Source: Pseudothermotoga sp. | GTDB lineage: Bacteria > Thermotogota > Thermotogae > Thermotogales > DSM-5069 | DNA length: 64,000 bases | Reading direction: 5' to 3' | Assembly (NCBI GenBank): GCA_025060105.1 | Contig: JANXCS010000001.1 | Span: 166,282 to 230,281, forward strand | The notes under the pieces: generated by a model | Databases searched by the model: none | What the model was told of the DNA's origin: nothing | The model's input: only the letters and a program-made list of their open reading frames with translations | Part shown: piece by piece, positions 1 through 64,000 of the stretch | Layout of the letters: each line of letters begins with the position of its first letter | How positions within the stretch are numbered: position 1 is the first letter of the stretch | Program-made: the position numbers and the translations under genes

Positions 1-447
1 AGACAAACCTTCATCGAGCGTGAACCTTTCCCTCGTCCAGTCTACGGAAGCGCCAAGAGTTTCTATCTGTTGTCTGATTTCTTTTCTATACTTTCTTGCC
101 CACTCCCAAACTACCTCGAGAAATTCTTGTCTACCGAGTTGTTCACGCGTTTTTCCTTGGGACGCCAAATATTTCTCCACCGCGTTCTGAGTTGCAATAC
201 CTGCATGATCTTCTCCAGGAACCCACAACGTATCGTATCCCTTCATCCTCTTATAACGCACGAGGATATCTTGCAGAGTTATGTTCAAAGCGTGTCCCAT
301 ATGGATACGCCCAGTGATGTTTGGAGGTGGTATGACTATCACGAATGTTTCTCCAACACCACTCGGGGTGAAGTAACCTTTGTTCACCCAGAATTCATAC
401 CATTTTCTTTCGATCGCCTCGGGAGCATAACGTGTGCCAAGATCCAT
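1..447 (-). CDS. valS: Valyl-tRNA synthetase, N-terminal part (cut by window edge)
   Basis: Only the first 149 codons lie in the window; the gene runs off the left edge. It charges tRNA-Val with valine in the cytoplasm. The reading starts MDLGTRYAPEAIERKWYEFW, the usual opening of class I ValRS, and carries the HIGH-type ATP-binding motif as PPPNITGRIHMGHAL around residues 42-56. The ATG at 447 has a good ribosome binding site (GGAGGTGCTG) eight or so bases upstream. It follows two small genes on the same strand with a 49-base gap and may be read with them. The family assignment is secure; the rest of the protein cannot be judged. Confidence 0.95.
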   Translation of the reverse strand, partial: MDLGTRYAPEAIERKWYEFWVNKGYFTPSGVGETFVIVIPPPNITGRIHMGHALNITLQDILVRYKRMKGYDTLWVPGEDHAGIATQNAVEKYLASQGKTREQLGRQEFLEVVWEWARKYRKEIRQQIETLGASVDWTRERFTLDEGLS

Positions 448-496
448 CCTTTTCAGCACCTCCAGTGGCTTCCTTTCAACAAATTTTATCACAGCG

Positions 497-877
497 TTAG
501 CTCACAAAAATGCGAACCGTTGTGCCATCGTTGCTCGATATATTCACAATGTCACCTTCTAACTCTTCTAAACTGCTTAGAACTTGATCGATCTGATGAG
601 CGATCATTTGTAGATCAACGTTTGGTAACTTCTCTTTCAAGGCTGGCAACGAGAGTTTCAAAAGTTGTGCCATGCTCACAGGTATTTTCACATCAACTTT
701 TTCGCCTTGAGCGCTTCTGATTTGAATGTAAAGCATTTTCTTTCCCGAAGTTTTTTCTCTCGCATGTTGCTGAGACGGTGAAAAAATTCCTACTGTTTCA
801 GCTATCTCCAAAGCTTCCTCCGGACTTATCTTGCCTTCCTTGACGAGCTTGAACAACTTCAATAGTTCCTCCCTCAT
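497..877 (-). CDS. Small SHOCT-like domain protein
   Basis: A 126-residue soluble protein of unknown function. The first 30 residues (MREELLKLFKLVKEGKISPE and following EALEIAE) form the short helical SHOCT-like motif seen at the N terminus of many bacterial regulatory or membrane-associated proteins. A basic linker follows, then a C-terminal domain with the pattern VDVKIPVS...GDIVNIS..DGTTVRIFV. I chose the ATG at 877 rather than one eight codons upstream because GAGGAGGAAGATC directly precedes it. It lies 13 bases after the membrane-protein gene at 891-1412, whose C-terminal half follows the same pattern, so the two look like co-expressed relatives. No catalytic residues are apparent. The real role is unknown; the domain names are from memory. 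Confidence 0.75.
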   Translation of the reverse strand: MREELLKLFKLVKEGKISPEEALEIAETVGIFSPSQQHAREKTSGKKMLYIQIRSAQGEKVDVKIPVSMAQLLKLSLPALKEKLPNVDLQMIAHQIDQVLSSLEELEGDIVNISSNDGTTVRIFVS

Positions 878-890
878 GATCTTCCTCCTC

Positions 891-1412
891 TCATACAACA
901 CCGATTTTCACCGTTGTGTCCTCGGTTTCAATGTGAACGAAGTCTCCCTTGTATGTGAAAAGTTCATCAAGGCAAGAGTTTACCAGCGTGAGGATCGACC
1001 TTACTTCGTTTTCAGACAATGAAGAACCAGATTTTTTGCATAGATGCTTGATGAACAAAGAAGAAAGGGAGTTCAAAAAAGGCCTCACCAGCAGAATTAG
1101 GGATATCGGTATCGATATCTTGATGTCAACTTCTTTTTTTCCTCCTCTAATCCAGACGATGATCTTTCTGCCAACTGGTGCTGTAAAAAAGCTTTCAAGC
1201 CATTCAAGATCTTCTTCATCAATTTTACCTTTCAGTTGTTCTTTAAGAAAAAATAGTTCGTTCTTTTGCCTTTTCCTAGCACGAAGTGCGATTTTTGAGA
1301 GGGTAACTATCAGATAAATTCCGGCAGCTAGGAACAAGATACCGAAGAATACTCTAGCACCGAAAACTATCAAAGCTGTCCCTGCAAGTATCAGTATGAT
1401 GGCCAATAGCAC
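891..1412 (-). CDS. Two-helix membrane protein with C-terminal domain shared with the next gene
   Basis: A 173-residue protein, function unknown. The first 40 residues form two adjacent hydrophobic segments (roughly 1-20 and 22-40) with almost no loop between them, followed by a basic stretch RARKRQK that should be cytoplasmic. Residues 85-173 hold the same pattern as the neighbouring 126-residue protein: VDIKISIPISL, then a hydrophobic helix, then GDFVHIE.EDTTVKIGV. It therefore looks like a membrane-anchored version of the same domain. The start is a GTG at 1412 behind GGGGTGGGAAC. It is the first gene of a minus-strand run ending in valS; about 270 bases separate it from the divergent rplU. 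Confidence 0.7.
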   Translation of the reverse strand: MLLAIILILAGTALIVFGARVFFGILFLAAGIYLIVTLSKIALRARKRQKNELFFLKEQLKGKIDEEDLEWLESFFTAPVGRKIIVWIRGGKKEVDIKISIPISLILLVRPFLNSLSSLFIKHLCKKSGSSLSENEVRSILTLVNSCLDELFTYKGDFVHIETEDTTVKIGVV

Positions 1413-1575
1413 GTTCCCACCCCAAAAAATTGTAAATCATATCTTCAAATTTATCAAGTTCTAGTTCAGATTTTTTTGCCAAAGTGGTCCAACGACGAAA
1501 GGGTTGTTATAAGGATACGTTGGAGTGAATCGACAGTGGTGTAATGTTTTATTTTCTTAATCTTAATGGTACGGA

Positions 1576-1584
1576 TGATACAAT
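1576..1584 (+). promoter_or_regulatory. Candidate extended -10 promoter for rplU
   Basis: TGATACAAT matches an extended -10 element (TGn followed by TACAAT). No convincing -35 lies 17 bases upstream, as expected for an extended -10 promoter. It would start the transcript at about 1591, just before the leader hairpin of rplU. The rest of the region between 1413 and 1606 shows nothing clear. Confidence 0.45.
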
Positions 1585-1606
1585 AATGCCGCTGAAAAAA
1601 TTCATA

Positions 1607-1662
1607 GCACTTGAAAAACGTGAAAAAGGTTCCACGGTGAGTGGAACTACGTTTTTCAGTGC
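1607..1662 (+). promoter_or_regulatory. Long leader hairpin upstream of rplU
   Basis: A near-perfect stem. The outer arms are GCAC-(T)-TGAAAAACGT at 1607-1621 and ACGTTTTTCAGTGC at 1649-1662. The inner arms are GTTCCAC at 1629-1635 and GTGGAAC at 1641-1647, closing a GGTGA loop. A seven-base bulge lies on the 5' side. The hairpin ends nine bases before the AAGGAGG of rplU and no run of T follows, so it is not an intrinsic terminator. Leaders that feed back on L21 operons are known in other bacteria; assigning this one that role is inference. Confidence 0.6.
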
Positions 1663-1685
1663 TTGTTTACCAAGGAGGTGTGTTC

Positions 1686-2009
1686 GTGTACGCCATTATA
1701 GAAACTGGTGGAAAGCAGTACCGTGTCAGTGAAGGCGACATAGTCGCGGTGGAAAAATTACCGCAAACCGAGGGAGAGCCTGTCATCTTCGACCGAGTTG
1801 TTCATGTTTCTGCCGATCAACTAGTCAAGATAGGACAACCCTATGTGGAAGGTTGCAATGTGAAAGGCATCGTGTTGAAGCATGAGAAGGCTAGAAAGGT
1901 CATGTCGATACGTTATAGACCTAAAGACAACGTTCGAAGGAGACGTGGTCACAGACAATGGTATACACTAGTTAAGATCGAAAAAATCGAGCTTGGTGAA
2001 AGTTCGTGA
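1686..2009 (+). CDS. rplU: 50S ribosomal protein L21
   Basis: 107 residues, the normal length for L21, which binds 23S rRNA domain VI in the large subunit. It opens YAIIETGGKQYRVSEGD, the family signature, and the C-terminal basic segment YRPKDNVRRRRGHRQ is the typical rRNA-contacting end. The GTG at 1686 was chosen because AAGGAGGTG lies eight bases upstream and the protein aligns from its first residue; an earlier in-frame start would add 15 unrelated residues and fall inside the leader hairpin. The stop overlaps the start of prp by four bases, giving the gene order rplU-prp-rpmA common in Firmicutes-type genomes. Confidence 0.95.
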   Translation: MYAIIETGGKQYRVSEGDIVAVEKLPQTEGEPVIFDRVVHVSADQLVKIGQPYVEGCNVKGIVLKHEKARKVMSIRYRPKDNVRRRRGHRQWYTLVKIEKIELGESS

Positions 2010-2341
2010 TAAGAGCGAGATTTTTCTCGTCAAATGGCCATTACGTTTCTTTTTGTATTGAAGGCCACAGTGGCTATGACATCAAAGGCAAAGACATAGT
2101 TTGTGCTGCTGTGAGTGCTCTTGCGCAACACACGGCACGTTCTCTTACCAAGTATTGTGGTGCTATCGTTGAGAAAAAACAAGCGAAACTTAACGTGATG
2201 CTCCCTCGACCAAGTGAATTTTCTGACATCTTTGTGAGAGAGCTTCACGAAAGCATCGAAGATATCCGTTCACAGTATCCACAAAATTTGTCTGTGGAGG
2301 TGGTGATCAATGAGGATCGACATACAGTTGTTCGGTCGTAG
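2006..2341 (+). CDS. prp: Ribosomal-processing cysteine protease Prp
   Basis: 111 residues. Prp removes the N-terminal extension of ribosomal protein L27 in organisms whose L27 carries one. The catalytic His and Cys of the family are visible in GHSGYD (residues 20-25) and [10 protein letters not shown] (about 30-39). The start overlaps the rplU stop (ATGA type), and the last 32 bases overlap rpmA, so the protease and its substrate are translationally linked. The downstream L27 does have a matching extension, which supports the function. Without it the alternative label would be the older YsxB/DUF464 family name. Confidence 0.9.
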
Positions 2342-2582
2342 GAAGAGTGGATCGATAGGTAACAGAGACAGCAATCCAAAGTACTTAGGTGTGAAGGTTG
2401 GAGATGGCCAGTTGGTGAGTGCAGGAAGCATAATAGTGAGGCAAAGAGGGACGAAGATACACCCTGGTGAAAATGTTGGCTGTGGTAGAGATTTCACGCT
2501 TTTTGCTCTCACTGACGGAACGGTCAAATTCTACGTTAGTAGAAACAGAAAGTTTGTCAAAGTGATTCCACAAAAGCAATGA
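2310..2582 (+). CDS. rpmA: 50S ribosomal protein L27 with cleavable N-terminal extension
   Basis: 90 residues. L27 reaches the peptidyl-transferase centre with its N terminus. This copy starts [20 protein letters not shown]: the normal mature L27 begins at about residue 9, so MRIDIQLF is an extra peptide ending in Phe, resembling the Firmicutes extension (MLKLNLQFF type) cut by Prp. The rest ([14 protein letters not shown], then [15 protein letters not shown]) is canonical. The ATG at 2310 follows GGAGGTGGTGATCA. It overlaps prp by 32 bases. Cleavage between residues 8 and 9 is inference from family knowledge. Confidence 0.95.
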
Positions 2583-2595
2583 GGAGGGTCAGCTT

Positions 2596-3039
2596 ATGGC
2601 ACGTCCTATGCCTATACAGAAAACTACGATTGTGAGAAATCGCGGAGGAAAGTGGTATCTGGTGGACGCTTCTGGTAAAGTATTGGGACGTTTGGCGAGT
2701 CAGATAGCGAAGTATCTAATGGGGAAAAACGAGCCAACTTTCTTTCCAGGAGTTGACAACGGTAACTATGTGGTAGTCATCAATGCTCACAAAGTCGTAT
2801 TGACAGGGAAAAAGCTCGACCAGAAGATTTACTACAGACACAGTGGGTATCCCGGTGGAATAAAAATGCAGACAGCAAAGCAGATACTCCAAACGTATCC
2901 AGAGCGTTTGATATATTTGGCTGTCAAGAGGATGCTTCCAAAAAGAGCGCTTGGTGAAAAATATCTAAAACGGCTCAAGGTGTACGCTTCTGACAAGCAT
3001 CCGCACGAAGCTCAGAATCCTGTTCCAATTGAAGTATGA
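2596..3039 (+). CDS. rplM: 50S ribosomal protein L13
   Basis: 147 residues, as expected for L13, an early assembly protein of the large subunit. Visible family motifs are WYLVDASGKVLGRLASQIAK (about residues 20-39), YYRHSGYPGG (about 80-89) and AVKRMLPKRALGEKYLKRLK (about 109-128). The ATG at 2596 follows GAGGAGGGTCAGCTT. The gene sits 13 bases after rpmA and 14 bases before rpsI; L13-S9 is a near-universal bacterial pair. Confidence 0.97.
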   Translation: MARPMPIQKTTIVRNRGGKWYLVDASGKVLGRLASQIAKYLMGKNEPTFFPGVDNGNYVVVINAHKVVLTGKKLDQKIYYRHSGYPGGIKMQTAKQILQTYPERLIYLAVKRMLPKRALGEKYLKRLKVYASDKHPHEAQNPVPIEV

Positions 3040-3053
3040 TGGGAGGGTGAGCG

Positions 3054-3467
3054 ATGGCGACGACCACTCAGCAAGTTATATACCATGGTGTTGGGAGAAG
3101 AAAGACTTCTGTTGCTCGTGTTCATTTGAAACTTGGTAATGGTAAACTGGTCATAAACGACGAGGAATACAACAGTGCTGAAGAATATTTTAAAGATTCA
3201 GTCAGAGCCAAACATGCGATGGAACCACTCGTTGTGACCAACAACGTTGGTAAGTTCGACGTTTTCATTAACGTAGAAGGTGGTGGGCTGTCAGGACAAG
3301 CCGGTGCAGTTCGACTTGGTATTGCAAGAGCGCTTGTTCAGTTCGACGAGAATTTGAGGCCAGTACTCAGGGAGAAAGGTATGCTAACAAGAGATCCAAG
3401 GATGGTTGAGAGGAAGAAGTACGGTCTCAAGAAATCTCGTAGGGCTCCGCAGTACTCGAAGCGATGA
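3054..3467 (+). CDS. rpsI: 30S ribosomal protein S9
   Basis: 137 residues. S9 binds the head of the small subunit and its C-terminal tail reaches the P-site tRNA. The sequence shows [14 protein letters not shown] near the N terminus, [19 protein letters not shown] in the middle and the canonical C-terminal end [17 protein letters not shown] with the final KR. ATG at 3054 follows GGGAGGGTGAGCG. It is the last gene of the ribosomal run; a short GC hairpin follows at 3475. Confidence 0.97.
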
Positions 3468-3474
3468 AACAACT

Positions 3475-3490
3475 GGGGGCACATGCCCCC
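3475..3490 (+). terminator. Weak GC hairpin after rpsI
   Basis: GGGGGC and GCCCCC flank an ACAT loop, a six-base perfect stem eight bases after the rpsI stop. Only TTT follows, so termination may be partial, letting some transcripts continue into dnaG. Confidence 0.45.
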
Positions 3491-3555
3491 TTTGAACTCA
3501 TCTCAATGTGGAGCAGTCAAACCAAGGCAGTGGTACTTCTACAGGTATCCACACA

Positions 3556-5232
3556 ATGGTGAGTAGGGATCTGGTAGAAAGGATCAAACAGTCCATTGAC
3601 ATCGTCGAACTCGTTTCTCAGTATGTATCTCTACAAAAAGTTGGTTCCAGCTACAGGGGGTTATGTCCGTTTCACGCTGAGAAGACCCCATCTTTTTTCG
3701 TGAACCCAACACTCAAACTCTACCACTGCTTTGGTTGTGGTGCAGCGGGTGATGTAATCAAATTTCTACAAGAGATAGAGCACATTTCGTTTCAAGAGGC
3801 ACTCGAAAGACTCGCAAAGATGGTGGGTATTGAATTGAAGTTATCAGCGACTCAATCTGAAAAGGATCTTTATACTGAATATTTAACTAAAGTGTTTCTG
3901 GAATACAAGAAACAACTTGAAAAAAGCAAGCAAGCGCTTGAATATCTCAATAAGAGAGGTTTCTCTGAGAGTGAAGTAAAAACTTATGAATTTGGCTATT
4001 GTCCTAATGATTCCCGCATTGCTCAAAAAATCGCACAGATTTTATCAATACCAATGGAGAAATCACTCCAGTATGGGCTTTACAAACCTAGCAATGGTGT
4101 CGATCTTTTTGAAGGCCGATTGATAATCCCTATAAAAGACGAGGTTGGGAAGATAATCGCCTTCGCGGGTAGGAGTTTGGACGATCGAGAGCCTAAGTAT
4201 TTGAACTCTCCAGAAACTAAGTTTTTTTCAAAAAAGTCTGTGCTGTTCATGTTTGACTCAGCTAAGAAGGCGATCAAAGCACTAGATTTTGTTGTTGTCT
4301 GTGAAGGTTACTTTGATGCCCTAGCGTTTCATAGATCAGGCATCACCAACTCTGTTGCCGTTTTGGGTACGAACTTGACGAAGGAGCACGTATCAAAGCT
4401 CGTACCCCTGAGTAAGAACGTAATCTTATGTTTTGACAACGATGAGGCTGGAATCAAAGCCACATTGAGATCACTCAAAACCTTGATCGAATCTTCTTTC
4501 GACGTGGCAGTAGTGAAACTTTCTGAGAAAGACCCAGATGAGGTTCACAAAAAGTACGGTTCCGAAGGTTTGAGGAAAGCTCTTTCAGAAGCGATACCGT
4601 TCGAAGAGTATTTAGCCGAAGTGTACGAGAAGTTCTTCAACATTACTACGAGTGCCGGTCTAGAGAAGTATATTAATGCCTTGAGGAATTGGGCACAGAT
4701 CCTTTTGAGGGACAGAAGGATGGATAGATATGAAAGTCTCGTAGAAGCCACTTCGAGGAAGACTAGATTGTCTGTAGCACAGTTGAACGAGATGTTCAGG
4801 CTCCAAAATCCCGTGGCAGTCAAAACTTTGAGGTCATCCCTTCCAAGTGAAGATGACTACATAATCTATTTGTACATAACCGCTGAAAAATTTAGGGAAG
4901 AAATCGATAAGATAGATTTCAGTTTGATTTCCGAAAACGCGAGAAGATTGTTGGAATTTCTGCGTCAAGGGAAAGATGTGTCTGAGCTGAGTTCAGATTT
5001 GAGGGAATATGCTTTCTCGGTCTTGGCGAGGATCCCGGAAGGAGATCCGGAGAAGATGTTCAACGATGTGAAGAGGAGATACTTAAGAAAGGTGATTGAA
5101 AAAGAATTGTTACAGATTGACAGTAAACTGACCTTTTGTCAGAGTCATGAAGAACGCGCTTATCTTTTGAAACGAAGGCTTGAACTGGTTTCCCAGATCA
5201 GATCACTGGGAGGTGAGCGGAATGGAACTTGA
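3556..5232 (+). CDS. dnaG: DNA primase
   Basis: 558 residues from this start. Makes RNA primers for replication. The N terminus has the zinc-binding domain: CPFH followed by [13 protein letters not shown]. The TOPRIM domain follows with [15 protein letters not shown] and [10 protein letters not shown], the acidic residues that hold catalytic metals. The C-terminal helicase-interaction region is present but weakly conserved. The start is uncertain: a GTG at 3508 would add 16 Gly/Ser-rich residues unlike the family, whereas ATG 3556 gives [20 protein letters not shown], which matches primase openings, though its ribosome binding site is poor. The last 11 bases overlap rpoD, so primase and the major sigma factor are coupled, as in the classic macromolecular-synthesis operon. 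Confidence 0.9.
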
Positions 5233-6418
5233 AAAGGAAAAAACGATCGAGCAGGAAGAAAAAGTTTTAGATGTAGAAGAAGAAAAATCTGTGAAAACGC
5301 TCTCACACGAGGAAATCGAAAAGAAAATTAAAAATCTCATCAAGCTTGGAAAAAGAAAGGGTTTCATCACTTATGATGACATAGACAGGGCATTTCCACC
5401 AGATTACGATGGCTTCGATTCGTCGCTCATAGAGAGAATCTACGAAGAACTTGAGAAGAACAAAATAACCATACAGGACACTGAACCTGAGACCCTTGAG
5501 GAAATCGAGACCGAAGTAGAAGAAATTCCTGGTGCCGAAGAAGAAGGTCCCGAGGTATACGATAATGTCTCATTGAAAGACCCGATCAAAATGTATTTAA
5601 GGGAGATCGGTAAGATACCTTTGCTAACTCCTTCTCAAGAGAGGGAACTAGCAAGGAGAGCACAAATGGGTAGCGAAAGAGCAAAAAAGAAGTTGATCGA
5701 ATCCAACTTGAGGCTCGTTGTTAGTATTGCCAAAAGGTACATAGGCCGAGGCTTGTCGTTCCTTGACCTCATTCAGGAAGGTAACATAGGTCTCTTGAAA
5801 GCCGTGGAAAAATTCGATTGGAGGAAGGGATACAAATTCAGCACTTACGCAACGTGGTGGATAAGGCAAGCCATCACGCGTGCCATAGCTGATCAAGCAA
5901 GAACTATCAGGATACCAGTACACATGGTGGAAACGATCAATAAACTGAACAGAGTCAGCAGAGAGTATTACCAAAAGTACGGTGAGCAACCCACGGTAGA
6001 GGAACTAGCCAAGATGATGAACAAACCTGTTGAAAAGATAGAAGAAGTACTTCAAGCATCTCGTGAAACGGTGTCATTGGAATCTCCTGTTGGAGAAGAT
6101 GAAGACTCGGTTATGGGAGATTTCATAGCTGACGAGAGCATAGCGTCTCCTAAGAAAGAGGCTATGAGAATGCTTATAAGGGAAGAGCTGGAAAAAGTTT
6201 TGAAGACGCTTAACCCAAGAGAAGCCATGGTTCTGAAGATGAGATATGGATTGTTGGATGGCAAAGCTAAGACACTTGAGGAAGTTGGCCAATACTTCAA
6301 TGTAACGAGGGAGAGGATCAGACAAATCGAAGTGAAGGCTCTCAGAAAGTTGAGGCATCCATCGCGGAGCAAGTATCTAAAATCTCTGATAACACTACTC
6401 GATGATCATGAAAAATAG
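5222..6418 (+). CDS. rpoD: Primary RNA polymerase sigma factor (sigma-70/SigA)
   Basis: 398 residues. It directs RNA polymerase to housekeeping promoters. An acidic N-terminal region 1.1-like segment (about 1-110) is followed by region 1.2 ([20 protein letters not shown]), region 2 with [12 protein letters not shown] and [17 protein letters not shown] (-10 recognition and melting), region 3 ([14 protein letters not shown]) and region 4.2 with a helix-turn-helix [20 protein letters not shown] near the C terminus. The ATG at 5222 follows GGGAGGTGAGCGGA; an upstream in-frame start inside dnaG has no such site. It overlaps dnaG by 11 bases and its stop shares a base with the GTG of the next gene. 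The promoters seen in this window (TTGACA/TATAAT type) suit this factor. Confidence 0.97.
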
Positions 6419-7407
6419 TGGTGTTAACTATAATTTTCGGAGGTGGTGCTAAGCTGGCAACTAGAACCGTTGAGATTCCTGATAACGTTGATATGGTCAT
6501 CGTGCTTGGCCAATATGATAACAGGTTGAGATTTTTGAAAAAGCGTTTTCCTGTGAGTATTGACGTCTCAGACAAGAGAATTGTTGTGGCTGGAAACGAT
6601 GAATCAACAGTTGAAATTGTCGAGAACATTATATCTCAAGTGATTGCGGCTGCAAGAAGAGGTTATGCTCTTGATTGGCAGGAGTTTGAAGCACTCGTGA
6701 ATTTGTACACAGATGCTGCGAGAGGAATGGAGCTTTCACATTCACCTCCACTCGTTGGGAGAATCCGCCCTAAAACCAAGGGACAAACTGATTACATCGA
6801 AGCTATGAAGAAATACGACGTTGTTTTCGTCATAGGACCTGCCGGAACTGGTAAGACCTATTTAGCTGTCGCCATGGCACTCGAGTATTTAAAAAATGGG
6901 TTGGTGCAAAGGATCGTTCTCACAAGACCAGCAGTTGAAGCGGGAGAAAAACTTGGATTCCTCCCCGGCGATCTTGTCGAAAAGGTTGACCCCTACTTAA
7001 GGCCAATTTACGATGCTATTTTAGACATGATACCTGCTGACAAATTCTACACTTACAGACAGAGAGGTATAGTCGAAATTGCTCCATTGGCATTCATGAG
7101 GGGCAGAACGCTCAATAATTGTTTCATAATTCTAGATGAAGCTCAAAATGCTACACATCAGCAAATGAAAATGTTCTTGACTCGAATCGGATTCAATTCC
7201 AAAGCAGTTATAACAGGCGATGTGACGCAGGTGGACATAGATAGACAGCAGTCTGGATTAATCGAATGTGAGAAAATACTGAAGGGTATAGAAGGTATAG
7301 GTTTCGTTTATCTCAGCGACGCTGATGTGGTTAGGCATCCAGTCGTCAAGAACATAATAAAGGCTTACGAAGAATACGAGAGGAAGAAAAATGGCTTTAA
7401 CAGCTAG
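6418..7407 (+). CDS. PhoH-like ATPase (PhoL type)
   Basis: 329 residues from the GTG at 6418. PhoH-family P-loop ATPases are linked to RNA metabolism and ribosome maturation and usually sit next to ybeY, as here. Walker A is GPAGTGKTYLA (about 141-151), then TRPAVEAGEKLGFLPGD, Walker B FIILDEAQNAT, and TGDVTQVD, the canonical PhoH set. An N-terminal KH-like segment precedes them. The start is doubtful: GTG 6418 overlaps the rpoD stop but has no ribosome binding site, while GGAGGTG at 6440 is ideally placed for an in-frame CTG at 6451, which would shorten the protein by 11 residues. The 3' end overlaps the HD-domain gene by 17 bases. Confidence 0.93.
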   Translation: MVLTIIFGGGAKLATRTVEIPDNVDMVIVLGQYDNRLRFLKKRFPVSIDVSDKRIVVAGNDESTVEIVENIISQVIAAARRGYALDWQEFEALVNLYTDAARGMELSHSPPLVGRIRPKTKGQTDYIEAMKKYDVVFVIGPAGTGKTYLAVAMALEYLKNGLVQRIVLTRPAVEAGEKLGFLPGDLVEKVDPYLRPIYDAILDMIPADKFYTYRQRGIVEIAPLAFMRGRTLNNCFIILDEAQNATHQQMKMFLTRIGFNSKAVITGDVTQVDIDRQQSGLIECEKILKGIEGIGFVYLSDADVVRHPVVKNIIKAYEEYERKKNGFNS

Positions 7408-8815
7408 AAGATCAGATAAATGGTATCAAACCGTAGTCGTATTGGTTACTCTGCTGTTCATGCATATCCCAAACTTTCGTAAGCCAGCAGAATTCTTGAT
7501 AGAGTATGTAGCGCTGGTTGTACTTTGGTTGACTCTCATCTCACCAGAATTTGAGAGGAAACCTTTTTCTCTACATAAAGCTTATTCTGTACTTGTTTTG
7601 GGCACCGTAGTTGCTGGTTCATTTCTTTCTAAATTGCTTCTCAGTCGATTCGGGCCGTTTTCCTCACCGTTTTTTGCACCGCTTCTCTTGTTGGGCTTGC
7701 TCACAGACAGGAGAATGACTGTTAATGTGGCTATATTCTTTTCGATTCTGACGTTCATAAGCTCTGAATTCACACCCCTTGCCATGGCTTCGGTGCTGGT
7801 GACCAATTTGTTGACAGCTGTTTCTAGTTATGGTTTGAGTAAAAGGCTTCAAGTGATTAGACCTGCGTTTTTTGCGACTGCAAGCAATGCTGTTTTTCTT
7901 CTTATCAACCTGCTCATGGATGGAGGAGCATCTACGAATCGCAATCTTGCTTTGGCGGTTTTCACACCCTTTTTATTCTCCATAGTGGATCTAGGGTTAC
8001 TACCGTTCATTGAATATGCAAGTTTAATATACTCAAATATGGATTTGGTGGAGCTTGGAAACATGAATCATCCATTGATCAAACTCCTCTCGCTTCGCGC
8101 TCCAGGTACATACTATCACTCAACAGTAGTCGCCAATTTGGCGGAGGCAGCCGCAGAAAGGATCGGTGCGAATCCTATCCTCGCGAGAACAGCTGCTTAT
8201 TTTCATGATGTGGGAAAAGTGAAAAGGCCTTATTTTTATACTGAGAACATAGAGGACAAAAATCCTCACGATGAACTCAGTCCCAAACTGAGTCGCTTGA
8301 TAGTTTTGGATCATGTCAAACACGGACTTGAATTGGCTCGTCGTTACAGGCTACCTTTGTTGGTACAAGATGCTATACCGCAGCATCATGGTACGCGTGT
8401 CCAAAAGTATTTCTATCACAAAGCGAAGGAAATGGGAGAAAGCCTCAGTGCTGATGAGTTCAGATATCTTGGTCCCAAACCTCAATTCAAGGAAGCAGGC
8501 ATAATAATGCTTGCAGATGCTGTTGAAGCAGCTTTTAGGAGTTTGAAGAATCCCAGTGCAAGTCGTATAAAATCGGTTGTTGAAGAAATCGTTTCAGGTA
8601 TTTATAATGAACGTGAGCTCGATGAATCAGGTTTAACGCTCCAAGATTTGGAAGCAATAGCCGAGGAATTCACCAGAGTCTTGTTCAACATGTTCAGATC
8701 TCGCATAGAGTATCCAAAAGAAGAGATAAAACGGGTGATCGTACTTGCTGAAAATTCGAATTCAAAACAGGACAAGAAGAAAGCTATCGATCAAGAGAAT
8801 TCGAGCAATCCTTAG
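7391..8815 (+). CDS. Membrane HD-domain phosphohydrolase (PgpH/YqfF-like, short form)
   Basis: 474 residues. About seven hydrophobic segments fill residues 10-220, followed by a cytoplasmic HD domain: YYHSTVVANLAEAA, then AAYFHDVGKVKRP with the HD metal pair, DHVKHGLELAR and IPQHHGT. This is the architecture of the 7TM-HD family, whose studied members (PgpH) hydrolyse cyclic di-AMP. The family's large extracytoplasmic sensor domain, usually N-terminal, is missing: the protein begins almost directly with membrane helices. The C terminus ends in a polar Lys/Asn/Ser tail. It lies between phoH and ybeY and overlaps both, the standard order phoH-pgpH-ybeY. Cyclic di-AMP as substrate is inference from the family. 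Confidence 0.88.
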   Translation: MALTARRSDKWYQTVVVLVTLLFMHIPNFRKPAEFLIEYVALVVLWLTLISPEFERKPFSLHKAYSVLVLGTVVAGSFLSKLLLSRFGPFSSPFFAPLLLLGLLTDRRMTVNVAIFFSILTFISSEFTPLAMASVLVTNLLTAVSSYGLSKRLQVIRPAFFATASNAVFLLINLLMDGGASTNRNLALAVFTPFLFSIVDLGLLPFIEYASLIYSNMDLVELGNMNHPLIKLLSLRAPGTYYHSTVVANLAEAAAERIGANPILARTAAYFHDVGKVKRPYFYTENIEDKNPHDELSPKLSRLIVLDHVKHGLELARRYRLPLLVQDAIPQHHGTRVQKYFYHKAKEMGESLSADEFRYLGPKPQFKEAGIIMLADAVEAAFRSLKNPSASRIKSVVEEIVSGIYNERELDESGLTLQDLEAIAEEFTRVLFNMFRSRIEYPKEEIKRVIVLAENSNSKQDKKKAIDQENSSNP

Positions 8816-9164
8816 AGAGATCATAAAAAAAGAGATAGGTAACGTGACAGTTGATATCTTCTTCATTGGTGAGAAAACTATGGCCAAGTTGAATCAAACC
8901 TTCAGAAAAATTAAGGGACCAACCGATGTGCTCACTTTCGTTTATAAGGAAGAACTTTACGGGGAAATATTCATTTGCCCAACGATTGTCGAAAAGAACG
9001 CAACAAGATTTGGCTGTAGCTTTGAGGAGGAACTACTCAGAACCGTGGTTCACGCCGCTTTGCACTTAGCAGGTTTTGATCATGAGTTAGATGAGAAAGG
9101 ATCAGAAGAGATGTTTCGAAAGCAAGAAGAATATCTCAGGGAGGTAGAGAGACATGATCGTTAG
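8745..9164 (+). CDS. ybeY: Endoribonuclease YbeY
   Basis: 139 residues, slightly short but complete. YbeY is a zinc-dependent RNase involved in 16S rRNA 3' maturation and ribosome quality control. The metal-binding motif H-x3-H-x5-H is present as HAALHLAGFDH (about residues 101-111). The preceding GPTDVLTFVY matches the family's TDVLSFP region. The start is a TTG at 8745 behind GGGTGATCGTAC, inside the previous gene by 71 bases; the N terminus MLKIRIQNRTRRKLS aligns from there. It overlaps the following DUF1015 gene by 11 bases, so the whole run from dnaG is coupled. Confidence 0.92.
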   Translation: MLKIRIQNRTRRKLSIKRIRAILREIIKKEIGNVTVDIFFIGEKTMAKLNQTFRKIKGPTDVLTFVYKEELYGEIFICPTIVEKNATRFGCSFEEELLRTVVHAALHLAGFDHELDEKGSEEMFRKQEEYLREVERHDR

Positions 9165-10398
9165 ACCTTTCAGGGCTTTAAGGCCGAGAAAAGAATTTGC
9201 AAGTAAAGTGGCTGTGAAACCATACGATGTAATAAGTTCTGAGGAAGCAAGGCGAGTTGTACTTGCGAATCCTTTGGCCTTTTACAAAGTTACCAAACCA
9301 GAAGTAAACTTTGAGAAACTTGTTGATTCAGATTCTCCCGAGGCCTTGGAAACAGCCAAGAACAATCTGCAAGAATATATAGAAAAGGGAATTTTTTTCC
9401 TAGAGGATAGAGAATGCTTCTATGTTTATAAGCAAATAGCACACGATCATGTGCAAACTGGTTTAGTGGCAACTTTTTCGGTGAAAGAATATCTTGAATC
9501 TAAAATAAAGAGGCATGAATTAACAAGAAAAGATAAAGAGGAAGAACGAATTAAGCACATCGAGTATCTGAGAGCCCAAACAGGGCTGGTCTTTTTGGTG
9601 TATCGATCTAACGAGCAGTTACACAATTTGCTTGACTTGGCGATGCAAGTTCAACCCGAATACGATTTTGTTGATGAAGATGGAGTGAGGCAAATCATCT
9701 ACGTTGTGAGTGAACCATCACTCATAAAGCAAATCAAACAAGAGTTTGAAAAATTGACAGCTCTCTACATCGCGGATGGCCATCATAGAGCAGCTGCCGC
9801 TGTCAAAGTTGCAGAAAAAATGTCGCGTCAGAACCCAAACCACACAGGTTTCGAGGAATATAACTACTTTGCCGCAGCTGCATTTCCACACGATCAGGTC
9901 AAAATATACGATTACAACAGGATAATAAAAGATCTCAACGGTCTCACTGAAGAGCAATTCCTTGAGGCCATTCAAAATTCCTTCATTGTTGAGAAAGCTT
10001 CGATTCAACCGTATAAACCTAGGGAGAAGCATGAATTCGGTATGTTCTTTTCAAATGGTTGGTACAGGTTGAAGGTTAAAAACTCCGTACTGAGCAAAGT
10101 TGGTTCAGATCCGATTGCGAGCTTAGATGTTTCGATACTGCAGAATGAGATTTTGGATAAGATCTTGGGAATAAAAGATCCAAGAACAGATAAGAGGATA
10201 GATTTCATAGGAGGAGTTCATGGGCTAAAAGTGCTCGAAGATTATGTTAAAAACAAAGGTTGGGCCGTTGCATTCGCCCTTTATCCAACCTCGGTGGACG
10301 AAATGATGATGGTTTCCGATGCTGGTTTTATAATGCCGCCGAAATCGACTTGGTTCGAACCGAAACTGAAATGTGGTCTTTTTGTTCATTTGATTTGA
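9154..10398 (+). CDS. DUF1015 family protein
   Basis: 414 residues, the usual length of DUF1015 proteins, soluble, function not established. It opens IVRPFRALRPRKEFASKVAV, then VKPYDVISSEEAR, both typical of the family. The motif ADGHHRAAAA (about residues 208-217) is the most conserved block and suggests a nucleotide- or phosphate-handling active site similar to the ParB/SerK-type folds, but that is inference. The ATG at 9154 follows GGGAGGTAGAGAGAC and overlaps ybeY. No signal peptide or membrane segment. The association with ybeY and phoH here may only reflect operon packing. Confidence 0.85.
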   Translation: MIVRPFRALRPRKEFASKVAVKPYDVISSEEARRVVLANPLAFYKVTKPEVNFEKLVDSDSPEALETAKNNLQEYIEKGIFFLEDRECFYVYKQIAHDHVQTGLVATFSVKEYLESKIKRHELTRKDKEEERIKHIEYLRAQTGLVFLVYRSNEQLHNLLDLAMQVQPEYDFVDEDGVRQIIYVVSEPSLIKQIKQEFEKLTALYIADGHHRAAAAVKVAEKMSRQNPNHTGFEEYNYFAAAAFPHDQVKIYDYNRIIKDLNGLTEEQFLEAIQNSFIVEKASIQPYKPREKHEFGMFFSNGWYRLKVKNSVLSKVGSDPIASLDVSILQNEILDKILGIKDPRTDKRIDFIGGVHGLKVLEDYVKNKGWAVAFALYPTSVDEMMMVSDAGFIMPPKSTWFEPKLKCGLFVHLI

Positions 10399-10452
10399 AC
10401 AGTAAGCTTTACAAGGCCGTCTTAGAATTTGGTATGAAGGAGGTGGTGTGTC

Positions 10453-11142
10453 GTGTTCTTCTATGATCCAACGTTCTTGTTACTCATACCTGCGTTGATA
10501 CTCGCGTTGTGGGCTCAGATCAAAGTGAGTTCGGCTTTTTCACAATATTCAAGAGTCAAAGCCTCTGTAGGCTTGACTGGAAGTCAACTTGCGATGAGGT
10601 TGCTCGAAATAGCAGGAATTTACGATGTTCACATTGAGGCCATGCCCGGTCACCTGACAGACCATTACGATCCAAGGAAAAAGGTCGTAAGGTTATCCTC
10701 CTCAACATATGCGAGCCAGTCGGTTGCGGCCCTCGGCGTCGTCGCACACGAAATAGGGCATGCTATACAAGATGCACAGAGAAATCCTTTGCTGGTTTTC
10801 AGAACGATTCTAGCACCGGTCGCAAGCCTTGGTTCTTCATTGGCCTGGATACTCTTCATCATGGGTATCATATTTGCGCTACCTGGGCTGTGGCAGTTTG
10901 GAATAGTCTTATTTTCACTGGCTGTGCTCTTCAGTTTGATCACGCTGCCTATCGAATACGATGCCAGTAGGAAAGCTCTCAAGCTGTTGAGAGAGAACTT
11001 ACTGATGTCTGAGGAAGAATTGAAAGGGGTAAGAAAAGTTCTCTCCGCCGCTGCCTTGACATATGTTGCTGCTACAGCAACAGCGATTCTACAACTTTTG
11101 AGAATGTTGCTCATCGCTGGCGCTTTCACTAGAAGAGATTGA
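10453..11142 (+). CDS. Membrane zinc metallopeptidase (YugP-like)
   Basis: 229 residues. The N terminus is a membrane helix (FFYDPTFLLLIPALILALWA). The zinc motif HExxH is AHEIGHAIQDA at about residues 98-108. Two further hydrophobic stretches follow (about 115-165) and another at the C terminus. The overall pattern, including SGxxxA-like segments and IEYDASRKAL, is that of the neutral zinc metallopeptidase family typified by Bacillus YugP. The substrate is unknown. The GTG at 10453 has an excellent site, AAGGAGGTGGTGTGTC. It stands 54 bases after the DUF1015 gene and is followed by a strong terminator, so it closes the operon begun at dnaG. Confidence 0.85.
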   Translation: MFFYDPTFLLLIPALILALWAQIKVSSAFSQYSRVKASVGLTGSQLAMRLLEIAGIYDVHIEAMPGHLTDHYDPRKKVVRLSSSTYASQSVAALGVVAHEIGHAIQDAQRNPLLVFRTILAPVASLGSSLAWILFIMGIIFALPGLWQFGIVLFSLAVLFSLITLPIEYDASRKALKLLRENLLMSEEELKGVRKVLSAAALTYVAATATAILQLLRMLLIAGAFTRRD

Positions 11143-11162
11143 TCAACCAGAAAGCTTCTTCG

Positions 11163-11194
11163 GAGCCACACATTCGGTGTGGCTCTTATTTTTA
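11163..11194 (+). terminator. Intrinsic terminator after the dnaG-yugP run
   Basis: GAGCCACAC (11163-11171) pairs perfectly with GTGTGGCTC (11177-11185) around an ATTCG loop and is followed by TTATTTTT. It closes the long plus-strand run. Confidence 0.9.
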
Positions 11195-11219
11195 GTAGCA
11201 TTGACTTTGGAGGTGAGTT

Positions 11220-12065
11220 GTGAAGATCATGGGAAGAGCTAAAGCCATCTTGGTGCTACTCTCTATCACTGTAGCCTGGGGTTTGACGTTTCCAGTTCAG
11301 AAAGTAGCGTTGATTGGATCGAATCCTTTTTTTTATAACTTCTTGAGATTTGCTCTCGCAAGTGCGCTCACCTTTTTTATCCTCAGGGGAAAACCACGTT
11401 GGAAAGAAGGGTTAATCCTAGGACTTTTTTTGGGTATAGGTTATGCCACACAAACCAGTGGGTTGAAGTTGACTAGTTCAACTAAGAGTGGATTCATTAC
11501 GTCTTTGTACATACCGTTTGTGCCGGTTTTTTCCTTGTTGATTGAGAGGGTTAAACCCTCGCGACTTCAAATGATTTCTTTTTGCTTGTCCATAATAGGA
11601 CTTTATCTTCTAAGCAGCCCTTCAAATGATCCCTTCAATTTAGGCGATCTTTTGACTCTGTTTTGCGCGATAGCTTTTGCGATTCAAATTGTCCTCGTTA
11701 CCCACTACACGAATCGGAAGGAATATGAAGAATCCACTCTGCTATTGCCACAACTGTTATTGACGGCTCTTTTTAACTTGTTGTTATCTCCACTTGGAGG
11801 TTCGTTTGGATTCAAAGTAAGCTATGTCATAGCTCTTCTCTTCACCTCAATCGTTGCAACGGTGATCGCACTGTGGGCTCAGCTGAAATTTCAAGCTTGC
11901 GTTGGTTCAAATTCTGCGGCGCTCATCTACACAGCCGAGCCGGTATTTGCTTCTCTGTTCGCCTTCTTTTTGATTTCAGAGAAGGTCACAACGACACAGT
12001 TTTTAGGCATGATCGTTCTTGTTGTAGCATCTGTTTTAGGAAATATGAAAATGAAAAGGAGGTGA
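11220..12065 (+). CDS. EamA/DMT-family membrane transporter
   Basis: 281 residues with ten evenly spaced hydrophobic segments, the two-times-five layout of drug/metabolite transporters. The first repeat starts SITVAWGLTFPVQKVAL, a typical EamA opening, and the second half ends with AEPVFASLFAFFLISEKVT, the matching conserved block before the last helix. The substrate cannot be read from the sequence; family members export amino acids, nucleotides or drugs. GTG at 11220 follows TTGGAGGTGAGTT; an ATG three codons later is possible. It starts a short plus-strand run with the nitroreductase (gap four bases) and psuG. Confidence 0.85.
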   Translation: MKIMGRAKAILVLLSITVAWGLTFPVQKVALIGSNPFFYNFLRFALASALTFFILRGKPRWKEGLILGLFLGIGYATQTSGLKLTSSTKSGFITSLYIPFVPVFSLLIERVKPSRLQMISFCLSIIGLYLLSSPSNDPFNLGDLLTLFCAIAFAIQIVLVTHYTNRKEYEESTLLLPQLLLTALFNLLLSPLGGSFGFKVSYVIALLFTSIVATVIALWAQLKFQACVGSNSAALIYTAEPVFASLFAFFLISEKVTTTQFLGMIVLVVASVLGNMKMKRR

Positions 12066-12069
12066 TCTT

Positions 12070-12570
12070 GTGAGCATTATTTATCTGAGAAGAAGCGTTA
12101 GAAAATATCAACCGAAAGATGTGGGTGAAGAACTTGTGATTGAGCTTTTGAAAGCAGCCATGCATGCACCTTCTGCTGGTAATGAGCAACCATGGCACTT
12201 TGTTGTGATCAAATCTCAGGACAAAAGACAAAAAATAGCTGAGATCCACCCGTACGCCCGAATGGTTTTGCAAGCATCTGTGGCAATTCTAGTCTGTGGT
12301 GATTTGAGCCTTGAGAAGTACAAAGGTTTTTGGGTTCAAGATTGTTCAGCAGCTACACTCAATATTTTGCTCAGAGCGGCAGAGCTGGGATTGGGTTCTG
12401 TGTGGTGTGGTATCTACCCGGATGAAGCGCGCGTTAGAGCCTTCAAAGAACTTTTCGGTTTACCTGAGAACGTTATACCTTTCTCTCTCGTTCCTGTAGG
12501 TTACCCCGCGGAGGTGCCAAAACCGGTTGATCGTTTCAAGCCAGAGAGAATTCATTTCGAAACGTGGTGA
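12070..12570 (+). CDS. Nitroreductase-family flavoprotein
   Basis: 166 residues, the short single-domain form. These FMN enzymes reduce quinones, nitro compounds or flavins with NAD(P)H. RRSVRKYQPKDV near the N terminus (the RRSxR FMN-phosphate motif), APSAGNEQPWHFVVI (about 34-48), and GLGSVWCGIYPDE (about 111-123) are the family blocks. Physiological substrate unknown. GTG at 12070 follows AAGGAGGTGATCTT. It lies between a DMT transporter and psuG with spacing of four bases on either side, so all three are probably one transcript. Confidence 0.88.
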   Translation: MSIIYLRRSVRKYQPKDVGEELVIELLKAAMHAPSAGNEQPWHFVVIKSQDKRQKIAEIHPYARMVLQASVAILVCGDLSLEKYKGFWVQDCSAATLNILLRAAELGLGSVWCGIYPDEARVRAFKELFGLPENVIPFSLVPVGYPAEVPKPVDRFKPERIHFETW

Positions 12571-12574
12571 GAAA

Positions 12575-13447
12575 ATGAGCGAGAAGGTTCTTGCACTCGA
12601 ATCGACGGTCATAGCACATGGCCTTCCCAAGCCTTTGAACGTTCAGATAGCACAATTACTGGAGGAAATAGCAAAAGAAAAGGGGTGTGAAGCGAAGACT
12701 GTTGCAATAATAGCTGGCAATGTGAAAGTAGGGTTGACCAAGGAAGAAATAGTTCAACTGGGCCTTAGAGATGACGTCATGAAAGTTGGTGTTGCAGAGA
12801 TCCCAATAGCTGTAGTAAAGAAGGCGTGGGCAGCCACTACGGTTAGTGCCACGATGCGCATTGCCTCGATGCACGGTATAGAGATCTTTGCTACTGGTGG
12901 GATCGGTGGTGTGCATGATACGAAAGAGTGGGATGTTTCCCAGGATTTGATAGAGCTTGCAAGAACCCGTATGATCGTTGTCTGTGCTGGTCCAAAGTCA
13001 GTGCTCAATCTTAGAGCAACCGTTGAAATGCTCGAAACTCTGCAAGTCACGATTCTGGGTTACAAAACTGACAAATTACCAGCCTTCTTCGTTCGCCAAA
13101 CTGATATACCCGTTCAAAGGGTGGATAGTGTTTCGGAAATAGCCGAGATTTACCTTACCAAATGTAGGCTGAACTTATCTGGTTCTGTTTTGGTCCTCAA
13201 TCCCATCCCTTTGGATCATGAAATAAGTGATAGGGAATTCGCTGAGTGGGAGAAAGTTGCCAAGGAAGAACTTAAGAGAGCAAGAATCGAGGGTAAAATG
13301 GTAACCCCATTTTTGTTATCAAAGCTCGCCGAAGTTTCTAATGGGAAAACGGTGAGAAGCAACATCGAGCTTTTGAAAAACAACGTCTCGCTAGCTTGTG
13401 AGATCGTCAGTGAACTTTCGCAACGTGAAAGTAGAAGCAAATGTTAG
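12575..13447 (+). CDS. psuG: Pseudouridine-5'-phosphate glycosidase (IndA/PsuG)
   Basis: 290 residues. The enzyme splits pseudouridine 5'-phosphate into uracil and ribose 5-phosphate (reversibly), acting in the cytoplasm. Visible family features: ALESTVIAHGLPKPLN at the N terminus, the ATGGIGGVH loop, CAGPKSVLN with the Lys that forms the ribose Schiff base, and GKTVRSNIELLKNN near the C terminus. The ATG at 12575 follows GTGGTGAGAAA and lies five bases after the nitroreductase stop. The partner pseudouridine kinase gene (psuK) is not next to it, so pseudouridine phosphorylation must be done elsewhere or the enzyme works on nucleotide from RNA breakdown. Confidence 0.93.
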   Translation: MSEKVLALESTVIAHGLPKPLNVQIAQLLEEIAKEKGCEAKTVAIIAGNVKVGLTKEEIVQLGLRDDVMKVGVAEIPIAVVKKAWAATTVSATMRIASMHGIEIFATGGIGGVHDTKEWDVSQDLIELARTRMIVVCAGPKSVLNLRATVEMLETLQVTILGYKTDKLPAFFVRQTDIPVQRVDSVSEIAEIYLTKCRLNLSGSVLVLNPIPLDHEISDREFAEWEKVAKEELKRARIEGKMVTPFLLSKLAEVSNGKTVRSNIELLKNNVSLACEIVSELSQRESRSKC

Positions 13448-13522
13448 TCAGTTTTAGAAAAAGCACCGTCTAAATTTTTTTACGAAAATTCAACCGCATT
13501 GTTTTCGAACTTCAAGAAGCAG

Positions 13523-14944
13523 TCATTCAACGATGTGAACTTTGAGCATATTCGTTGTGCCCACCACTCCACATGGGGTTCCAAGTGTTATGATGACAAC
13601 ATCGGATGGTTCCACATAACCTAAAGTTTTCGCTTTTTCAACAGCAACGTGTAACACGATGTCCACCGAATAAGCCTCTGGGACAAGCACAGGCACCACA
13701 CCCCACACGATGGGGAGTTGAAAATACGTTGACTCTTTTGGTGTAGTAGCTAAAATGGGACAATTTGGTCTGAAGTAAGAAACTCGTCGTGCGGTGCTTC
13801 CAGAAGCGGTGGACGCGATGATTAGTTTTGCGTGAGTTTCCCTAGCGATTTCGTACGAACTCTTTGCGATGGCGTCTGAAGTATCAGTTGATTGCTCACG
13901 TCGCCTAGCTTCAAACCAAATTCCAAGTTCGTCCAAGTGTTCTTCCACACTTTTCAATATTTTTTTCATCGTTTCTACTACTAGAACTGGTCTTTCACCG
14001 ATAGCAGTCTCTATGGTCAACAGCAAACCATCGGCTCCATCTAGAATGGCATTGGCTATATCGGTAACTTCAGTACGAGTTGGTTGAGTGTTCTCGACCA
14101 TCGACTCGAGCAGCTGCGTGGCAACTATAATGGGTATTCTGAATCTTGAAGCCCTCGAGATCAGCATTTTTTGTAAAATCGGTAAATTCTCCAACGAGGT
14201 TTCGACAGCTAGATCGCCTCTCGCGATGATGATGCCGTCGCTTGCTTTACATATCTCCTCAAAATTTTCTAAAGCTTCTTTGGTTTCAATTTTCGCCAGA
14301 ACGGCAGAAGGAGAATCTAACGTTTCGAGTAAATTCTTGAGTTCATACACATCTTTGGAAGATCTAACGAAGGAGAGACAATAATAATCTATTCTAAGAT
14401 TCGAAGTGGACTTTATAACGTATCTGTCTTTTTCAGTGATAGAAGGAATCGATAGCTTCACTGTCGGTAAGTTCACACCGCTGTTTTTCTTGATCTTTCC
14501 TCCTCTTTCAACGAAGCAATCAACATATTTCCCGTACTTCTTAACGACTCTTAACTGCAATCTGCCATCATCTAAAAGTACAACATCACCTTCATTGATC
14601 TGCTGAATCACCCTCGATTCGCTTAGAATGACATATTTTTTGCTGGTTTGTAACTCGGCTTCACTCACTAAAACATTTTCTCCGTCCCGGACTTCCAAAA
14701 ATTCCAAGCTTGCAGGGAGCTTAATTCTCAGTTTGGAACCAGGTAGGTCTACAATGATTGAGAAAGGTTTAGAAGAATCCATCCTGACTTCATCGAGCAA
14801 ATTCACCAACTGGATCAGCCTATCCAGTTCATAATGTGTTGCACTCAATCTGAAACCACTCACGCCAGCCTTCAGCAGTTCCCTTATGGTAGTAACGTTT
14901 TCACTCTTTGGACCCAAACTGCACAAGATCTTTGTCTTCGTCAT
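13523..14944 (-). CDS. pyk: Pyruvate kinase
   Basis: 473 residues. It makes ATP and pyruvate from phosphoenolpyruvate, the last glycolytic step. The active-site blocks KIETKEALENFEEI, DGIIIARGDLAVE and VATQLLESMVENTQPTRTEV are intact and the C-terminal domain ends GTTNMLKVHIV. The N-terminal block, usually RxNxSHG, reads RLSATHY: the Asn and Ser that help hold the monovalent cation are replaced by Ser and Thr, so K+ dependence may differ. ATG at 14944 lies nine bases after the pfkA stop; the two form the classic glycolytic pair. About 75 bases without clear structure separate its end from the convergent psuG. Confidence 0.95.
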   Translation of the reverse strand: MTKTKILCSLGPKSENVTTIRELLKAGVSGFRLSATHYELDRLIQLVNLLDEVRMDSSKPFSIIVDLPGSKLRIKLPASLEFLEVRDGENVLVSEAELQTSKKYVILSESRVIQQINEGDVVLLDDGRLQLRVVKKYGKYVDCFVERGGKIKKNSGVNLPTVKLSIPSITEKDRYVIKSTSNLRIDYYCLSFVRSSKDVYELKNLLETLDSPSAVLAKIETKEALENFEEICKASDGIIIARGDLAVETSLENLPILQKMLISRASRFRIPIIVATQLLESMVENTQPTRTEVTDIANAILDGADGLLLTIETAIGERPVLVVETMKKILKSVEEHLDELGIWFEARRREQSTDTSDAIAKSSYEIARETHAKLIIASTASGSTARRVSYFRPNCPILATTPKESTYFQLPIVWGVVPVLVPEAYSVDIVLHVAVEKAKTLGYVEPSDVVIITLGTPCGVVGTTNMLKVHIVE

Positions 14945-14953
14945 GTTGATCCC

Positions 14954-15913
14954 TCAGGATAGCGTCATGCACATCTCATAAAGTGATAGGTCCAATTTTT
15001 TCTTGGTCGAAATTACTTCTTCAGTATCAATCAATGTTATTTGCCCAGATTTGAGGACAGTTGTCGCACATTTTTCTCCGTCAAGCAGAGCTTGTACAGC
15101 TCGTACACCCATGCGCGTGGCAAGCAATCTGTCAAAAGCCGTTGGACTTCCACCCCTTTGGATGTGTCCTAATATAGATATTCTCGTTTCATAACCGATT
15201 TTGTTCGAAATCTTGCGTGCCACTTCTTCTGCTTTTCCAGCACCTTCTGCGACGACGACTATGCAGTTTAATTTTCCTCTCTTTCGTTCTTCAAGTAATC
15301 TCTCTGCGAGTTGGTCAAAATCTATGGGCACTTCTGGGATTATCGCTGCTTCTGCACCTGTGGCGATGGCCGACATGAGTGCGATGTACCCAGATTCTCT
15401 TCCCATGACTTCCACTATGAACGCGCGCTCATGTGAGGTGGCCGTGTCTTTAAGCTTCTGTATTGCATCGACGACTGTGTTGAGACAAGTATCAACACCA
15501 ATACACATGTCGGTGTGTGCGATATCGTTGTCTATCGTACCTGGTACACCTATCACTGGCACACCGAATTCTTTGTGGAACGTTACGGAACCTGTCAGAC
15601 TTCCCTCGCCCCCTATTACGACCAAGCCTTCTATACCGAATTTCGCAAGTTGGTTGGCCGCTTTCTCTCGACCTTCTCTTGTAAAGAATTCTCCACAGCG
15701 ACTCGTCCTCAAAATTGTCCCGCCTTTCTCCATGATACCAGCGACGGACGCAAAGTTCAATTCTTTGATGGCTCCATCGATCAAACCACAGTAACCTCGT
15801 TCAATTCCAAAAACTTTCAGTCCATTTCTGACCCCATAGCGTACAACAGCTCTAATTGCTGCGTTCATGCCTGGTGAATCTCCTCCACTTGTCAAAACGC
15901 CTATTGTTTTCAT
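14954..15913 (-). CDS. pfkA: ATP-dependent 6-phosphofructokinase
   Basis: 319 residues, normal for bacterial PfkA. It phosphorylates fructose 6-phosphate with ATP. Motifs: [19 protein letters not shown] (ATP loop), GGTILRTSR with the donor-binding Arg, GGEGSLTGS (GGDGS position, here with Glu), VPGTIDND with catalytic Asp and the Gly typical of ATP enzymes, VEVMGRESG and GHIQRGGSP (sugar-phosphate binding). ATG 15913 follows GGGGGTATCAGC; an upstream in-frame ATG adds 48 unrelated residues and was rejected. It precedes pyk by nine bases. A TGGTATAAT element sits 38 bases upstream. Contrast with the two other PFK-family genes in this window at 21314 and 27911. Confidence 0.96.
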
Positions 15914-15950
15914 GCTGATACCCCCAGGTGTTAGAATTATCACTGGAAGA

Positions 15951-15959
15951 ATTATACCA
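15951..15959 (-). promoter_or_regulatory. Extended -10 promoter of pfkA-pyk
   Basis: On the minus strand the sequence is TGGTATAAT, a perfect extended -10. No good -35 is seen. Transcription would start at about 15944, roughly 30 bases before the pfkA ATG. The same nonamer occurs before frr at 56490-56498. Confidence 0.65.
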
Positions 15960-15967
15960 AGTCGAAG

Positions 15968-16207
15968 GTGATGAAGTTGTGGAAGGTACTTGTTGAAGGT
16001 GTGAATATCCCTCTTGCGAGTATGATGAAATCCATCCTTGAACAAAATGGTATTCAAGTTCTGACGAGACCTTCAAAACTGTTCGATCCAGTTATATTCG
16101 GTCAAGGTGGTACTGTGGATTTACTCGTGCTGGAAGACAAATTTGAAGAAGCACGTTCTTTGATCGAGGAGGCGCAGAAAAGTGGCGAAGAGGACACCGT
16201 TGTATGA
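15968..16207 (+). CDS. DUF2007 small protein
   Basis: 79 residues, soluble. The pattern [23 protein letters not shown] at the start and [20 protein letters not shown] near the end is that of the DUF2007 (putative signal-transducing, PII-like fold) family; function unknown. GTG 15968 and ATG 15971 are adjacent and either could start the protein. The 3' end overlaps gcvT by 26 bases, so this gene is translationally linked to the glycine cleavage genes, as its first member. Confidence 0.7.
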
Positions 16208-17279
16208 TGAACACATAAAACTTGGAGCAAGGATGATTGAATTTTCAGGTTGGATGATGCCTCTTCAGTATGAAAATATTGTATCAGAAGTTGAAGCTGT
16301 GAGGAAGAACGTAGCAATTTTCGATGTTTCTCACATGGGTGAGATATCGATAGTGGGACCAGACACGGTAAAGTTTTTAGATTGGTTGTTGACGAACGCG
16401 TTCAGTACTTTGACTGTCGGACAAGCCATGTATTCAGTCATTTGCAACAAAAATGGAGGTATAATCGATGATTTAATTGCTTACAAAATAGCCGAAGACG
16501 AAGCATTGTTGATCGTAAACGCTGCAAACGTTGAGAAAGATTTCAATTGGATCAGTTCATGTGCAAAGAGGTTCAATGTCAAAGTCGAGAATGTTTCCGA
16601 TCGCTACGGTCTCATCGCAGTTCAGGGGCCGAAGAGCGAAGCACTCTTTTCTTGCGTGTCTTCGGAGGTAACCTCTTTGAGATACTACCACTTCACTAAG
16701 TCTGTAATTTTTGGGAAAGAATGCATGGTCAGCAGGACGGGTTACACAGCAGAAGATGGTTTTGAGGTTTGTTGCTCTTGGCAAGACACCCCACATATTT
16801 GGCAGAATCTTTTTCGGATAGGTGAAAAATTCGAATTGAAACCCGCTGGACTTGGTGCGAGGGACATCTGCAGATTAGAGGCTTCTTACATGTTGTATGG
16901 CAGTGATATGGACGAAAATACAACCCCACTCGAAGTTGGACTCGGATGGGTGGTGAAGTTTGACAAAGATTTCGTGGGGAGAGAAGCATTACTTGCGCAA
17001 AAGGAACATGGTGTAACGAGACGTATCAGGGGCTTAAAACTTGAAGGTAAACGGATCGCAAGGCATGGTATGCGTGTTTTAAAAAACGGTAATCAAGTTG
17101 GGATGATCACAAGTGGTACTTTCTCTCCCACACTGCAAGCTTCTATCGCGCTGGCTATGCTAGATGCTTCCCTAAAACTGGGAGAAAGAGTGACAGTTGA
17201 TCTTAGAGGAACAGAGGTTGAGGCGGAAATTGTGAAACTTCCTTTTTACAGGGGGTCCGTAAAGAGCACATCAATTTGA
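16182..17279 (+). CDS. gcvT: Glycine cleavage system T protein (aminomethyltransferase)
   Basis: 365 residues, standard. It transfers the aminomethyl carbon from lipoyl-H protein to tetrahydrofolate, releasing ammonia. It begins [22 protein letters not shown], the family opening (shown here in part), with NVAIFDVSHMGEI (about 42-54), RTGYTAEDGFEV and GLGARDICRLEASYMLYG (folate and active-site region) and a C-terminal TSGTFSPTLQ. GTG 16182 follows GAGGAGGCGCAGAAAA inside the DUF2007 gene. gcvH follows after 13 bases. The order DUF2007-T-H-PA-PB gives a complete glycine cleavage set apart from the lipoamide dehydrogenase (L protein), which is not in the window. Confidence 0.95.
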   Translation: MAKRTPLYDEHIKLGARMIEFSGWMMPLQYENIVSEVEAVRKNVAIFDVSHMGEISIVGPDTVKFLDWLLTNAFSTLTVGQAMYSVICNKNGGIIDDLIAYKIAEDEALLIVNAANVEKDFNWISSCAKRFNVKVENVSDRYGLIAVQGPKSEALFSCVSSEVTSLRYYHFTKSVIFGKECMVSRTGYTAEDGFEVCCSWQDTPHIWQNLFRIGEKFELKPAGLGARDICRLEASYMLYGSDMDENTTPLEVGLGWVVKFDKDFVGREALLAQKEHGVTRRIRGLKLEGKRIARHGMRVLKNGNQVGMITSGTFSPTLQASIALAMLDASLKLGERVTVDLRGTEVEAEIVKLPFYRGSVKSTSI

Positions 17280-17292
17280 GGAGGTGGCGCAG

Positions 17293-17664
17293 ATGATGAG
17301 GTTCACAAAGACGCACGAATGGGTTAAAGTTGAAGGCAAGATAGCGATTGTGGGCATAAGCAACCATGCACAAGAAAAACTGGGTGATGTGGTCTATGTT
17401 GAGCTACCACAGGTTGGTAAAATCGTGAAAAAAGGTGAAGCTTTCATGAGTATCGAATCAGTTAAAGCGGCAAGCGATGTCTATGCGCCCGTCAGTGGAA
17501 AAATCGTCGAAGTGAATCAAAAGCTTTCCAATCAACCTGAGTTGATCAACAAAGATGCAGAAGGAGAAGGATGGTTGGTGAAGATCGAGATTGTTGATCT
17601 AAAAGAATTATCGGATCTCCTTGATGATGAAGCATACAGGAGGTTCTGCGAGGAGGAAGGTTGA
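17293..17664 (+). CDS. gcvH: Glycine cleavage system H protein
   Basis: 123 residues. Carries the lipoyl arm that shuttles the aminomethyl group between P, T and L proteins. The lipoylated Lys is in FMSIESVKAASDVYAPVSG (about residues 51-69, Lys in ESVKA). TKTHEWVKVEG at the N terminus and the C-terminal EEYRRF-type end (DDEAYRRFCEEEG) are standard. I took ATG 17293 because GAGGAGGTG ends six bases before it; GTG 17284 overlaps that site. Its end abuts gcvPA. Confidence 0.96.
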   Translation: MMRFTKTHEWVKVEGKIAIVGISNHAQEKLGDVVYVELPQVGKIVKKGEAFMSIESVKAASDVYAPVSGKIVEVNQKLSNQPELINKDAEGEGWLVKIEIVDLKELSDLLDDEAYRRFCEEEG

Positions 17665-17666
17665 TT

Positions 17667-18998
17667 ATGTTTCCATACATTCCTCACACGAAAGAAGAGA
17701 TAGAACAAATGCTAAGAACCATAGGTGTTGATTCTTTAGAGGAACTCTACAAAGATGTGCCAGTTACAGTGCATCAACTGAACCTTCCAAAAAGTCAAGA
17801 TGAATTCACTGTAGCCAAGAGATTGAAAGAATTGGCTGACAGGAATGTGATATTGGAGAAAGAAAAAATATTCGCCGGGGCTGGTGTATATGTACATTAT
17901 ATCCCTTATGCTGTGAAAGCCATTGTTTCAAAGCCAGAATTTGTAACAGCCTACACTCCCTACCAAGCTGAAGTTTCTCAAGGTACTCTGCAGGCTTTGT
18001 TTGAATATCAAACGATGATTTGTGAGCTTACTGGAATGGAAGTTGCAAATTCTTCTATGTACGATGGTGCCAGTGCTTTCGCTGAAGCAGTATTGATGGC
18101 TTACAGAATAAACGGTAAAACTAAGATACTGTTGAGTGAAGGCATCCATCCGGAGTACATTCAAACGTGTAGAACGTACTCCAAGGGTGTTGGATTGAAA
18201 CTTGAGCTTGTTCCAGTTGATGAGAGAGGTACAACAGATCTGAACATTATCTCGAAGCTTCTTGATGCGGATACTGCCGCAGTAGCAGTACAGTATCCAA
18301 ACTTTTTCGGCATCATCGAGGATTTAAAAGCTATTCGAGAAATTGCAAAAGATATCGTTTTCATAGTGATTGCAGAACCCATCTCACTTGCGCTGCTCGA
18401 ACCACCAGGGAGTTTTGGTGCGGACATCGTAGTGGGGGATGGTCAACCGTTGGGGATACCGCCAAATTTTGGAGGTCCAACAGTTGGCTTTTTCGCGACG
18501 CTGGAAAAACACGTGAGGAAAATGCCTGGTAGGATCATAGGCAGGACCAAAGACGTGGAAGGTAAGACAGGTTATGTGATGATACTTCAAACCAGAGAAC
18601 AACATATCAGGCGTGAGAAAGCTACGTCTAACATATGCACCAACCACGCTTTGATGGCCTTAACGAATGCGGTTTACATGAGTCTCATGGGACCAGAAGG
18701 TTTGCGTGAAGTAGCAAGGAGAAGCCATGCAAACGCGCATTATTTTGCAATGAAACTTCAAGAAAGAGGGTTCAAGTTAAAGTTCGGAGGGTCTTTTTTC
18801 AACGAATTTGTAGTTGTAGTCGGCGAAAATTATGAGAAAGTTTGGAAAGAGATCTTCAAGGAAGGATTTTTGGGACCTCTACCTCTCGGGTGGTTCGATG
18901 AGCGATACAAAAGTCTCGCGCTCGCTTGCGCAACTGAAGTGAATACGAAGGAGAGTATAGATTCGATGGTGAATATGCTGGAGCGTGGTTTGAAATGA
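17667..18998 (+). CDS. gcvPA: Glycine dehydrogenase (decarboxylating) subunit 1
   Basis: 443 residues: the N-terminal half of the P protein as a separate subunit, as in many thermophiles and Firmicutes. With GcvPB it decarboxylates glycine using PLP bound on the other subunit. It opens [15 protein letters not shown] and carries [33 protein letters not shown] and [15 protein letters not shown], all family blocks. ATG 17667 is favoured over a TTG at 17661 by the spacing from GAGGAGG at 17651. It overlaps gcvPB by four bases. Confidence 0.95.
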
Positions 18999-20431
18999 CG
19001 GTGTTCGAGAAATCTGTGAATGGAAGAATTGGTTTCAAATTTCCCGAATCTGACGTGAACCTTCAAAGTATGGATTTGCCAGGGAATTTAGTTAGAACTC
19101 GAAATTTAGGTTTGCCGCAACTCAATGAGGTTGATGTGGTGAGGCATTATACCGAACTTGCTTCAAAGAACTACTCTGTCGATAAAGGATTTTACCCACT
19201 AGGATCGTGTACAATGAAATACAATCCAAAATTGAACGAGTTTCTCGCCTCATTGGAGGGTTTCACTGAGTTACATCCATACCAACCACTCGAAACAGTG
19301 CAAGGCGCTCTAGAACTGATGTATGAGCTCAAGAAAGCTCTGTGTGAAATAACTGGCATGGATGACATGACGCTTCAACCAGCTGCTGGTGCTCACGGTG
19401 AATTGACTGGTTTGCTCATAGTGAAAGCTTATCATCTTTCAAAAGGAGATACTAAACGAACGGTTGCCTTGATACCGGATTCGGCCCACGGAACAAACCC
19501 AGCTTCTGCAGCTATGGCTGGATTCGAAGTTTTAGAGTTGAAATCTACTAAAGAAGGTCTCTTGGACATCGAGGAACTCAGAAGATACTTGAATGAAAGA
19601 GTGGCCGTTCTCATGCTCACTAATCCAAACACACTTGGTTTGTTTGAAAAAGATATTTTCAAGATTGAACAACTCGTTCACGAAGCTGGCGCTTTACTTT
19701 ATTACGACGGAGCAAATTTGAACGCCATTATGGGAAGGTTCAGGCCAGGCGATATGGGTTTCGATGTGGTACATCTGAATCTCCATAAGACCTTTTCTGC
19801 TCCTCACGGAATGGGGGGGCCTGGCAGTGGACCTGTAGGTGTTAAGGAATTTCTGGCGAGATTTTTACCGATTCCGGTGATCAGAAAATCTGAGGATGGA
19901 TCATACTACCTCGACTACAATTTACCAGATAGTATCGGAAGAATGAGGAGTTTCTATGGTAATTTCACAGTTTTAGTGAAAGCTTATTCATACATATTGA
20001 TGATGGGAAGAGATGGGTTAAAGCATGCTAGTGAAATGGCAGTGTTGAATGCTAATTATTTACGAAAGTTACTTTCCAAATACTTCAAAATGGCTTCAGA
20101 AAGAGTTTGTATGCATGAGTTCGTGGTTGACGGGAGTGAGTTTGTGAAAAAAACTGGTGTGCGTGTTTCAGACATAGCTAAGCGACTGTTGGACTACGGC
20201 GTTCATGCACCAACGGTTTATTTTCCACTGATAGTTCACGAAGCCATGATGATTGAACCTACCGAAACAGAGAGCAAACAAACTCTTGATCAATTTGCAG
20301 AAATTATGGGTAAAATTGTTGATGAAGCGATTAGAACTCCTGATCTTGTTAGGAATGCTCCACACAATACTCCTGTAAAGAGATTGGACGATACCGGGGC
20401 AACTAAAAATCCGATCTACAGACACCGTTGA
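18995..20431 (+). CDS. gcvPB: Glycine dehydrogenase (decarboxylating) subunit 2
   Basis: 478 residues: the PLP-binding half of the P protein. The cofactor Lys lies in [20 protein letters not shown] (about residues 257-276). Other family blocks are [27 protein letters not shown] and [16 protein letters not shown]. The C terminus ends in a family-typical [15 protein letters not shown] tail. ATG 18995 overlaps the gcvPA stop. Together with T and H this allows glycine oxidation to CO2, NH3 and methylene-THF, or its reverse. Confidence 0.96.
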
Positions 20432-20487
20432 TCGTTCAAAAAACTTGTTCAAGAGGGGGCGAGAGAGGGAAAAGTGAGGTGATACGA

Positions 20488-21147
20488 ATGAAAGCTCTGC
20501 TGCTAGATTATGGTGGAACGCTTGCACTCATTGATGAAGATCGATTCATGGAGAATTATTTTTTCATGCTGAACGTTTTTCTCGTTGAGAGGTACAAAGT
20601 GGCTTTAGACCAAGCTGATCTTTTAGATTGCATAGTACATATAACGAAGTGTGCCGATGGGTTCACAAATAATTATGAAAGGCTTCTCAAGTGTTTATCG
20701 AGCAAGGTTGAGAAGGTGGATTGGAGAGAAGCTTTTGAAGATTTCTATGCCGGCGGTGAATTCGATGAGCTCGCAAGTTTGGTTAAGCCGAATCAAAAGG
20801 TCGTAGAGTCTGCCAAAAAAGCCAGGAGATTTGGTTTATATACAGTGTTAGCAATGAATCCTATCTTTCCGAAAATAGCTGTAGAAAAGCAGTTGAACTG
20901 GATTGGCTTGGATGCCACAAATTTTGATCACATCAGTTTCATGGAGAACTCGCACTATTGCAAACCCGATCCGAGGTATTACTTAGAGATTTGCAAGGTC
21001 TTATCTATAGAGCCGAAGGATTGTTTGATGGTTGGCAACGACGATTTTCTCGATGGATCTTGTGTTAGCATTGGCATGAAATATAAACCAGTTGAGCTCT
21101 TCTCTCAAGATGGTAAAAAAGATCCACGTGAGTGGTTTTTTGATTGA
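20488..21147 (+). CDS. HAD-superfamily hydrolase-like protein
   Basis: 219 residues. Motif I of the HAD fold is LLLDYGGTLALID: the usual DxDGT reads DYGGT, so the second Asp (general acid/base) is Gly, which argues against an ordinary phosphatase unless another residue helps. Motif III/IV is clear: HYCKPDPRYYLEIC and MVGNDDFLDG (metal-binding Asp pair). A helical cap lies between. Substrate unknown. ATG 20488 follows GTGAGGTGATACGA. It is 56 bases downstream of gcvPB and may be co-transcribed with the glycine cleavage genes, though no functional link is evident. Confidence 0.75.
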   Translation: MKALLLDYGGTLALIDEDRFMENYFFMLNVFLVERYKVALDQADLLDCIVHITKCADGFTNNYERLLKCLSSKVEKVDWREAFEDFYAGGEFDELASLVKPNQKVVESAKKARRFGLYTVLAMNPIFPKIAVEKQLNWIGLDATNFDHISFMENSHYCKPDPRYYLEICKVLSIEPKDCLMVGNDDFLDGSCVSIGMKYKPVELFSQDGKKDPREWFFD

Positions 21148-21213
21148 TATCGAGCATTCACAATAAAACTTCTTCACGCCTGACTGCTTAGAACGGGAAA
21201 GGGGGGAAAAAAG

Positions 21214-21288
21214 ATGGCTTGCGGTCAGAAGAAGGAAGAAAAGAAACAAGAAGCTCCAAAGAAAGAAGAAAAGAAGGGCAAGAAATGA
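21214..21288 (+). CDS. Predicted 24-residue Lys/Glu-rich peptide
   Basis: A short reading frame encoding MACGQKKEEKKQEAPKKEEK plus GKK: 24 residues, twelve of them Lys, one Cys. It has a strong purine-rich ribosome binding region (AAAGGGGGGAAAAAAG) at proper distance and is closed by a GC-perfect hairpin six bases after the stop, which is what a genuine small gene looks like. The N-terminal MACG could be a minimal lipidation- or metal-type Cys, but there is no signal peptide. No homologue is known to me. It lies between the HAD-like gene (66 bases upstream) and the convergent PPi-PFK. Confidence 0.45.
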   Translation: MACGQKKEEKKQEAPKKEEKKGKK

Positions 21289-21293
21289 ACAAA

Positions 21294-21312
21294 CCCCGGC
21301 TTGAAGCCGGGG
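21294..21312. terminator. Shared hairpin between the small peptide gene and PPi-PFK
   Basis: CCCCGGC and GCCGGGG flank TTGAA, a perfect seven-base GC stem. On the minus strand it is followed by TTTGTTCATTTCTT, so it should work mainly as the terminator of the PPi-phosphofructokinase gene, whose stop is one base away; on the plus strand only TT follows. Confidence 0.7.
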
Positions 21313-21313
21313 T

Positions 21314-22573
21314 TCAATCCGCTATGTTTGCAAATTTTTGTGCGAATTGTTCCGGAGTCATTTTGGCTATTGAAGCCAGTTTAGAGAGCATAGTGGGATC
21401 TTCCAGATCTCTCTTTGTAAGTTTTATCATGTAACTCTTCGCAACCTTGTAATGTTCAGAATTTAGATCTACTAAGCGTACCTTGGTTCTTCCAGTTTTA
21501 GGATCTATCAGTTCTTCAAAGGGTAAAACAGTTATTCTGCCTTGGTCCACACAAACCATACCGTTACTCAATTTTGGCTCTATTTTTCCAAGCAGGAATT
21601 GAACCGCACCGTATCCCAGTGTTCTTGTGTAATCAATATCGAACGGAATGGGTCTAGCGCATCTCAGTTCATAGCCTAGTGTGACATCAACGATTGGCAT
21701 TTCTTCGCCTCTTTCAGCGAATCTTTTCTGGATTTCTCTTTTCAATATTGTAGCGAGTGGTATTTCACTCAATCTGATATGACCATGTGGATCTTCTTTA
21801 ACAATCACACCGGGTATCCTCGCAAGTTCCTGCTTGTCGAGTATCTCACCTATTCCTTCAGCTATCACAGCAAGACCATCATTTCTTCCAAGCGCCCTTC
21901 GTTTTATTATCGCTGCTTCGAGTACATCGCAAACTTCAGACAAGCTCACTTTCTCCTTTCGGAATTCTTCTGCGATGACCGTTACAGTTGCGCTGGCAGC
22001 TTTTCCTATTCCGAGCGCAAGGTGTCCGGCCTTCCTACCCATGACCACTACGAAGTACCATCTGTTGGTAGTTCTTGAATCTTGAAGCAGATTATAGACA
22101 AGCTCTGTACCCACGTGGCGAGCGGTTTCGTACCCAAAGGTCGGCATACCACCGGGCAAGGGCAGATCGTTATCAATGGTCTTAGGAACATGAGCCACGC
22201 GGATTGAACCCCCAGATAATTTTGAAACCGCCGATGCAGAGAAGGCGGTATCGTCGCCACCGATGGTCACAAGATACTTCACGTTGAGTTTTTTCAAAGT
22301 TTCGACAACGCTCTCAAGATCTTTTTGATTCTTAGTTGGATTCGCCCTCGAAGTTCTGAGGATCGAGCCACCTTCAGTGTGAATTCGTGACACATCCGAG
22401 ATGCTGAGCGATCTTATCATATCCGTTCTGCCCTTCATGAGATGCTCAAATCCATCGTATATTCCTATCACCTCAAGCCCATTGTTTGTAGCTTCAATAG
22501 TTACGGCGTTTATGACGCTGTTTATACCAGGAGCAGGTCCTCCTCCGACCAAGATTGCAACACGTTCTGGCAT
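21314..22573 (-). CDS. pfp: Pyrophosphate-dependent 6-phosphofructokinase
   Basis: 419 residues, the length of the Thermotoga PPi-PFK group. It phosphorylates fructose 6-phosphate with PPi, reversibly. Two positions mark the donor: GGDD (in YLVTIGGDDTAFSAS) replaces the GGDGS of ATP enzymes, and PKTIDND has Lys where ATP enzymes have Gly. Other blocks are LVGGGPAPGINSVI at the N terminus, GGSILRTSRANP, VVVMGRKAGHLALG and GYELRCARPIPFD. ATG 22573 was chosen over GTG 22579 because GAGGAGGTG lies eight bases before the ATG. A TATAAT at 22597-22602 (minus) is a plausible -10, without a clear -35. It diverges from the lysine-pathway leader. Confidence 0.95.
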   Translation of the reverse strand: MPERVAILVGGGPAPGINSVINAVTIEATNNGLEVIGIYDGFEHLMKGRTDMIRSLSISDVSRIHTEGGSILRTSRANPTKNQKDLESVVETLKKLNVKYLVTIGGDDTAFSASAVSKLSGGSIRVAHVPKTIDNDLPLPGGMPTFGYETARHVGTELVYNLLQDSRTTNRWYFVVVMGRKAGHLALGIGKAASATVTVIAEEFRKEKVSLSEVCDVLEAAIIKRRALGRNDGLAVIAEGIGEILDKQELARIPGVIVKEDPHGHIRLSEIPLATILKREIQKRFAERGEEMPIVDVTLGYELRCARPIPFDIDYTRTLGYGAVQFLLGKIEPKLSNGMVCVDQGRITVLPFEELIDPKTGRTKVRLVDLNSEHYKVAKSYMIKLTKRDLEDPTMLSKLASIAKMTPEQFAQKFANIAD

Positions 22574-22764
22574 TCTCACTACACCTCCTCTTCAAAATTA
22601 TAAATGTGCTCGGTATCGACCGTGTGGTTAACAATTTCGTCAGAGAGTTTTATTTATTTGTTCAGCAATTGGTGTTCTAGATGAGGTTAGAATTCAAACT
22701 AAAGAGAGGTAGTGTTTGTGACATGTTGAACGAAGGTCTTATTGGAACGTTTTTGAAGGTCCAA

Positions 22765-22824
22765 ATGAAGATGGAGAAGAAGTGCAACCGCCCGGTGATC
22801 TGTGGCGGTGTGTGCTCATTGTAG
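22765..22824 (+). CDS. Possible leader peptide of the dap operon
   Basis: A 19-residue frame, MKMEKKCNRPVICGGVCSL, preceded by GAAGGT four bases upstream. Three of the first six residues are Lys and three of the last thirteen are Cys. Its stop codon falls in the loop of the leader hairpin described at 22791-22854, and codons 9-12 run through the 5' arm of that hairpin, so translation would interfere with folding. The same frame is open from an ATG at 22681, which has a poor ribosome binding site. That placement, ahead of a lysine-pathway operon, is why I report it; there is no protein-level proof. Confidence 0.4.
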   Translation: MKMEKKCNRPVICGGVCSL

Positions 22825-22882
22825 CACACCAGTCGGAGGAGAAAGATCACCGGGCTACCGAAAAAGGTAGCCCGGTTTTTTT
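22791..22882 (+). promoter_or_regulatory. Attenuator-like leader: antiterminator hairpin overlapping a terminator
   Basis: CCCGGTGATC (22791-22800) pairs perfectly with GATCACCGGG (22845-22854), enclosing an inner hairpin GTGTGCT/AGCACAC (22810-22829). The last five bases of that 3' arm are also the first bases of a perfect ten-base terminator stem (22850-22875) followed by seven T. The two structures cannot form together, so the first acts as an antiterminator. The enclosed unpaired segments TGTGGC and AGTCGGAGGAGAAA could be a ligand pocket. No lysine-riboswitch or T-box consensus is visible. Controls the operon starting at 22900. Confidence 0.7.
22850..22882 (+). terminator. Conditional intrinsic terminator before the dap operon
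   Basis: CCGGGCTACC (22850-22859) and GGTAGCCCGG (22866-22875) form a perfect stem around GAAAAA, followed by TTTTTTT. It sits 18 bases before the first structural gene and shares five bases with the upstream hairpin arm. Confidence 0.9.
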
Positions 22883-22899
22883 ATAGGAGGGGTGAAAGC

Positions 22900-23661
22900 A
22901 TGGTGGGTGAACCTGCAGAAATTACTAGTACCGAGAGTGTGGAGTTTCAAAGTACGGAACAGATCATCGAAATGATCAGCAAGTCAAAGAAAAAAACACC
23001 GATCATCGCTTATGTGAAGGGAAGACTAGATCGAGTTGATTTCTCATCGGTACGCTTTTTTGGCACCCATGAATTCGGTATTGTCGTAGCAGATTACGAA
23101 GATTTCAAAAATTTGATCGAAAACCACCGTCAATTCATCGAAGATTTTCATCTGCAGGTTACAGCAAGAAATTCAGCGCTCCCTCTAGCTGATCTAACGA
23201 AGTACAATGCGAGAATAGAACCCGGTGCGATTATAAGGGACATGGTAAAGATTGGGGATGGAGCTGTGATCATGATGGGTGCTGTCATCAACGTTGGAGC
23301 CACGATCGGTGAAAGAACCATGATTGACATGAACGCCGTTGTGGGGGCGAGGGCTGTGATTGGGAAGAATTGTCACGTTGGTGCAGGAGCTGTCATTGCG
23401 GGTGTTTTAGAACCGCCTTCTGCAGTACCAGTAGTGGTGGAGGACGATGTAATGATTGGTGCGAACGCTGTAGTTCTTGAAGGTGTAAGAGTTGGTAGAG
23501 GAGCCGTGGTAGCTGCAGGGGCAGTTGTCATCAATGATGTGGAGCCGTACACGGTTGTTGCTGGTGTACCTGCGCGATTCGTTAAAAGGGTCGACGAGAG
23601 AACAAGAGAAAAGACTAAAATAGTTGAAGCACTCAGGCATTTGAATACAACTATTAGGTGA
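22900..23661 (+). CDS. dapH: Tetrahydrodipicolinate N-acetyltransferase
   Basis: 253 residues. It acetylates tetrahydrodipicolinate with acetyl-CoA in the acetyl branch of the diaminopimelate/lysine pathway. An N-terminal alpha/beta part (DapH_N-like, [20 protein letters not shown]) precedes a left-handed beta-helix made of hexapeptide repeats: [39 protein letters not shown] and so on, about residues 103-225. The closing block [14 protein letters not shown] is typical. ATG 22900 follows ATAGGAGGGGTGAAAGC. It is the first gene after the attenuator and lies six bases before the aminotransferase. The older name dapD for this acetyl-type enzyme is also used. Confidence 0.93.
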
Positions 23662-23667
23662 TCGTGT

Positions 23668-24855
23668 ATGGAGCACATCTGTCAGGTTTACAAGCCTTTC
23701 CCTATACAGATAGACCGTGCGAGGGGGGTTTACATATACTCTAAGGACGGTAAACGTTATTTTGATTCCTTTTCAGGCATAGGTGTTTTAGCCTTCGGAC
23801 ATGGTGATGAAGACATCAAGAAAGTCATGATCGAGAAAATGGAACGTTATATACACACATCGAATTTTTTCTTCGATGAAGACGCCGAAGAAGTAGCAGA
23901 AAAGTTAGTTAAAAAGACAGGTAGAACTGGCAGAGTATTTTTTGCAAATTCCGGTGCTGAAGCTAATGAAGCGGCATTGAAGGCTGTTAAAAAATTGCGG
24001 AAGGGTTTGATAGTATCCTTCGAAAAGAATTTTCATGGTAGGACTATTGCCACACTTTCGCTCACAGGATTCGAAAATTTGAGGAAGCCATTTGAACCCC
24101 TCGTTCCAGAAGTGATTATTTTACCTTACAACGATGTGAGATCCTTTGAATTTTTCCTTGAAAAGAGAGGAACAGAAATTGCAGCTGTATTTGTTGAGTG
24201 TATCCAGGGCAGTGGTGGTTTGAATGTCCTGAGTAAGGATATTGCCAGGCTCATCATGCAGGCGAAAATCGATTTTGGGTATCTGCTGGTCGCAGATGAG
24301 GTTCAATCCGGCCTTGGTAGGACGGGCAAATTCTTTGCCTATCAGCATTTTGATTTACAGCCTGATATTGTTACTGTTGCAAAAGCACTGGGAGGAGGTT
24401 TACCTCTCAGTGCTGCATTGTTTCTCGATGAAGTGAAAGATGTATTTGGTTATTCAGATCATGGATCCACCTTTGCTCCAAACCCCATTGCACTTGCAGG
24501 TGCAAAGGTGGTCTTGTCAAAATTGAGCGATGATTTCATAGAATCAGTTGCGAAAAAAGGTGATTTCCTCAAGAAAGAACTTTTAAAAATGACCCCGAGA
24601 TTGATTCAAAAGATCAAAGGTCTCGGCCTAATGCTGGGCGTTGAAGTTGGAGTGGATACCAATTTTCTGAGGCAAACTGCCATGAAAAATGGGCTTTTGC
24701 TGAATATTGTTTCCAACAACATCGTGAGGCTCCTTCCAGCTCTCAATATCACCTTAGAGGAGATTAAAGAGATGGTAGATCTGCTCGAAAGGAGTTTGGA
24801 TGAGGTGAACTATGGACGAGATCACGCTGAGAAGGTTGATTCATCAAAATCCTGA
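23668..24855 (+). CDS. Class III aminotransferase, probably N-acetyl-LL-2,6-diaminopimelate aminotransferase
   Basis: 395 residues. A PLP-dependent acetylornithine-type enzyme: FFANSGAEANEAALKAVKK (about 91-109), NFHGRTIATLSLTG, LVADEVQSGLGRTGKFFAY and VTVAKALGGGLPLSA, with the PLP Lys in AKALGGG. The location between the acetyltransferase and the deacetylase of the acetyl branch makes N-succinyl/N-acetyl-aminoketopimelate transamination the likely role. Class III (ArgD-like) rather than the class I PatA/DapX type usual in Bacillus is notable; it could also serve arginine synthesis. ATG 23668 lies six bases after dapH. It overlaps the next gene by 44 bases. Confidence 0.85.
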   Translation: MEHICQVYKPFPIQIDRARGVYIYSKDGKRYFDSFSGIGVLAFGHGDEDIKKVMIEKMERYIHTSNFFFDEDAEEVAEKLVKKTGRTGRVFFANSGAEANEAALKAVKKLRKGLIVSFEKNFHGRTIATLSLTGFENLRKPFEPLVPEVIILPYNDVRSFEFFLEKRGTEIAAVFVECIQGSGGLNVLSKDIARLIMQAKIDFGYLLVADEVQSGLGRTGKFFAYQHFDLQPDIVTVAKALGGGLPLSAALFLDEVKDVFGYSDHGSTFAPNPIALAGAKVVLSKLSDDFIESVAKKGDFLKKELLKMTPRLIQKIKGLGLMLGVEVGVDTNFLRQTAMKNGLLLNIVSNNIVRLLPALNITLEEIKEMVDLLERSLDEVNYGRDHAEKVDSSKS

Positions 24856-25915
24856 ACTAGCGTTCGAAGAACACAACACTCAGAGATTGATCGTTGAATT
24901 TTTGCGTGAATTGGGTATGAACAATTTTGTGAAGATCGGTACGGGTGTTTTAGCTCCCGTTGTTAGGGCTAAGGATGAGGCTTTCATCATCGTGAGGGCA
25001 GAAATGGACGCCCTACCTATCGAAGAAAAAACAGATTATGCTTTCCGCTCAAAAAATGGAAAGATGCATGCGTGTGGTCATGATTTTCATATTGCAGCAG
25101 TTTGCCGTGTCGTTAGACGTGTCATACAAGAAAAACTTCGAGGAAACTTTTTGTTTGTTTTTCAACCAGCCGAGGAAAGCGGCGCTGGTGCCAAGATCAT
25201 CGTTGAACACATACTTCAGTGGGATTTCAAGGTAAAGGCTGCACTGGCAATGCATGTTACGGATGAATATCCAGTGGGAGTCATTGCGAGTAAGCCGGGG
25301 GTTCTTTTCAGTGCTTCTTGTGAGGCAAATGTTCGAGTGGAAGGTCAACCCGTTCATGTGGCGATGCACAAACTTGGTAAAGATGCACTGCGTGGAGCCA
25401 TTGAATTTCTGAAAGGTATTTACAACTCTGATTGGGAGGACTCGCTCGTTTACTTTGGAAAACTTTCCGCAGGACAAGCAAGGAATGTGGTGGCTGGCGA
25501 AGCACTCCTTGAGGGAACTATCAGAGCCCGCAGTCTTGAAAAGGTAGAAGAAATCGTAAAAGGGATACGTGAACTTGGAAGAATGGTCGAACAAGAAACA
25601 GGATTAAAAGTTTATGTGGATCTTGGAGCCAAATGTCCCGAAGTCAACGTTAACGAAGATTTGTTTGTAATTCTAAAGAACATTTCAAAGCAGTATGAGA
25701 TCGAATGTCTACAGTGTGAAGTGAAACTCACCGCAGAGGATTTTGGTTATTTCTCCAGACATTTCCCGACTTTGATGTTTTGGTTTGGCGTCAGAGAAAG
25801 TTCTCACATTGAGGGGTTGCACTCCGCAAAGTTTTTACCAAGCGATGAATTGATACCTCTAGCAGGAGACTTTTTGACAGGCATTCTTGATTCATTGTGC
25901 AAAGATCAGCTATGA
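24812..25915 (+). CDS. dapL: N-acetyldiaminopimelate deacetylase (M20 amidohydrolase)
   Basis: 367 residues. An M20-family metal-dependent amidohydrolase. The motif MHACGHDFHIAAVC (about residues 85-98) and RAEMDALPIEEKTDYAF, FQPAEESGAGA and the late SSHIEGLHSAKF are the family's metal and substrate residues; two metal ions are expected. In this operon it should remove the acetyl group from N-acetyl-LL-diaminopimelate to give LL-diaminopimelate, the last step of the acetyl branch. The gene symbol is not uniform across databases (ykuR in Bacillus), so take it as a working label. ATG 24812 is inside the aminotransferase gene and its ribosome binding site is GGATGAGGTG. Confidence 0.88.
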   Translation: MDEITLRRLIHQNPELAFEEHNTQRLIVEFLRELGMNNFVKIGTGVLAPVVRAKDEAFIIVRAEMDALPIEEKTDYAFRSKNGKMHACGHDFHIAAVCRVVRRVIQEKLRGNFLFVFQPAEESGAGAKIIVEHILQWDFKVKAALAMHVTDEYPVGVIASKPGVLFSASCEANVRVEGQPVHVAMHKLGKDALRGAIEFLKGIYNSDWEDSLVYFGKLSAGQARNVVAGEALLEGTIRARSLEKVEEIVKGIRELGRMVEQETGLKVYVDLGAKCPEVNVNEDLFVILKNISKQYEIECLQCEVKLTAEDFGYFSRHFPTLMFWFGVRESSHIEGLHSAKFLPSDELIPLAGDFLTGILDSLCKDQL

Positions 25916-25916
25916 T
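25887..25916 (+). promoter_or_regulatory. Candidate promoter for the pyrophosphatase operon
   Basis: TTGATT (25887-25892), an 18-base spacer, then TATGAT (25911-25916). It lies across the stop codon of the deacetylase gene, about 42 bases before hppA. If real, it would separate the two operons. Confidence 0.5.
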
Positions 25917-25957
25917 ATAACTATCAGGAAACATTCGACAAGAGGAGGTGCACCCCT

Positions 25958-27904
25958 TTGTTTTTGGCATTCATTGCTTCACTTTTGGGATTAGCTTACG
26001 TGCTGCTCCTTTCCATGAAGATTTTGGACAGTAGCCCTGGCAATGAAAAAACGATGCAACTTTCAGAGATCATTCAAAAAGGCGCTAGATCTTTTTTGTT
26101 TCAAGAGTACAAGGTCTTTTTACCGTTCGTTCTTGCTCTATCCATTTTACTTGGTATCTCATTGGATTGGTATATTTCGGCAGTTTTTACCGTTGGTGCA
26201 ATTCTCTCAACGCTCAGCGGTTTCTTCGGTATGGCGGTGGCCACGAAAGCGAATGCTCGAACGAGTTGGGCAGCGAGATCCAGTCTTGGAAAAGCTTTGA
26301 AAATTTCTTTCAGTGGTGGAGCCGTCATGGGTTTAACAGTTTCATCGCTTGGTTTGCTGGGATTGGTATTAGTGTACATATTGGCCAAGGACGTTTCAAA
26401 AGCTAGTTATTATTCGTTGGGAGCTTCTTTCGTTGCCCTTTTTGCAAGGGTTGGAGGGGGTATATTCACAAAGGCAGCCGACGTGGGTGCCGATATTGTT
26501 GGAAAAACTGAGGCCAATCTTCCCGAAGACGATCCGAGGAATCCTGCTGTAATTGCAGATAACGTTGGTGACAATGTGGGTGACGTGGCCGGTATGGGAG
26601 CAGATTTGTTTGAATCGTATGTTGGTTCAATGTTCTCCGCCCTCGCTCTGGCTTCCGCTTTAGGTGATGAACGTAAGCTTAACTTCGTCATGTTCACAGT
26701 TTCCATGGGTTTGTTGTCATCCATGTTTTCAGTGTGGTTGACAAGGTTTCTCAGTGATAAAACAAAGAATGTTGCTTCGACTCTAAGGATTGGTACACTC
26801 ATGGCAAATATAGTTCTAGCTGTATGTCTCATGTTTTACTCGATCATTCAGGAGAGCTTCAAAGAATTTTTTGTTGTGCTAGTTGGTATCATCATTGGTA
26901 TCACGATCGGCTTACTCACGGAGTATTACACTTCTGGTGCTAGAATAGAAAAACTTGCAAGATCCGCTTTAATGGGTCCTGCAAATCTTTTGATCAATGG
27001 CCTAGCTCTTGGTATGGAGTCAACGCTCATTGTGACTATCATGATAGCTGCTGGTGTGATTTTTTGTCATTGGTTACTTGGTTTGTTTGGAGTGGCTCTT
27101 GCTGCAGTTGGAATGCTTGCCACCTTAGGAATGAGTCTCTCAATAGATGCTTATGGTCCCATAGCGGACAACGCCGGTGGTATAGCTCAGATGGCGAGTT
27201 TGGGAGAAGAAGTCAGGAAAGTGACAGATCAGCTTGATGCTGTGGGTAACACCACTGCAGCGATGGGCAAGGGGTTTGCCATAGCTTCCGCTGCCATGAC
27301 GAGTTTGGCACTTTTTGCTAATTTTGCCAGTGTATCTCACATGGGAAATTTGGATATAAGGCAACCCACCCTTTTTGTTGGCGCTTTGATCGGGGCAATG
27401 TTACCTTTCCTTTTCAGCGCCCTGGCAATGAAAGCTGTAGGTTGCGCAGCAGACGAAATGGTTGAGGAAATCAGAAGACAGATAAGGGAAATACCAGGCA
27501 TCATATCTGGTGAAACTCTTCCAAATTACGCTAAATGTATTCAAATAGCGACCAGAGGCGCTCTCAAGAGAATGGTGGTTCCCACCCTGCTGGCAATTGG
27601 TTCACCCACCCTGGCTTATTTAACAATCGGTGTCATTGGGACCGCAGGACTATTAATTGGTGCCACGGTGTGTGGTGTGATGGTTGCGATTTTTATGGCT
27701 AATTCGGGTGGAGCATGGGATAATGCGAAGAAATACGTTGAAGATGGACACTTTGGTGGTAAAGGTTCTATAACGCACAAAGCCACAGTCATCGGTGATA
27801 CTGTGGGAGATCCATTCAAAGACACCGCTGGTCCATCAATAAACATTCTAATTAAGCTCATGGCAATCACATCAGTAGTGATAGCTACAATGATGGGGAG
27901 GTAA
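25958..27904 (+). CDS. hppA: Membrane-bound ion-pumping pyrophosphatase
   Basis: 648 residues, about 16 membrane segments. It couples PPi hydrolysis to H+ or Na+ export. The substrate region is intact: KAADVGADIVGKTEANLPED, NPAVIADNVGDNVGDVAGM, and late GGAWDNAKKYVE and GDTVGDPFKDTAGPS. The K+-dependence position is GNTTAAMGKG: Ala, as in K+-requiring enzymes (K+-independent ones have Lys). The Thermotoga maritima enzyme of this class is known to pump Na+; whether this one does is inference. The start is TTG 25958 behind GAGGAGGTGCACCCCT. It is followed by a PFK-like gene six bases on. Confidence 0.95.
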   Translation: MFLAFIASLLGLAYVLLLSMKILDSSPGNEKTMQLSEIIQKGARSFLFQEYKVFLPFVLALSILLGISLDWYISAVFTVGAILSTLSGFFGMAVATKANARTSWAARSSLGKALKISFSGGAVMGLTVSSLGLLGLVLVYILAKDVSKASYYSLGASFVALFARVGGGIFTKAADVGADIVGKTEANLPEDDPRNPAVIADNVGDNVGDVAGMGADLFESYVGSMFSALALASALGDERKLNFVMFTVSMGLLSSMFSVWLTRFLSDKTKNVASTLRIGTLMANIVLAVCLMFYSIIQESFKEFFVVLVGIIIGITIGLLTEYYTSGARIEKLARSALMGPANLLINGLALGMESTLIVTIMIAAGVIFCHWLLGLFGVALAAVGMLATLGMSLSIDAYGPIADNAGGIAQMASLGEEVRKVTDQLDAVGNTTAAMGKGFAIASAAMTSLALFANFASVSHMGNLDIRQPTLFVGALIGAMLPFLFSALAMKAVGCAADEMVEEIRRQIREIPGIISGETLPNYAKCIQIATRGALKRMVVPTLLAIGSPTLAYLTIGVIGTAGLLIGATVCGVMVAIFMANSGGAWDNAKKYVEDGHFGGKGSITHKATVIGDTVGDPFKDTAGPSINILIKLMAITSVVIATMMGR

Positions 27905-27910
27905 GGATGT

Positions 27911-28921
27911 ATGAAAAGAGCGGCCGTTCTCTGCGTGGGTAATGACTGTCCCGGTTTGAATGCAGCCATCAGAGCTATAGTAGTTAAGAGTACAGAGCTT
28001 GGGATTGAAGTTCTCGGTGTCAGAGATGGTTTTGAGGGACTCTTGAAAGACAATCTTGATGTATTGACTAAGATGAACGTGTCTGGAATCTTACACAGAG
28101 GAGGCACCATTTTAGGTACATCGTTACTGATACCAGAAACTGAAGAACAGATCAAATCCATTCAGAGGAAAGTAGAGCAGTATGCGATCACTTCATTGTT
28201 GATTCTTGGGGGCAGACTTGGGGCAAGGTCTGCATTGAACCTTGCAAAGTATGGAGTGCCTTCTGTGCTCATTCCGGCGACTATAGACAATGATCTTGCC
28301 TTCAGTGATTTTTCGATAGGCTTCTTCACGGCAGTTGAAAATGTTAAGAATGCTTTGGATGTACTTCATTCTACTGCGGAATCTCACCATAGAGTGATGA
28401 TAGTTGAAACCATGGGTAGGCCGGGAGGTTGGATAGCCACCGTTGGAGGATTAACAGGCGGAGCAGATTACGTTGTGTCCAGCGCGGAACCCTTTGAACC
28501 GATGGATCTTCTCAAAAGAATAAAAGTACGTTACGAAGGTCATAAGAAATTTTCCATCATCGTTGTTGAGAGTGGTGTCAAATTACCCGAGGATTTTTAT
28601 GAAAACTTAAACCTCTCGAAGGATACACCAGCATCGCAAGCTATAGGTACATTTGTGGAGAAAAATTTCAAAGAACTTGGGGTGGAGTGGAGATACACCA
28701 ACCTTGGATACTTGCAACGTGGTGGTAGCCCAGTGGCAATGGATCGCTTGATAGCCACGTTAATGGCTACCAGAGCTGTGGAGATGATTAAAGTGGCTAA
28801 AGTGTACCATGCAGTAGGTATGAAAGGTCTGACTGTGACGGAAGCACCGTATTCTGAAACTATGTTGAATATCAGAGCTGTTGAAGACTACCTGAAAGTA
28901 CTTGTCAAACTCTTTTACTGA
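27911..28921 (+). CDS. Divergent phosphofructokinase-family protein with altered phosphate-donor site
   Basis: 336 residues of PFK fold. Sugar-phosphate side conserved: PATIDND (catalytic Asp), SHHRVMIVETMGRPGG, IIVVESGVK and LGYLQRGGSPVAMDR. Donor side altered: the GGDGS motif reads GGRLG, the N-terminal GGDxPG loop reads GNDCPG, and the Arg of GGTxLxTSR is Leu (GGTILGTSLL). It therefore matches neither the ATP type (GGDGS, Gly in PGTIDND) nor the PPi type (GGDD, Lys in PKTIDND). It may use another donor, bind sugar phosphate as a sensor, or be inactive. The frame is intact and compact, with ATG 27911 behind GGGAGGTAAGGATGT, so it is not a pseudogene. It lies 6 bases after hppA. Confidence 0.85.
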   Translation: MKRAAVLCVGNDCPGLNAAIRAIVVKSTELGIEVLGVRDGFEGLLKDNLDVLTKMNVSGILHRGGTILGTSLLIPETEEQIKSIQRKVEQYAITSLLILGGRLGARSALNLAKYGVPSVLIPATIDNDLAFSDFSIGFFTAVENVKNALDVLHSTAESHHRVMIVETMGRPGGWIATVGGLTGGADYVVSSAEPFEPMDLLKRIKVRYEGHKKFSIIVVESGVKLPEDFYENLNLSKDTPASQAIGTFVEKNFKELGVEWRYTNLGYLQRGGSPVAMDRLIATLMATRAVEMIKVAKVYHAVGMKGLTVTEAPYSETMLNIRAVEDYLKVLVKLFY

Positions 28922-28931
28922 GGTGGTTCCT

Positions 28932-29591
28932 TTGGGGTTGCTTCAAATACTTGGACCTGTGATGGTTGGTCCTTCAAGCTCGCATACACTTGGGGCGATG
29001 AGAATAGCAAAGTTCGTACGAAAGTTCATATCAAATCTACCGGATGAGGTTCATTTCGTCCTTCACGGATCGTTCGCGATGACTGCTGAAGGACATGGAA
29101 CGAAGAAGGCTTTGCTGGCGGGTATTCTGGATCTAGATTATGATGATGAAAGAATTGCTCAGTCTTACACGTTGGCAAAACAAATCGGTTTGAAATTCAG
29201 TTTTGAAGTGGCTGACCTTGGGGATGTCCATCCGAATACTGTGCGTGTGAAATTCCATCACAATGGACTTTATCATGAAATAGAAGGTTGTTCCATAGGT
29301 GGGGGTGCAATAAGAATCAAAAAAATAGATGATGTTGATTGTGATCTGAATTGGAACTACGATACTTTGATCATCATAAATAAAGATGAACCAAAAGCGT
29401 TGATGAGGATTCTCAGCTGCGTGGATGCGAACATAGCTAACCTGTATTTAAGGCGAATCAACATGCTGCAGCAAAGAGCTGTGACCATCATAGAACTCGA
29501 CGAATCCAAATTCAATGTCGAGAAAATCCGCAATTTAGATGTGGTTTTTGAATACTATTTTGTTCCTAAAGATCATCTTATGGGGAGTTGA
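28932..29591 (+). CDS. sdaAB: L-serine dehydratase, iron-sulfur type, beta subunit
   Basis: 219 residues. With the alpha subunit it deaminates L-serine to pyruvate and ammonia. ILGPVMVGPSSSHTLGAMRI at the N terminus is the family signature, FVLHGSFAMTAEGHGTKKAL follows, and the C-terminal half is an ACT-like regulatory domain. I place the start at TTG 28932, five bases after GAGGTGG; an earlier TTG at 28902 lies inside the previous gene without a site. Nine bases separate it from sdaAA. It is in a run hppA - PFK-like - sdaAB - sdaAA - DUF2804, all with gaps under about 12 bases or overlaps. Confidence 0.92.
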   Translation: MGLLQILGPVMVGPSSSHTLGAMRIAKFVRKFISNLPDEVHFVLHGSFAMTAEGHGTKKALLAGILDLDYDDERIAQSYTLAKQIGLKFSFEVADLGDVHPNTVRVKFHHNGLYHEIEGCSIGGGAIRIKKIDDVDCDLNWNYDTLIIINKDEPKALMRILSCVDANIANLYLRRINMLQQRAVTIIELDESKFNVEKIRNLDVVFEYYFVPKDHLMGS

Positions 29592-29599
29592 TTGAGAAG

Positions 29600-30472
29600 A
29601 TGAAATTCTTACAGTTGTTGAACGTGGCTCAAAAAGCAAATCAACCTTTTCATGAGGTAGTGTTGGTTGAACAAATGTTAGAAGATGGCTCAGATCCGCT
29701 CGAAATGAAATCAAAAGTGCGTTCGCTTTTACATACCATGTTAGAAGTTGCCGAATATAATTACGGTAAGATTCAAAAGACTTTGGTTGGATTGTGTGGC
29801 AACAACGCGTATCTTCTCTCACTTTATGAACCTAAGGTCATGAGTGAGTTCATGCACACAGCTATGGTAGCAGCTCTATCAGTCGCAGAGGCAAACGCTT
29901 CGATGAAAAAAATTGTTGCGTGTCCAACTGCTGGATCGTGTGGTGTTATGCACGGGATGATCTATGCGCTTGCTAAAGTCACGCAAATAGATGAAGATCG
30001 ACTAGTGAACGGTTTAATAGTGGCCGGGATCTTTGGAGATATCATTGCTAAAACTGTTTCGATATCTGGTTCTGTAGCGGGATGCCAAGCTGAGATAGGT
30101 ACAGCCGCTGCGATGGCGAGTGCGATGATCGTTTATGTGTTGACTCAGGATGCTGAAAAATCTTCTCATGCTGCAGCTTTGTGTTTGAAATCGCTCATGG
30201 GATTAGTGTGTGATCCTATTGGTGGTTATGTAGAAGTACCGTGTGTCAAGAGAAATGCAGTAGCTGTCGCTGTCGCAATAGCCTCAGCAGAGATGGCACT
30301 TTCTGGCATCAAAAGTGTGATACCCTTTGATGAAGTTGTAGAAGCCATGGCAAAAGTGGGAAAAAGTTTGCCTGAAGAACTGAGAGAAACAGGCCGCGGT
30401 GGCATAGCTGGTACCAAAACGGCATGTTCAATACTTCAATCTTTCAGGAGTGGTGTGGTTGAAGAAAACTAG
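29600..30472 (+). CDS. sdaAA: L-serine dehydratase, iron-sulfur type, alpha subunit
   Basis: 290 residues from this start. Holds the [4Fe-4S] cluster that binds and activates serine. The cluster Cys lie in IVACPTAGSCGVMHGMIYAL, the VAGCQAEIGTAAAMASA segment and LVCDPIGGYVEVPCVKRNAV, all intact. ATG 29600 is my choice; TTG 29588, which overlaps the sdaAB stop, would add four residues and stands too close to GGGGAG. The 3' end overlaps the next gene. The two-subunit form is typical of anaerobes and oxygen-sensitive. Confidence 0.92.
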   Translation: MKFLQLLNVAQKANQPFHEVVLVEQMLEDGSDPLEMKSKVRSLLHTMLEVAEYNYGKIQKTLVGLCGNNAYLLSLYEPKVMSEFMHTAMVAALSVAEANASMKKIVACPTAGSCGVMHGMIYALAKVTQIDEDRLVNGLIVAGIFGDIIAKTVSISGSVAGCQAEIGTAAAMASAMIVYVLTQDAEKSSHAAALCLKSLMGLVCDPIGGYVEVPCVKRNAVAVAVAIASAEMALSGIKSVIPFDEVVEAMAKVGKSLPEELRETGRGGIAGTKTACSILQSFRSGVVEEN

Positions 30473-31481
30473 CAAAACTAACAATGAAATAACCCATCAT
30501 GTAGATCTATGTGTTGGTGGAAAACTGAATCCCACCGCTTTAGGTTGGAGTAGAAGACCTTTGATTCGTCCAAATGTCAGTGGTCATTTTCTGAGAAAGA
30601 AAAAATGGAACTACTGGGCTGTGATGAACGACGTGTGCTTCTTCTCAGTGACAATTTCTAACATAGATTATCTTGGGCTAGCTTCTGTTTTCTTTCTCGA
30701 TTTAGAGAGTAAGGCTTTTTTCGAAGAGAAGGTTATCACACCGTTTGGAATTGGTTGTGATTTACCTGAGACCATCTATGAAAGTGTATCGTTCCGTTCA
30801 AGAAGGTTAATACTCGAACTTCAATCAGACCAGGAAAGTGTTTCGATGAATGTTTCGGTCGCAAATACCAATCTTGGACGAGTTGATGCACAACTTAAGG
30901 TTTACTGGTCATCGTACGAGTCTTTAACAGTAGTTGTACCGTGGTCCTGGAGGAAATTTCAGTTAACAACTAAATGTGTTGGGTTACCTGTAGAAGGTAC
31001 AGTGATTGTTGGAAACAGAATCTATGAGTTCGATGTGAGCAGGTCGTTCGCCACACTTGATTTCGGAAGGGGTGTGTGGAAGTATAGAACTTTCTGGAAT
31101 TGGGCGAGCTTTGCAACAATTGTCAATAAAAACGTTGTAGGAATCAACTTGGGTGCAGGATGGACGGACGGAACAGGAACAAACGAGAACGCAATTTTTG
31201 TGAACGGAAGAGTCTTTAAAATAAAGAGTGATGTTGCGTTTGATTATGACGTCGAAGATTTGTTCAAGCCCTGGCATATATACACGAAATCGAGCGACGA
31301 AGTCGAGTTAGAATTTTACCCGATATTTGAGAGAAGATCAAAGAATAATCTAATACTTGTGTCTTCAGAGACACATCAAATGATAGGTAAATTCAAAGGT
31401 TTCGTTAGGGTTGAGAACGGCAGTCTATACATCGTTGAGGACGCGCTTGGCTGGTCGGAAGAACATCGAGCTCGCTGGTGA
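30459..31481 (+). CDS. DUF2804 family protein
   Basis: 340 residues, beta-strand rich, no signal peptide or membrane segment; function unknown. Family-like blocks are LNPTALGWSRRPLIRPNVSG (near residue 23), KKWNYWAVMNDVCFFSVTIS and, later, WNWASFATIVNKNVVGINLG and GWTDGTGTNENAIFVNG. This pattern is that of DUF2804, found mainly in bacteria with lipid- or sugar-related neighbours. A TTG at 30459, eight bases after CAGGAG, is the best start; two GTG codons just upstream sit on the ribosome binding site. Last gene before the rRNA operon, whose promoter begins 33 bases later. Confidence 0.75.
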   Translation: MKKTSKTNNEITHHVDLCVGGKLNPTALGWSRRPLIRPNVSGHFLRKKKWNYWAVMNDVCFFSVTISNIDYLGLASVFFLDLESKAFFEEKVITPFGIGCDLPETIYESVSFRSRRLILELQSDQESVSMNVSVANTNLGRVDAQLKVYWSSYESLTVVVPWSWRKFQLTTKCVGLPVEGTVIVGNRIYEFDVSRSFATLDFGRGVWKYRTFWNWASFATIVNKNVVGINLGAGWTDGTGTNENAIFVNGRVFKIKSDVAFDYDVEDLFKPWHIYTKSSDEVELEFYPIFERRSKNNLILVSSETHQMIGKFKGFVRVENGSLYIVEDALGWSEEHRARW

Positions 31482-31513
31482 GGTAGTCTCAAAGTGGTTT
31501 ACCTTCTTGTAAC

Positions 31514-31542
31514 TTGACATGGCTTGGTGTCGATGCTAATAT
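31514..31542 (+). promoter_or_regulatory. rRNA operon promoter
   Basis: TTGACA (31514-31519), a 17-base spacer and TAATAT (31537-31542). This is a near-consensus housekeeping promoter, about 160 bases before 16S. The region upstream is not notably AT-rich, so an UP element is not evident. Confidence 0.85.
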
Positions 31543-31702
31543 GTGTATCGGCAGTCGTAAGGACAAAAGAGGTCTTCGGTGAGAACTGAATAAATCCAAA
31601 GAGAGTCTAATAAAAGGCTCGAGTTTCTTTGTCCTCGGGTCATTGAAAAATGGATAGCAGTCCCGCCAAATCAAAGAGCTAAGGATCTAAAACCTTCTGT
31701 TT
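31543..31702 (+). other. 16S rRNA 5' leader with processing stem
   Basis: Holds no gene. ATGGATAGCAGTCCCGC at 31650-31666 pairs perfectly over 17 bases with GCGGGACTGCTATCCAT at 33268-33284, just after 16S; this is the long-range stem expected for RNase III excision of pre-16S. A second, local stem joins AGGACAAA (31560-31567) and TTTGTCCT (31628-31635). Confidence 0.85.
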
Positions 31703-33256
<1,554 letters not shown>

Positions 33257-33301
33257 AGGGAGAAAGAGCGGGACTGCTATCCATCTTTGAGTGACTCGAG
33301 A

Positions 33302-33378
33302 GGGCTCGTAGCTCAGGTGGTCAGAGCGCACGCCTGATAAGCGTGAGGACGGAGGTTCGAGTCCTCCCGAGCCCACCA
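33302..33378 (+). tRNA. tRNA-Ile (anticodon GAT)
   Basis: 77 bases with an encoded CCA. Acceptor stem GGGCTCG/CGAGCCC, D arm TAGCTCAGGTGGTCAGAGC, anticodon loop CTGATAA in a CGC.. stem, and T arm GGAGGTTCGAGTCCTCC. It lies in the 16S-23S spacer, the normal place for tRNA-Ile in bacteria. Confidence 0.97.
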
Positions 33379-33382
33379 TGGC

Positions 33383-33458
33383 GGGGACGTAGCTCAGCTG
33401 GGAGAGCGCCTGCTTTGCAAGCAGGAAGTCAGGGGTTCGAATCCCCTCGTCTCCACCA
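33383..33458 (+). tRNA. tRNA-Ala (anticodon TGC)
   Basis: 76 bases with an encoded CCA. Acceptor GGGGACG/CGTCTCC (one G-T pair), D arm AGCTCAGCTGGGAGAGC, anticodon stem-loop CCTGCTTTGCAAGCAGG, T arm AGGGGTTCGAATCCCCT. Four bases after tRNA-Ile. Confidence 0.97.
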
Positions 33459-33493
33459 AGGGAAGGGTCTTTGAAAACTGCATAGGAAGCGAA

Positions 33494-36497
<3,004 letters not shown>

Positions 36498-36534
36498 GTA
36501 GCTTCCTGTGCAGTTTTGAAAGACTCTTCAAGAT

Positions 36535-36658
36535 TTCCTCGGGTGCCGATACCAGAGCGGGAAACACCCGGTCCCATTCCGAACCCGGCCGTTAAGCCGC
36601 TCTGGGCCGATGGTAGTATGGGGGCAGCCCCATGCGAGAGTAGGTAGTGCCCGGGGAT
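36535..36658 (+). rRNA. 5S ribosomal RNA
   Basis: About 120 bases, 38 bases after 23S. The terminal helix is TCCTCGGG (36536-36543) with CCCGGGGA (36650-36657). Loop sequences CCCATTCCGAACCCGG and GATGGTAGTATGGGG are the usual 5S blocks. Confidence 0.93.
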
Positions 36659-36662
36659 TCAA

Positions 36663-36695
36663 GGGGGAAGCCAAAAGCTTCCCCCTTATTTTTTT
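36663..36695 (+). terminator. rRNA operon terminator
   Basis: GGGGGAAGC (36663-36671) and GCTTCCCCC (36677-36685) form a perfect nine-base stem around CAAAA, followed by TTATTTTTTT. It closes the rRNA operon; the convergent V-ATPase operon ends about 75 bases further. Confidence 0.95.
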
Positions 36696-36767
36696 GTACT
36701 TTTATTCCACCGCGAAAAAGTTTAACTTCAAGTGAAGGATGAACCATCAATGCTTTGTGCAGAAAAG

Positions 36768-37370
36768 TTATTCTTTTAGCCTCAATAGTCTGAAGAAATT
36801 GCTCCTTTCGAGTTCTTCAAGCTTGGTACTTATGAACTTTATCGTTTCTTGAAGTTGAGGTATGAGTTTATATTCAAGAGCGTTGACTCTCCTCTTTGTT
36901 TTTTCTATCTCCATAGCGAGAGCAATTAAATAACGTTCTTTGTTGGTCAAATCTACCATCTTTTTGAGCATATTGTCCCACTTTCTAACAAGTTCGTCTA
37001 AAACTGTGGGTGTTTCGATAAGACTATATATGGGTAATGAAACTCCCTCTAAATGCAAGAACTCAACAGGAACGTTCATGCGCTTTTCGATTTTTTGTTT
37101 CAATTTGACCGACGCTTTTGAATTTTGTATCAAGGATTGCCATGAGGTACCTGTTAATCTCGTAGTTGCATACACTCCGATAGCAAGGAATGTCAAAAAC
37201 TCTGATTCTACTTCCTGTCTTAAAGTCCTGTAGTCTTTAGCTTCCTGGATAAATCTCTGTATCAAACCTTCAAGCTTATCTTCAAGGAGTTTATGTCCTC
37301 TGCGCGCAAGCGTCAAGCGTTTCTTTAGCTTGAGAAGCTCCATTCTGTTGGGATTGACTCTCAGAGGCAT
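36768..37370 (-). CDS. ntpD: V-type ATPase subunit D (central stalk)
   Basis: 200 residues. Subunit D is the rotor shaft of the V1 motor. The N terminus VNPNRMELLKLKKRLTLARR and the paired long helices (about 10-75 and 130-190) are typical; it is mostly coiled coil. ATG 37370 follows GGGAGTAAAAAAG. It is the last gene of the operon and lies five bases after subunit B. The 70 bases after it show no strong terminator; the rRNA terminator hairpin beyond could serve. Confidence 0.93.
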   Translation of the reverse strand: MPLRVNPNRMELLKLKKRLTLARRGHKLLEDKLEGLIQRFIQEAKDYRTLRQEVESEFLTFLAIGVYATTRLTGTSWQSLIQNSKASVKLKQKIEKRMNVPVEFLHLEGVSLPIYSLIETPTVLDELVRKWDNMLKKMVDLTNKERYLIALAMEIEKTKRRVNALEYKLIPQLQETIKFISTKLEELERSNFFRLLRLKE

Positions 37371-37375
37371 CTTTT

Positions 37376-38749
37376 TTACTCCTTTCCAAGGAATTCTTCA
37401 ATGAACTCTGGTCTGATGCGTTTTAAACTGGATCTTGGCAACATTCTCAAGAGTTTCCAGCCTATCTCGAGAGTTTCAAAGATGCTTCTGTTTTCGTATT
37501 CTCCTTGTTTGATGAACTCTTCCTCAAACCTCTGAGAAAATTTCAGGAACAATACGTCTTCTTCTGTTAGAGCCGCTTCACCAAGAACGACAGCAAGTTC
37601 TTTCGCTTCAAGACCTCTGGAATAAGCTGCGTAGAGCTGGTTTGAAAGATCTCCATGATCTTTTCTTGTTCTACCTTCACCAATGCCGCCGCGCATCAAT
37701 CTTGAAAGGGATTGCAACACATCTATGGGGGGATATATACCCCTCCTGTGAAGATCTCTACTCAGGAAAATTTGACCTTCCGTGATGTAACCTGTGAGGT
37801 CAGGTATTGGGTGTGTTCTGTCATCTTCCGGCATCGTGAGGATCGGTATGAGCGTGATGGAACCTTTTCTTCCTTTTATCCTTCCAGCCCTTTCATAGAG
37901 CGTTGCGAGGTCAGTGTAAAGATAGCCAGGATAACCCCGTCTGCCAGGAACCTCTTTCCTTGCTGCTGAGATTTCTCTAAGAGCCTCAGCGTAGTTCGTC
38001 ATATCGGTGAGAATGACAAGTACGTGCATGTCAAGTTCAAAAGCAAGGTACTCAGCCGCAGTTAATGCAAACCTTGGTGTTGCGATTCTTTCTATGACTG
38101 GATCATTGGCGAGATTCACAAATAGGACGGTTCTTTCTATAGCACCAGTTCTCTTAAAATCTTCTATGAAAAAGTTCGCTTCTTCAAAGGTGATCCCCAT
38201 CGCTCCGAAAACAACTGCAAATTTTTCTTCTTCCTTGAGCAGTCTAGCTTGTCTTGCGATCTGTGCGGCAAGCATCGCGTGAGGCAAACCTGCACCCGAG
38301 AAGATGGGGAGTTTTTGTCCCCTGACGAGGGTGTTCATACCATCTATGGCTGAAACACCCGTCTGAATGAATTCAACTGGGTAGGCGCGAGCATAAGGGT
38401 TTATCGGACTTCCATTGATATCAAGTCTTTTCTCGGGAATGATTTGTGGTCCACCATCTCTAGGTCTTCCCAGACCGTCGAAAGTTCGACCGAGTATCGT
38501 TGGGGAAAGGTTTGCTTCTAGAACTCGTCCCAAGAATTTCACTCGCATACCTTTAAGCGACAGATCCTGCGTACTTGTGAACATTTGTACCAATGCCGCA
38601 TTTTCGTGAGCTTCGAGTACTTGTCCTTGTCTGATTTCACCGTTAGCAAGCCTTACTTCAACTACTTCACCGTACTTGGCACCTTCAACACCCTCGACGA
38701 GCATGAGAGGACCGCTGATTTTGGAAACATTTGTGTATTCCTTAGGCAA
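37376..38749 (-). CDS. ntpB: V-type ATPase subunit B (non-catalytic)
   Basis: 457 residues. The regulatory nucleotide-binding subunit of the V1 hexamer, alternating with [21 protein letters not shown] occupies the P-loop region and lacks the Walker Lys-Thr, as in all B subunits. ADTYPE-like blocks [20 protein letters not shown] and [20 protein letters not shown] are family signatures. A TTG at 38749 is the start, inside the end of subunit A by eight bases; coupling with A is expected. No residues look missing. Confidence 0.95.
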
Positions 38750-40511
38750 CTTCTTCAGCCCCCTTCTTCAGCAAAAGGAGCTTCGCTTTAATTTCTTCGA
38801 GGAGATGTTCTATTTCTGAGATCCTAGTTTCGCTGATGAACTTCATTCTCGAGATTTTTTCGCGCTCTGGCAATTTCAGTATGCTTTGTAAACTCACTCC
38901 TTCTTCGAGTAATTTGGAAGCTATTCTGTAAAAGTTCATTATGTTCTTGAGCATCAGGTACTGCTTTCTTGGAGAAGTATATGTGTCCACCTCATGGAGA
39001 GCGTTTTGGTGGAGAAAGTCTTCTCTGATTGAACGGGCCGTTTCGAGTATCAATCTGTCTTGAGGTGAGAGAGCTTCCATTCCCACGAGCCGCACTATAT
39101 CTTGAAGTTCTGCCTCTCTTTGCAGAATACTCATAGCTTCTTGTCTCAATTCATACCAATCTTGCGCAACTGTATTAGCCCAATGATCTTTAACGACATC
39201 TAAATAGAGCGAATAACTGATCAACCAGTTCACAGCGGGGAAGTGTCTGCTGAAGGCCAAACTGGCATCGAGACCCCAAAACACTTTCACAACCCTGAGT
39301 GTTGCTTGGACTACAGGATCTGATAGATCACCACCGGGAGGAGATACCGCGCCTATGATACTTATTGAACCCGTTCGTTCCTTGCTACCTATGCACTTCA
39401 CGTATCCTGCACGCTCATAAAAACTCGCAATTCTGGAAGCAAGATAAGCCGGATATCCTTCTTCACCTGGCATTTCAGCGAGTCGCCCAGATATTTCCCT
39501 CATTGCTTCAGCCCATCTGGAAGTAGAGTCAGCCATCAATGCCACATGATACCCCATATCTCTGAAATACTCCGCGATAGTTATGCCTGTAAAAACAGAT
39601 GCTTCTCTCGCTGCAACTGGCATATTCGATGTGTTCGCTATGAGTATCGTTCTTTCCATGAGTGGCTTGCCTGTCCTTGGGTCAGTGAGCTCTGGAAATT
39701 CTATGAGCACTTCGGTCATTTCATTACCACGTTCACCACAACCGACATAGACTATCACATCGGCATCTGCCCACTTTGCAAGTTGATGCTGTATGATTGT
39801 CTTACCGCTCCCGAACGGTCCTGGCACACACGCTGTACCACCTTTGACAACTGGGAAGAACGTGTCTAAAACTCTCTGACCTGTTATCAACGGCATACTG
39901 GGAGGCATTTTCTCTTTCGCAGGTCTTTGGTATCTAACCGGCCATTTGTGCATAAGCTTCAACTCAATTTTTCTACCCTCTGGATCTTGTAGAAGACCTA
40001 TCGTTTCCTCAACAGTGTAGGAACCACTTCGTATTTCAAGGATCTTTCCTCGCAAATTAGGTGGAACCATTATCCTGTGCTGAAGAGCTGATGTTTCTTG
40101 AACGACGCCGAGTATATCACCACCAACAACTTCATCACCTGGTTTGACCAAAGCTTCGAACTCCCATTTGATGGTCCTATCCAACGCTGGTAACGAGAGA
40201 CCTCTGCTGAGAAAATCTCCGGATTGTTCTGCTAACTTGTTCAGCGGACGTTGAATACCATCGTATATTTGCCCGACGATACCCGGTCCGAGCTCAACGC
40301 TGAGTGGTTCTCCTAGTGCGTACACTGGTTCACCTGGCCCAACGCCTTGTGTTTCTTCGTACACTTGAATGTATGCGATGTCTCTATCCAAACCTATGAT
40401 CTCTCCAAACAGTTTCAGCTCTCCAACTCTAACCATTTCATACATCTTAACGTTGTGGAGTCCTTTCGCTACCACGAGTGGACCAGCTACTCGGATGATC
40501 TTACCTTCCAT
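38742..40511 (-). CDS. ntpA: V-type ATPase subunit A (catalytic)
   Basis: 589 residues. Catalytic subunit of the V1 motor. The Walker A loop is [18 protein letters not shown] (about 229-246), with [16 protein letters not shown] (catalytic Glu) and [18 protein letters not shown] after it. The long non-homologous insertion of V-type A subunits is present in the segment after residue 115 ([20 protein letters not shown]). ATG 40511 follows GGAGAGGGATACT; an upstream in-frame start would add 16 unrelated residues. It overlaps subunit F upstream and B downstream. Confidence 0.96.
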
Positions 40512-40821
40512 AGTATCCCTCTCCTTCGGCGAGCAAATCCACTCCGAGGATTTTCTCAAATAGTTTTCTCAAAGTTTTCTCGCTTTTCTTTTCATAACAA
40601 AAAGTATCAGGCAGCACTAAAGGCAATTTTTCTCTCACATTTTCCAAGACTTTATCCGATACACTTTCAAGAATGATGATCAATGGGTGTTGGTTCTGGA
40701 TTTTCAAGAAGACATCATACGCTTCTCTCGCGTTTGAAACTGGATAGATCTTAACCCCAAATAAGGAAAATATGTTTATTAATGCTTCTGGACCTATCAC
40801 GGCTATGTCGTTTTCAAACAT
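40501..40821 (-). CDS. ntpG: V-type ATPase subunit F (NtpG-type)
   Basis: 106 residues, the normal size of subunit F, which binds the rotor shaft D and modulates ATP hydrolysis. [20 protein letters not shown] at the N terminus is the Rossmann-like opening of the family and [13 protein letters not shown] follows. ATG 40821 lies inside the end of subunit C by eight bases; its own end overlaps subunit A by 11 bases. Identity is supported by both sequence pattern and the fixed C-F-A-B-D order; sequence conservation alone is modest. In Enterococcus hirae this subunit is called NtpG. Confidence 0.85.
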
Positions 40822-41680
40822 TGAGTTTCAGCATCCTTTCTTGCCAGATGTTTTTCGGTACGTTGTTTTTCTTACATTCGAGCAAAGTTATCAGATCTTC
40901 CAATTCCCAGAGCTTCTGATAGAAATAGTACACCAAAATCTCAGGACCACTCACAATCCTTTTGAAACTACTTTCTGCGTAACGATACAATTCCAGCTTA
41001 ATAACTAAGTCTGTGTCCTTTCCCTTGAGCATCATTTGCACAGAACCTTTGATGTGTGATGGAACCAAAGTATGCCAATCATCGAATGATTTTTCAAGCA
41101 AATCTTTAACTTTCAAAACTTGAAATTTTCCAAGTTCATCGCAGGGTAAATTGAGAGTCTTGCATCTCAGCAAAACTTTCACCAACAAAAGCTGATTCCT
41201 CAGGTTCCAAAAAGATCTGACATTCTCGCTCTTAAGACATTTTTCATAGTCGAAAGACACATCCAAATTGATCAGATCAATTTTCAGATTTGATTCTTTC
41301 AATGATCGAATTTGCTCAAGTACCTTGAGCATCCGCGTTTCAAATTGCCATTCCATCCGTTCTGCAAAATCTGCCAGAGGATTCACCATGATACCTTCTC
41401 TTTTGTATCTTTGAGCGTGAAACCAACTGTCCCAAACAAGAAGTTTGAGATACTCTTCGCTCAAATTTTTTGAAAGAAATTTCAGATCATCCAGCAAGAT
41501 GCCATAGAAAGCCGATTCTACGGATTGATCAACGATCGGTTTGTACCAGGTGGTTTTCAACCAATCAACGCAATCTTCATAACTCGCGTCGCTTAACCAT
41601 TGCCACTGTGCTTTGTCAATGAGTTTGATCGATTTGGCCTTCAAGTTCGTCGATGAAAACAGATACTTTTCGTACATCAT
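40814..41680 (-). CDS. ntpC: V-type ATPase subunit C (V0-V1 connector)
   Basis: 288 residues, helix-rich and poorly conserved, as in the bacterial C/d subunits that sit on the membrane ring and receive the central stalk. Signs of identity are the three similar helical sections, the position between E and F, and the length. The ATG at 41680 follows GGTGAGAC; a second ATG three bases later could also serve. It overlaps subunit E by four bases and F by eight. Confidence rests mainly on operon order. Confidence 0.8.
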   Translation of the reverse strand: MMYEKYLFSSTNLKAKSIKLIDKAQWQWLSDASYEDCVDWLKTTWYKPIVDQSVESAFYGILLDDLKFLSKNLSEEYLKLLVWDSWFHAQRYKREGIMVNPLADFAERMEWQFETRMLKVLEQIRSLKESNLKIDLINLDVSFDYEKCLKSENVRSFWNLRNQLLLVKVLLRCKTLNLPCDELGKFQVLKVKDLLEKSFDDWHTLVPSHIKGSVQMMLKGKDTDLVIKLELYRYAESSFKRIVSGPEILVYYFYQKLWELEDLITLLECKKNNVPKNIWQERMLKLNV

Positions 41681-42243
41681 GTCTCACCGCGCAGGATTTG
41701 AGCAATCTGAGATAAGTTGTTCTCGATCGCTTCTTTGACCAAAGTATCGAGGGTTAGGTCTAACAGGAATTGTCCTTTCTCAGCTATGAATCCACCCTCA
41801 CCATCAACCTTTTCTTCTGCGACAAAAAGTTTGTATTTCTTCTTGAGTTTTTCGAAATCTAGTTTTGATTCGCCCTTAGCTGGAATCAACTTCGCCCCTG
41901 AGAGATTCTCTTTCTCGATCAGTTCTTCCCATATGGATGTGTAAGTATCTTTTGGAAGATTCAACAGAACCTCGATTAACTTTCGTTTGACGAGTTCTAT
42001 GGCTTCATTTTCAATTCTGGTCATTTCGCTTTTGAAAAACAATCTTTCCTTCGAAAGAACCGCATATTCTTCAGCAGCGATTGTTTGCTCAAATTTCTTG
42101 AGTTTTTCTTCTTTCCATGCATTGAATTTTTCCTTTTCTATTTGGGCGAGTTTTTCAAACTTTTCCTCATATTCTTGCTCTATTTGTCTTATTCTTTCCG
42201 CTTTTTCATGTTCAAGCTTTTCAAGTATCTTTTGCAGAGACAT
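41677..42243 (-). CDS. ntpE: V-type ATPase subunit E (peripheral stalk)
   Basis: 188 residues. Long N-terminal charged coiled coil (about 3-85, rich in EKLEHEKAERIRQIEQEYEE-type repeats) and a small C-terminal globular part with EGGFIAEKGQFLLDLTLDTL, the typical E end. It forms the peripheral stator with the G/H subunit. ATG 42243 shares a base with the stop of subunit K (TGATG); a GTG one codon upstream is possible. Overlaps subunit C by four bases. Confidence 0.9.
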   Translation of the reverse strand: MSLQKILEKLEHEKAERIRQIEQEYEEKFEKLAQIEKEKFNAWKEEKLKKFEQTIAAEEYAVLSKERLFFKSEMTRIENEAIELVKRKLIEVLLNLPKDTYTSIWEELIEKENLSGAKLIPAKGESKLDFEKLKKKYKLFVAEEKVDGEGGFIAEKGQFLLDLTLDTLVKEAIENNLSQIAQILRGET

Positions 42244-42716
42244 CACAGTTTCACTCCGAAGAATAGCAAGATTATGGATGTTATTAGTGATAGAATTGCA
42301 TACGTTTCAACGAGCGCGGGGATTATGATCGCTTGTCCTGTCGTCTGTGGTTTTTGAGCGATCATCTGAAGTGCAGCCACACTCGCTCTGCCTTGCCAAA
42401 TAGCACTCACGAATTCTCCGAATATGAGTGGGATGCTGACAGCAAAAACTGTTAGACCTTGGGCGATCGTTAACTCGGGAAAATTACCGCCGAGGATACC
42501 GAGCCTGAGGAGTATTAAAAAAGCTCCGATGAAACCATAGAAACCCTGGGTGCCTGGTAACGCTTGAAGAATCAAGACTGTTCCAAACAACTCTGGTTTT
42601 TCTGCCAAAACTCCTGCAGCGGCTTCGCCGGCCATTCCAACACCTTTTGCAGAGCCTATGGCACCAAAAGCAGCACCAAGTGCAGCACCAATTAGGGCGA
42701 TAGCTAATCCGAGCAT
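42243..42716 (-). CDS. ntpK: V-type ATPase subunit K (membrane rotor, Na+ site residues)
   Basis: 157 residues with four helices in two hairpins, the 16-kDa form. It forms the ion-carrying ring. Numbering this protein: L53-P-G-T56-Q57-G-F-Y60 in helix 2, Q108 in helix 3 (IWQGRAS) and E137 in helix 4 (ALVETYAILS). This matches the Na+ site of Enterococcus hirae NtpK (Leu61, Thr64, Gln65, Gln110, Glu139 with Tyr68), so Na+ rather than H+ is the likely ion. Only the second hairpin has the carboxylate. The start ATG 42716 follows GAGGAGGTAGATAAG. Translationally linked to subunit E downstream. Confidence 0.95.
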   Translation of the reverse strand: MLGLAIALIGAALGAAFGAIGSAKGVGMAGEAAAGVLAEKPELFGTVLILQALPGTQGFYGFIGAFLILLRLGILGGNFPELTIAQGLTVFAVSIPLIFGEFVSAIWQGRASVAALQMIAQKPQTTGQAIIIPALVETYAILSLITSIILLFFGVKL

Positions 42717-42733
42717 CTTATCTACCTCCTCTT

Positions 42734-44683
42734 CTATCTTCTCACTTTGAAGTACTTACCTTCGAAACTGTATTGTGTAAAGCGCCTTCCACCCGCGCTG
42801 TAGAATTTACCGAACATCTCTAAAAACTGCAGCCTCGTTGAGTGTACAAATGCAGATAGCGCACTGAGTACGTAATTGAGAAGTTGTCCGCCGACCCATA
42901 TGAGCGCGAACATCACCCAACCGAGCACTGGCAATCCTTTGACCATTTGGGCAAGTTGTGTTATGACCGAACCGAAGACGCTGCCAACTAAGTTCAGAGC
43001 GAACAACCTTGAATACGAAAGTACGTCACCAACGAACGAAGAGATTCCGTAGGCCCCCACAATGCCGTACAAGCTTATGATGCCCACAACGATCCTCGAG
43101 AAAAAGTTTTTCTTGTCCCGACCCTGGGTAAGGATCAAACCGATCCCAGACACGAACAGCATGTACAGGAAAATCCTGTGAGCCTTGCCGGTCAGCAACT
43201 GTAGGCCGAAGTAAATCAACATCGAGGTCAAGAACAAAAGCCAAAGCAAACCATCATAAACGGCAGCTTTGTAATCTCTTGTCTTTAAACCACTAATGAA
43301 TCTCAGCACTAGAGCATACATTTGTGAAAAAACACCTATGAACAAAGCTATAGCTAAAGCTTTCATCAACTCTGCTGTTGGGTTAACCACAGGGAATATA
43401 CCAAGGAACTTTCCATCAGGACCAAGGAACGGTTGACTTCCAAAGAAATTCCATGTCAGAAGGCCAACCAAGATGGACGGAAAACTGAGAATTCTTAACA
43501 AATCGAGTAGTTCCCTTGCTCCGCCTTCTGGTTTGAACTTCTTTCTTATCCAGCTCACAAGGAGAAATTGCGTCAAACCATAGCCGACATCGCCGAGGCA
43601 TATGCCGAAAAAGATCAGGTAGAAAGGCGCAACGTATGGGGTAGGATCGATTCCACCGTATTTTGGCATACCATACAATTTCGTCAAGAACTCAAATGGC
43701 CTTAAGAATCGAGGATTGTGCAAAATCACCGGTGGATCTTCATCGGGTAATGGGTCTCTGCTTTCAAAACCAAACTGTGAAAGTTTATTCTCAAGCAAGC
43801 CAGTGAATTCTTGCTTATCTATCGTTGGTATCCATCCTGTATAAGCGACGAAATAATTCGTTCTGTGTTGGAACTCAACGGTTTTTTCTTCTAAAGATTT
43901 CATGAGAAAATAATCGTACCACGCTTGCAAGTTCTTGATCTTCTCTCTGATTATTGAAGCTTTCTTCAAAACCTTTTCTTTCATTTTCTCAATATTCTGT
44001 AAAGCTTTTTCCAGCCTTTTCAATGATTCCGATGGCGTTGACTTCAAATAAGGTATCCTTCTGTGGTTGAACTCATATTTCTGCAACATCTTTTCGATCT
44101 TGTCAGCATTTTCTTTCCTCACAACTATGATGCATTTGACATCTTTCTTGCTTTGGTTGGACCAAACCCATCCATCCTCCAGAAATTCTTTCGCCTGTTC
44201 TAGGAAAAGATCGAAATTTTTCCTCGTTAGGGTTCCCGAATAAAATTGATAACGTTCAAACTGTCTTGGAAAGTTGAAACTGCTGTTGAGTTCACTCCAA
44301 AATTTCACCTCAGATTTGATTTGTTCTATTGTTTCTTTACGCCTTTTCAGATTCTCGAGAGATCGCTCCGACCATTTTGCAATGTGGTAAAGTTTTTTCC
44401 AACTCATTTCACTGAGCAGATTATGAAGATGCTGCTGATCAATCTCTTCTCTGCCTGAGAAGAAACTTTCTAAAAGCCCTCTTTTGCTTGGGAAAAGCTC
44501 CATCGTGATTTTGAATGTTTCCTCTATCTTGTTCAACTTTGAGGTGTACTTCGAAGGTTGAGTATCAACATAGCTGGTTCTCTCCCAATGGATTCGGGGA
44601 AAGAGTTTGAAAATCTCTAAGAGCTTGGATTCTTCTTCTCTTGGAACGACCAACCAAAAGCGTTCGACTTTGAGCACTGCCAT
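42734..44683 (-). CDS. ntpI: V-type ATPase subunit I (membrane stator)
   Basis: 649 residues. The N-terminal half (about 1-330) is cytoplasmic, with coiled-coil arms that attach to the peripheral stalks; the C-terminal half holds about seven or eight membrane helices. TPYVAPFYLIFFGICLGDVG (about 342-361) starts the membrane part, and DVLSYSRLFALNLVGSVFGS near residue 560 carries the conserved Arg that works against the K-ring Glu. ATG 44683 lies ten bases after the upstream stalk gene. The next gene, subunit K, is 17 bases on. Confidence 0.93.
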   Translation of the reverse strand: MAVLKVERFWLVVPREEESKLLEIFKLFPRIHWERTSYVDTQPSKYTSKLNKIEETFKITMELFPSKRGLLESFFSGREEIDQQHLHNLLSEMSWKKLYHIAKWSERSLENLKRRKETIEQIKSEVKFWSELNSSFNFPRQFERYQFYSGTLTRKNFDLFLEQAKEFLEDGWVWSNQSKKDVKCIIVVRKENADKIEKMLQKYEFNHRRIPYLKSTPSESLKRLEKALQNIEKMKEKVLKKASIIREKIKNLQAWYDYFLMKSLEEKTVEFQHRTNYFVAYTGWIPTIDKQEFTGLLENKLSQFGFESRDPLPDEDPPVILHNPRFLRPFEFLTKLYGMPKYGGIDPTPYVAPFYLIFFGICLGDVGYGLTQFLLVSWIRKKFKPEGGARELLDLLRILSFPSILVGLLTWNFFGSQPFLGPDGKFLGIFPVVNPTAELMKALAIALFIGVFSQMYALVLRFISGLKTRDYKAAVYDGLLWLLFLTSMLIYFGLQLLTGKAHRIFLYMLFVSGIGLILTQGRDKKNFFSRIVVGIISLYGIVGAYGISSFVGDVLSYSRLFALNLVGSVFGSVITQLAQMVKGLPVLGWVMFALIWVGGQLLNYVLSALSAFVHSTRLQFLEMFGKFYSAGGRRFTQYSFEGKYFKVRR

Positions 44684-44693
44684 GATCTTTCAC

Positions 44694-45020
44694 TCACTCT
44701 TTTACGAACGATTTCAACACGAATTTGACAGCCTTTTCAACATTCTCAAGCAATTTACGTTTGTACGCTTGCAATTGATTTTGATGTTCTTCCGCCAACT
44801 TTCGTTTTTTCAGGTCTATTTCCGCCATTCGTTCCTTCAGCGATTGATCTAACTCCTTTTCAAACAATTCTTTTTCATTCTCGAGCTGCAATTTGAGTTC
44901 TTCCAACTTCTTCTGAAGTCTTCGCCTGGCATCTTCCTCGGCGTTCAAAAGTTCGCTTTGTACTTCTTCTTCCCTTTTTTTGATTAGTTCCAGCACATCC
45001 TTAACTTTTCCTTGTTCCAT
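44694..45020 (-). CDS. ntpF: V-type ATPase subunit G/H (peripheral stalk, NtpF-type)
   Basis: 108 residues, nearly all charged coiled coil (EEEVQSELLNAEEDARRRLQ and onward), the form of the small stator subunit that pairs with E. ATG 45020 follows GTGGAGGAATTCT; an upstream in-frame start would add 16 residues with no ribosome binding site. It is the first gene of the nine-gene operon. About 165 bases separate it from the divergent DUF1576 gene; I see no strong promoter hexamers for this operon there, though TTGACG occurs on the minus strand. Confidence 0.82.
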   Translation of the reverse strand: MEQGKVKDVLELIKKREEEVQSELLNAEEDARRRLQKKLEELKLQLENEKELFEKELDQSLKERMAEIDLKKRKLAEEHQNQLQAYKRKLLENVEKAVKFVLKSFVKE

Positions 45021-45187
45021 AGAATTCCTCCACTCGTGGCAGAATTCACAAAAGATTCTAACCGTCAAGACTTTACGGAAAAATTACAGATGATTCTCGA
45101 CAAGCGAACACACAATGCAAGTGTCCAAAATCAATGATTAGTCGTGTAAATTATATCTCAGAAAATCAATGGAAGGGGAGATCAGCC

Positions 45188-46489
45188 ATGCACATTTTCT
45201 TTGAAGTTTTTCGAGCCTTATTGAAAAAGTTTTTTCCCAAAGATCAGGAAAAGTTCAAAGTGAGCATACTTTACTTCTTTGGTTTCTCTTTCACTTTGTT
45301 CGGAATTTTTTCTAACGGTTTACGGCACCCTACAGAATTTTTGAATGATTTACTTGAGATAATCCGAACGCCAGATTATTTGCTAACTGATTACATTCAA
45401 ATCGGTGGTTTATCCGCAGCTTTTTTCAACTCAGGTATACTCATGTTATTCTTCACGTTGATTCTACAGCTTTTGAAAGTGCCCATCACGGGGCTCTCCT
45501 ACGCCTCGGTGTTGACGGTTGGGGGGTTTGCGCTCTTCGGTAAAAACATTTTCAATGTATGGCCAATCATCCTTGGAGTGGTTCTTTATTCTCTCTATAA
45601 AAAAGAACCAGTTCAAAGGTACATTTACGTGGCTTATTTTGGAACGGCAATCTCACCTTTGGTTTCTTTTGTGGCCTTTTCGTCGCCGTTCGATCATTCA
45701 ATACGGTTTGCAATTTCGTACGGTGTTGGTATCTTAGTTGGTTTCTTTTTACCATCTATGGCGAGTTACTTTCTAACGCTGCACAAGGGTTACAACTTAT
45801 ATAATGTCGGATTCACCTGTGGTTTGATCGGGACCGTGGCAGCAGCTTTTTTGAGGGTCTACGGCATTCAAATTCCGATTCAAATAGTATGGAGTTCCGG
45901 GAACAATTTGATTTTGTCGTTATTTTTAATATCGCTATTTTTCTTCGTTTGGTTGTGTGGTTGGTTGCTGAACGGCAGGAGTTGGCGTGGATATAAAAAA
46001 TTGTTGAGACACTCAGGAAGATTGTTAACTGATTTCATCGTTTTGGAGGGTTTACCATTTACATTGATGAACATAGGACTTCTCGGTGCGATTTCGACGA
46101 TCTACGTCCTTTTGACCAAGAGTCAGTTGAATGGCCCGACGGTTGGAGGAATAATGACCGTGGCGGGGTTCGCTGCTCTCGGAAAACATCTTAGAAATGT
46201 CATGCCAGTGATGGTTGGTGTGACGATAGCAAGTTTGACAAACAGTTATGAATTGGGAAGTCCCAACAATGTACTTGCTGCTTTGTTTGGAACCACAGTT
46301 GCACCGATAGCTGGTGAGTTTGGAATCATTTGGGGTGCCGTTGCGGGTTTCGTGCACAACGCCATGGTGAACAACGTAGGCTTTCTCCACGCAGGTTTCA
46401 ACCTCTACAACAACGGTTTTGCAGGGGGATTAGTAACCATAATACTGATACCGATCATCAAGGCAGTTCACAAGAGGGAGGATCTGTGA
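45188..46489 (+). CDS. DUF1576 polytopic membrane protein with internal duplication
   Basis: 433 residues with about ten or more hydrophobic segments; function unknown. Two copies of a motif pair lie some 200 residues apart: SVLTVGGFALFGKNIFNVWP and, later, GIMTVAGFAALGKHLRNVMP; and LHKGYNLYNVGFTCGL and LHAGFNLYNNGFAGGL. The protein thus looks like two homologous halves, a layout common in channels and transporters. ATG 45188 follows GGAAGGGGAGATCAGCC; an upstream start adds 18 unrelated residues. The stop overlaps the ATG of a small soluble partner. The family name is from memory. The 165 bases before it have AT-rich segments but no certain promoter. Confidence 0.75.
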   Translation: MHIFFEVFRALLKKFFPKDQEKFKVSILYFFGFSFTLFGIFSNGLRHPTEFLNDLLEIIRTPDYLLTDYIQIGGLSAAFFNSGILMLFFTLILQLLKVPITGLSYASVLTVGGFALFGKNIFNVWPIILGVVLYSLYKKEPVQRYIYVAYFGTAISPLVSFVAFSSPFDHSIRFAISYGVGILVGFFLPSMASYFLTLHKGYNLYNVGFTCGLIGTVAAAFLRVYGIQIPIQIVWSSGNNLILSLFLISLFFFVWLCGWLLNGRSWRGYKKLLRHSGRLLTDFIVLEGLPFTLMNIGLLGAISTIYVLLTKSQLNGPTVGGIMTVAGFAALGKHLRNVMPVMVGVTIASLTNSYELGSPNNVLAALFGTTVAPIAGEFGIIWGAVAGFVHNAMVNNVGFLHAGFNLYNNGFAGGLVTIILIPIIKAVHKREDL

Positions 46490-46824
46490 TGGCTCTCGAT
46501 CGGGAAATAGTGATTCGCGTATGTGCACAACTGACTAAATACTTACTCGAAAAGTTTTCAGAAAATGTGAACATCTCGATCTCTCGTGGTCAAAAATATG
46601 AAGTTAAGATTGAATCACGAGTTTCATTGAGTGAAGAGGAACTGAACTTGCTCAAAAATTATCTGAGTGTTCAGCCTCAAGAAATAGGTTATTATTATCT
46701 ACCATTAGTGGGTGAATACGGCTCGGAAGAAGATCTCACAGTGATCGCGATGTTGTTGGAAGCTTTGAGAATAGATTACGATGAAACGAATCAAAAGCTG
46801 GAGCTTTATTTTCGAGTACGTTGA
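46489..46824 (+). CDS. Small soluble protein coupled to DUF1576
   Basis: 111 residues, no membrane segment or signal; I do not recognise it. It is rich in charged residues with an amphipathic N-terminal helix (REIVIRVCAQLTKYLLEKF) and a central NISISRGQKYEVKIES strand-like stretch. ATG 46489 shares a base with the DUF1576 stop (TGATG) and has GAGGGAGGATCT upstream, so it should be made in step with the membrane protein. It may be a cytoplasmic partner or regulator. A promoter for the following transporter genes overlaps its stop codon. Confidence 0.6.
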   Translation: MALDREIVIRVCAQLTKYLLEKFSENVNISISRGQKYEVKIESRVSLSEEELNLLKNYLSVQPQEIGYYYLPLVGEYGSEEDLTVIAMLLEALRIDYDETNQKLELYFRVR

Positions 46825-46848
46825 CTCGGATTTGCTTTATGATAAAAT
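46821..46848 (+). promoter_or_regulatory. Promoter of the DUF3798 ABC transporter operon
   Basis: TTGACT (46821-46826), a 16-base spacer and TAAAAT (46843-46848), 40 bases before the binding-protein ATG. Its -35 overlaps the stop of the preceding gene. Confidence 0.7.
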
Positions 46849-46887
46849 CATAAAAGACAAAATCCTTTCGAGGGGGTGTGTTCGGTT

Positions 46888-48003
46888 ATGAAGAAACTTT
46901 TCATAGTCGCTGTTTTACTCTTCTCACTCATGAGTTTTGCAGCTCTTGGATTTAAAATCGGCCTTGTCACAGGCACTGTGTCGCAGGGTGAGGACGAATA
47001 TCGTGGAGGCGAAAACGTCGTTAGAAAGTACGGCAACGAAATCATCCATGTGACTTATCCAGACAAGTTCATGCAGGAGCAAGAAACAACGATCTCAAGA
47101 ATCGTCGAACTTGCTTATGATCCCAAAGTGAAAGCTATTGTGATCTGTCAAGGTGTTCCTGGAACTGTTGCTGCGATCAGGAGAGTTAAAGAGTTCAGGC
47201 CTGACATGATCTTTGTCGTGGGTGTACCTCACGAAGACCCAGAAGTTGTAGGTGCCGTTGCAGATGTTATATTCGAGACAGACACTCCGGGTCGTGGAAT
47301 CACGATAGTTGATCTTGCTTACAAAATGGGTGCCAAGAGATTCATACATTATTCCTTCCCCAGACACATGAGTTACAAACTGCTCGCTGAAAGAAGGAAC
47401 ATCATGGAACAACGTTGTAAAGAACTCGGCATAGAGTTCATCTTCGTTTCCGCACCAGATCCACTCGGTGAGCAAGGTTTAACTGGGGCTCAGCAGTTCA
47501 TCCTTGAAGATGTTCCAAGGCAAATTGCGAAGTATGGAAAAGACACGGCTTTCTTCTCAACTAACTGTGGTATGCAGGAACCGTTGATCAAAGCCATAGC
47601 TCAACACGGTGGAATTTATCCAGAGCAATGTTGTCCATCACCGACGCACGGTTATCCCGGAGCACTCGGTATTGAGATACCTGCAGAAAAGAAAGGTGAC
47701 TACAATTACATACTGAAAGCTATCAACCAAAAGGTTATTGAAAGAGGCGCTGCTGGAAGGTTTGCAACTTGGCCGGTGCCGATCAACATGGTGTTCACTG
47801 AAGCTGGTGTGGAGGTAGCTATAGAGTTGGTTCAAAAGAAGATCAAGTCCAATGACATGAACGCAGTTAAGTCGGTACTCGATAGGGTGGTTTCGAGTAA
47901 GATATCTGGTTATGGTATCAAAACGATCAAGAGATATCCGAAAGCAGGGAACTATTACATGGTCACTCTGGATTCTGTTATATTCGGCGTGACTCAATTT
48001 TGA
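46888..48003 (+). CDS. DUF3798 exported substrate-binding protein
   Basis: 371 residues with a clear signal peptide MKKLFIVAVLLFSLMSFA (cleavage near residue 20). The mature part reads FKIGLVTGTVSQGEDEYRGG and has alternating strand-helix pattern of type I periplasmic-binding proteins; this family is DUF3798, related to basic-membrane-protein/sugar-binding proteins. It supplies substrate to the ABC transporter encoded next. The ligand is not known. ATG 46888 follows GAGGGGGTGTG. It is separated from the transporter genes by a terminator-like hairpin, which should make it more abundant than them. Confidence 0.85.
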   Translation: MKKLFIVAVLLFSLMSFAALGFKIGLVTGTVSQGEDEYRGGENVVRKYGNEIIHVTYPDKFMQEQETTISRIVELAYDPKVKAIVICQGVPGTVAAIRRVKEFRPDMIFVVGVPHEDPEVVGAVADVIFETDTPGRGITIVDLAYKMGAKRFIHYSFPRHMSYKLLAERRNIMEQRCKELGIEFIFVSAPDPLGEQGLTGAQQFILEDVPRQIAKYGKDTAFFSTNCGMQEPLIKAIAQHGGIYPEQCCPSPTHGYPGALGIEIPAEKKGDYNYILKAINQKVIERGAAGRFATWPVPINMVFTEAGVEVAIELVQKKIKSNDMNAVKSVLDRVVSSKISGYGIKTIKRYPKAGNYYMVTLDSVIFGVTQF

Positions 48004-48030
48004 TGTGATTACGTGGAAAAAATGAAAGAA

Positions 48031-48060
48031 GATGTCGGCGGTGACGCCGACATCTTTTTT
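48031..48060 (+). terminator. Internal terminator between binding protein and transporter genes
   Basis: GATGTCGGCG (48031-48040) and CGCCGACATC (48045-48054) form a perfect ten-base stem with a GTGA loop, followed by TTTTTT. Placed 27 bases after the binding-protein gene and 18 bases before the ATPase gene. Confidence 0.88.
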
Positions 48061-48078
48061 GAGATGGGGAGGGTGATC

Positions 48079-49671
48079 ATGCCAAAGGTTTTAGAAATGC
48101 GGAACATAAACAAATCGTTCTATGGTAATCAGGTCCTCAAGAATGTCAATCTCACTCTATCTGAGGGCGAAATTCATGGTCTTGTAGGTGAAAACGGAGC
48201 GGGAAAGACCACCCTTATGAACATTCTTTTTGGCATGCCTGTCATCCACAGTACGGGAGGTTTTGAAGGAGAGATTCTGATCAATGGTGAAAGAGTAGTT
48301 ATAGACAGCCCAAGAAAAGCTATGGAATACGGTATAGGAATGGTACATCAAGAATTCATGCTCATACCTGGTTTTACTGTTACTGAAAACATAAAGTTGA
48401 ACAGGGAAATAACTAAGAACAACTTGTTGAGTAAAGTGTTCGGCAAATCCTTGAATACCCTTGATTTTGCGACCATGAGAGATGAAGCAAAACAAGCGAT
48501 CAATACGATCGGTATGTCTATCGATGAGTGGGCAGTGGTTGCGGGCCTACCTGTGGCTCACAAACAGTTCATAGAAATCGCCAGAGAAATCGACAAGAAA
48601 AACCTCAAGATATTGGTTCTGGACGAACCCACCGCTGTACTTTCCGAAGCTGAAGCAGAGAAATTGTTGGACGTTGTTCGTTATCTTGCCAGAAAGGGTG
48701 TTGCCATACTTTTCATTTCTCATAGACTGAGTGAAGTGTTGAAAGTTTCAGACAGAATAACGATCCTCAGAGACGGCGTTGTAGTTGATAGTAAGATTGC
48801 GTCGTCGTTCACACTCTCAGAAATCGCTGAAAAAATGGTTGGTAGAAAGCTTGAAGGTTTGACTCTGCCCCCTAGGTCGAAGGAACCTTCCGATGAAGAT
48901 ATCATCATGTCTATAAAAAATCTCAAAGTTTACATGCCCGGTGAGAGTGTGAAAGATTTCAGTATAGATATTCGTCGTGGAGAAATACTTGGTATAGGAG
49001 GCTTGGCAGGTCATGGAAAACTCGGTGTGGCCAATGGAATAGCGGGAATGTATCCTGCAGAGGGTGAAGTCTATCTTGAAGGAAAGCCCTACAGATTGAA
49101 CGATGCTTCTTACGCTTTGAAAAACGGCATTGTCTATCTCTCTGAGGATAGAAGAGGTGTGGGACTTTTGTTGGATGAATCTGTGGAAATGAATATAACC
49201 GCGACGGCCATACAAGCTTTCGGAGATTTTACCAGAAAGTTTTTGTTTCTCACTCTGTACGACAGGAAGAAAATCAGACAACATGCGCTTGAAATGATCA
49301 AAAAGCTTGATATACGTTGCAAATCACCGACGCAAATTGTGAGGAGACTCAGTGGAGGTAATCAGCAGAAAGTTTGCCTGGCGAGGGCATTCACTCTAAA
49401 ACCGAAAATACTTTTTGTTTCTGAACCTACTAGGGGTATCGATGTCGGTGCAAAGAAACTCGTGTTGGATTACTTGATCAACATGAACAGGGAATACGGT
49501 ATCACGATAGTCATGACCTCGAGTGAACTTGCGGAATTGAGAACCATCTGCGATAGAATTGCTATAGTTGCTGAGGGAAGGCTCTCTGCGATACTTTCTC
49601 CAAAAGCAAGTGATGCAGAATTTGGTTTAGCAATGGCTGGGGAGCTGCAGGAGGTGACACATCGTGGATAA
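48079..49671 (+). CDS. ABC transporter ATP-binding protein, duplicated (RbsA/nucleoside type)
   Basis: 530 residues with two ATPase halves. The first has GLVGENGAGKTTLMNILFGM (Walker A), a Q-loop GIGMVHQEFML and ILVLDEPTAVLSEAEAEKLL (Walker B). Its signature is weak. The second half has GIGGLAGHGKLG (Walker A replaced), RRLSGGNQQKVCLARAF (good signature) and ILFVSEPTRGIDVG. One active and one degenerate site is normal for RbsA-type transporters. ATG 48079 follows GGGGAGGGTGATC; an earlier start would run through the terminator hairpin. Overlaps the first permease by eight bases. Confidence 0.92.
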   Translation: MPKVLEMRNINKSFYGNQVLKNVNLTLSEGEIHGLVGENGAGKTTLMNILFGMPVIHSTGGFEGEILINGERVVIDSPRKAMEYGIGMVHQEFMLIPGFTVTENIKLNREITKNNLLSKVFGKSLNTLDFATMRDEAKQAINTIGMSIDEWAVVAGLPVAHKQFIEIAREIDKKNLKILVLDEPTAVLSEAEAEKLLDVVRYLARKGVAILFISHRLSEVLKVSDRITILRDGVVVDSKIASSFTLSEIAEKMVGRKLEGLTLPPRSKEPSDEDIIMSIKNLKVYMPGESVKDFSIDIRRGEILGIGGLAGHGKLGVANGIAGMYPAEGEVYLEGKPYRLNDASYALKNGIVYLSEDRRGVGLLLDESVEMNITATAIQAFGDFTRKFLFLTLYDRKKIRQHALEMIKKLDIRCKSPTQIVRRLSGGNQQKVCLARAFTLKPKILFVSEPTRGIDVGAKKLVLDYLINMNREYGITIVMTSSELAELRTICDRIAIVAEGRLSAILSPKASDAEFGLAMAGELQEVTHRG

Positions 49672-50704
49672 ATTCATCGAGTGGATCAAGAAAGTTGATA
49701 TACCAACGCTCATCATCTTTTTGTTTCTCATAGCCTTGTTCATTCTCGCAGCTTTTACAAACGTTTCCATTCCTTCTTTGTTGAGTGACTCGATCCGACG
49801 TATTGGCATGAATGGGGTTCTTGTTCTTGCAATGGTTCCAACGATCAGAGTTGGAACTGGACCAAACTTTGGTTTGCCTGTTGGAATCATAGGGGGACTT
49901 TTGGGCGCTCTGATAAGTATGCAGCTTGGCTTGGCAGGATTTGCTGGTCTTTGGATCGCAGTTCTATTGGCGATATTGATATGTACTGTGATAGGTTTAG
50001 GCTACGCTTGGTTGCTAGAAAAGGTGCGAGGACAAGAGATGATGGTGGGAACGTACATGGGTTACTCGATAGTCGCATTCATGTCGATTCTCTGGTTGAT
50101 GCTTCCGTTCACGAACCCCGACATGATTTGGGCAATAGGTGGTAGGGGTTTGAGATACACTCTCGCTCTCGATAGGTATTTTGGACATATACTCAACAAT
50201 TTCCTGAAATTCAAGATCGGTGGTTTTGAGATACCGACAGGTTTACTCCTCTTTTTTGCAGGTTCTTGTCTTGTAGTGTATTTGTTCTTCAGAACGAGAG
50301 TGGGACTCGCAATAGATCTGGTTGGTCAAAATGAAAGATACGCGATCAGCTCTGGTGTTAACCCAAGGAGAGCAAGATTGATGGCCGTTGTCCTATCCAC
50401 TGTGATCGCAGGTGTTGGGATCATAGTGTACGCTCAAAGTTATGGTTTTCTCCAACTTTACCAAGCTCCTTTGTTCATGACTTTCCCTGCTGTAGCTTCG
50501 ATACTCATCGGTGGAGCATCTATAAAGAGGGCAAGCATACGTAACGTTGTTGTTGGTACAGTCGTATTCCAAACGCTTTTGACGATAGCATTGCCAGTTC
50601 TCAGTCAAGTAACGCGTGGAGATATCACTGAAGTGATGAGGTTGATCGTCAGTAACGGTATGATACTGTACGCACTCACGCGAGCACCAAGGGAGGCGAG
50701 CTGA
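49664..50704 (+). CDS. ABC transporter permease 1
   Basis: 346 residues with about nine hydrophobic segments. The BPD_transp_2-like blocks LLGALISMQLGLAGFAGLW, GYAWLLEKVRGQEMMVG and RTRVGLAIDLVGQNERYAIS (about 209-228) are those of sugar/nucleoside permeases. GTG 49664 follows GGAGGTGACACATC within the ATPase gene. It pairs with the next permease to form a heterodimer. Substrate unknown; the DUF3798 binding protein decides it. Confidence 0.88.
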   Translation: MDKFIEWIKKVDIPTLIIFLFLIALFILAAFTNVSIPSLLSDSIRRIGMNGVLVLAMVPTIRVGTGPNFGLPVGIIGGLLGALISMQLGLAGFAGLWIAVLLAILICTVIGLGYAWLLEKVRGQEMMVGTYMGYSIVAFMSILWLMLPFTNPDMIWAIGGRGLRYTLALDRYFGHILNNFLKFKIGGFEIPTGLLLFFAGSCLVVYLFFRTRVGLAIDLVGQNERYAISSGVNPRRARLMAVVLSTVIAGVGIIVYAQSYGFLQLYQAPLFMTFPAVASILIGGASIKRASIRNVVVGTVVFQTLLTIALPVLSQVTRGDITEVMRLIVSNGMILYALTRAPREAS

Positions 50705-50705
50705 G

Positions 50706-51761
50706 ATGGAGAGATGGAAAAGAATTTTGATCTCTTACGCAGTTCCCATAGTTTTCACTATCCTTTGTGTATCTGCTGTGCTGATAGCGAGAATTCCAAC
50801 ACTCTTCTTGGCTAGTGAAATAGTTAGAAGGCTTAGCAGAAACACCTTCTTGGTGCTTTCCCTCATCATTCCGATAATCGCCGGTTTGGGTCTCAACTTT
50901 GGGATCGTTCTGGGAGCCATGGCAGGACAAGCTGCTCTCTTTTTCGTGGTTGACTGGAAGGTGAAAGGTGTTTTAGGGATCTTGATCGCGTGTATCATTG
51001 CCAGCGCGATTTCGATACTTCTGGGTTGGCTTGCAGGACTAACTCTCAACAAAGCAAAGGGTAGAGAGATGATCACATCGATGATTTTAGGTTTCTTTGC
51101 CAATGGAATATACCAGCTCATTTTTCTCTTCTTCGTAGGTTCGCTGATACCGTACAGAACGAAACAGTTCTTGCTTCCTGAAGGGGTCGGATTGAGGAAC
51201 ACAGTCGATCTATTTGGAACGTTGGCTTCCGCTCTGAACAACATTTGGATCGTTCGTTTCGGTACAGTTCGAGTTTTTGTTGTGCCTTTATTGATAGTGG
51301 TTGCTCTGTGCTTTCTGATCACATTTTTGTTCAAGACAAAGCTTGGACAAGATATCAGAGCTGTTGGACAGGACATGCACATCGCCGAGGTGGCCGGTAT
51401 AAAGGTCAACAAAGTGAGGATCATCGCTGTGATCATGTCCACTGTTCTGGCAGCCATAGGTCAAATCATTTATCTTCAGGATATAGGAACTATCAACACC
51501 TACAACAGTCATGAGCAAATAGGTCTCTTTTCGATCGCAGCTTTGTTAGTGGGAGGAGCGTCGACTCGAAAAGCAACAATATGGAATGCGATAATTGGTG
51601 TACTACTCTTTCACACACTCTTCGTTGTAGCACCGAGTGCTGGTAACAAGCTTTTTGGTCAACCGCAAGTTGGCGAATTCTTTAGAGAGTTTCTCGCATA
51701 TGCAGTCATCGCGTTCGCACTCGCGATGCATGGTTGGAGAACAAGAAAGATACTGATGTAA
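50706..51761 (+). CDS. ABC transporter permease 2
   Basis: 351 residues, again about nine hydrophobic segments, homologous to permease 1: GLGLNFGIVLGAMAGQAALF, TLNKAKGREMITSMILGF, KTKLGQDIRAVGQDMHIAEV and IGLFSIAALLVGGASTRKAT. ATG 50706 follows GGGAGGCGAGCTGAG one base after the first permease's stop. It ends the operon, followed by a bidirectional terminator shared with alaS. Confidence 0.88.
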   Translation: MERWKRILISYAVPIVFTILCVSAVLIARIPTLFLASEIVRRLSRNTFLVLSLIIPIIAGLGLNFGIVLGAMAGQAALFFVVDWKVKGVLGILIACIIASAISILLGWLAGLTLNKAKGREMITSMILGFFANGIYQLIFLFFVGSLIPYRTKQFLLPEGVGLRNTVDLFGTLASALNNIWIVRFGTVRVFVVPLLIVVALCFLITFLFKTKLGQDIRAVGQDMHIAEVAGIKVNKVRIIAVIMSTVLAAIGQIIYLQDIGTINTYNSHEQIGLFSIAALLVGGASTRKATIWNAIIGVLLFHTLFVVAPSAGNKLFGQPQVGEFFREFLAYAVIAFALAMHGWRTRKILM

Positions 51762-51767
51762 AACTTA

Positions 51768-51791
51768 AAAAGGGGCCGAAAGGCCCCTTTC
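51768..51791. terminator. Bidirectional terminator between ABC operon and alaS
   Basis: AAAAGGGGCC-type arm 51768-51777 and GGCCCCTTTC arm 51782-51791 around GAAA. Minus-strand reading gives GGCCCCTTTTTAAGTTTT, plus-strand GGCCCCTTTCAAATTTTTT. The alaS stop codon (51790-51792) is inside it. Confidence 0.88.
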
Positions 51792-54396
51792 AAATTTTTT
51801 CGAGAATCAATTTCTTCATTTGGAGTAGAAGTTGCTCAATTTTGCTGGTATCTTTTCCACCTGCTTGCGCGAAATCTACTCGTCCACCACCACCGCCACC
51901 CAGTAAACTCGCTCCCATTCGGGCTAGTTCATTCGCAGAGATCTTGTTCGTTAAATCTTTCGATACCCTCACGACGAAGTTCACTTTTTCATCTTGGATT
52001 GAAATAATGACCACGATAGCTCGATCTTGGCCGGAGATCGCAACATCAGAAAGGTTTCTGAGCGTTGAGGGATCTACATCGTGAAGAATGATCGCTTTGA
52101 AGTTGACATCTTTCACTTTCTCGAATGGTGATTGTTTGATTTGCAAAGTCAAAGTTTTTGTCCTCATCTGTTCAAGTTCTTTCTCTAGAAGCTCTCTTTC
52201 TTTGAGTAGATTTTTCACTCTATTTGGAACTTCATCCACTGAGGATTGGATCAACCCCGCTATTTGTTGAAGTGTTATTTCCAATTTTCTCACATATCCT
52301 AAGGCATTTAAACCTGTTACAGCTTCGATTCTACGTACCCCAGCTGAAACAGCATTTTCTGAAACTATTTTGAAAAGGCCTATATTGCCCGTATTGGAAA
52401 CGTGGGTTCCTCCACAAAGTTCTTCACTGAAATTTTCAACTTTTACTACTCTCACGATGTCTCCATACTTTTCCCCGAATAGAGCTGTGGCACCTTCTTC
52501 AACAGCTTCCTTGTAAGTTTTTTCCTCAATTTTCACCGGAACGGCTTTAAGGATCACTTCGTTCACGAGATCTTCAATTTCTTTCAACTGTTCTTCAGTT
52601 AAAGCTTCATAGTGAGTGAAATCAAACCTGAGTTTATCGGGAGTGACCAGCGAGCCGAACTGCCTGACGTGATCACCCAATATTCTCCTCAATGCCGCGT
52701 GTAGCAGATGCGTCGCCGTATGATTCCTTGCGGTAGCTTTCCTTCTTCCTTCATCGACGATCAGTTTTACCCTTTGGCCAACTCGAAGCGTATCTCTAAC
52801 TACTTTCACCACGTGTGCTATGATGCCTTCTGTTGGAATAAAAACATGTTCTACGAAGGCTTCTCCATGATCCCAAACGATACGACCTGTATCACTGATT
52901 TGACCACCACGTTCAGCGTAGAAAGGAGTCTCAACAGTTACAAGTTCAACTTTGTCCCCAGCTTCTGCGGAATCAACTTTTCTTTCCTTGCGAAGCATCA
53001 GGACAACAGATTCATGCTCTAAAGTTTGGTATCCAACGAAATTTGTTTTTTGAACCTTGGCAAGTTCTTCATAATCTCCTACAGCTTTTGCATACTCAAC
53101 ATCGAACTTAGCACTTTTAGATTTTTCCCTCTGTTGTTGCATCCATCTTTCGAAACCATCGAGATCAACCTTTAACCCTTTTTCCTTAGCCACGTCGACA
53201 ACTATGTCTGGAGGAAATCCGTAGGTATCATACAGTTTAAACAATTGTTCTCCACTGATGAATCCTTCTGAACGTTCTATGATTTCATTCAGCATTTGTA
53301 TACCTTGGGAAATCGTATTGAAAAATCTTTCCTCTTCAGATTTTGTGATTTCTTCGATGAGATTTCTTTTTCTTTCTACCTCAGGATAGATTTCTTTCAT
53401 TCTTTCAATAACTGTTCTGCACACTTTGTGAAGGAATGGCTTGTTTGCTCCCAGCAGAACACCGTGCCGTACCGCCCTGCGGAGTATCCTTCTGAGTACA
53501 TAACCTCTCTCTTCGTTCGAAGGAAAAACTCCATCCGCTATGAGGAAGGCAACCGCTCGTGCATGATCTGCGATCACCCTTAGAGACACATCTATGTTCT
53601 CATCTTTTCCATACTTGACACCAAACAATTCTTCTTCTCTTTCGATGATGGGTTTGAACAAATCTGTTTCAAAGTTACTCTTTACATTTTGCACGACTGC
53701 CGATATTCTCTCCAAACCTGCACCAGTGTCGATGTTTTTCTTTGGTAGTGGATGCAACTTGCCTTTGTCGTCCTGATAGAACTCGGTGAAGACGAGGTTC
53801 CAGATTTCTAGGAATCTTTTGTCATTGTTTGCAGGCGTACATTCTACATCCTTTGAGTGATCGTTCATAACACCGAGATCGTAATGTATCTCTGAACAAG
53901 GACCACATGGTCCCGTTGGTCCAGCAGGTCCCCAAAAGTTGGTATCTTTACCCATTCGAATGATCTTTCTTTCTGGAACACCGACCAGATCTCGCCAAAT
54001 TTCGAAGGCCTCATCGTCTTCTTCATACACCGTAACCCAGAGTTTATCCTCGCTCAATTTAAGAACCTGCGTAACGAATTCCCATGCCCAAAGTATAGCT
54101 TCCTCCTTGAAGTAATCTCCAAAGGAGAAATTACCCAGCATTTCAAAAAAAGTGTGATGCCGTGGTGTTCGGCCAACGTTTTCTATATCGTTAGTCCTAA
54201 GGCACTTTTGACACGTTGCCACACGCGTGTAGATTGGTTCAACTTTACCCCAGAAGATAGGTTTGAACGGTACCATTCCAGCCACAGTGAACAAAAGTTG
54301 TGGATCATCTGGTACAAGTGATGCGCTCGGCAACACTTTGTGGCCTTTTGCTTCAAAGAAGCTCAGAAAACTCGATCTGATCTCATCGGAGGTCAA
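51790..54396 (-). CDS. alaS: Alanyl-tRNA synthetase
   Basis: 868 residues, full length. Charges tRNA-Ala and edits mischarged Ser/Gly. Catalytic domain: RSSFLSFFEAKGHKVLPSAS, GMVPFKPIFWG, FFEMLGNFSFGDYFKEEAI and FWGPAGPTGPCGPCSEIHYD. Editing domain: RNHTATHLLHAALRRILG (HxxxH zinc residues), then EELCGGTHVSNTG (CxxxH). The C-terminal domain carries LGGGGGGRVDFAQAGGKD. ATG 54396 follows AGGTGATGGAATCTTGACC weakly. The gene lies 12 bases after cdsA and ends in a bidirectional terminator. Confidence 0.96.
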   Translation of the reverse strand: MTSDEIRSSFLSFFEAKGHKVLPSASLVPDDPQLLFTVAGMVPFKPIFWGKVEPIYTRVATCQKCLRTNDIENVGRTPRHHTFFEMLGNFSFGDYFKEEAILWAWEFVTQVLKLSEDKLWVTVYEEDDEAFEIWRDLVGVPERKIIRMGKDTNFWGPAGPTGPCGPCSEIHYDLGVMNDHSKDVECTPANNDKRFLEIWNLVFTEFYQDDKGKLHPLPKKNIDTGAGLERISAVVQNVKSNFETDLFKPIIEREEELFGVKYGKDENIDVSLRVIADHARAVAFLIADGVFPSNEERGYVLRRILRRAVRHGVLLGANKPFLHKVCRTVIERMKEIYPEVERKRNLIEEITKSEEERFFNTISQGIQMLNEIIERSEGFISGEQLFKLYDTYGFPPDIVVDVAKEKGLKVDLDGFERWMQQQREKSKSAKFDVEYAKAVGDYEELAKVQKTNFVGYQTLEHESVVLMLRKERKVDSAEAGDKVELVTVETPFYAERGGQISDTGRIVWDHGEAFVEHVFIPTEGIIAHVVKVVRDTLRVGQRVKLIVDEGRRKATARNHTATHLLHAALRRILGDHVRQFGSLVTPDKLRFDFTHYEALTEEQLKEIEDLVNEVILKAVPVKIEEKTYKEAVEEGATALFGEKYGDIVRVVKVENFSEELCGGTHVSNTGNIGLFKIVSENAVSAGVRRIEAVTGLNALGYVRKLEITLQQIAGLIQSSVDEVPNRVKNLLKERELLEKELEQMRTKTLTLQIKQSPFEKVKDVNFKAIILHDVDPSTLRNLSDVAISGQDRAIVVIISIQDEKVNFVVRVSKDLTNKISANELARMGASLLGGGGGGRVDFAQAGGKDTSKIEQLLLQMKKLILEKI

Positions 54397-54408
54397 GATT
54401 CCATCACC

Positions 54409-55227
54409 TCACAAAACACCGATTGATAAAAGGTAATAGGTAATGGGGGTAACGAAGAGAAGGCCATCTATTCGGTCCAGCATACCTCCATGGCCTGGCA
54501 ACACGTTACCGGTATCTTTGACTTTAAAGTAACGCTTCAATGCGGATTCAAACAGATCCCCAAAGGTACCGAACACAGCGACGATCACAGAAAAAATCAC
54601 GAGAGAGGAAAAGGGCATAACTCTCGCTTTGAAAACGAAGCCAAAGATGAATTTGTACAAGAATGAAAACACCAGCGCACCCAAGAAACCTCCAATGATT
54701 CCCTCCAAGCTTTTGTTTGGACTGAATTTTCTCGAAATCTTGGTTTTTCCCCACCTCGTTCCTACAAAGTAAGCGCAAGTATCGTACAACCACACTGCAG
54801 TCAAATTGAGCAAAGCGTTGGCTGCGCCAAATTCGAGGTAGATTGGGAAGAAAAACGATAAACAGCCGGCCACATACGTGAGAGAAAGACTGGTTGCAAT
54901 GACAGTTGACCAAACTGTCTCTATGCTCTTTTGTGTCAAAATTACAAGTACGTTGGTTAGAACGAATGCCAAGCTAAGGAGTAACAATCCTTTTTGAGCT
55001 TCCGTGATGCCATGTATGACCACAAACCCAACCGAGATAGCCACACCGTATTTCACAAAGGTTCTTTCGTTAGATTCTCGACTAGCCATGTTCAAAAGTT
55101 CATAAGAGGCGAGGAGTACCACGGCCGCAACCAAACCTATGAGACTTTTGTAACTGATGAAACAAAGTACTACAAAGGGTGCTACAATCAGCGCGGTGAT
55201 CAACCTCGTTTTTGTCTCGACGGTCAC
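54409..55227 (-). CDS. cdsA: Phosphatidate cytidylyltransferase
   Basis: 272 residues with about eight membrane segments. It makes CDP-diacylglycerol for phospholipid synthesis at the membrane. The signature near the C terminus is complete: ESALKRYFKVKDTG (S-x3-KR-x4-KD-x-G), NVLPGHGGMLDRIDGL. GTG 55227 overlaps the uppS stop by four bases. Order frr-uppS-cdsA-alaS; the usual dxr gene is not here, alaS follows instead. Confidence 0.93.
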   Translation of the reverse strand: MTVETKTRLITALIVAPFVVLCFISYKSLIGLVAAVVLLASYELLNMASRESNERTFVKYGVAISVGFVVIHGITEAQKGLLLLSLAFVLTNVLVILTQKSIETVWSTVIATSLSLTYVAGCLSFFFPIYLEFGAANALLNLTAVWLYDTCAYFVGTRWGKTKISRKFSPNKSLEGIIGGFLGALVFSFLYKFIFGFVFKARVMPFSSLVIFSVIVAVFGTFGDLFESALKRYFKVKDTGNVLPGHGGMLDRIDGLLFVTPITYYLLSIGVL

Positions 55228-55901
55228 AACCCCCCGAACCTCCTTTGACGCTTTTCATAATCTTCGATAGCTTTTAAAAAATCCTGCTTCGTGAAGTCTG
55301 GCCACAGAACCTTCGTGAAGTACAGCTCACTGTAGGCGATTTGCCAAAGCAAAAAATTACTTATTCTCATTTCGCCGGAAGTTCTTATCACTAAATCAGG
55401 ATCTGGTACATCCGGGAGATATAGCCAATCTCGAAACAGTTCTTCGTTGAAGTGTGTCACACCCTGTTTGACAGCTTTGTTGAACGCATCTATGATTTCC
55501 CTTCTTCCACCGTAATTCAAAGCCAGAATCGCTTGGATCACGTTGTTGTGTTTCGTTTTCTCTTCGCATTCTCGACAGAAATCTGCAACCGAAGAAGGTA
55601 GCTCGTCAATAGCTCCGGTGAATCTGAGTCTAACTCCTCGTTCAAGTATTTTTCTCAGCTTTTGCCTGAGAAGTTTTACGAGTAAAGAAAAAAGGTATTC
55701 AACCTCTTCTTTAGGCCGTTTCCAGTTTTCTGTAGAAAAGGCATACAACGTGATGTATTTTATTCCAAACTCTGCAGCCCATTCCACAACTTTTTCAGCT
55801 TTCAAAGCGCCCCTTCGATGTCCTTCGACTCTAGGTAGGCCTCGCTTCTGCGCCCATCTACCGTTACCATCCATTATGATGCCGACGTGTATGGGTTTCA
55901 A
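55224..55901 (-). CDS. uppS: Undecaprenyl (or polyprenyl) diphosphate synthase
   Basis: 225 residues, a little short but complete. A cis-prenyltransferase that makes the lipid carrier for peptidoglycan. [20 protein letters not shown] (about 6-25; catalytic Asp in MDGNGRW), [14 protein letters not shown] and [20 protein letters not shown] (about 170-189) are the family signatures. TTG 55901 follows GGAGATCATGGAAAT and overlaps the frr stop by four bases. The chain length of the product is not evident. Confidence 0.95.
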
Positions 55902-56452
55902 ATTTCCATGATCTCCTTTTCTTTCTTCTCGAACAGTTTTTCTATTTCTTCTATTTTTTTATCAGTGAGATCTTGTATTTCCTTTTCCAACCTTTTGGCA
56001 TCATCTTCTGAAATTTTTCCACTATCCTCCATTTGTTTTAGTTCTTTCAGTACGTCTCTTCTTATGTTTCTGATGGCTATCTTTCCTTGCTCTGCGATCT
56101 CTTTTGCTTTTTTGACCCATTTTTGCCTTTGCTCGGTGGTGGGAGTTGGAAAAACGAGTCTTATGACGTTACCATCGTTGATAGGTGTTAGACCAATGTC
56201 GGAAGCAAAAATAGCTTTCTCGATAGACGAGAGCATCGATTTGTCCCAGGGTTGTATGATGAGAGACCTTTCTTCAACTTTTACTGTTGAGAGTTGGTTT
56301 ATTGAGGTAGGGGCACCATAGTAATCAACCTTGATCTCCTCCAGTATTGCTGGGCTTGCACGGCCTGTTCTGATTCTCTTCAGCTCCTCGGAAATCTTTT
56401 CAATCGATTTATTCATTCGCTCCTCAGCACTCTTGACGATGGGATGACGCAT
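55898..56452 (-). CDS. frr: Ribosome recycling factor
   Basis: 184 residues, the normal size. It splits post-termination ribosomes with EF-G. The three-helix bundle signature is visible: [20 protein letters not shown] (about 23-42), [13 protein letters not shown] and [23 protein letters not shown] 56452 follows GAGGAGGGAATCGC. First gene of the frr-uppS-cdsA-alaS run, with an extended -10 promoter about 40 bases upstream. Confidence 0.96.
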
Positions 56453-56489
56453 GCGATTCCCTCCTCATTTGCGTTGCTCACCTTCGTGG

Positions 56490-56498
56490 ATTATACCA
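56490..56498 (-). promoter_or_regulatory. Extended -10 promoter of the frr-alaS operon
   Basis: TGGTATAAT on the minus strand, identical to the nonamer before pfkA. No consensus -35. Transcription would start at about 56483, some 30 bases before the frr ATG. Confidence 0.65.
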
Positions 56499-56513
56499 TG
56501 CACTTGAGGAGCC

Positions 56514-57440
56514 TTATTCACGGGTGTAGCTGATGAATATCTTTTCGAAGTTCACCATCTCTTTTTCTATGCTCTCTATCTCAATGTTGTTCGATCTGAA
56601 AGTGTCGATCAAATCGTAGAGCTTTCGTGATGATGGGAGGTTTATCTGAAGTTCGATTAGATTTCCATCTTCAATCCAACCATCGAAACCTAATGCTTTG
56701 AGACGTTGCTTGGACTCGTTGTCGCAGAATAATTTTAATCGATAAGTTCTCGCGGTAAAAATGTCGACAAGCTTTTGTTTTTCTTCGCATACCACTATCT
56801 TTCCTTTGTTCATTATAGCTACGCGGTCTGCAACGGCTTCCACAAGATTCATATCGTGTGTGGAAAGCAGAATCGTTTTGCCCTGCTCTTTCAACGATCT
56901 CAGGATGGATCTGAATTCTACAGCGGAGTGAACGTCCAAGCCTAGAGTAGGTTCATCCAGCAGGAGAACTTCGGTATCGCAGGCTAGGCACACAGCAATA
57001 GCGGCTTTTTGTTGTGTTCCTCTCGAGAGGGAGTGAACTAATTGATTTGCTTGTTCTTCTAGACCCACTATTGACAATATCTCGAGAGCTTTCGATTTAG
57101 TCAGTTTTTTTCCACGGATACCAGCAAAGTATCTCATGTTTTCCAACACACTCATTCGCCAATACAGATTTCTGTTGCCTTCCAAAACGGCACTGATTTG
57201 TGAAAGAGCCTTTGATCTCTCTTTGAGGACGCTATGACCTTTTATCCTTATCTCACCAGAGTCTGGAATGATCAAACCACACACGCTTTTGATTATCGTT
57301 GTTTTTCCTGCACCGTTCGGACCGAGCAGAGCAAATATTTCCCTCAGTTTGATATTGAAACTCACGTTATCTACAGCTTTAATTTTCTCTTTAGAACCTC
57401 TCTTGAAATAACTCTTAACGAGATTGAGGACTTCTACCAT
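56514..57440 (-). CDS. ABC-2 type exporter, ATP-binding protein
   Basis: 308 residues. Walker A is LLGPNGAGKTTIIKSVCGL (about 38-56), Walker B VLLLDEPTLGLDVHS. The signature reads LSRGTQQKAAIAVCLA instead of LSGGQ, the variant typical of ABC-2 exporters. The C-terminal 80 residues are an accessory domain of unknown use. ATG 57440 follows GAGGTGGTAATCG. It pairs with the membrane protein 11 bases upstream. Substrate unknown (drug, antimicrobial, polysaccharide or lipid are all possible). Confidence 0.88.
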   Translation of the reverse strand: MVEVLNLVKSYFKRGSKEKIKAVDNVSFNIKLREIFALLGPNGAGKTTIIKSVCGLIIPDSGEIRIKGHSVLKERSKALSQISAVLEGNRNLYWRMSVLENMRYFAGIRGKKLTKSKALEILSIVGLEEQANQLVHSLSRGTQQKAAIAVCLACDTEVLLLDEPTLGLDVHSAVEFRSILRSLKEQGKTILLSTHDMNLVEAVADRVAIMNKGKIVVCEEKQKLVDIFTARTYRLKLFCDNESKQRLKALGFDGWIEDGNLIELQINLPSSRKLYDLIDTFRSNNIEIESIEKEMVNFEKIFISYTRE

Positions 57441-57451
57441 CGATTACCACC

Positions 57452-58219
57452 TCAATACTGTGAGAGGCTTCCTGAAATCATTGCGCGCTTTTCAAAATAT
57501 TTGAAGGAGATGAAACCGATTGTGAGATAGCCCAAAGCTGTACACCATAGTATCGAATGGGACACAAAATTGAATTGGTAAAACTTCACGTTGCTTATAG
57601 CTAGCGCTCGCATCATTGAGCTGGCTTGGGACATTGGAAGCAGCCTGTGCCAGAAAGAATTTGTTTCAAACATGGTGAAGAACAACGAACCGATAGTCAC
57701 AATTTGAATGAAGGAAGAAATTCTTTTGAAGATGAGCGCAATTCCTCCGAGTACCATGCCGATACCGAGTGCCGAGACAGTTCCTGCTATCAAAAGATAA
57801 AGCAACGTTGGGAGATCGAAACCTATTTTCCTGTTAGTTGTGAAAGCCACGAAGTACATAAGCGGAATGGCGAGCGCGACGTTGAAGAGAAAATCACAAA
57901 TCATTCTGAAAAACATCTGGTACTCAAAGGCTATCGGGGAAGAAAAAACTTGCTCTAGTGTACCACGTTGCGCTTCTTCGATTATTCCCCAAGCGACTCC
58001 TTGAAAAGAAAAGATGAACATGATCCACATGAAATAACCGACGATGATGCCATCTAAAGTCGAAGATAAATTCAACGTTGAACCGCCGACAGCTTTCACA
58101 CCGAAAAAGAGTAGATAGAAAAATATCAAAAATGTAGCTATGCTTGAGATGGAGTTGAAGTAATATCTTCGAAATTCTGCAAAACTTTTTTCAAAGTTTG
58201 CGAGAAATGCCCTCCACAT
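57452..58219 (-). CDS. ABC-2 type exporter, membrane protein
   Basis: 255 residues with six hydrophobic segments in the ABC2_membrane layout; IEEAQRGTLEQVFSSPIAFE (about 81-100) is the conserved cytoplasmic loop after helix 2. ATG 58219 follows GAGGGGGTTTAAAA. A consensus promoter lies just upstream (58250-58277, minus). With the ATPase it makes a two-gene exporter operon between rqcH and frr. Confidence 0.82.
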   Translation of the reverse strand: MWRAFLANFEKSFAEFRRYYFNSISSIATFLIFFYLLFFGVKAVGGSTLNLSSTLDGIIVGYFMWIMFIFSFQGVAWGIIEEAQRGTLEQVFSSPIAFEYQMFFRMICDFLFNVALAIPLMYFVAFTTNRKIGFDLPTLLYLLIAGTVSALGIGMVLGGIALIFKRISSFIQIVTIGSLFFTMFETNSFWHRLLPMSQASSMMRALAISNVKFYQFNFVSHSILWCTALGYLTIGFISFKYFEKRAMISGSLSQY

Positions 58220-58249
58220 TTTTAAACCCCCTCTTATGATTCTGAAAAA

Positions 58250-58277
58250 TATATTAGCATTTTTCTCATATTTGTCA
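58250..58277 (-). promoter_or_regulatory. Promoter of the ABC-2 exporter genes
   Basis: On the minus strand TTGACA (58277-58272), a 16-base spacer, then TAATAT (58255-58250), about 30 bases before the permease ATG. A strong-looking consensus pair, just after the rqcH stop at 58283. Confidence 0.8.
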
Positions 58278-58282
58278 AGATA

Positions 58283-59941
58283 CTACTCAAAAATTTTGAT
58301 TGATTCGGGATCGAGGGGGTTCACAAAGACGGTTTCATAGTTGGTGTAGAGGACCATGCCTGGGGGTGAGCCTTTTGGCTTATGGACATTTTTTATGAGA
58401 GTATAATCAACAGGCACATTAGAGGAATATCGAGCTTTAGAGTAATAAACAGCAATAGAAGCTGCACATAAGAGAACATGCTCTGGCACTTGTCTTCCTT
58501 CTGTGCGTATCACAACATGGGCACCAGGAGATTGTTGAACGTGTAACCATACATCAGAATCGCTAGCTTTTTTAATGAGCGCTTCATTCTGTTTGTTGTT
58601 CTTACCTACTAAGATCGTAAAACCGTCGTAGATGAACTTCCTGAATTGCGTCTCCTTAGTCTCTTTTTGTGTTTTTTCCCTCTTGATACTACTTTTTTGA
58701 ATGAGATCGACCTCGGCGAGTTCTTCTTCTATCTCCTCAAGATCTTCCAACGTTTCAGCTGCTTCGACTGTGTAACGCATTTGCTCTAAATATTGATTTT
58801 CATTCTGAAGCTTCTGAATCCTTGTTCTGAGTATTTGATCCTTTTCTCTCAATTTTTTATAACGCTCAAAATACATTTGTGCACTCTGTTTCACATTCTT
58901 GCCCTCCATTAGTGGTACAACCACGGTCTGGTTGGTCTCCCAATCCACACACAAGACTTGTTCACCTTTTCTGTCTTTTTCACTCACGTACTTGAGCAAT
59001 TCCCCGTATCGTTTGTAAATTTCTGCTTTTTCACACTCCTTCAGCTCTTCTAATAAGGTATCTAGTAAGCGCTGCTGTTTTTTTAATTGCTCATCAATCA
59101 CTCTTAAGAGTTTTTGGCGCAATCTGTCCATCCTAGTTTTCCTTAAATTCCAATTGTAAGCTTCGTCCACAGCACGTGAAACTGAACTGTATTCTGAAAG
59201 CGGTTCCCCGAGGGTTTTCAAAGGATAAGCGAAGACAAAACGCTTTCCATCGATTTCGTAGACATAACATGGTGATTTTTCAAAATCATCGATGATAGAA
59301 ACAATAGCCAGTTTTAATGCTACTTTTTCTTTCTCGTTGAGTGAACTGAGTGGTTTATCATCAACGAACGCGCGTTGAAGAACTTCTTGAGCGGTTAATT
59401 TAGAGAACCCAGCAATGCTTTCTACGATGTACTTGGATAGCATCGTATTGCCTTCAAATTTCAATTCGCGTTCTTCAAGAAGATTCACTTTCGTTGGTTT
59501 AAGCACATATGCGTTGTTTTTCTCTACGAAAGATCTGAAATCGTCGAGCACCAAGCCATTCTCAACCAAGATCAAGTTCGATCGGCTGCCAAAAAGTTCA
59601 ACATAAAGTTCATACTCGTGCTTGTTTCCTGTCTCGTCTATTTTGTCGAAGGTGAAGCAAACTATTCTATCCAAATCTACTTGCCTCACATCTTTCAATC
59701 TAGCGTTTCTAAGACGCGCTCGTGCAAATGTAACGAAGGTAGATAGATTCTGGTTAGAAAAATCTTCTTTCTCTGCGAGACATACATGAGTAAAGCCAGA
59801 TTCAACACAGATCCTCACCGTGGCATGTTGAAAGATCAAATAGATACAGAACTGCCCGGATTGATGGATTTGCCTAAGAGTTTCTCCTCTCAGATTGGAA
59901 AATTCGCAAACTAATTTTCGAAGTACGAACGCGTCGATCAT
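58283..59941 (-). CDS. rqcH: Rqc2 homologue RqcH (NFACT family)
   Basis: 552 residues. RqcH binds stalled 50S-peptidyl-tRNA and adds C-terminal Ala tails that mark the chain for degradation. The NFACT-N domain (about 1-200) has the Asp-Arg pair at 91-92 in VRQVDLDRIVCFTF, needed for tailing in studied members. A long coiled coil (about 270-410) and an NFACT-R domain with DSDVWLHVQQSPGAHVVIRT (about 460-479) follow. The ATG at 59941 overlaps the nfo stop region; its ribosome binding site is weak. Start placement is supported by the MIDAFVLRKLVCE opening typical of the family. Confidence 0.92.
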   Translation of the reverse strand: MIDAFVLRKLVCEFSNLRGETLRQIHQSGQFCIYLIFQHATVRICVESGFTHVCLAEKEDFSNQNLSTFVTFARARLRNARLKDVRQVDLDRIVCFTFDKIDETGNKHEYELYVELFGSRSNLILVENGLVLDDFRSFVEKNNAYVLKPTKVNLLEERELKFEGNTMLSKYIVESIAGFSKLTAQEVLQRAFVDDKPLSSLNEKEKVALKLAIVSIIDDFEKSPCYVYEIDGKRFVFAYPLKTLGEPLSEYSSVSRAVDEAYNWNLRKTRMDRLRQKLLRVIDEQLKKQQRLLDTLLEELKECEKAEIYKRYGELLKYVSEKDRKGEQVLCVDWETNQTVVVPLMEGKNVKQSAQMYFERYKKLREKDQILRTRIQKLQNENQYLEQMRYTVEAAETLEDLEEIEEELAEVDLIQKSSIKREKTQKETKETQFRKFIYDGFTILVGKNNKQNEALIKKASDSDVWLHVQQSPGAHVVIRTEGRQVPEHVLLCAASIAVYYSKARYSSNVPVDYTLIKNVHKPKGSPPGMVLYTNYETVFVNPLDPESIKIFE

Positions 59942-60790
59942 TCATACCAGTCCTATGATTTCTTTGACTTTGTTTATGTCTTGAGCATGTTCGGTTTCGT
60001 CACCCGGTGTTTCTAGTATCCATGGAACTTTCTGGATCTCTTCGAAGCTCAGAAAAACTTTAAAACCTCTCTCTCCTATGAATCCCTTCCCTATGTTTTC
60101 ATGCCTGTCTGTGGGCTGACCAAGTGGTGCTTTGGAATCATTTAAGTGGATCATTTTCAATTTGTTAAGCCCGATTTTGACATCGATCTCATGCAATAGT
60201 CTCTGGACACCATCTTTGGTGGTGATATCGTAACCCGAGTCAAATCCGTGGCAAGTATCGTAGGTGATGCCGATCCTGCTAGGATCGCACGATGAGTCTA
60301 TGATTCTCTTCATTTGATCGAAATTGTATCCAATGTTTCCACCCTTTGGGGATACATTTTCCAAAAGTAGCATCGTTTGTTCTGTGTTCCTTAAAAACTC
60401 ATCAATCGCACTTACGATGCGCTTGAAACCGAATTCTTCACCTGCCCCAGTATGACTACCAGGATGCACATTGAGAAATTTTATACCTAGAGCTTCGCAA
60501 ATCTTACCTTCCACTATCAGTAGTTGAACTGATTTGGTCCAATTTTCATCGTTGGGACTGGCAAGGTTTATGAGATAACCTGTGTGGCAAAAAGCATCGT
60601 TGAAATCGATACCATATTTTTCCATAGCAGATTTGAAAAGTTCACAGCTCCTTTTCGAAGGTATTCTGGCGCTCCACATTCGTGGGCTGTGCGGAAATAT
60701 TTGAAAACAATTGCCACCTATCTGTACTGTTAACTCTGGAACCTTTTCAAATCCCTCACTAATTGGCATGTGCGCGCCGATCTTTATCAA
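59942..60790 (-). CDS. nfo: Endonuclease IV (AP endonuclease)
   Basis: 282 residues. Cuts DNA at abasic sites, using three zinc ions. KIGAHMPISEGFEKVP opens the TIM barrel; LLLENVSPKGGNIGYNFDQM, GITYDTCHGFDSGYD (HxFxxGYD) and MIHLNDSKAPLGQPTDRHEN carry the metal His, Asp and Glu ligands. I start at TTG 60790 because AGGTG lies six bases before it and the product MIKIGAHMP is the typical family start; GTG 60799 and ATG 60796 sit on top of that site. It abuts rqcH directly. Divergent DUF72 gene begins 47 bases away. Confidence 0.93.
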   Translation of the reverse strand: MIKIGAHMPISEGFEKVPELTVQIGGNCFQIFPHSPRMWSARIPSKRSCELFKSAMEKYGIDFNDAFCHTGYLINLASPNDENWTKSVQLLIVEGKICEALGIKFLNVHPGSHTGAGEEFGFKRIVSAIDEFLRNTEQTMLLLENVSPKGGNIGYNFDQMKRIIDSSCDPSRIGITYDTCHGFDSGYDITTKDGVQRLLHEIDVKIGLNKLKMIHLNDSKAPLGQPTDRHENIGKGFIGERGFKVFLSFEEIQKVPWILETPGDETEHAQDINKVKEIIGLV

Positions 60791-60837
60791 ATTCATCACC
60801 TGTAGAGAATGATAACATAGTCCCTGGAGGTATTACA

Positions 60838-61632
60838 TTGATATACGTAGGTACAAGTGGTTATTCTTTCCCAGATTGGATAGGTGAGGTTTATCCAAAG
60901 GACATTTCTAAACCTGATATGCTGAAATACTACTGTCATGTATGGAGCTTCAACGCTGTAGAACTGAACTTTACTTATTACGCATCACCTAGTTACAAAA
61001 CAATCGTATCGATGCTTAGGAGAACACCTAGTCACTTTGTTTTTTCCGTTAAATTACCAGCCTCGGTCACGCATGAAGGTTGGAAATCACAAAGTTTTCC
61101 ACAAGACGATGTGAAAAAATTACTCGACGCCTTAATTCCCATGGTCGAGGAAAACAGATTGAAAATGTTACTCGCACAGTTTCCATATTCATTCAGGGAC
61201 ACACCTGAAAATAGACAATATCTGCAGCTGATTCGTGAGAAGATAGGGCTACCGACGGCTGTCGAGTTCAGACACTCTTCTTGGAACAACGAAGGAATAT
61301 ACAAATTATTGGAATCCTGCGGTTTTACTTTCGTGGTTGTTGACGAACCAAACTTGCGTGAATTGTTTCCATACGTTCCTATTACCACCAGTGATAAAGC
61401 TTATTTCAGGTTCCATGGGAGAAACAAAAATTGGTTCACAGCAACTGAAGGGGAACGTTACAATTACAAATATAGTGTGGAAGAGATCAGCAATTTTGCG
61501 AAAGATGTCATCAGACTGGCGCAGAGAGCTTCGGATGTTTTCGTATTTTTCAACAACTGCTATCGGGGCAATGCCGTTCGAGATGCTATAAACCTGCGTC
61601 ATATCATTGAAAACATTCTTTTTGAAAGCTGA
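60838..61632 (+). CDS. DUF72 family protein
   Basis: 264 residues, a TIM-barrel-like protein of unknown function, often near DNA repair genes. It starts IYVGTSGYSFPDWIGEVYPK, with LNFTYYASPSYKTIVSMLRR and AVEFRHSSWNNEGIYKLLES later, and ends with VFFNNCYRGNAVRDAINLRH, all family blocks. The TTG at 60838 follows CTGGAGGTATTACA; the in-frame ATG at 60763 would run back through the nfo start and was rejected. It diverges from nfo. About 175 bases separate it from acpP. Confidence 0.88.
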   Translation: MIYVGTSGYSFPDWIGEVYPKDISKPDMLKYYCHVWSFNAVELNFTYYASPSYKTIVSMLRRTPSHFVFSVKLPASVTHEGWKSQSFPQDDVKKLLDALIPMVEENRLKMLLAQFPYSFRDTPENRQYLQLIREKIGLPTAVEFRHSSWNNEGIYKLLESCGFTFVVVDEPNLRELFPYVPITTSDKAYFRFHGRNKNWFTATEGERYNYKYSVEEISNFAKDVIRLAQRASDVFVFFNNCYRGNAVRDAINLRHIIENILFES

Positions 61633-61744
61633 TTCTGACACTTTCAATGCTGTGTCGAACTTGAAATTTCCTCGCAAAAGGTGATGTGTGTTACCCTCTA
61701 TCTTTCTACTGTCATAAAAAATACAAAGGAAGAAAAAAACTCAT

Positions 61745-61773
61745 TTGACGGAATTCTGCTCCCAATCTATAAT
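61745..61773 (+). promoter_or_regulatory. acpP promoter
   Basis: TTGACG (61745-61750), exactly 17 bases, then TATAAT (61768-61773). It lies 37 bases before the acpP ATG and is the cleanest -35/-10 pair in the window after the rRNA promoter. The stretch 61633-61744 shows nothing else. Confidence 0.85.
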
Positions 61774-61809
61774 TTCTGCTGAACACTCGGTTATTGGGAG
61801 GTCGGAAAA

Positions 61810-62052
61810 ATGGACCGAAAAGAAATTCTTGCAATGGTAAACAAAATATTGTCGGATAAGCTTGGAGTCAAAGAGAGCCAGATCAAAGAAGAAAGTAAGC
61901 TTATCGATGACCTGGGAGCAGATTCTTTGGATCTCGTTGATCTGGTTATGGCCTTCGAAGAGGAATTTGGTGTTAAAATCGCCGATGACAAGCTTCAAAA
62001 AATTTCTACAGTGAAAGATATAGTTGATTATATAGTCAAAGCGAAAGCTTGA
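61810..62052 (+). CDS. acpP: Acyl carrier protein
   Basis: 80 residues. Carries growing fatty acids on a phosphopantetheine arm. The attachment Ser is in LGADSLDLVDLVMAFEEEFG (about 35-54), and the strong acidity of helices II and III is standard. ATG 61810 follows TTGGGAGGTCGGAAAA. It stands alone on the plus strand, apart from fab genes; its 3' end overlaps the convergent propeller-like gene by 17 bases, so the two transcripts run into each other. Confidence 0.97.
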   Translation: MDRKEILAMVNKILSDKLGVKESQIKEESKLIDDLGADSLDLVDLVMAFEEEFGVKIADDKLQKISTVKDIVDYIVKAKA

Positions 62053-63037
62053 TCAAATAAAGTTCTCCAGAATCAGAACATAGAACAATTAGTCTTTCAT
62101 CAGCTGTTTTGCACATCTCTACAGCATAATCACCAATCTTTATTGTTTCGATTTTTCCAGATCCGGAATCAACGAGGTAGAGTTCGCCAGGTGCATGGTT
62201 GAGTGCAATAATCGTACCACGTATTTGCTCTAATCGATGTGTTGGATTGGGTAATTCTAGATATTTTCTGATCTTTCCAGAATGGTCAAGCAGGGTTATT
62301 CTTGGTTGTGCAAGGCTTGTGACTACTATGAAATCTTCCGTGACGAGCATATCACGAGCTAAATCGTCCAAGTTTTGCTGCCAGAGTATTCTGCCAGATG
62401 AATCGAGACAGGCGAGTTTACCGTCCATATACCCAAGTAAATAAATTTTTCCGAGCTTTTGTACACATTTGATTGGGGTTCTGAAATCTCTGATAGAAAC
62501 AATCTTCCTCTCCGAACCGATAAATTCGAGCGTCTTGTCCATAGCATAATAGTAAAGATACACAATATTTTCTCCCACTATTTCAAAGTACAGTGTGGGA
62601 GAATCAAAAACGAATTTATCCTTTACCTGTAGTGTTTCAAGATCTATCACATACAAGCTAGGTTCCTTAGAACACACAACGTAGAGGTTTCTTTGAGCTA
62701 TTTTTGCTACTGTGGGATAGTTTCCAACTTGGATTCGTTTCACAAATTTTCCAAAGATTGTGTAAACGACCACACTTTCTCTATGGTAATCGTTCACATA
62801 TACGTTTCCAGCATGGTGAACCGCCCAGGTTGGGTAAGAAAGACCTGACGATATTTCTGAAAGGAACTGACCCGTATCGGTGAGGATCAAAACTGAAGCT
62901 GGCCTAGATCTAACTAGGCAAATGATACCCTCGTTGAGGGTCATCTTTGTATATCCGTAACCCACACCAATTGGTATGATCTCGTGTGCGAAGAGAAAAC
63001 ACGAAAAAAGGGGGAAGATGAGAACGAGTTTTTTCAT
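62036..63037 (-). CDS. Exported beta-propeller-like protein
   Basis: 333 residues with a signal peptide (KKLVLIFPLFSCFLFAHE; cleavage near residue 17). The mature chain is a series of short beta repeats of the kind VVYTIFGKFVKRIQVGNYPT or LYVIDLETLQVKDKFVFDSP, about 40 residues each, suggesting a six- or seven-bladed propeller. No enzyme motif. I do not recognise a family. The ATG at 63037 overlaps the mraY stop by four bases, so it is made with a peptidoglycan gene. The 3' end overlaps acpP. Possible roles: cell-wall or membrane-surface scaffold; this is a guess. Confidence 0.7.
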   Translation of the reverse strand: MKKLVLIFPLFSCFLFAHEIIPIGVGYGYTKMTLNEGIICLVRSRPASVLILTDTGQFLSEISSGLSYPTWAVHHAGNVYVNDYHRESVVVYTIFGKFVKRIQVGNYPTVAKIAQRNLYVVCSKEPSLYVIDLETLQVKDKFVFDSPTLYFEIVGENIVYLYYYAMDKTLEFIGSERKIVSIRDFRTPIKCVQKLGKIYLLGYMDGKLACLDSSGRILWQQNLDDLARDMLVTEDFIVVTSLAQPRITLLDHSGKIRKYLELPNPTHRLEQIRGTIIALNHAPGELYLVDSGSGKIETIKIGDYAVEMCKTADERLIVLCSDSGELYLIKLSL

Positions 63038-63942
63038 CCCAACCTTTCTCCAAGCAGAACAAAAACTGAGATTGTCAAATTAACTAGTGAGAAAATCTGT
63101 ACTATTCTCTCCTCGCGCCAACCGATCAGCTCGAAATGATGATGGATCGGAGACATTTTGAAGACTCTTTTTTTGAACAACTTGTAACTGCTCACTTGTA
63201 TCATCACACTGAGAGTTTCAATGATAAAAACGCTCGAGCAAAGTAATGCGATCATCTCAGTAGATGTTCTGATGGAGACAACGGCTATCAGAGCGCCGAG
63301 CGTTAATGAGCCTGTATCACCCATGATTATCTTCGCAGGTTTGATGTTGTAAAAGAGAAACGCCATGAGACATAACGAGAGTAAAATCAGTGAATCTGCA
63401 TGCTTTCCGACTAAGAACCAATACGGAATGGCTATCGTGAGGAACACACTCGCCGCAAGACCGTCCAAACCATCAGTCAGATTCGATGCATTGCTAAGAC
63501 CCGTTATCAACAGAATAGCAAATACCCAGTAGAAGCCCCCAAGCTCTAAGCGTTTCTCAATAAACGGAATGACGATGCCAGCATTGCTTGGTTTAATCAG
63601 CAATAAAAGAACTATCGCGGAAAGAACTTGAAGTGAGAACTTCTGCCAAGCTCTTAAACCGAGCGATCTTTTTTTTATCACGCTGAGCAAATCATCTAGA
63701 AACCCTATGGCTGAAAACAGTATGATTGCGAGGGCATCTATGTGATATCCAAATATGAAGCAAGAAGTGGCGCCAAAGATTGCGAACAGTATGCCACCCA
63801 TAGTTGGAGTGCCAGCCTTGTAACCATGCAGATCTGGCCCTTCTTCTCTAATGAACTGACCTACGTGAAGTGCTTTAAAAAGCTTTATCAAAAGTGGGTA
63901 TAACAAAACACATGGAAGAAAGGTGGCAAGAAAATATTTCAT
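63034..63942 (-). CDS. mraY: Phospho-N-acetylmuramoyl-pentapeptide-transferase
   Basis: 302 residues with about ten membrane helices. It transfers phospho-MurNAc-pentapeptide to undecaprenyl phosphate, making lipid I. AGTPTMGGILFAIFGATSCF (about 44-63), SAIGFLDDLLSVIKKRSLGL with the DD pair, NASNLTDGLDGLAASVFLT and KMSPIHHHFELIGWREERIV near the C terminus are intact. ATG 63942 follows CAGGGGGAAGTACAGT and overlaps the murF stop. In most genomes murD follows; here the next gene is the exported propeller-like protein. Confidence 0.96.
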   Translation of the reverse strand: MKYFLATFLPCVLLYPLLIKLFKALHVGQFIREEGPDLHGYKAGTPTMGGILFAIFGATSCFIFGYHIDALAIILFSAIGFLDDLLSVIKKRSLGLRAWQKFSLQVLSAIVLLLLIKPSNAGIVIPFIEKRLELGGFYWVFAILLITGLSNASNLTDGLDGLAASVFLTIAIPYWFLVGKHADSLILLSLCLMAFLFYNIKPAKIIMGDTGSLTLGALIAVVSIRTSTEMIALLCSSVFIIETLSVMIQVSSYKLFKKRVFKMSPIHHHFELIGWREERIVQIFSLVNLTISVFVLLGERLG

Positions 63943-64000
63943 ACTGTACTTCCCCCTGTAAAAAGTTTCAAAACATTCTCCATGGCGATCGCACGTGATG
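63939..64000 (-). CDS. murF: murF, last 19 codons (cut by window edge)
   Basis: Only the C terminus is present: SRAIAMENVLKLFTGGSTV and stop. SRA-x-x-MEN-V is the typical end of UDP-MurNAc-tripeptide--D-Ala-D-Ala ligase, and murF normally precedes mraY. The TGA overlaps the mraY ATG (ATGA). The call rests on this short end plus context. Confidence 0.7.
   Translation of the reverse strand, partial: SRAIAMENVLKLFTGGSTV

Follow-up and report, generated by a model that had tools for sequence, protein, structure and literature searches.

We found that the dapH gene in the stretch of DNA that we analysed (64,000 nucleotides, here called the window) was preceded by a leader that is highly likely to be a ribosome-mediated transcription attenuator of the trp/his type sensing charged lysyl-tRNA. 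Lysine-starved ribosomes very probably switch the lysine genes on in this system, and as the best reading of our comparisons the leader would stand in for the lysine riboswitch. From sequence we established the frame, the near-fixed Lys codons and the mutually exclusive helices, found that these are conserved and covary, and saw that the leader has taken over targets of the lysine riboswitch. Every feature of a ribosome-mediated attenuator that can be looked for in this way was present. Namely, there was a leader ORF with a start codon, a Shine-Dalgarno (SD)-like sequence and a stop codon upstream of the terminator; control codons, at a constant distance from the switch, for the amino acid that the genes behind it make or import; a mutually exclusive antiterminator and intrinsic terminator; and, by computed pairing in the dapH leaders, release of the antiterminator arm by a stalled ribosome, which was weaker in some transporter leaders. 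On the other hand, the covariance models of the lysine riboswitch (RF00168) and the T-box gave no match, and the leader lacked the conserved peptide independent of RNA pairing that is typical of a nascent-peptide arrest leader.

The features of the locus were as follows (positions of the window).

22704 to 22709, + strand: probable Shine-Dalgarno sequence GAGAGG of the leader peptide, from sequence and from aligned SD-like GGAG/GAGG in relatives
22723 to 22824, + strand: leader peptide ORF of 33 codons, MLNEGLIGTFLKVQMKMEKKCNRPVICGGVCSL and stop, from orthologous 32-36-codon frames with an SD-like sequence in 9 genomes
22768 to 22782, + strand: control codons Lys16 (22768-22770) and Lys19 with Lys20 (22777-22782, AAGAAG)
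22787 to 22809, + strand: hairpin A (anti-antiterminator), ACCGCC 22787-22792 with GGCGGT 22804-22809, from MFE folds and a compensatory change in G006
22790 to 22801, + strand: antiterminator 5' arm GCCCGGTGATCT of a 12-bp helix
22810 to 22829, + strand: hairpin B, GTGTGCT 22810-22816 with AGCACAC 22823-22829, from sequence, fold and compensated stem changes in G006
22844 to 22855, + strand: antiterminator 3' arm AGATCACCGGGC, with double-sided pair changes at 13 of the 19 positions compared among leaders
22849 to 22882, + strand: intrinsic terminator, 11-bp stem, loop of 6, seven T
22885 to 22892, + strand: Shine-Dalgarno sequence AGGAGGGG of dapH, from sequence, not within the terminator stem
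22900 to 23661, + strand: dapH, tetrahydrodipicolinate N-acetyltransferase (TIGR03532 DapD_Ac, 348.7 bits, cut-off 231.75)
23668 to 24855, + strand: aminotransferase of the acetylornithine/acetyl-diaminopimelate type (TIGR00707, 377.6 bits, below the cut-off of 410.05)
24812 to 25915, + strand: amidohydrolase, probable N-acetyl-diaminopimelate deacetylase (TIGR01891, 207.7 bits, cut-off 153.75), its role assigned from context

The three genes behind the leader (dapH, the aminotransferase and the amidohydrolase) made up the acetyl branch of lysine synthesis. The divergent gene upstream of the leader encoded a PPi-dependent phosphofructokinase (21314-22579). Phosphofructokinase-family genes were located at two further places in the window, 14954-16057 (assigned by sequence) and 27911-28921 (ATP type), and a pyruvate kinase-like gene was found at 13523-14944. 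A sodium-translocating pyrophosphatase (25958-27904) was located directly 3' of the lysine genes. According to the translations, positions 16182-20431 contained a glycine cleavage cluster (gcvT, gcvH, gcvPA and gcvPB), where no glycine riboswitch was detected at the Rfam gathering threshold.

The helices of the switch agreed with the original prediction and went beyond it. A ten-base stem had been proposed, and 22791-22800 (CCCGGTGATC) was indeed the exact reverse complement of 22845-22854; with a further pair at either end, the stem reached 12 bp (22790-22801 with 22844-22855). A terminator stem at 22850-22875 with seven T had been described, which was confirmed; it reads CCGGGCTACC-GAAAAA-GGTAGCCCGG, the seven T are at 22876-22882, and the stem (22849-22876) had 11 bp when the A-T pair 22849/22876 was included. 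The last 7 nucleotides of the antiterminator 3' arm served as the 5' arm of the terminator, and the long stem and the terminator competed for this common arm, as had been claimed. Hairpins A and B were two additional helices. The antiterminator 5' arm was held within the loop and inner stem of hairpin A, which in G006 carried the compensatory change GCAGCCGCC:GGCGGCTGC, and the stop codon of the leader peptide (TAG, 22822-22824) was located at the loop of hairpin B. In the dapA leader of G006 and in the asd leaders, the equivalents of hairpin A were longer. The arrangement of stem, terminator and frame was more than chance, since it was conserved upstream of dapH in 9 of the 11 genomes of the family.

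As a control for the antiterminator pairing, its 5' side was shuffled 300 times. One of these shuffles paired equally well with the 3' arm in the window, and in most leaders the duplex was better than all 300; it was weaker in the g31 group, where up to 15 of 300 shuffles reached it. Among 16 representative leaders, the both-sided pair changes came with no broken pair. These leaders were aligned to each other by hand. Since each pair of arms had been picked as the best helix, the lack of broken pairs followed by construction and it was the double-sided changes that were informative.

The leader frame was longer than had been thought. A 19-codon frame with ATG at 22765, Lys at codons 2, 5 and 6 and the stop at 22822-22824 had been described; this frame exists, but it was the 3' part of an ORF of about 33 codons that begins further upstream in relatives. 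It was likely that the leader in the window started at ATG 22723, giving 33 codons, since the frames of relatives had 32-36 codons with an SD-like sequence before the start. The spacing of 13 nt between GAGAGG and this ATG was long for a Shine-Dalgarno sequence, which is a point against the attenuator reading. An SD-like sequence preceded nearly all of the 43 leader ORFs described below, which were 22-44 codons in size. The peptides of relatives finished in ...EMKNAKKCNRPVI..GGV..L or in ...KKRSRPVIDGGCLRLL (compare MLNEGLIGTFLKVQMKMEKKCNRPVICGGVCSL in the window). In the better-aligned half of the alignment, the length changes within the frame were whole codons (3 bases after GATC in genus g4 and 3 in G004), and the stretch between the stop codon and the 3' arm varied in length by single bases in the same alignment. 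Over the 69 nt that ran through the start of the arm, the proposed frame was open in all 33 leaders compared and the other two frames in 3 and 5 of them. These frames were chosen as open frames, so the contrast in Lys and His and the constant register to the arm weighed more than openness.

This contrast was pronounced. Among the 198 codons at positions -8 to -3 before the arm, frame 0 had 59 Lys and 44 His, against 5 and 0 in one of the other frames and 14 and 0 in the remaining one. The first set had 14 biosynthetic leaders, in which Lys accounted for 37.5% of the last eight codons ahead of the arm, compared with 4.6% in the remainder of the peptides; for Arg the two values were 3.6% and 6.3%, and for His 1.8% and 2.0%. 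The 19 transporter leaders had 27.6% His before the arm and 0% elsewhere, with 14.5% and 3.3% for Lys. Small register shifts aside, a Lys codon occupied position -4, counted from the arm's Pro codon or the codon equivalent to it, in the dapH, asd and dapA leaders and in the dapF leader of G009, which had a single Lys at the control position. In the dapA leader of G006 and the asd leaders of family f3, a control Lys codon was inside the 5' strand of hairpin A. The peptides ahead of lysine genes included KKCNRPVI, KKRSRPVI, IKRYCPVI, VKKAKHSRLVI, IIKKRNRPPV, IIKKTKHNCPL, NKKAKRSHPL, NKKAKRSCPL, KSKAKRSCPL and KNKKYVKCPPG; across them the Lys codons kept their place, and the other residues and the sequence of the arm varied. 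A synonymous-substitution test of the peptide was weak (third-position excess, P ~0.05; synonymous codons, P 0.17). A weak signal of this type is common for leader peptides.

From these features we infer that the ribosome stalls, which way the switch responds, and that lysine is the signal in vivo. When lysine is short, a ribosome on the 33-codon leader would stall at Lys19/Lys20, and its front edge would cover the 5' strand of hairpin A so that the antiterminator arm at 22790-22801 is freed. The freed arm would pair with 22844-22855 once this segment is made, blocking the terminator and allowing the operon to be transcribed. When lysine is plentiful, the ribosome would proceed to the stop codon in hairpin B and depart, and without translation hairpin A would form. 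In both of these states the arm would be kept from pairing with the 3' arm, and the terminator at 22849-22882 would end transcription.

The geometry of a stalled ribosome was consistent with this scheme. Following toeprinting, we assumed a ribosome whose front edge lies 15 nt downstream of the first P-site base. The computed edge was then at 22792 with Lys20 in the A site and at 22789 with Lys19. The 5' strand (22787-22792) of hairpin A was thus masked completely or by half, and 9 or all 12 antiterminator pairs, respectively, could still form, with 22793-22801 or 22790-22801 free. Computed pairing of the arm in the window, before the 3' arm exists, fell from 0.63 to 0.09 with the stalled ribosome. 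The drop was seen in all nine dapH leaders: the values were 0.54-0.72 for free RNA, and 0.09-0.46 once a ribosome was placed at Lys20 or the corresponding codon. For some transporter leaders of g31 and f9, little release was computed. The original prediction had judged the fit of the stall position to the arm as only fair, and this judgement did not hold: the fit was good once hairpin A was counted, since the ribosome would mask A and free the arm. The scheme was weakest when lysine is plentiful: a ribosome that has reached the stop codon covers approximately 22805-22834, with the 5' arm already behind it, and termination would rely on steric hindrance or on quick release and refolding.

Two options had been left open before this analysis, ribosome stalling at the Lys codons and ligand binding by the enclosed unpaired segments. 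The first was strongly favoured by our comparisons and the second was not. The design was conserved and covarying and had no match in Rfam. Under the second option, a metabolite riboswitch, lysine, diaminopimelate or S-adenosylmethionine would bind an aptamer made of the unpaired stretches that the 12-bp helix encloses, and this would shift the choice between antiterminator and terminator. In its favour, the region between the arms is compact and structured, and many riboswitches share such a switch architecture. However, these enclosed segments were not conserved, whereas the coding frame, the Lys codons and the complementarity of the arms were, and the loop between the arms ranged from 26 to 54 nt across leaders; we consider this explanation very improbable. 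Even less credit can be given to a plain terminator with a fixed fraction of readthrough and an incidental small frame. A strong terminator was present, but so were an exclusive 12-bp helix and a frame conserved over six families. The conservation and covariation in related Thermotogota that the original prediction had set as a check were found in these same six families.

The other explanations keep the ribosome and change what it senses. The C-terminal KKCNRPVI could arrest the ribosome on a metabolite, as in TnaC, rather than empty A sites doing so at Lys codons, and KKCNRPV(I/V) was invariant in the dapH leaders of genera g1 and g4. But such invariance is expected from the overlapping RNA helices, most of the residues conserved among the dapH leaders were encoded in paired RNA, and the peptides of other lysine genes differed (KRYCPVI, KKRNRPPV, KKTKHNCPL, KKAKRSCPL and KAKHSRLVI) while the Lys codons stayed. 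Peptide arrest was thus improbable, if the least improbable of the alternatives. A response to basic amino acids generally, or mainly to arginine or histidine, with lysine as one input only, would agree with the Arg codons often found near the arm and with the His and Arg codons of the transporter leaders. Since only Lys was enriched in the biosynthetic leaders (37.5% vs 4.6%) and the CGC Arg codon lay inside the helices, we give this possibility very little weight.

To obtain the distribution of the leader, 103 Thermotogota genomes were searched with a covariance model built on the dapH leaders, and upstream regions were then read. G006 was excluded from the model because the MAFFT alignment misplaced its gap in hairpin A. 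In total we found 43 leaders of the same design in six Thermotogota families, located before dapH, dapF, dapA, asd or an ABC transporter of the basic-amino-acid type. The genome of the window (1.92 Mb, close to Pseudothermotoga) belonged to family f1 with 11 genomes, nine of which kept the leader upstream of dapH. In the tenth (G009), a diverged form stood ahead of dapF-dapH; no dapH match better than approximately 1e-14 was obtained in the eleventh, which is 71% complete. The leader also preceded dapA in G004, G006 and G009; asd in G047 (family f6), at the head of a gene row holding dapA and dapH; asd in all 8 readable genomes of the f3 genera g6 and g14; dapF in G058 (family f5); and, in families f1, f9 and f11, the binding protein of an ABC transporter of the polar amino acid type. 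It was present at a truncated locus of G071 (L082) as well. In the genome of the window, the dapA-like and asd-like genes had no such leader directly upstream. Upstream of asd in f8 (G049, G059) and in most of f5, the stretch read contained neither RF00168 nor a recognisable leader-peptide attenuator. Several matches were discarded: a weak one in G039 (L079) and antisense ones at the leader itself (L087, L088) were judged to be chance or terminator symmetry, and L057, L058, L061 and L065 were weak BLAST matches rather than leaders. The viral contigs L043, L044 and L045 (IMG/VR) had the exact inverted repeat CGCCCGGTGRTC ... GATCACCGGGC with similar spacing, probably by chance.

With respect to known RNAs, a scan of the window locus and the leaders at the Rfam gathering threshold, extended to E up to 10 at the locus, found no family match; an STnc310 match (E 0.017) was well below its gathering score and was dismissed as chance. 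The absence of a lysine riboswitch (RF00168) or T-box (RF00230) noticed earlier was borne out at these thresholds, and the Rfam check proposed along with it matched no known riboswitch class.

RF00168 was absent from all 11 genomes of f1, from the f3 genera g6 and g14 and from G047, and it was present once per genome in family f2 and in the remaining f3 genera. Where f2 genera had dapH, it was on the same strand as this gene and 3.5-4 kb upstream of it. It was directly before the orthologue of the transporter binding protein in the f2 genera g7, g12 and g13 (G013, G029, G031, G033, G035 and G037), which had no dapH-level match. This position before the dapH operon or the orthologous transporter in f2 argues that the leader occupies both target classes of the lysine riboswitch. 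Among the lysine operons read, none had both the riboswitch and the leader. Riboswitch-led lysine operons of Thermotogae are listed in PMC5584792.

The transporter leaders followed the riboswitch in a less regular way. Genus g25, lacking dapH and RF00168, had transporter leaders with KKHVK, and genus g31 and family f9, possessing both, had His/Arg-rich ones, LHHH(K/R)L(W/R) and RHHSRC. However, G069 combined the riboswitch with a KKHVKR transporter leader and broke this simple pattern. The g31 (family f11) and f9 leaders before the binding protein (L133-L141, L146-L148) read LHHHKLWRPV, LHHHRLRRPV and RHHSRC on the same scaffold. They appear to be attenuators of the His/Arg type on a transporter whose f2 orthologue is under the lysine riboswitch. 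The best match of the binding protein was the Lys/Arg/Orn-type subfamily TIGR01096, below its cut-off, and the substrate is likely to be a basic amino acid.

We lean towards the view that control of lysine genes in Thermotogota switched several times between the lysine riboswitch and the lysine-codon attenuator, and that the scaffold of one transporter was retuned among Lys, His and Arg codons by lineage. The attenuation mechanism itself is known; its lysine specificity and its setting in Thermotogota appear undescribed. To our knowledge, no leader-peptide attenuator is known for lysine biosynthesis and none in Thermotogota. A search of the open-access literature turned up neither a lysine leader-peptide attenuator nor one of any kind from Thermotogota. 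If true, our reading would add a lysine-specific ribosome-mediated attenuator, extend attenuation to a new amino acid and a deep-branching thermophile phylum, and provide a natural riboswitch replacement within one phylum. It would also offer a clean comparative system, with orthologous operons under a riboswitch in one lineage and under translation in the next, and an independent hint at what an uncharacterised family of transporters carries. Moreover, it would account for the missing lysine riboswitch in the Pseudothermotoga-like and g6/g14 genomes, in contrast to most Thermotogales, which have one (PMC3766115).

Several known systems can be compared with the leader. The lysine riboswitch (L-box, RF00168) shares its target genes, that is, the lysine operon and the lysine-type transporter in sister lineages, but is a different RNA; the leader has no aptamer, and the signal would be read by the ribosome. 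A T-box (RF00230) would also sense uncharged tRNA and control a terminator, whereas the leader had no T-box match and has a translated frame. The nearest cases in the literature searched were two. In Sinorhizobium, a small ORF with Thr and Lys codons precedes an aspartate dehydrogenase gene (PMC10117765). As a passage of PMC4833913 (citing Lopatovskaya et al. 2010) has it, the lysQ leader of Lactococcus lactis was predicted to confer histidyl-tRNA-dependent attenuation on a basic amino acid permease; on this account it is comparable with the His-rich transporter leaders found here, but belongs to a Firmicute permease gene and not to lysine biosynthesis. The ilvBNC attenuator of Corynebacterium glutamicum (PMC11857589) also has three hairpins, but it concerns branched-chain amino acids and another lineage. 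Rfam motifs exist for the his, leu, thr and trp attenuators (PMC3766115). By working principle the leader is like the his, trp, thr, leu, ilv and phe attenuators of Proteobacteria and Actinobacteria, which have a translated leader with codons for the end product and in which the position of the ribosome sets the choice between antiterminator and terminator. In comparison to them, the leaders described here concern lysine (Lys, His or Arg at the transporter), are found in Thermotogota and match no Rfam model. They are also compact: the protective hairpin has its 5' strand at the control codons or immediately behind them, and the coding sequence of the peptide includes the antiterminator arm.

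Follow-up and report, generated by a model that had tools for sequence, protein, structure and literature searches.

The DNA analysed here, which we call the window, is the 64,000-nucleotide stretch of Pseudothermotoga sp. given above. It carries a gene, termed pfkX below, for a protein of the phosphofructokinase (PFK) family, lying directly behind the gene for a membrane pyrophosphatase (mPPase, hppA). The features concerned are the following.

14954..15913, minus strand: ATP-type PFK with GGEGS, R72 and MGR retained; its start was placed at [11 protein letters not shown]
21314..22579, minus strand: PPi-type PFK; NF041103 equivalog, 648.1 bits over a cut-off of 550
25958..27904, plus strand: paired mPPase (short subtype, 648 aa) with intact catalytic motifs; the TTG start is that of the mechanical call
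27893..27910, plus strand: end of the mPPase ORF plus the 6-base gap, with a sequence like a ribosome-binding site for pfkX (GGGGAGG, about 27897-27903)
27911..28921, plus strand: pfkX, PFK-family protein with a dismantled phosphoryl-donor site, 336 aa, ATG start
28902..30472, plus strand: serine dehydratase beta and alpha ORFs (names from the earlier note), downstream and outside the conserved unit

The pfkX ORF starts six bases past the mPPase stop (27904 to 27911), exactly as the earlier note had it, and the GGGGAGG before it would be consistent with a single transcript. The two other PFKs that the genome holds above the family cut-off, one ATP-type and one PPi-type, are those listed, and a search of the same genome for a soluble family I pyrophosphatase found none. 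Further along the window (~31700-36000), the Pro/Arg-rich ORFs of the minus strand have the look of an rRNA operon read in antisense.

Fold and donor site of the window protein

The pfkX product is a confident member of the PFK-A fold. The PF00365 match at residues 3-293 covers the whole domain (E 1.4e-84; 284.2 bits against a cut-off of 30.9), an AlphaFold2 model built on an alignment of 32 sequences reached a pLDDT of 94.6 and a pTM of 0.91, and among solved structures the nearest match was Geobacillus PFK 3pfk, at Z 42.6 and 38% identity with an rmsd of 1.3 over 317 residues; from the model confidence and this structural match we read an ordinary PFK-A subunit fold. By sequence, it is the C-terminal half of human PFKs that gives the best PDB matches. 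The protein falls under the cut-off of the NCBIfam equivalog TIGR02482 for ATP-PFKs (228.6 versus 371.35 bits) and over that of the looser subfamily NF002872 (289.5 versus 253 bits).

Residues are numbered as in E. coli PfkA (L036), crystallographically, with the register checked on TIDND. We take D103 to be the Mg-binding position, Lys124 to be a signature residue of PPi-type PFKs, R171 and E222 to be sugar-side residues, and R162 and R243 to be cross-subunit arginines; the sugar-phosphate site as a whole presumably consists of R162, R243, H249, R252, M169, E222 and R171. The motifs of pfkX are GNDCPG, GGTILGTSLL, GGRLG, TIDND, MGR and LQRGGSP. That the donor site is lost, through GGRLG, GNDCPG and a Leu for Arg in GGTILGTSLL, had been proposed from the window alone, and the alignment confirmed all three changes: relative to E. 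coli PfkA, G11 is replaced by N, R72 by L, D103 by R, G104 by L, S105 by G and G124 by A, while T125, D127, D129, R162, R243 and R252 are kept, so that the catalytic core TIDND is present with its Thr125 and Asp127. The donor motifs set out in PMC11609450 are GGDGSxxG (ATP), GGDGSxxI (ADP) and GG(D/E)D(S/T) (PPi), and the donor determinants named in section 12 of PMC10339645 are R72, F73, R77, G104 and G108, with Arg72 contacting ATP. In pfkX the ATP motif is absent, with GGRLGARS in its place, the PPi motif is absent, with GGRLG and an Ala at 124, and the ADP motif is absent as well; the protein thus fits neither the ATP nor the PPi type, as claimed, nor the ADP type. The companion claim that the sugar side is kept stood only in part: TIDND, MGR and LQRGGSP are there in the window, but E222 is Ser and H249 is Tyr, and R171 is lost in most relatives.

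A gene pair in two phyla

Of 103 genomes from the class, presumably the Thermotogae given that the NF041103 model matched by the window's PPi-type PFK is a Thermotogales one, 49 hold an orthologue of pfkX: 10/11 in the window's own family (f1), 19/20 and 20/21 in two further families (f3 and f9), 0/14 in the Thermotogaceae-like family f2 and none in the others. The ORF is complete in 48; in the 49th (G044) it is cut by the contig end beside its mPPase. The same genomes hold the short mPPase subtype, defined by at least 720 bits and at least 56% identity to the window's protein, the next class of hits beginning at 537 bits: 49 genomes have both genes, 54 have neither and none has one only (score gaps behind this count, 720 versus 537 bits for the mPPase and 286 versus 192 bits). 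The two genes adjoin in 48 of the 49, and in 47 the pair is complete, adjacent and on one strand, with gaps of -14 to +38 bases in f1 and f3 and of 12 to 422 in f9; the sole exception in the class, G100, has both genes, unlinked and far apart. The hppA neighbourhood that the earlier note had remarked on is therefore kept in relatives, and hppA emerges as a constant partner rather than mere context. Everything else around the pair changes wholly between families: f3 loci have yajC-secD-secF-like genes upstream (18/18, named by eye from the sequences), f9 loci have assorted flanking genes, and the serine dehydratase genes, which do form a run of overlapping ORFs with pfkX in the window, follow it in f1 only (10/10, against 0/38 at other loci). 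Being confined to the window's own family, serine dehydratase was rejected as a functional partner. The coupling of pfkX to the mPPase is strong.

Both genes show low dN/dS, 0.040 (dS 0.56) and 0.047 (dS 0.22) for the unsaturated pairs of pfkX and 0.064 for the one unsaturated pair of the neighbouring mPPase, the pairs that include the window genome being saturated at synonymous sites; pfkX is under purifying selection. Judged by its intact catalytic motifs (DNVGDNVGD 49/49, GDTVGDPxKDT 48/49, EDDPRNP 49/49, GNTTAA kept), the paired pump appears to be active. Paired and unpaired mPPases differ consistently at 7 columns only, which distinguish them weakly, and with so few such columns an interface with pfkX is not apparent. 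Several f3 genomes (G012, G022, G036, G042) yielded no mPPase other than the paired short one, and in another genome a long mPPase lies in pieces, with a stop (G041:C1:1629066-1630572); the paired short pump may have replaced the long one in some f3 genomes. A second, unpaired mPPase with one in-frame TAA was seen at G006:C1:2017183-2019120.

The pair extends to a second phylum. A scan of genome contigs placed a degenerate PFK 11 bases past an mPPase in a Caldisericia MAG (L152), and when all PFK and mPPase coordinates were compared, such a PFK adjoined an mPPase in 8 of 54 Caldisericota genomes (7 loci with a complete PFK, 1 cut by a contig end). In the 1.9 Mb Caldisericia genome of L152 (G103) no PFK-family gene other than the degenerate one was found, an absence that is weak in a MAG. 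As a control, 19 related Caldisericota mPPases had no PFK in the fetched flanks (~0.2-1.5 kb per side), so that this type of mPPase can work without a PFK partner as well. A further 12 Caldisericota loci (the G129-G143 group; L268-L279) have no adjoining mPPase and carry the donor loop IIGDRSA or a close variant (L279: IIGDREA), with R72, the Arg of MGR (R171) and E222 kept; together with G100, this group shows that the linkage is not obligatory. The IIGDRSA proteins possibly reflect another donor change or a different partner. One of their genes (L274) sits between TldD/PmbA-like and NAD-synthetase-like genes, named by eye.

Among the 80 matches listed from the contig scan, two (L151, L152) combine a degenerate site with an upstream mPPase; for the remaining 78, the fetched DNA gave no mPPase hit and the ATP or GGDDT donor motif is retained, apart from isolated substitutions in a few, for example Gly for Asp103 in L194. 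In Atribacterota (50 genomes, best 20 loci inspected), a lost Asp or a flanking mPPase occurred in 0/20, and no relative of pfkX was found in the viral contigs searched. The Atribacterota PFKs L350-L369 have GGDGTxx(I/V) and Lys124, mostly with H, Q or R at 72; as far as their sequences tell, they mix ADP-type and PPi-type signatures, and their donor is not predictable from published motifs.

Residue columns and trees

The residue table comprises 55 complete proteins of the linked type, 48 from Thermotogota and 7 from Caldisericota, and excludes the fragments of G044 and G151. The donor site is lost in all 55: position 103 is R in 28, H in 20 and F in 7 and never D or E, as opposed to the ATP-PFKs of the class, which have D or E there in 30/30. 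Position 72 is L, K, V or T (Leu in 28/28 Thermotogales, Lys in 20/20 of f9), position 11 is N, G, A, R or S, position 104 is L, N, I, H, T, A or K, and Ala stands at 124 in pfkX and in every linked relative whose alignment was printed. The replacements go by lineage, as R103/L72, H103/K72 or F103/K-V-T-L72: the Arg and Leu of the window protein are kept in the 28 Thermotogales, and elsewhere 103 is H or F and 72 is K, V, T or L. In the linked Caldisericota proteins 103 is F, 72 is K, V, T or L, and 171 is G.

Outside the donor site, T125 (54/55), D127 (55/55), R162 (55/55), R243 (54/55), R252 (55/55) and R21 (55/55) hardly vary, the pair Asp127/Asn128 is invariant, and W174, H160, R207 and F214 are newly conserved, each in 55/55. 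D129 is Asn in 3 of the 7 linked Caldisericota proteins, R171, the MGR arginine, is replaced by K, A, D or G in the majority of pfkX relatives, E222 and H249 are altered in most linked-type proteins, and M169 is lost in f9. With R171 and E222 gone from most relatives, sugar-phosphate binding may have changed. Of the 30 ATP-PFKs of the class (window 14954-15913, L037-L065), 28 have E and 2 have D at 103; normal enzymes of the class thus vary at this Mg site and keep the acid.

A quick tree of 93 PFK rows, with 26 of the 48 complete Thermotogota pfkX proteins, joined these, the linked Caldisericota proteins and the unlinked Caldisericota group in one clade (SH-aLRT 96), and a careful tree of 62 rows, from which 31 long or near-duplicate rows were dropped, recovered the same clade at 100/97 (bootstrap/SH-aLRT); the long PPi-PFKs, the window's own type among them, lie outside both trees. 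Convergent loss of the donor site might have inflated this grouping and was rejected as its cause, given that the clade survives (SH-aLRT 96) once the donor and MGR columns are left out. A recent duplication of the cell's own ATP-PFK was rejected too, with an AU p of 5.5e-7 for a clade of Thermotogota pfkX and the ATP-PFKs of the class. The pfkX clade is separate from the ATP-PFKs and outside the GGDDT-type PFKs sampled, and its nearest other clade under midpoint rooting consists of short GGDDT-type Caldisericota PFKs (100/98). In the mPPase tree (75 rows, using 26 of the 49 paired mPPases), the paired Thermotogota mPPases form one clade (99) inside a clade (99) that includes Caldisericota mPPases, paired and unpaired, and they stand apart from the other Thermotogota mPPases; the linked Caldisericota mPPases are not one clade.

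A putative pseudoenzyme partner of the pump

Akin to the ATP-dependent PFK-As of E. coli (PfkA) and Geobacillus (3pfk), pfkX has the fold over its whole length, T125, D127, D129 and the 6-phosphate arginines, whereas GGDGSxxG, R72 and G11 are absent and its clade is a separate one. It resembles the PPi-dependent PFK-As in its PPi-linked genomic context and in having GGDDT Caldisericota proteins as the nearest other clade, and differs in being without GG(D/E)D and in having Ala for Lys124. Another likeness is to the fructose 2,6-bisphosphate-binding regulatory half at the C-terminus of eukaryotic PFK: it gives the best PDB sequence matches, and there, too, the donor site is lost (VGA and GGFEA stand at the donor motifs) and the sugar-phosphate pocket persists. 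Unlike that half, pfkX is a separate single-domain gene, has TIDND where SNN stands there, and is partnered by a membrane pump instead of a catalytic half. In methanotrophs, PPi-PFK and mPPase genes are linked, so that there as here a PFK-family gene is tied to an ion-pumping pyrophosphatase, except that the methanotroph PFK is an active PPi enzyme. According to PMC10339645, Tyr at 249 occurs in some Pfps, and R162, kept in pfkX, is changed in the Pfps named there; the ADP-dependent cyanobacterial PFK-As (PMC11609450) likewise form a clade of PFK-As marked by a donor-site signature of their own, but keep GGDGSxxI, of which pfkX has lost Asp, Gly and Ser. A search of the open-access literature found no paper on a PFK-like/mPPase pair.

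What, then, would such a protein do? The earlier note had offered another phosphoryl donor, a fructose-phosphate sensor and mixed tetramers. An active phosphotransferase with an unusual donor (e.g. PPi, polyphosphate or an acyl phosphate) or acceptor, drawing on the PPi or Pi of the neighbouring mPPase, would agree with the retention of T125 and D127, with the adjoining pyrophosphatase and with the GGDDT-type Caldisericota neighbours in the tree (100/98, midpoint rooting), which suggest a PPi-type ancestor. We nevertheless consider it unlikely: Asp103, Arg72 and Gly104 are gone, Ala replaces the PPi-type Lys124 in pfkX and in all linked relatives printed, D129 is Asn in some Caldisericota proteins, R171 is mostly lost, and the pocket was rebuilt differently in each lineage while the partner stayed unchanged, whereas a single shared donor should fix one pocket. 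Another catalytic role without a nucleotide donor, for instance as a sugar-phosphate phosphatase or isomerase, would account for the invariant Asp127/Asn128 and for the conserved W174, H160, R207 and F214; positive evidence for it is nil, and we hold it to be distinctly improbable.

Eukaryotic PFK and plant PFP have degenerate regulatory halves or subunits, and by that precedent pfkX could be a regulatory subunit that joins the cell's ATP-PFK or PPi-PFK in mixed tetramers. The PFK fold, the retained R162 and R243, the presence of both other PFKs in the genome and the human C-terminal halves as best PDB matches all speak for this. Yet pfkX tracks an mPPase instead; it is absent from 54 of the 103 genomes, including 14/14 of f2, a family of the same order whose members keep PFKs without it, and in one Caldisericia MAG a pfkX-type gene is the only PFK found. 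The idea is weakened accordingly, and we would regard it as improbable. As for a decaying paralogue hitch-hiking behind hppA, the lost donor residues are what speaks for it; with dN/dS at 0.04-0.05, complete ORFs in every genome but the one at a contig end (48 of 49) and retention across families despite differing gene surroundings, it was rejected as having next to no likelihood, and conservation in relatives likewise rules out a chance ORF.

The sensor is the best of the three ideas. Since the donor columns differ by lineage where a new donor should have fixed one pocket, a single new donor for pfkX is disfavoured; a protein that only bound a sugar phosphate and altered its shape would be under no such constraint. 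Since the partner stays constant through changing donor sites and neighbours, the mPPase is what pfkX would act on or with. Whether pfkX is a sugar-phosphate-binding pseudoenzyme of the PFK-A fold that works with the adjoining mPPase strikes us as evenly balanced, the invariant catalytic Asp127, which would be expected of an enzyme too, counting against it. Somewhat more tentatively, this former phosphofructokinase may be a dedicated metabolite-sensing regulator of the ion-pumping mPPase in two bacterial phyla, by which hexose phosphate would be wired to PPi use and membrane energisation. On the proposed regulatory mechanism, pfkX is predicted still to bind a sugar phosphate, either fructose 6-phosphate or fructose 1,6-bisphosphate, and no longer to carry out donor-dependent phosphorylation, and its bound or unbound state would tune the mPPase, either by touching it on the cytoplasmic side or by regulating its supply of pyrophosphate. 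The pump might then spare pyrophosphate for the PPi-PFK when hexose phosphate is plentiful and pump ions otherwise; the direction of regulation and the physical contact are guesses. In Methylotuvimicrobium, deletion of the PPi-PFK followed by adaptation selected an hppA mutation and lower hpp expression (PMC7298851). This independent hint shows that PPi can couple PFK chemistry to mPPase activity, and it is not evidence for pfkX itself.

Passing the NF002872 cut-off as they do, pfkX genes will be labelled ‘ATP-dependent 6-phosphofructokinase’ in databases, and metabolic models may count a PFK that is none. The usual view of membrane pyrophosphatases is of pumps that are complete in themselves. 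If our reading is true, a soluble partner derived from the gate of glycolysis would, in fermenting thermophiles, tie carbon flux directly to the pyrophosphate pool and to ion gradients, and would add a bacterial case of a PFK turned from enzyme into sensor.
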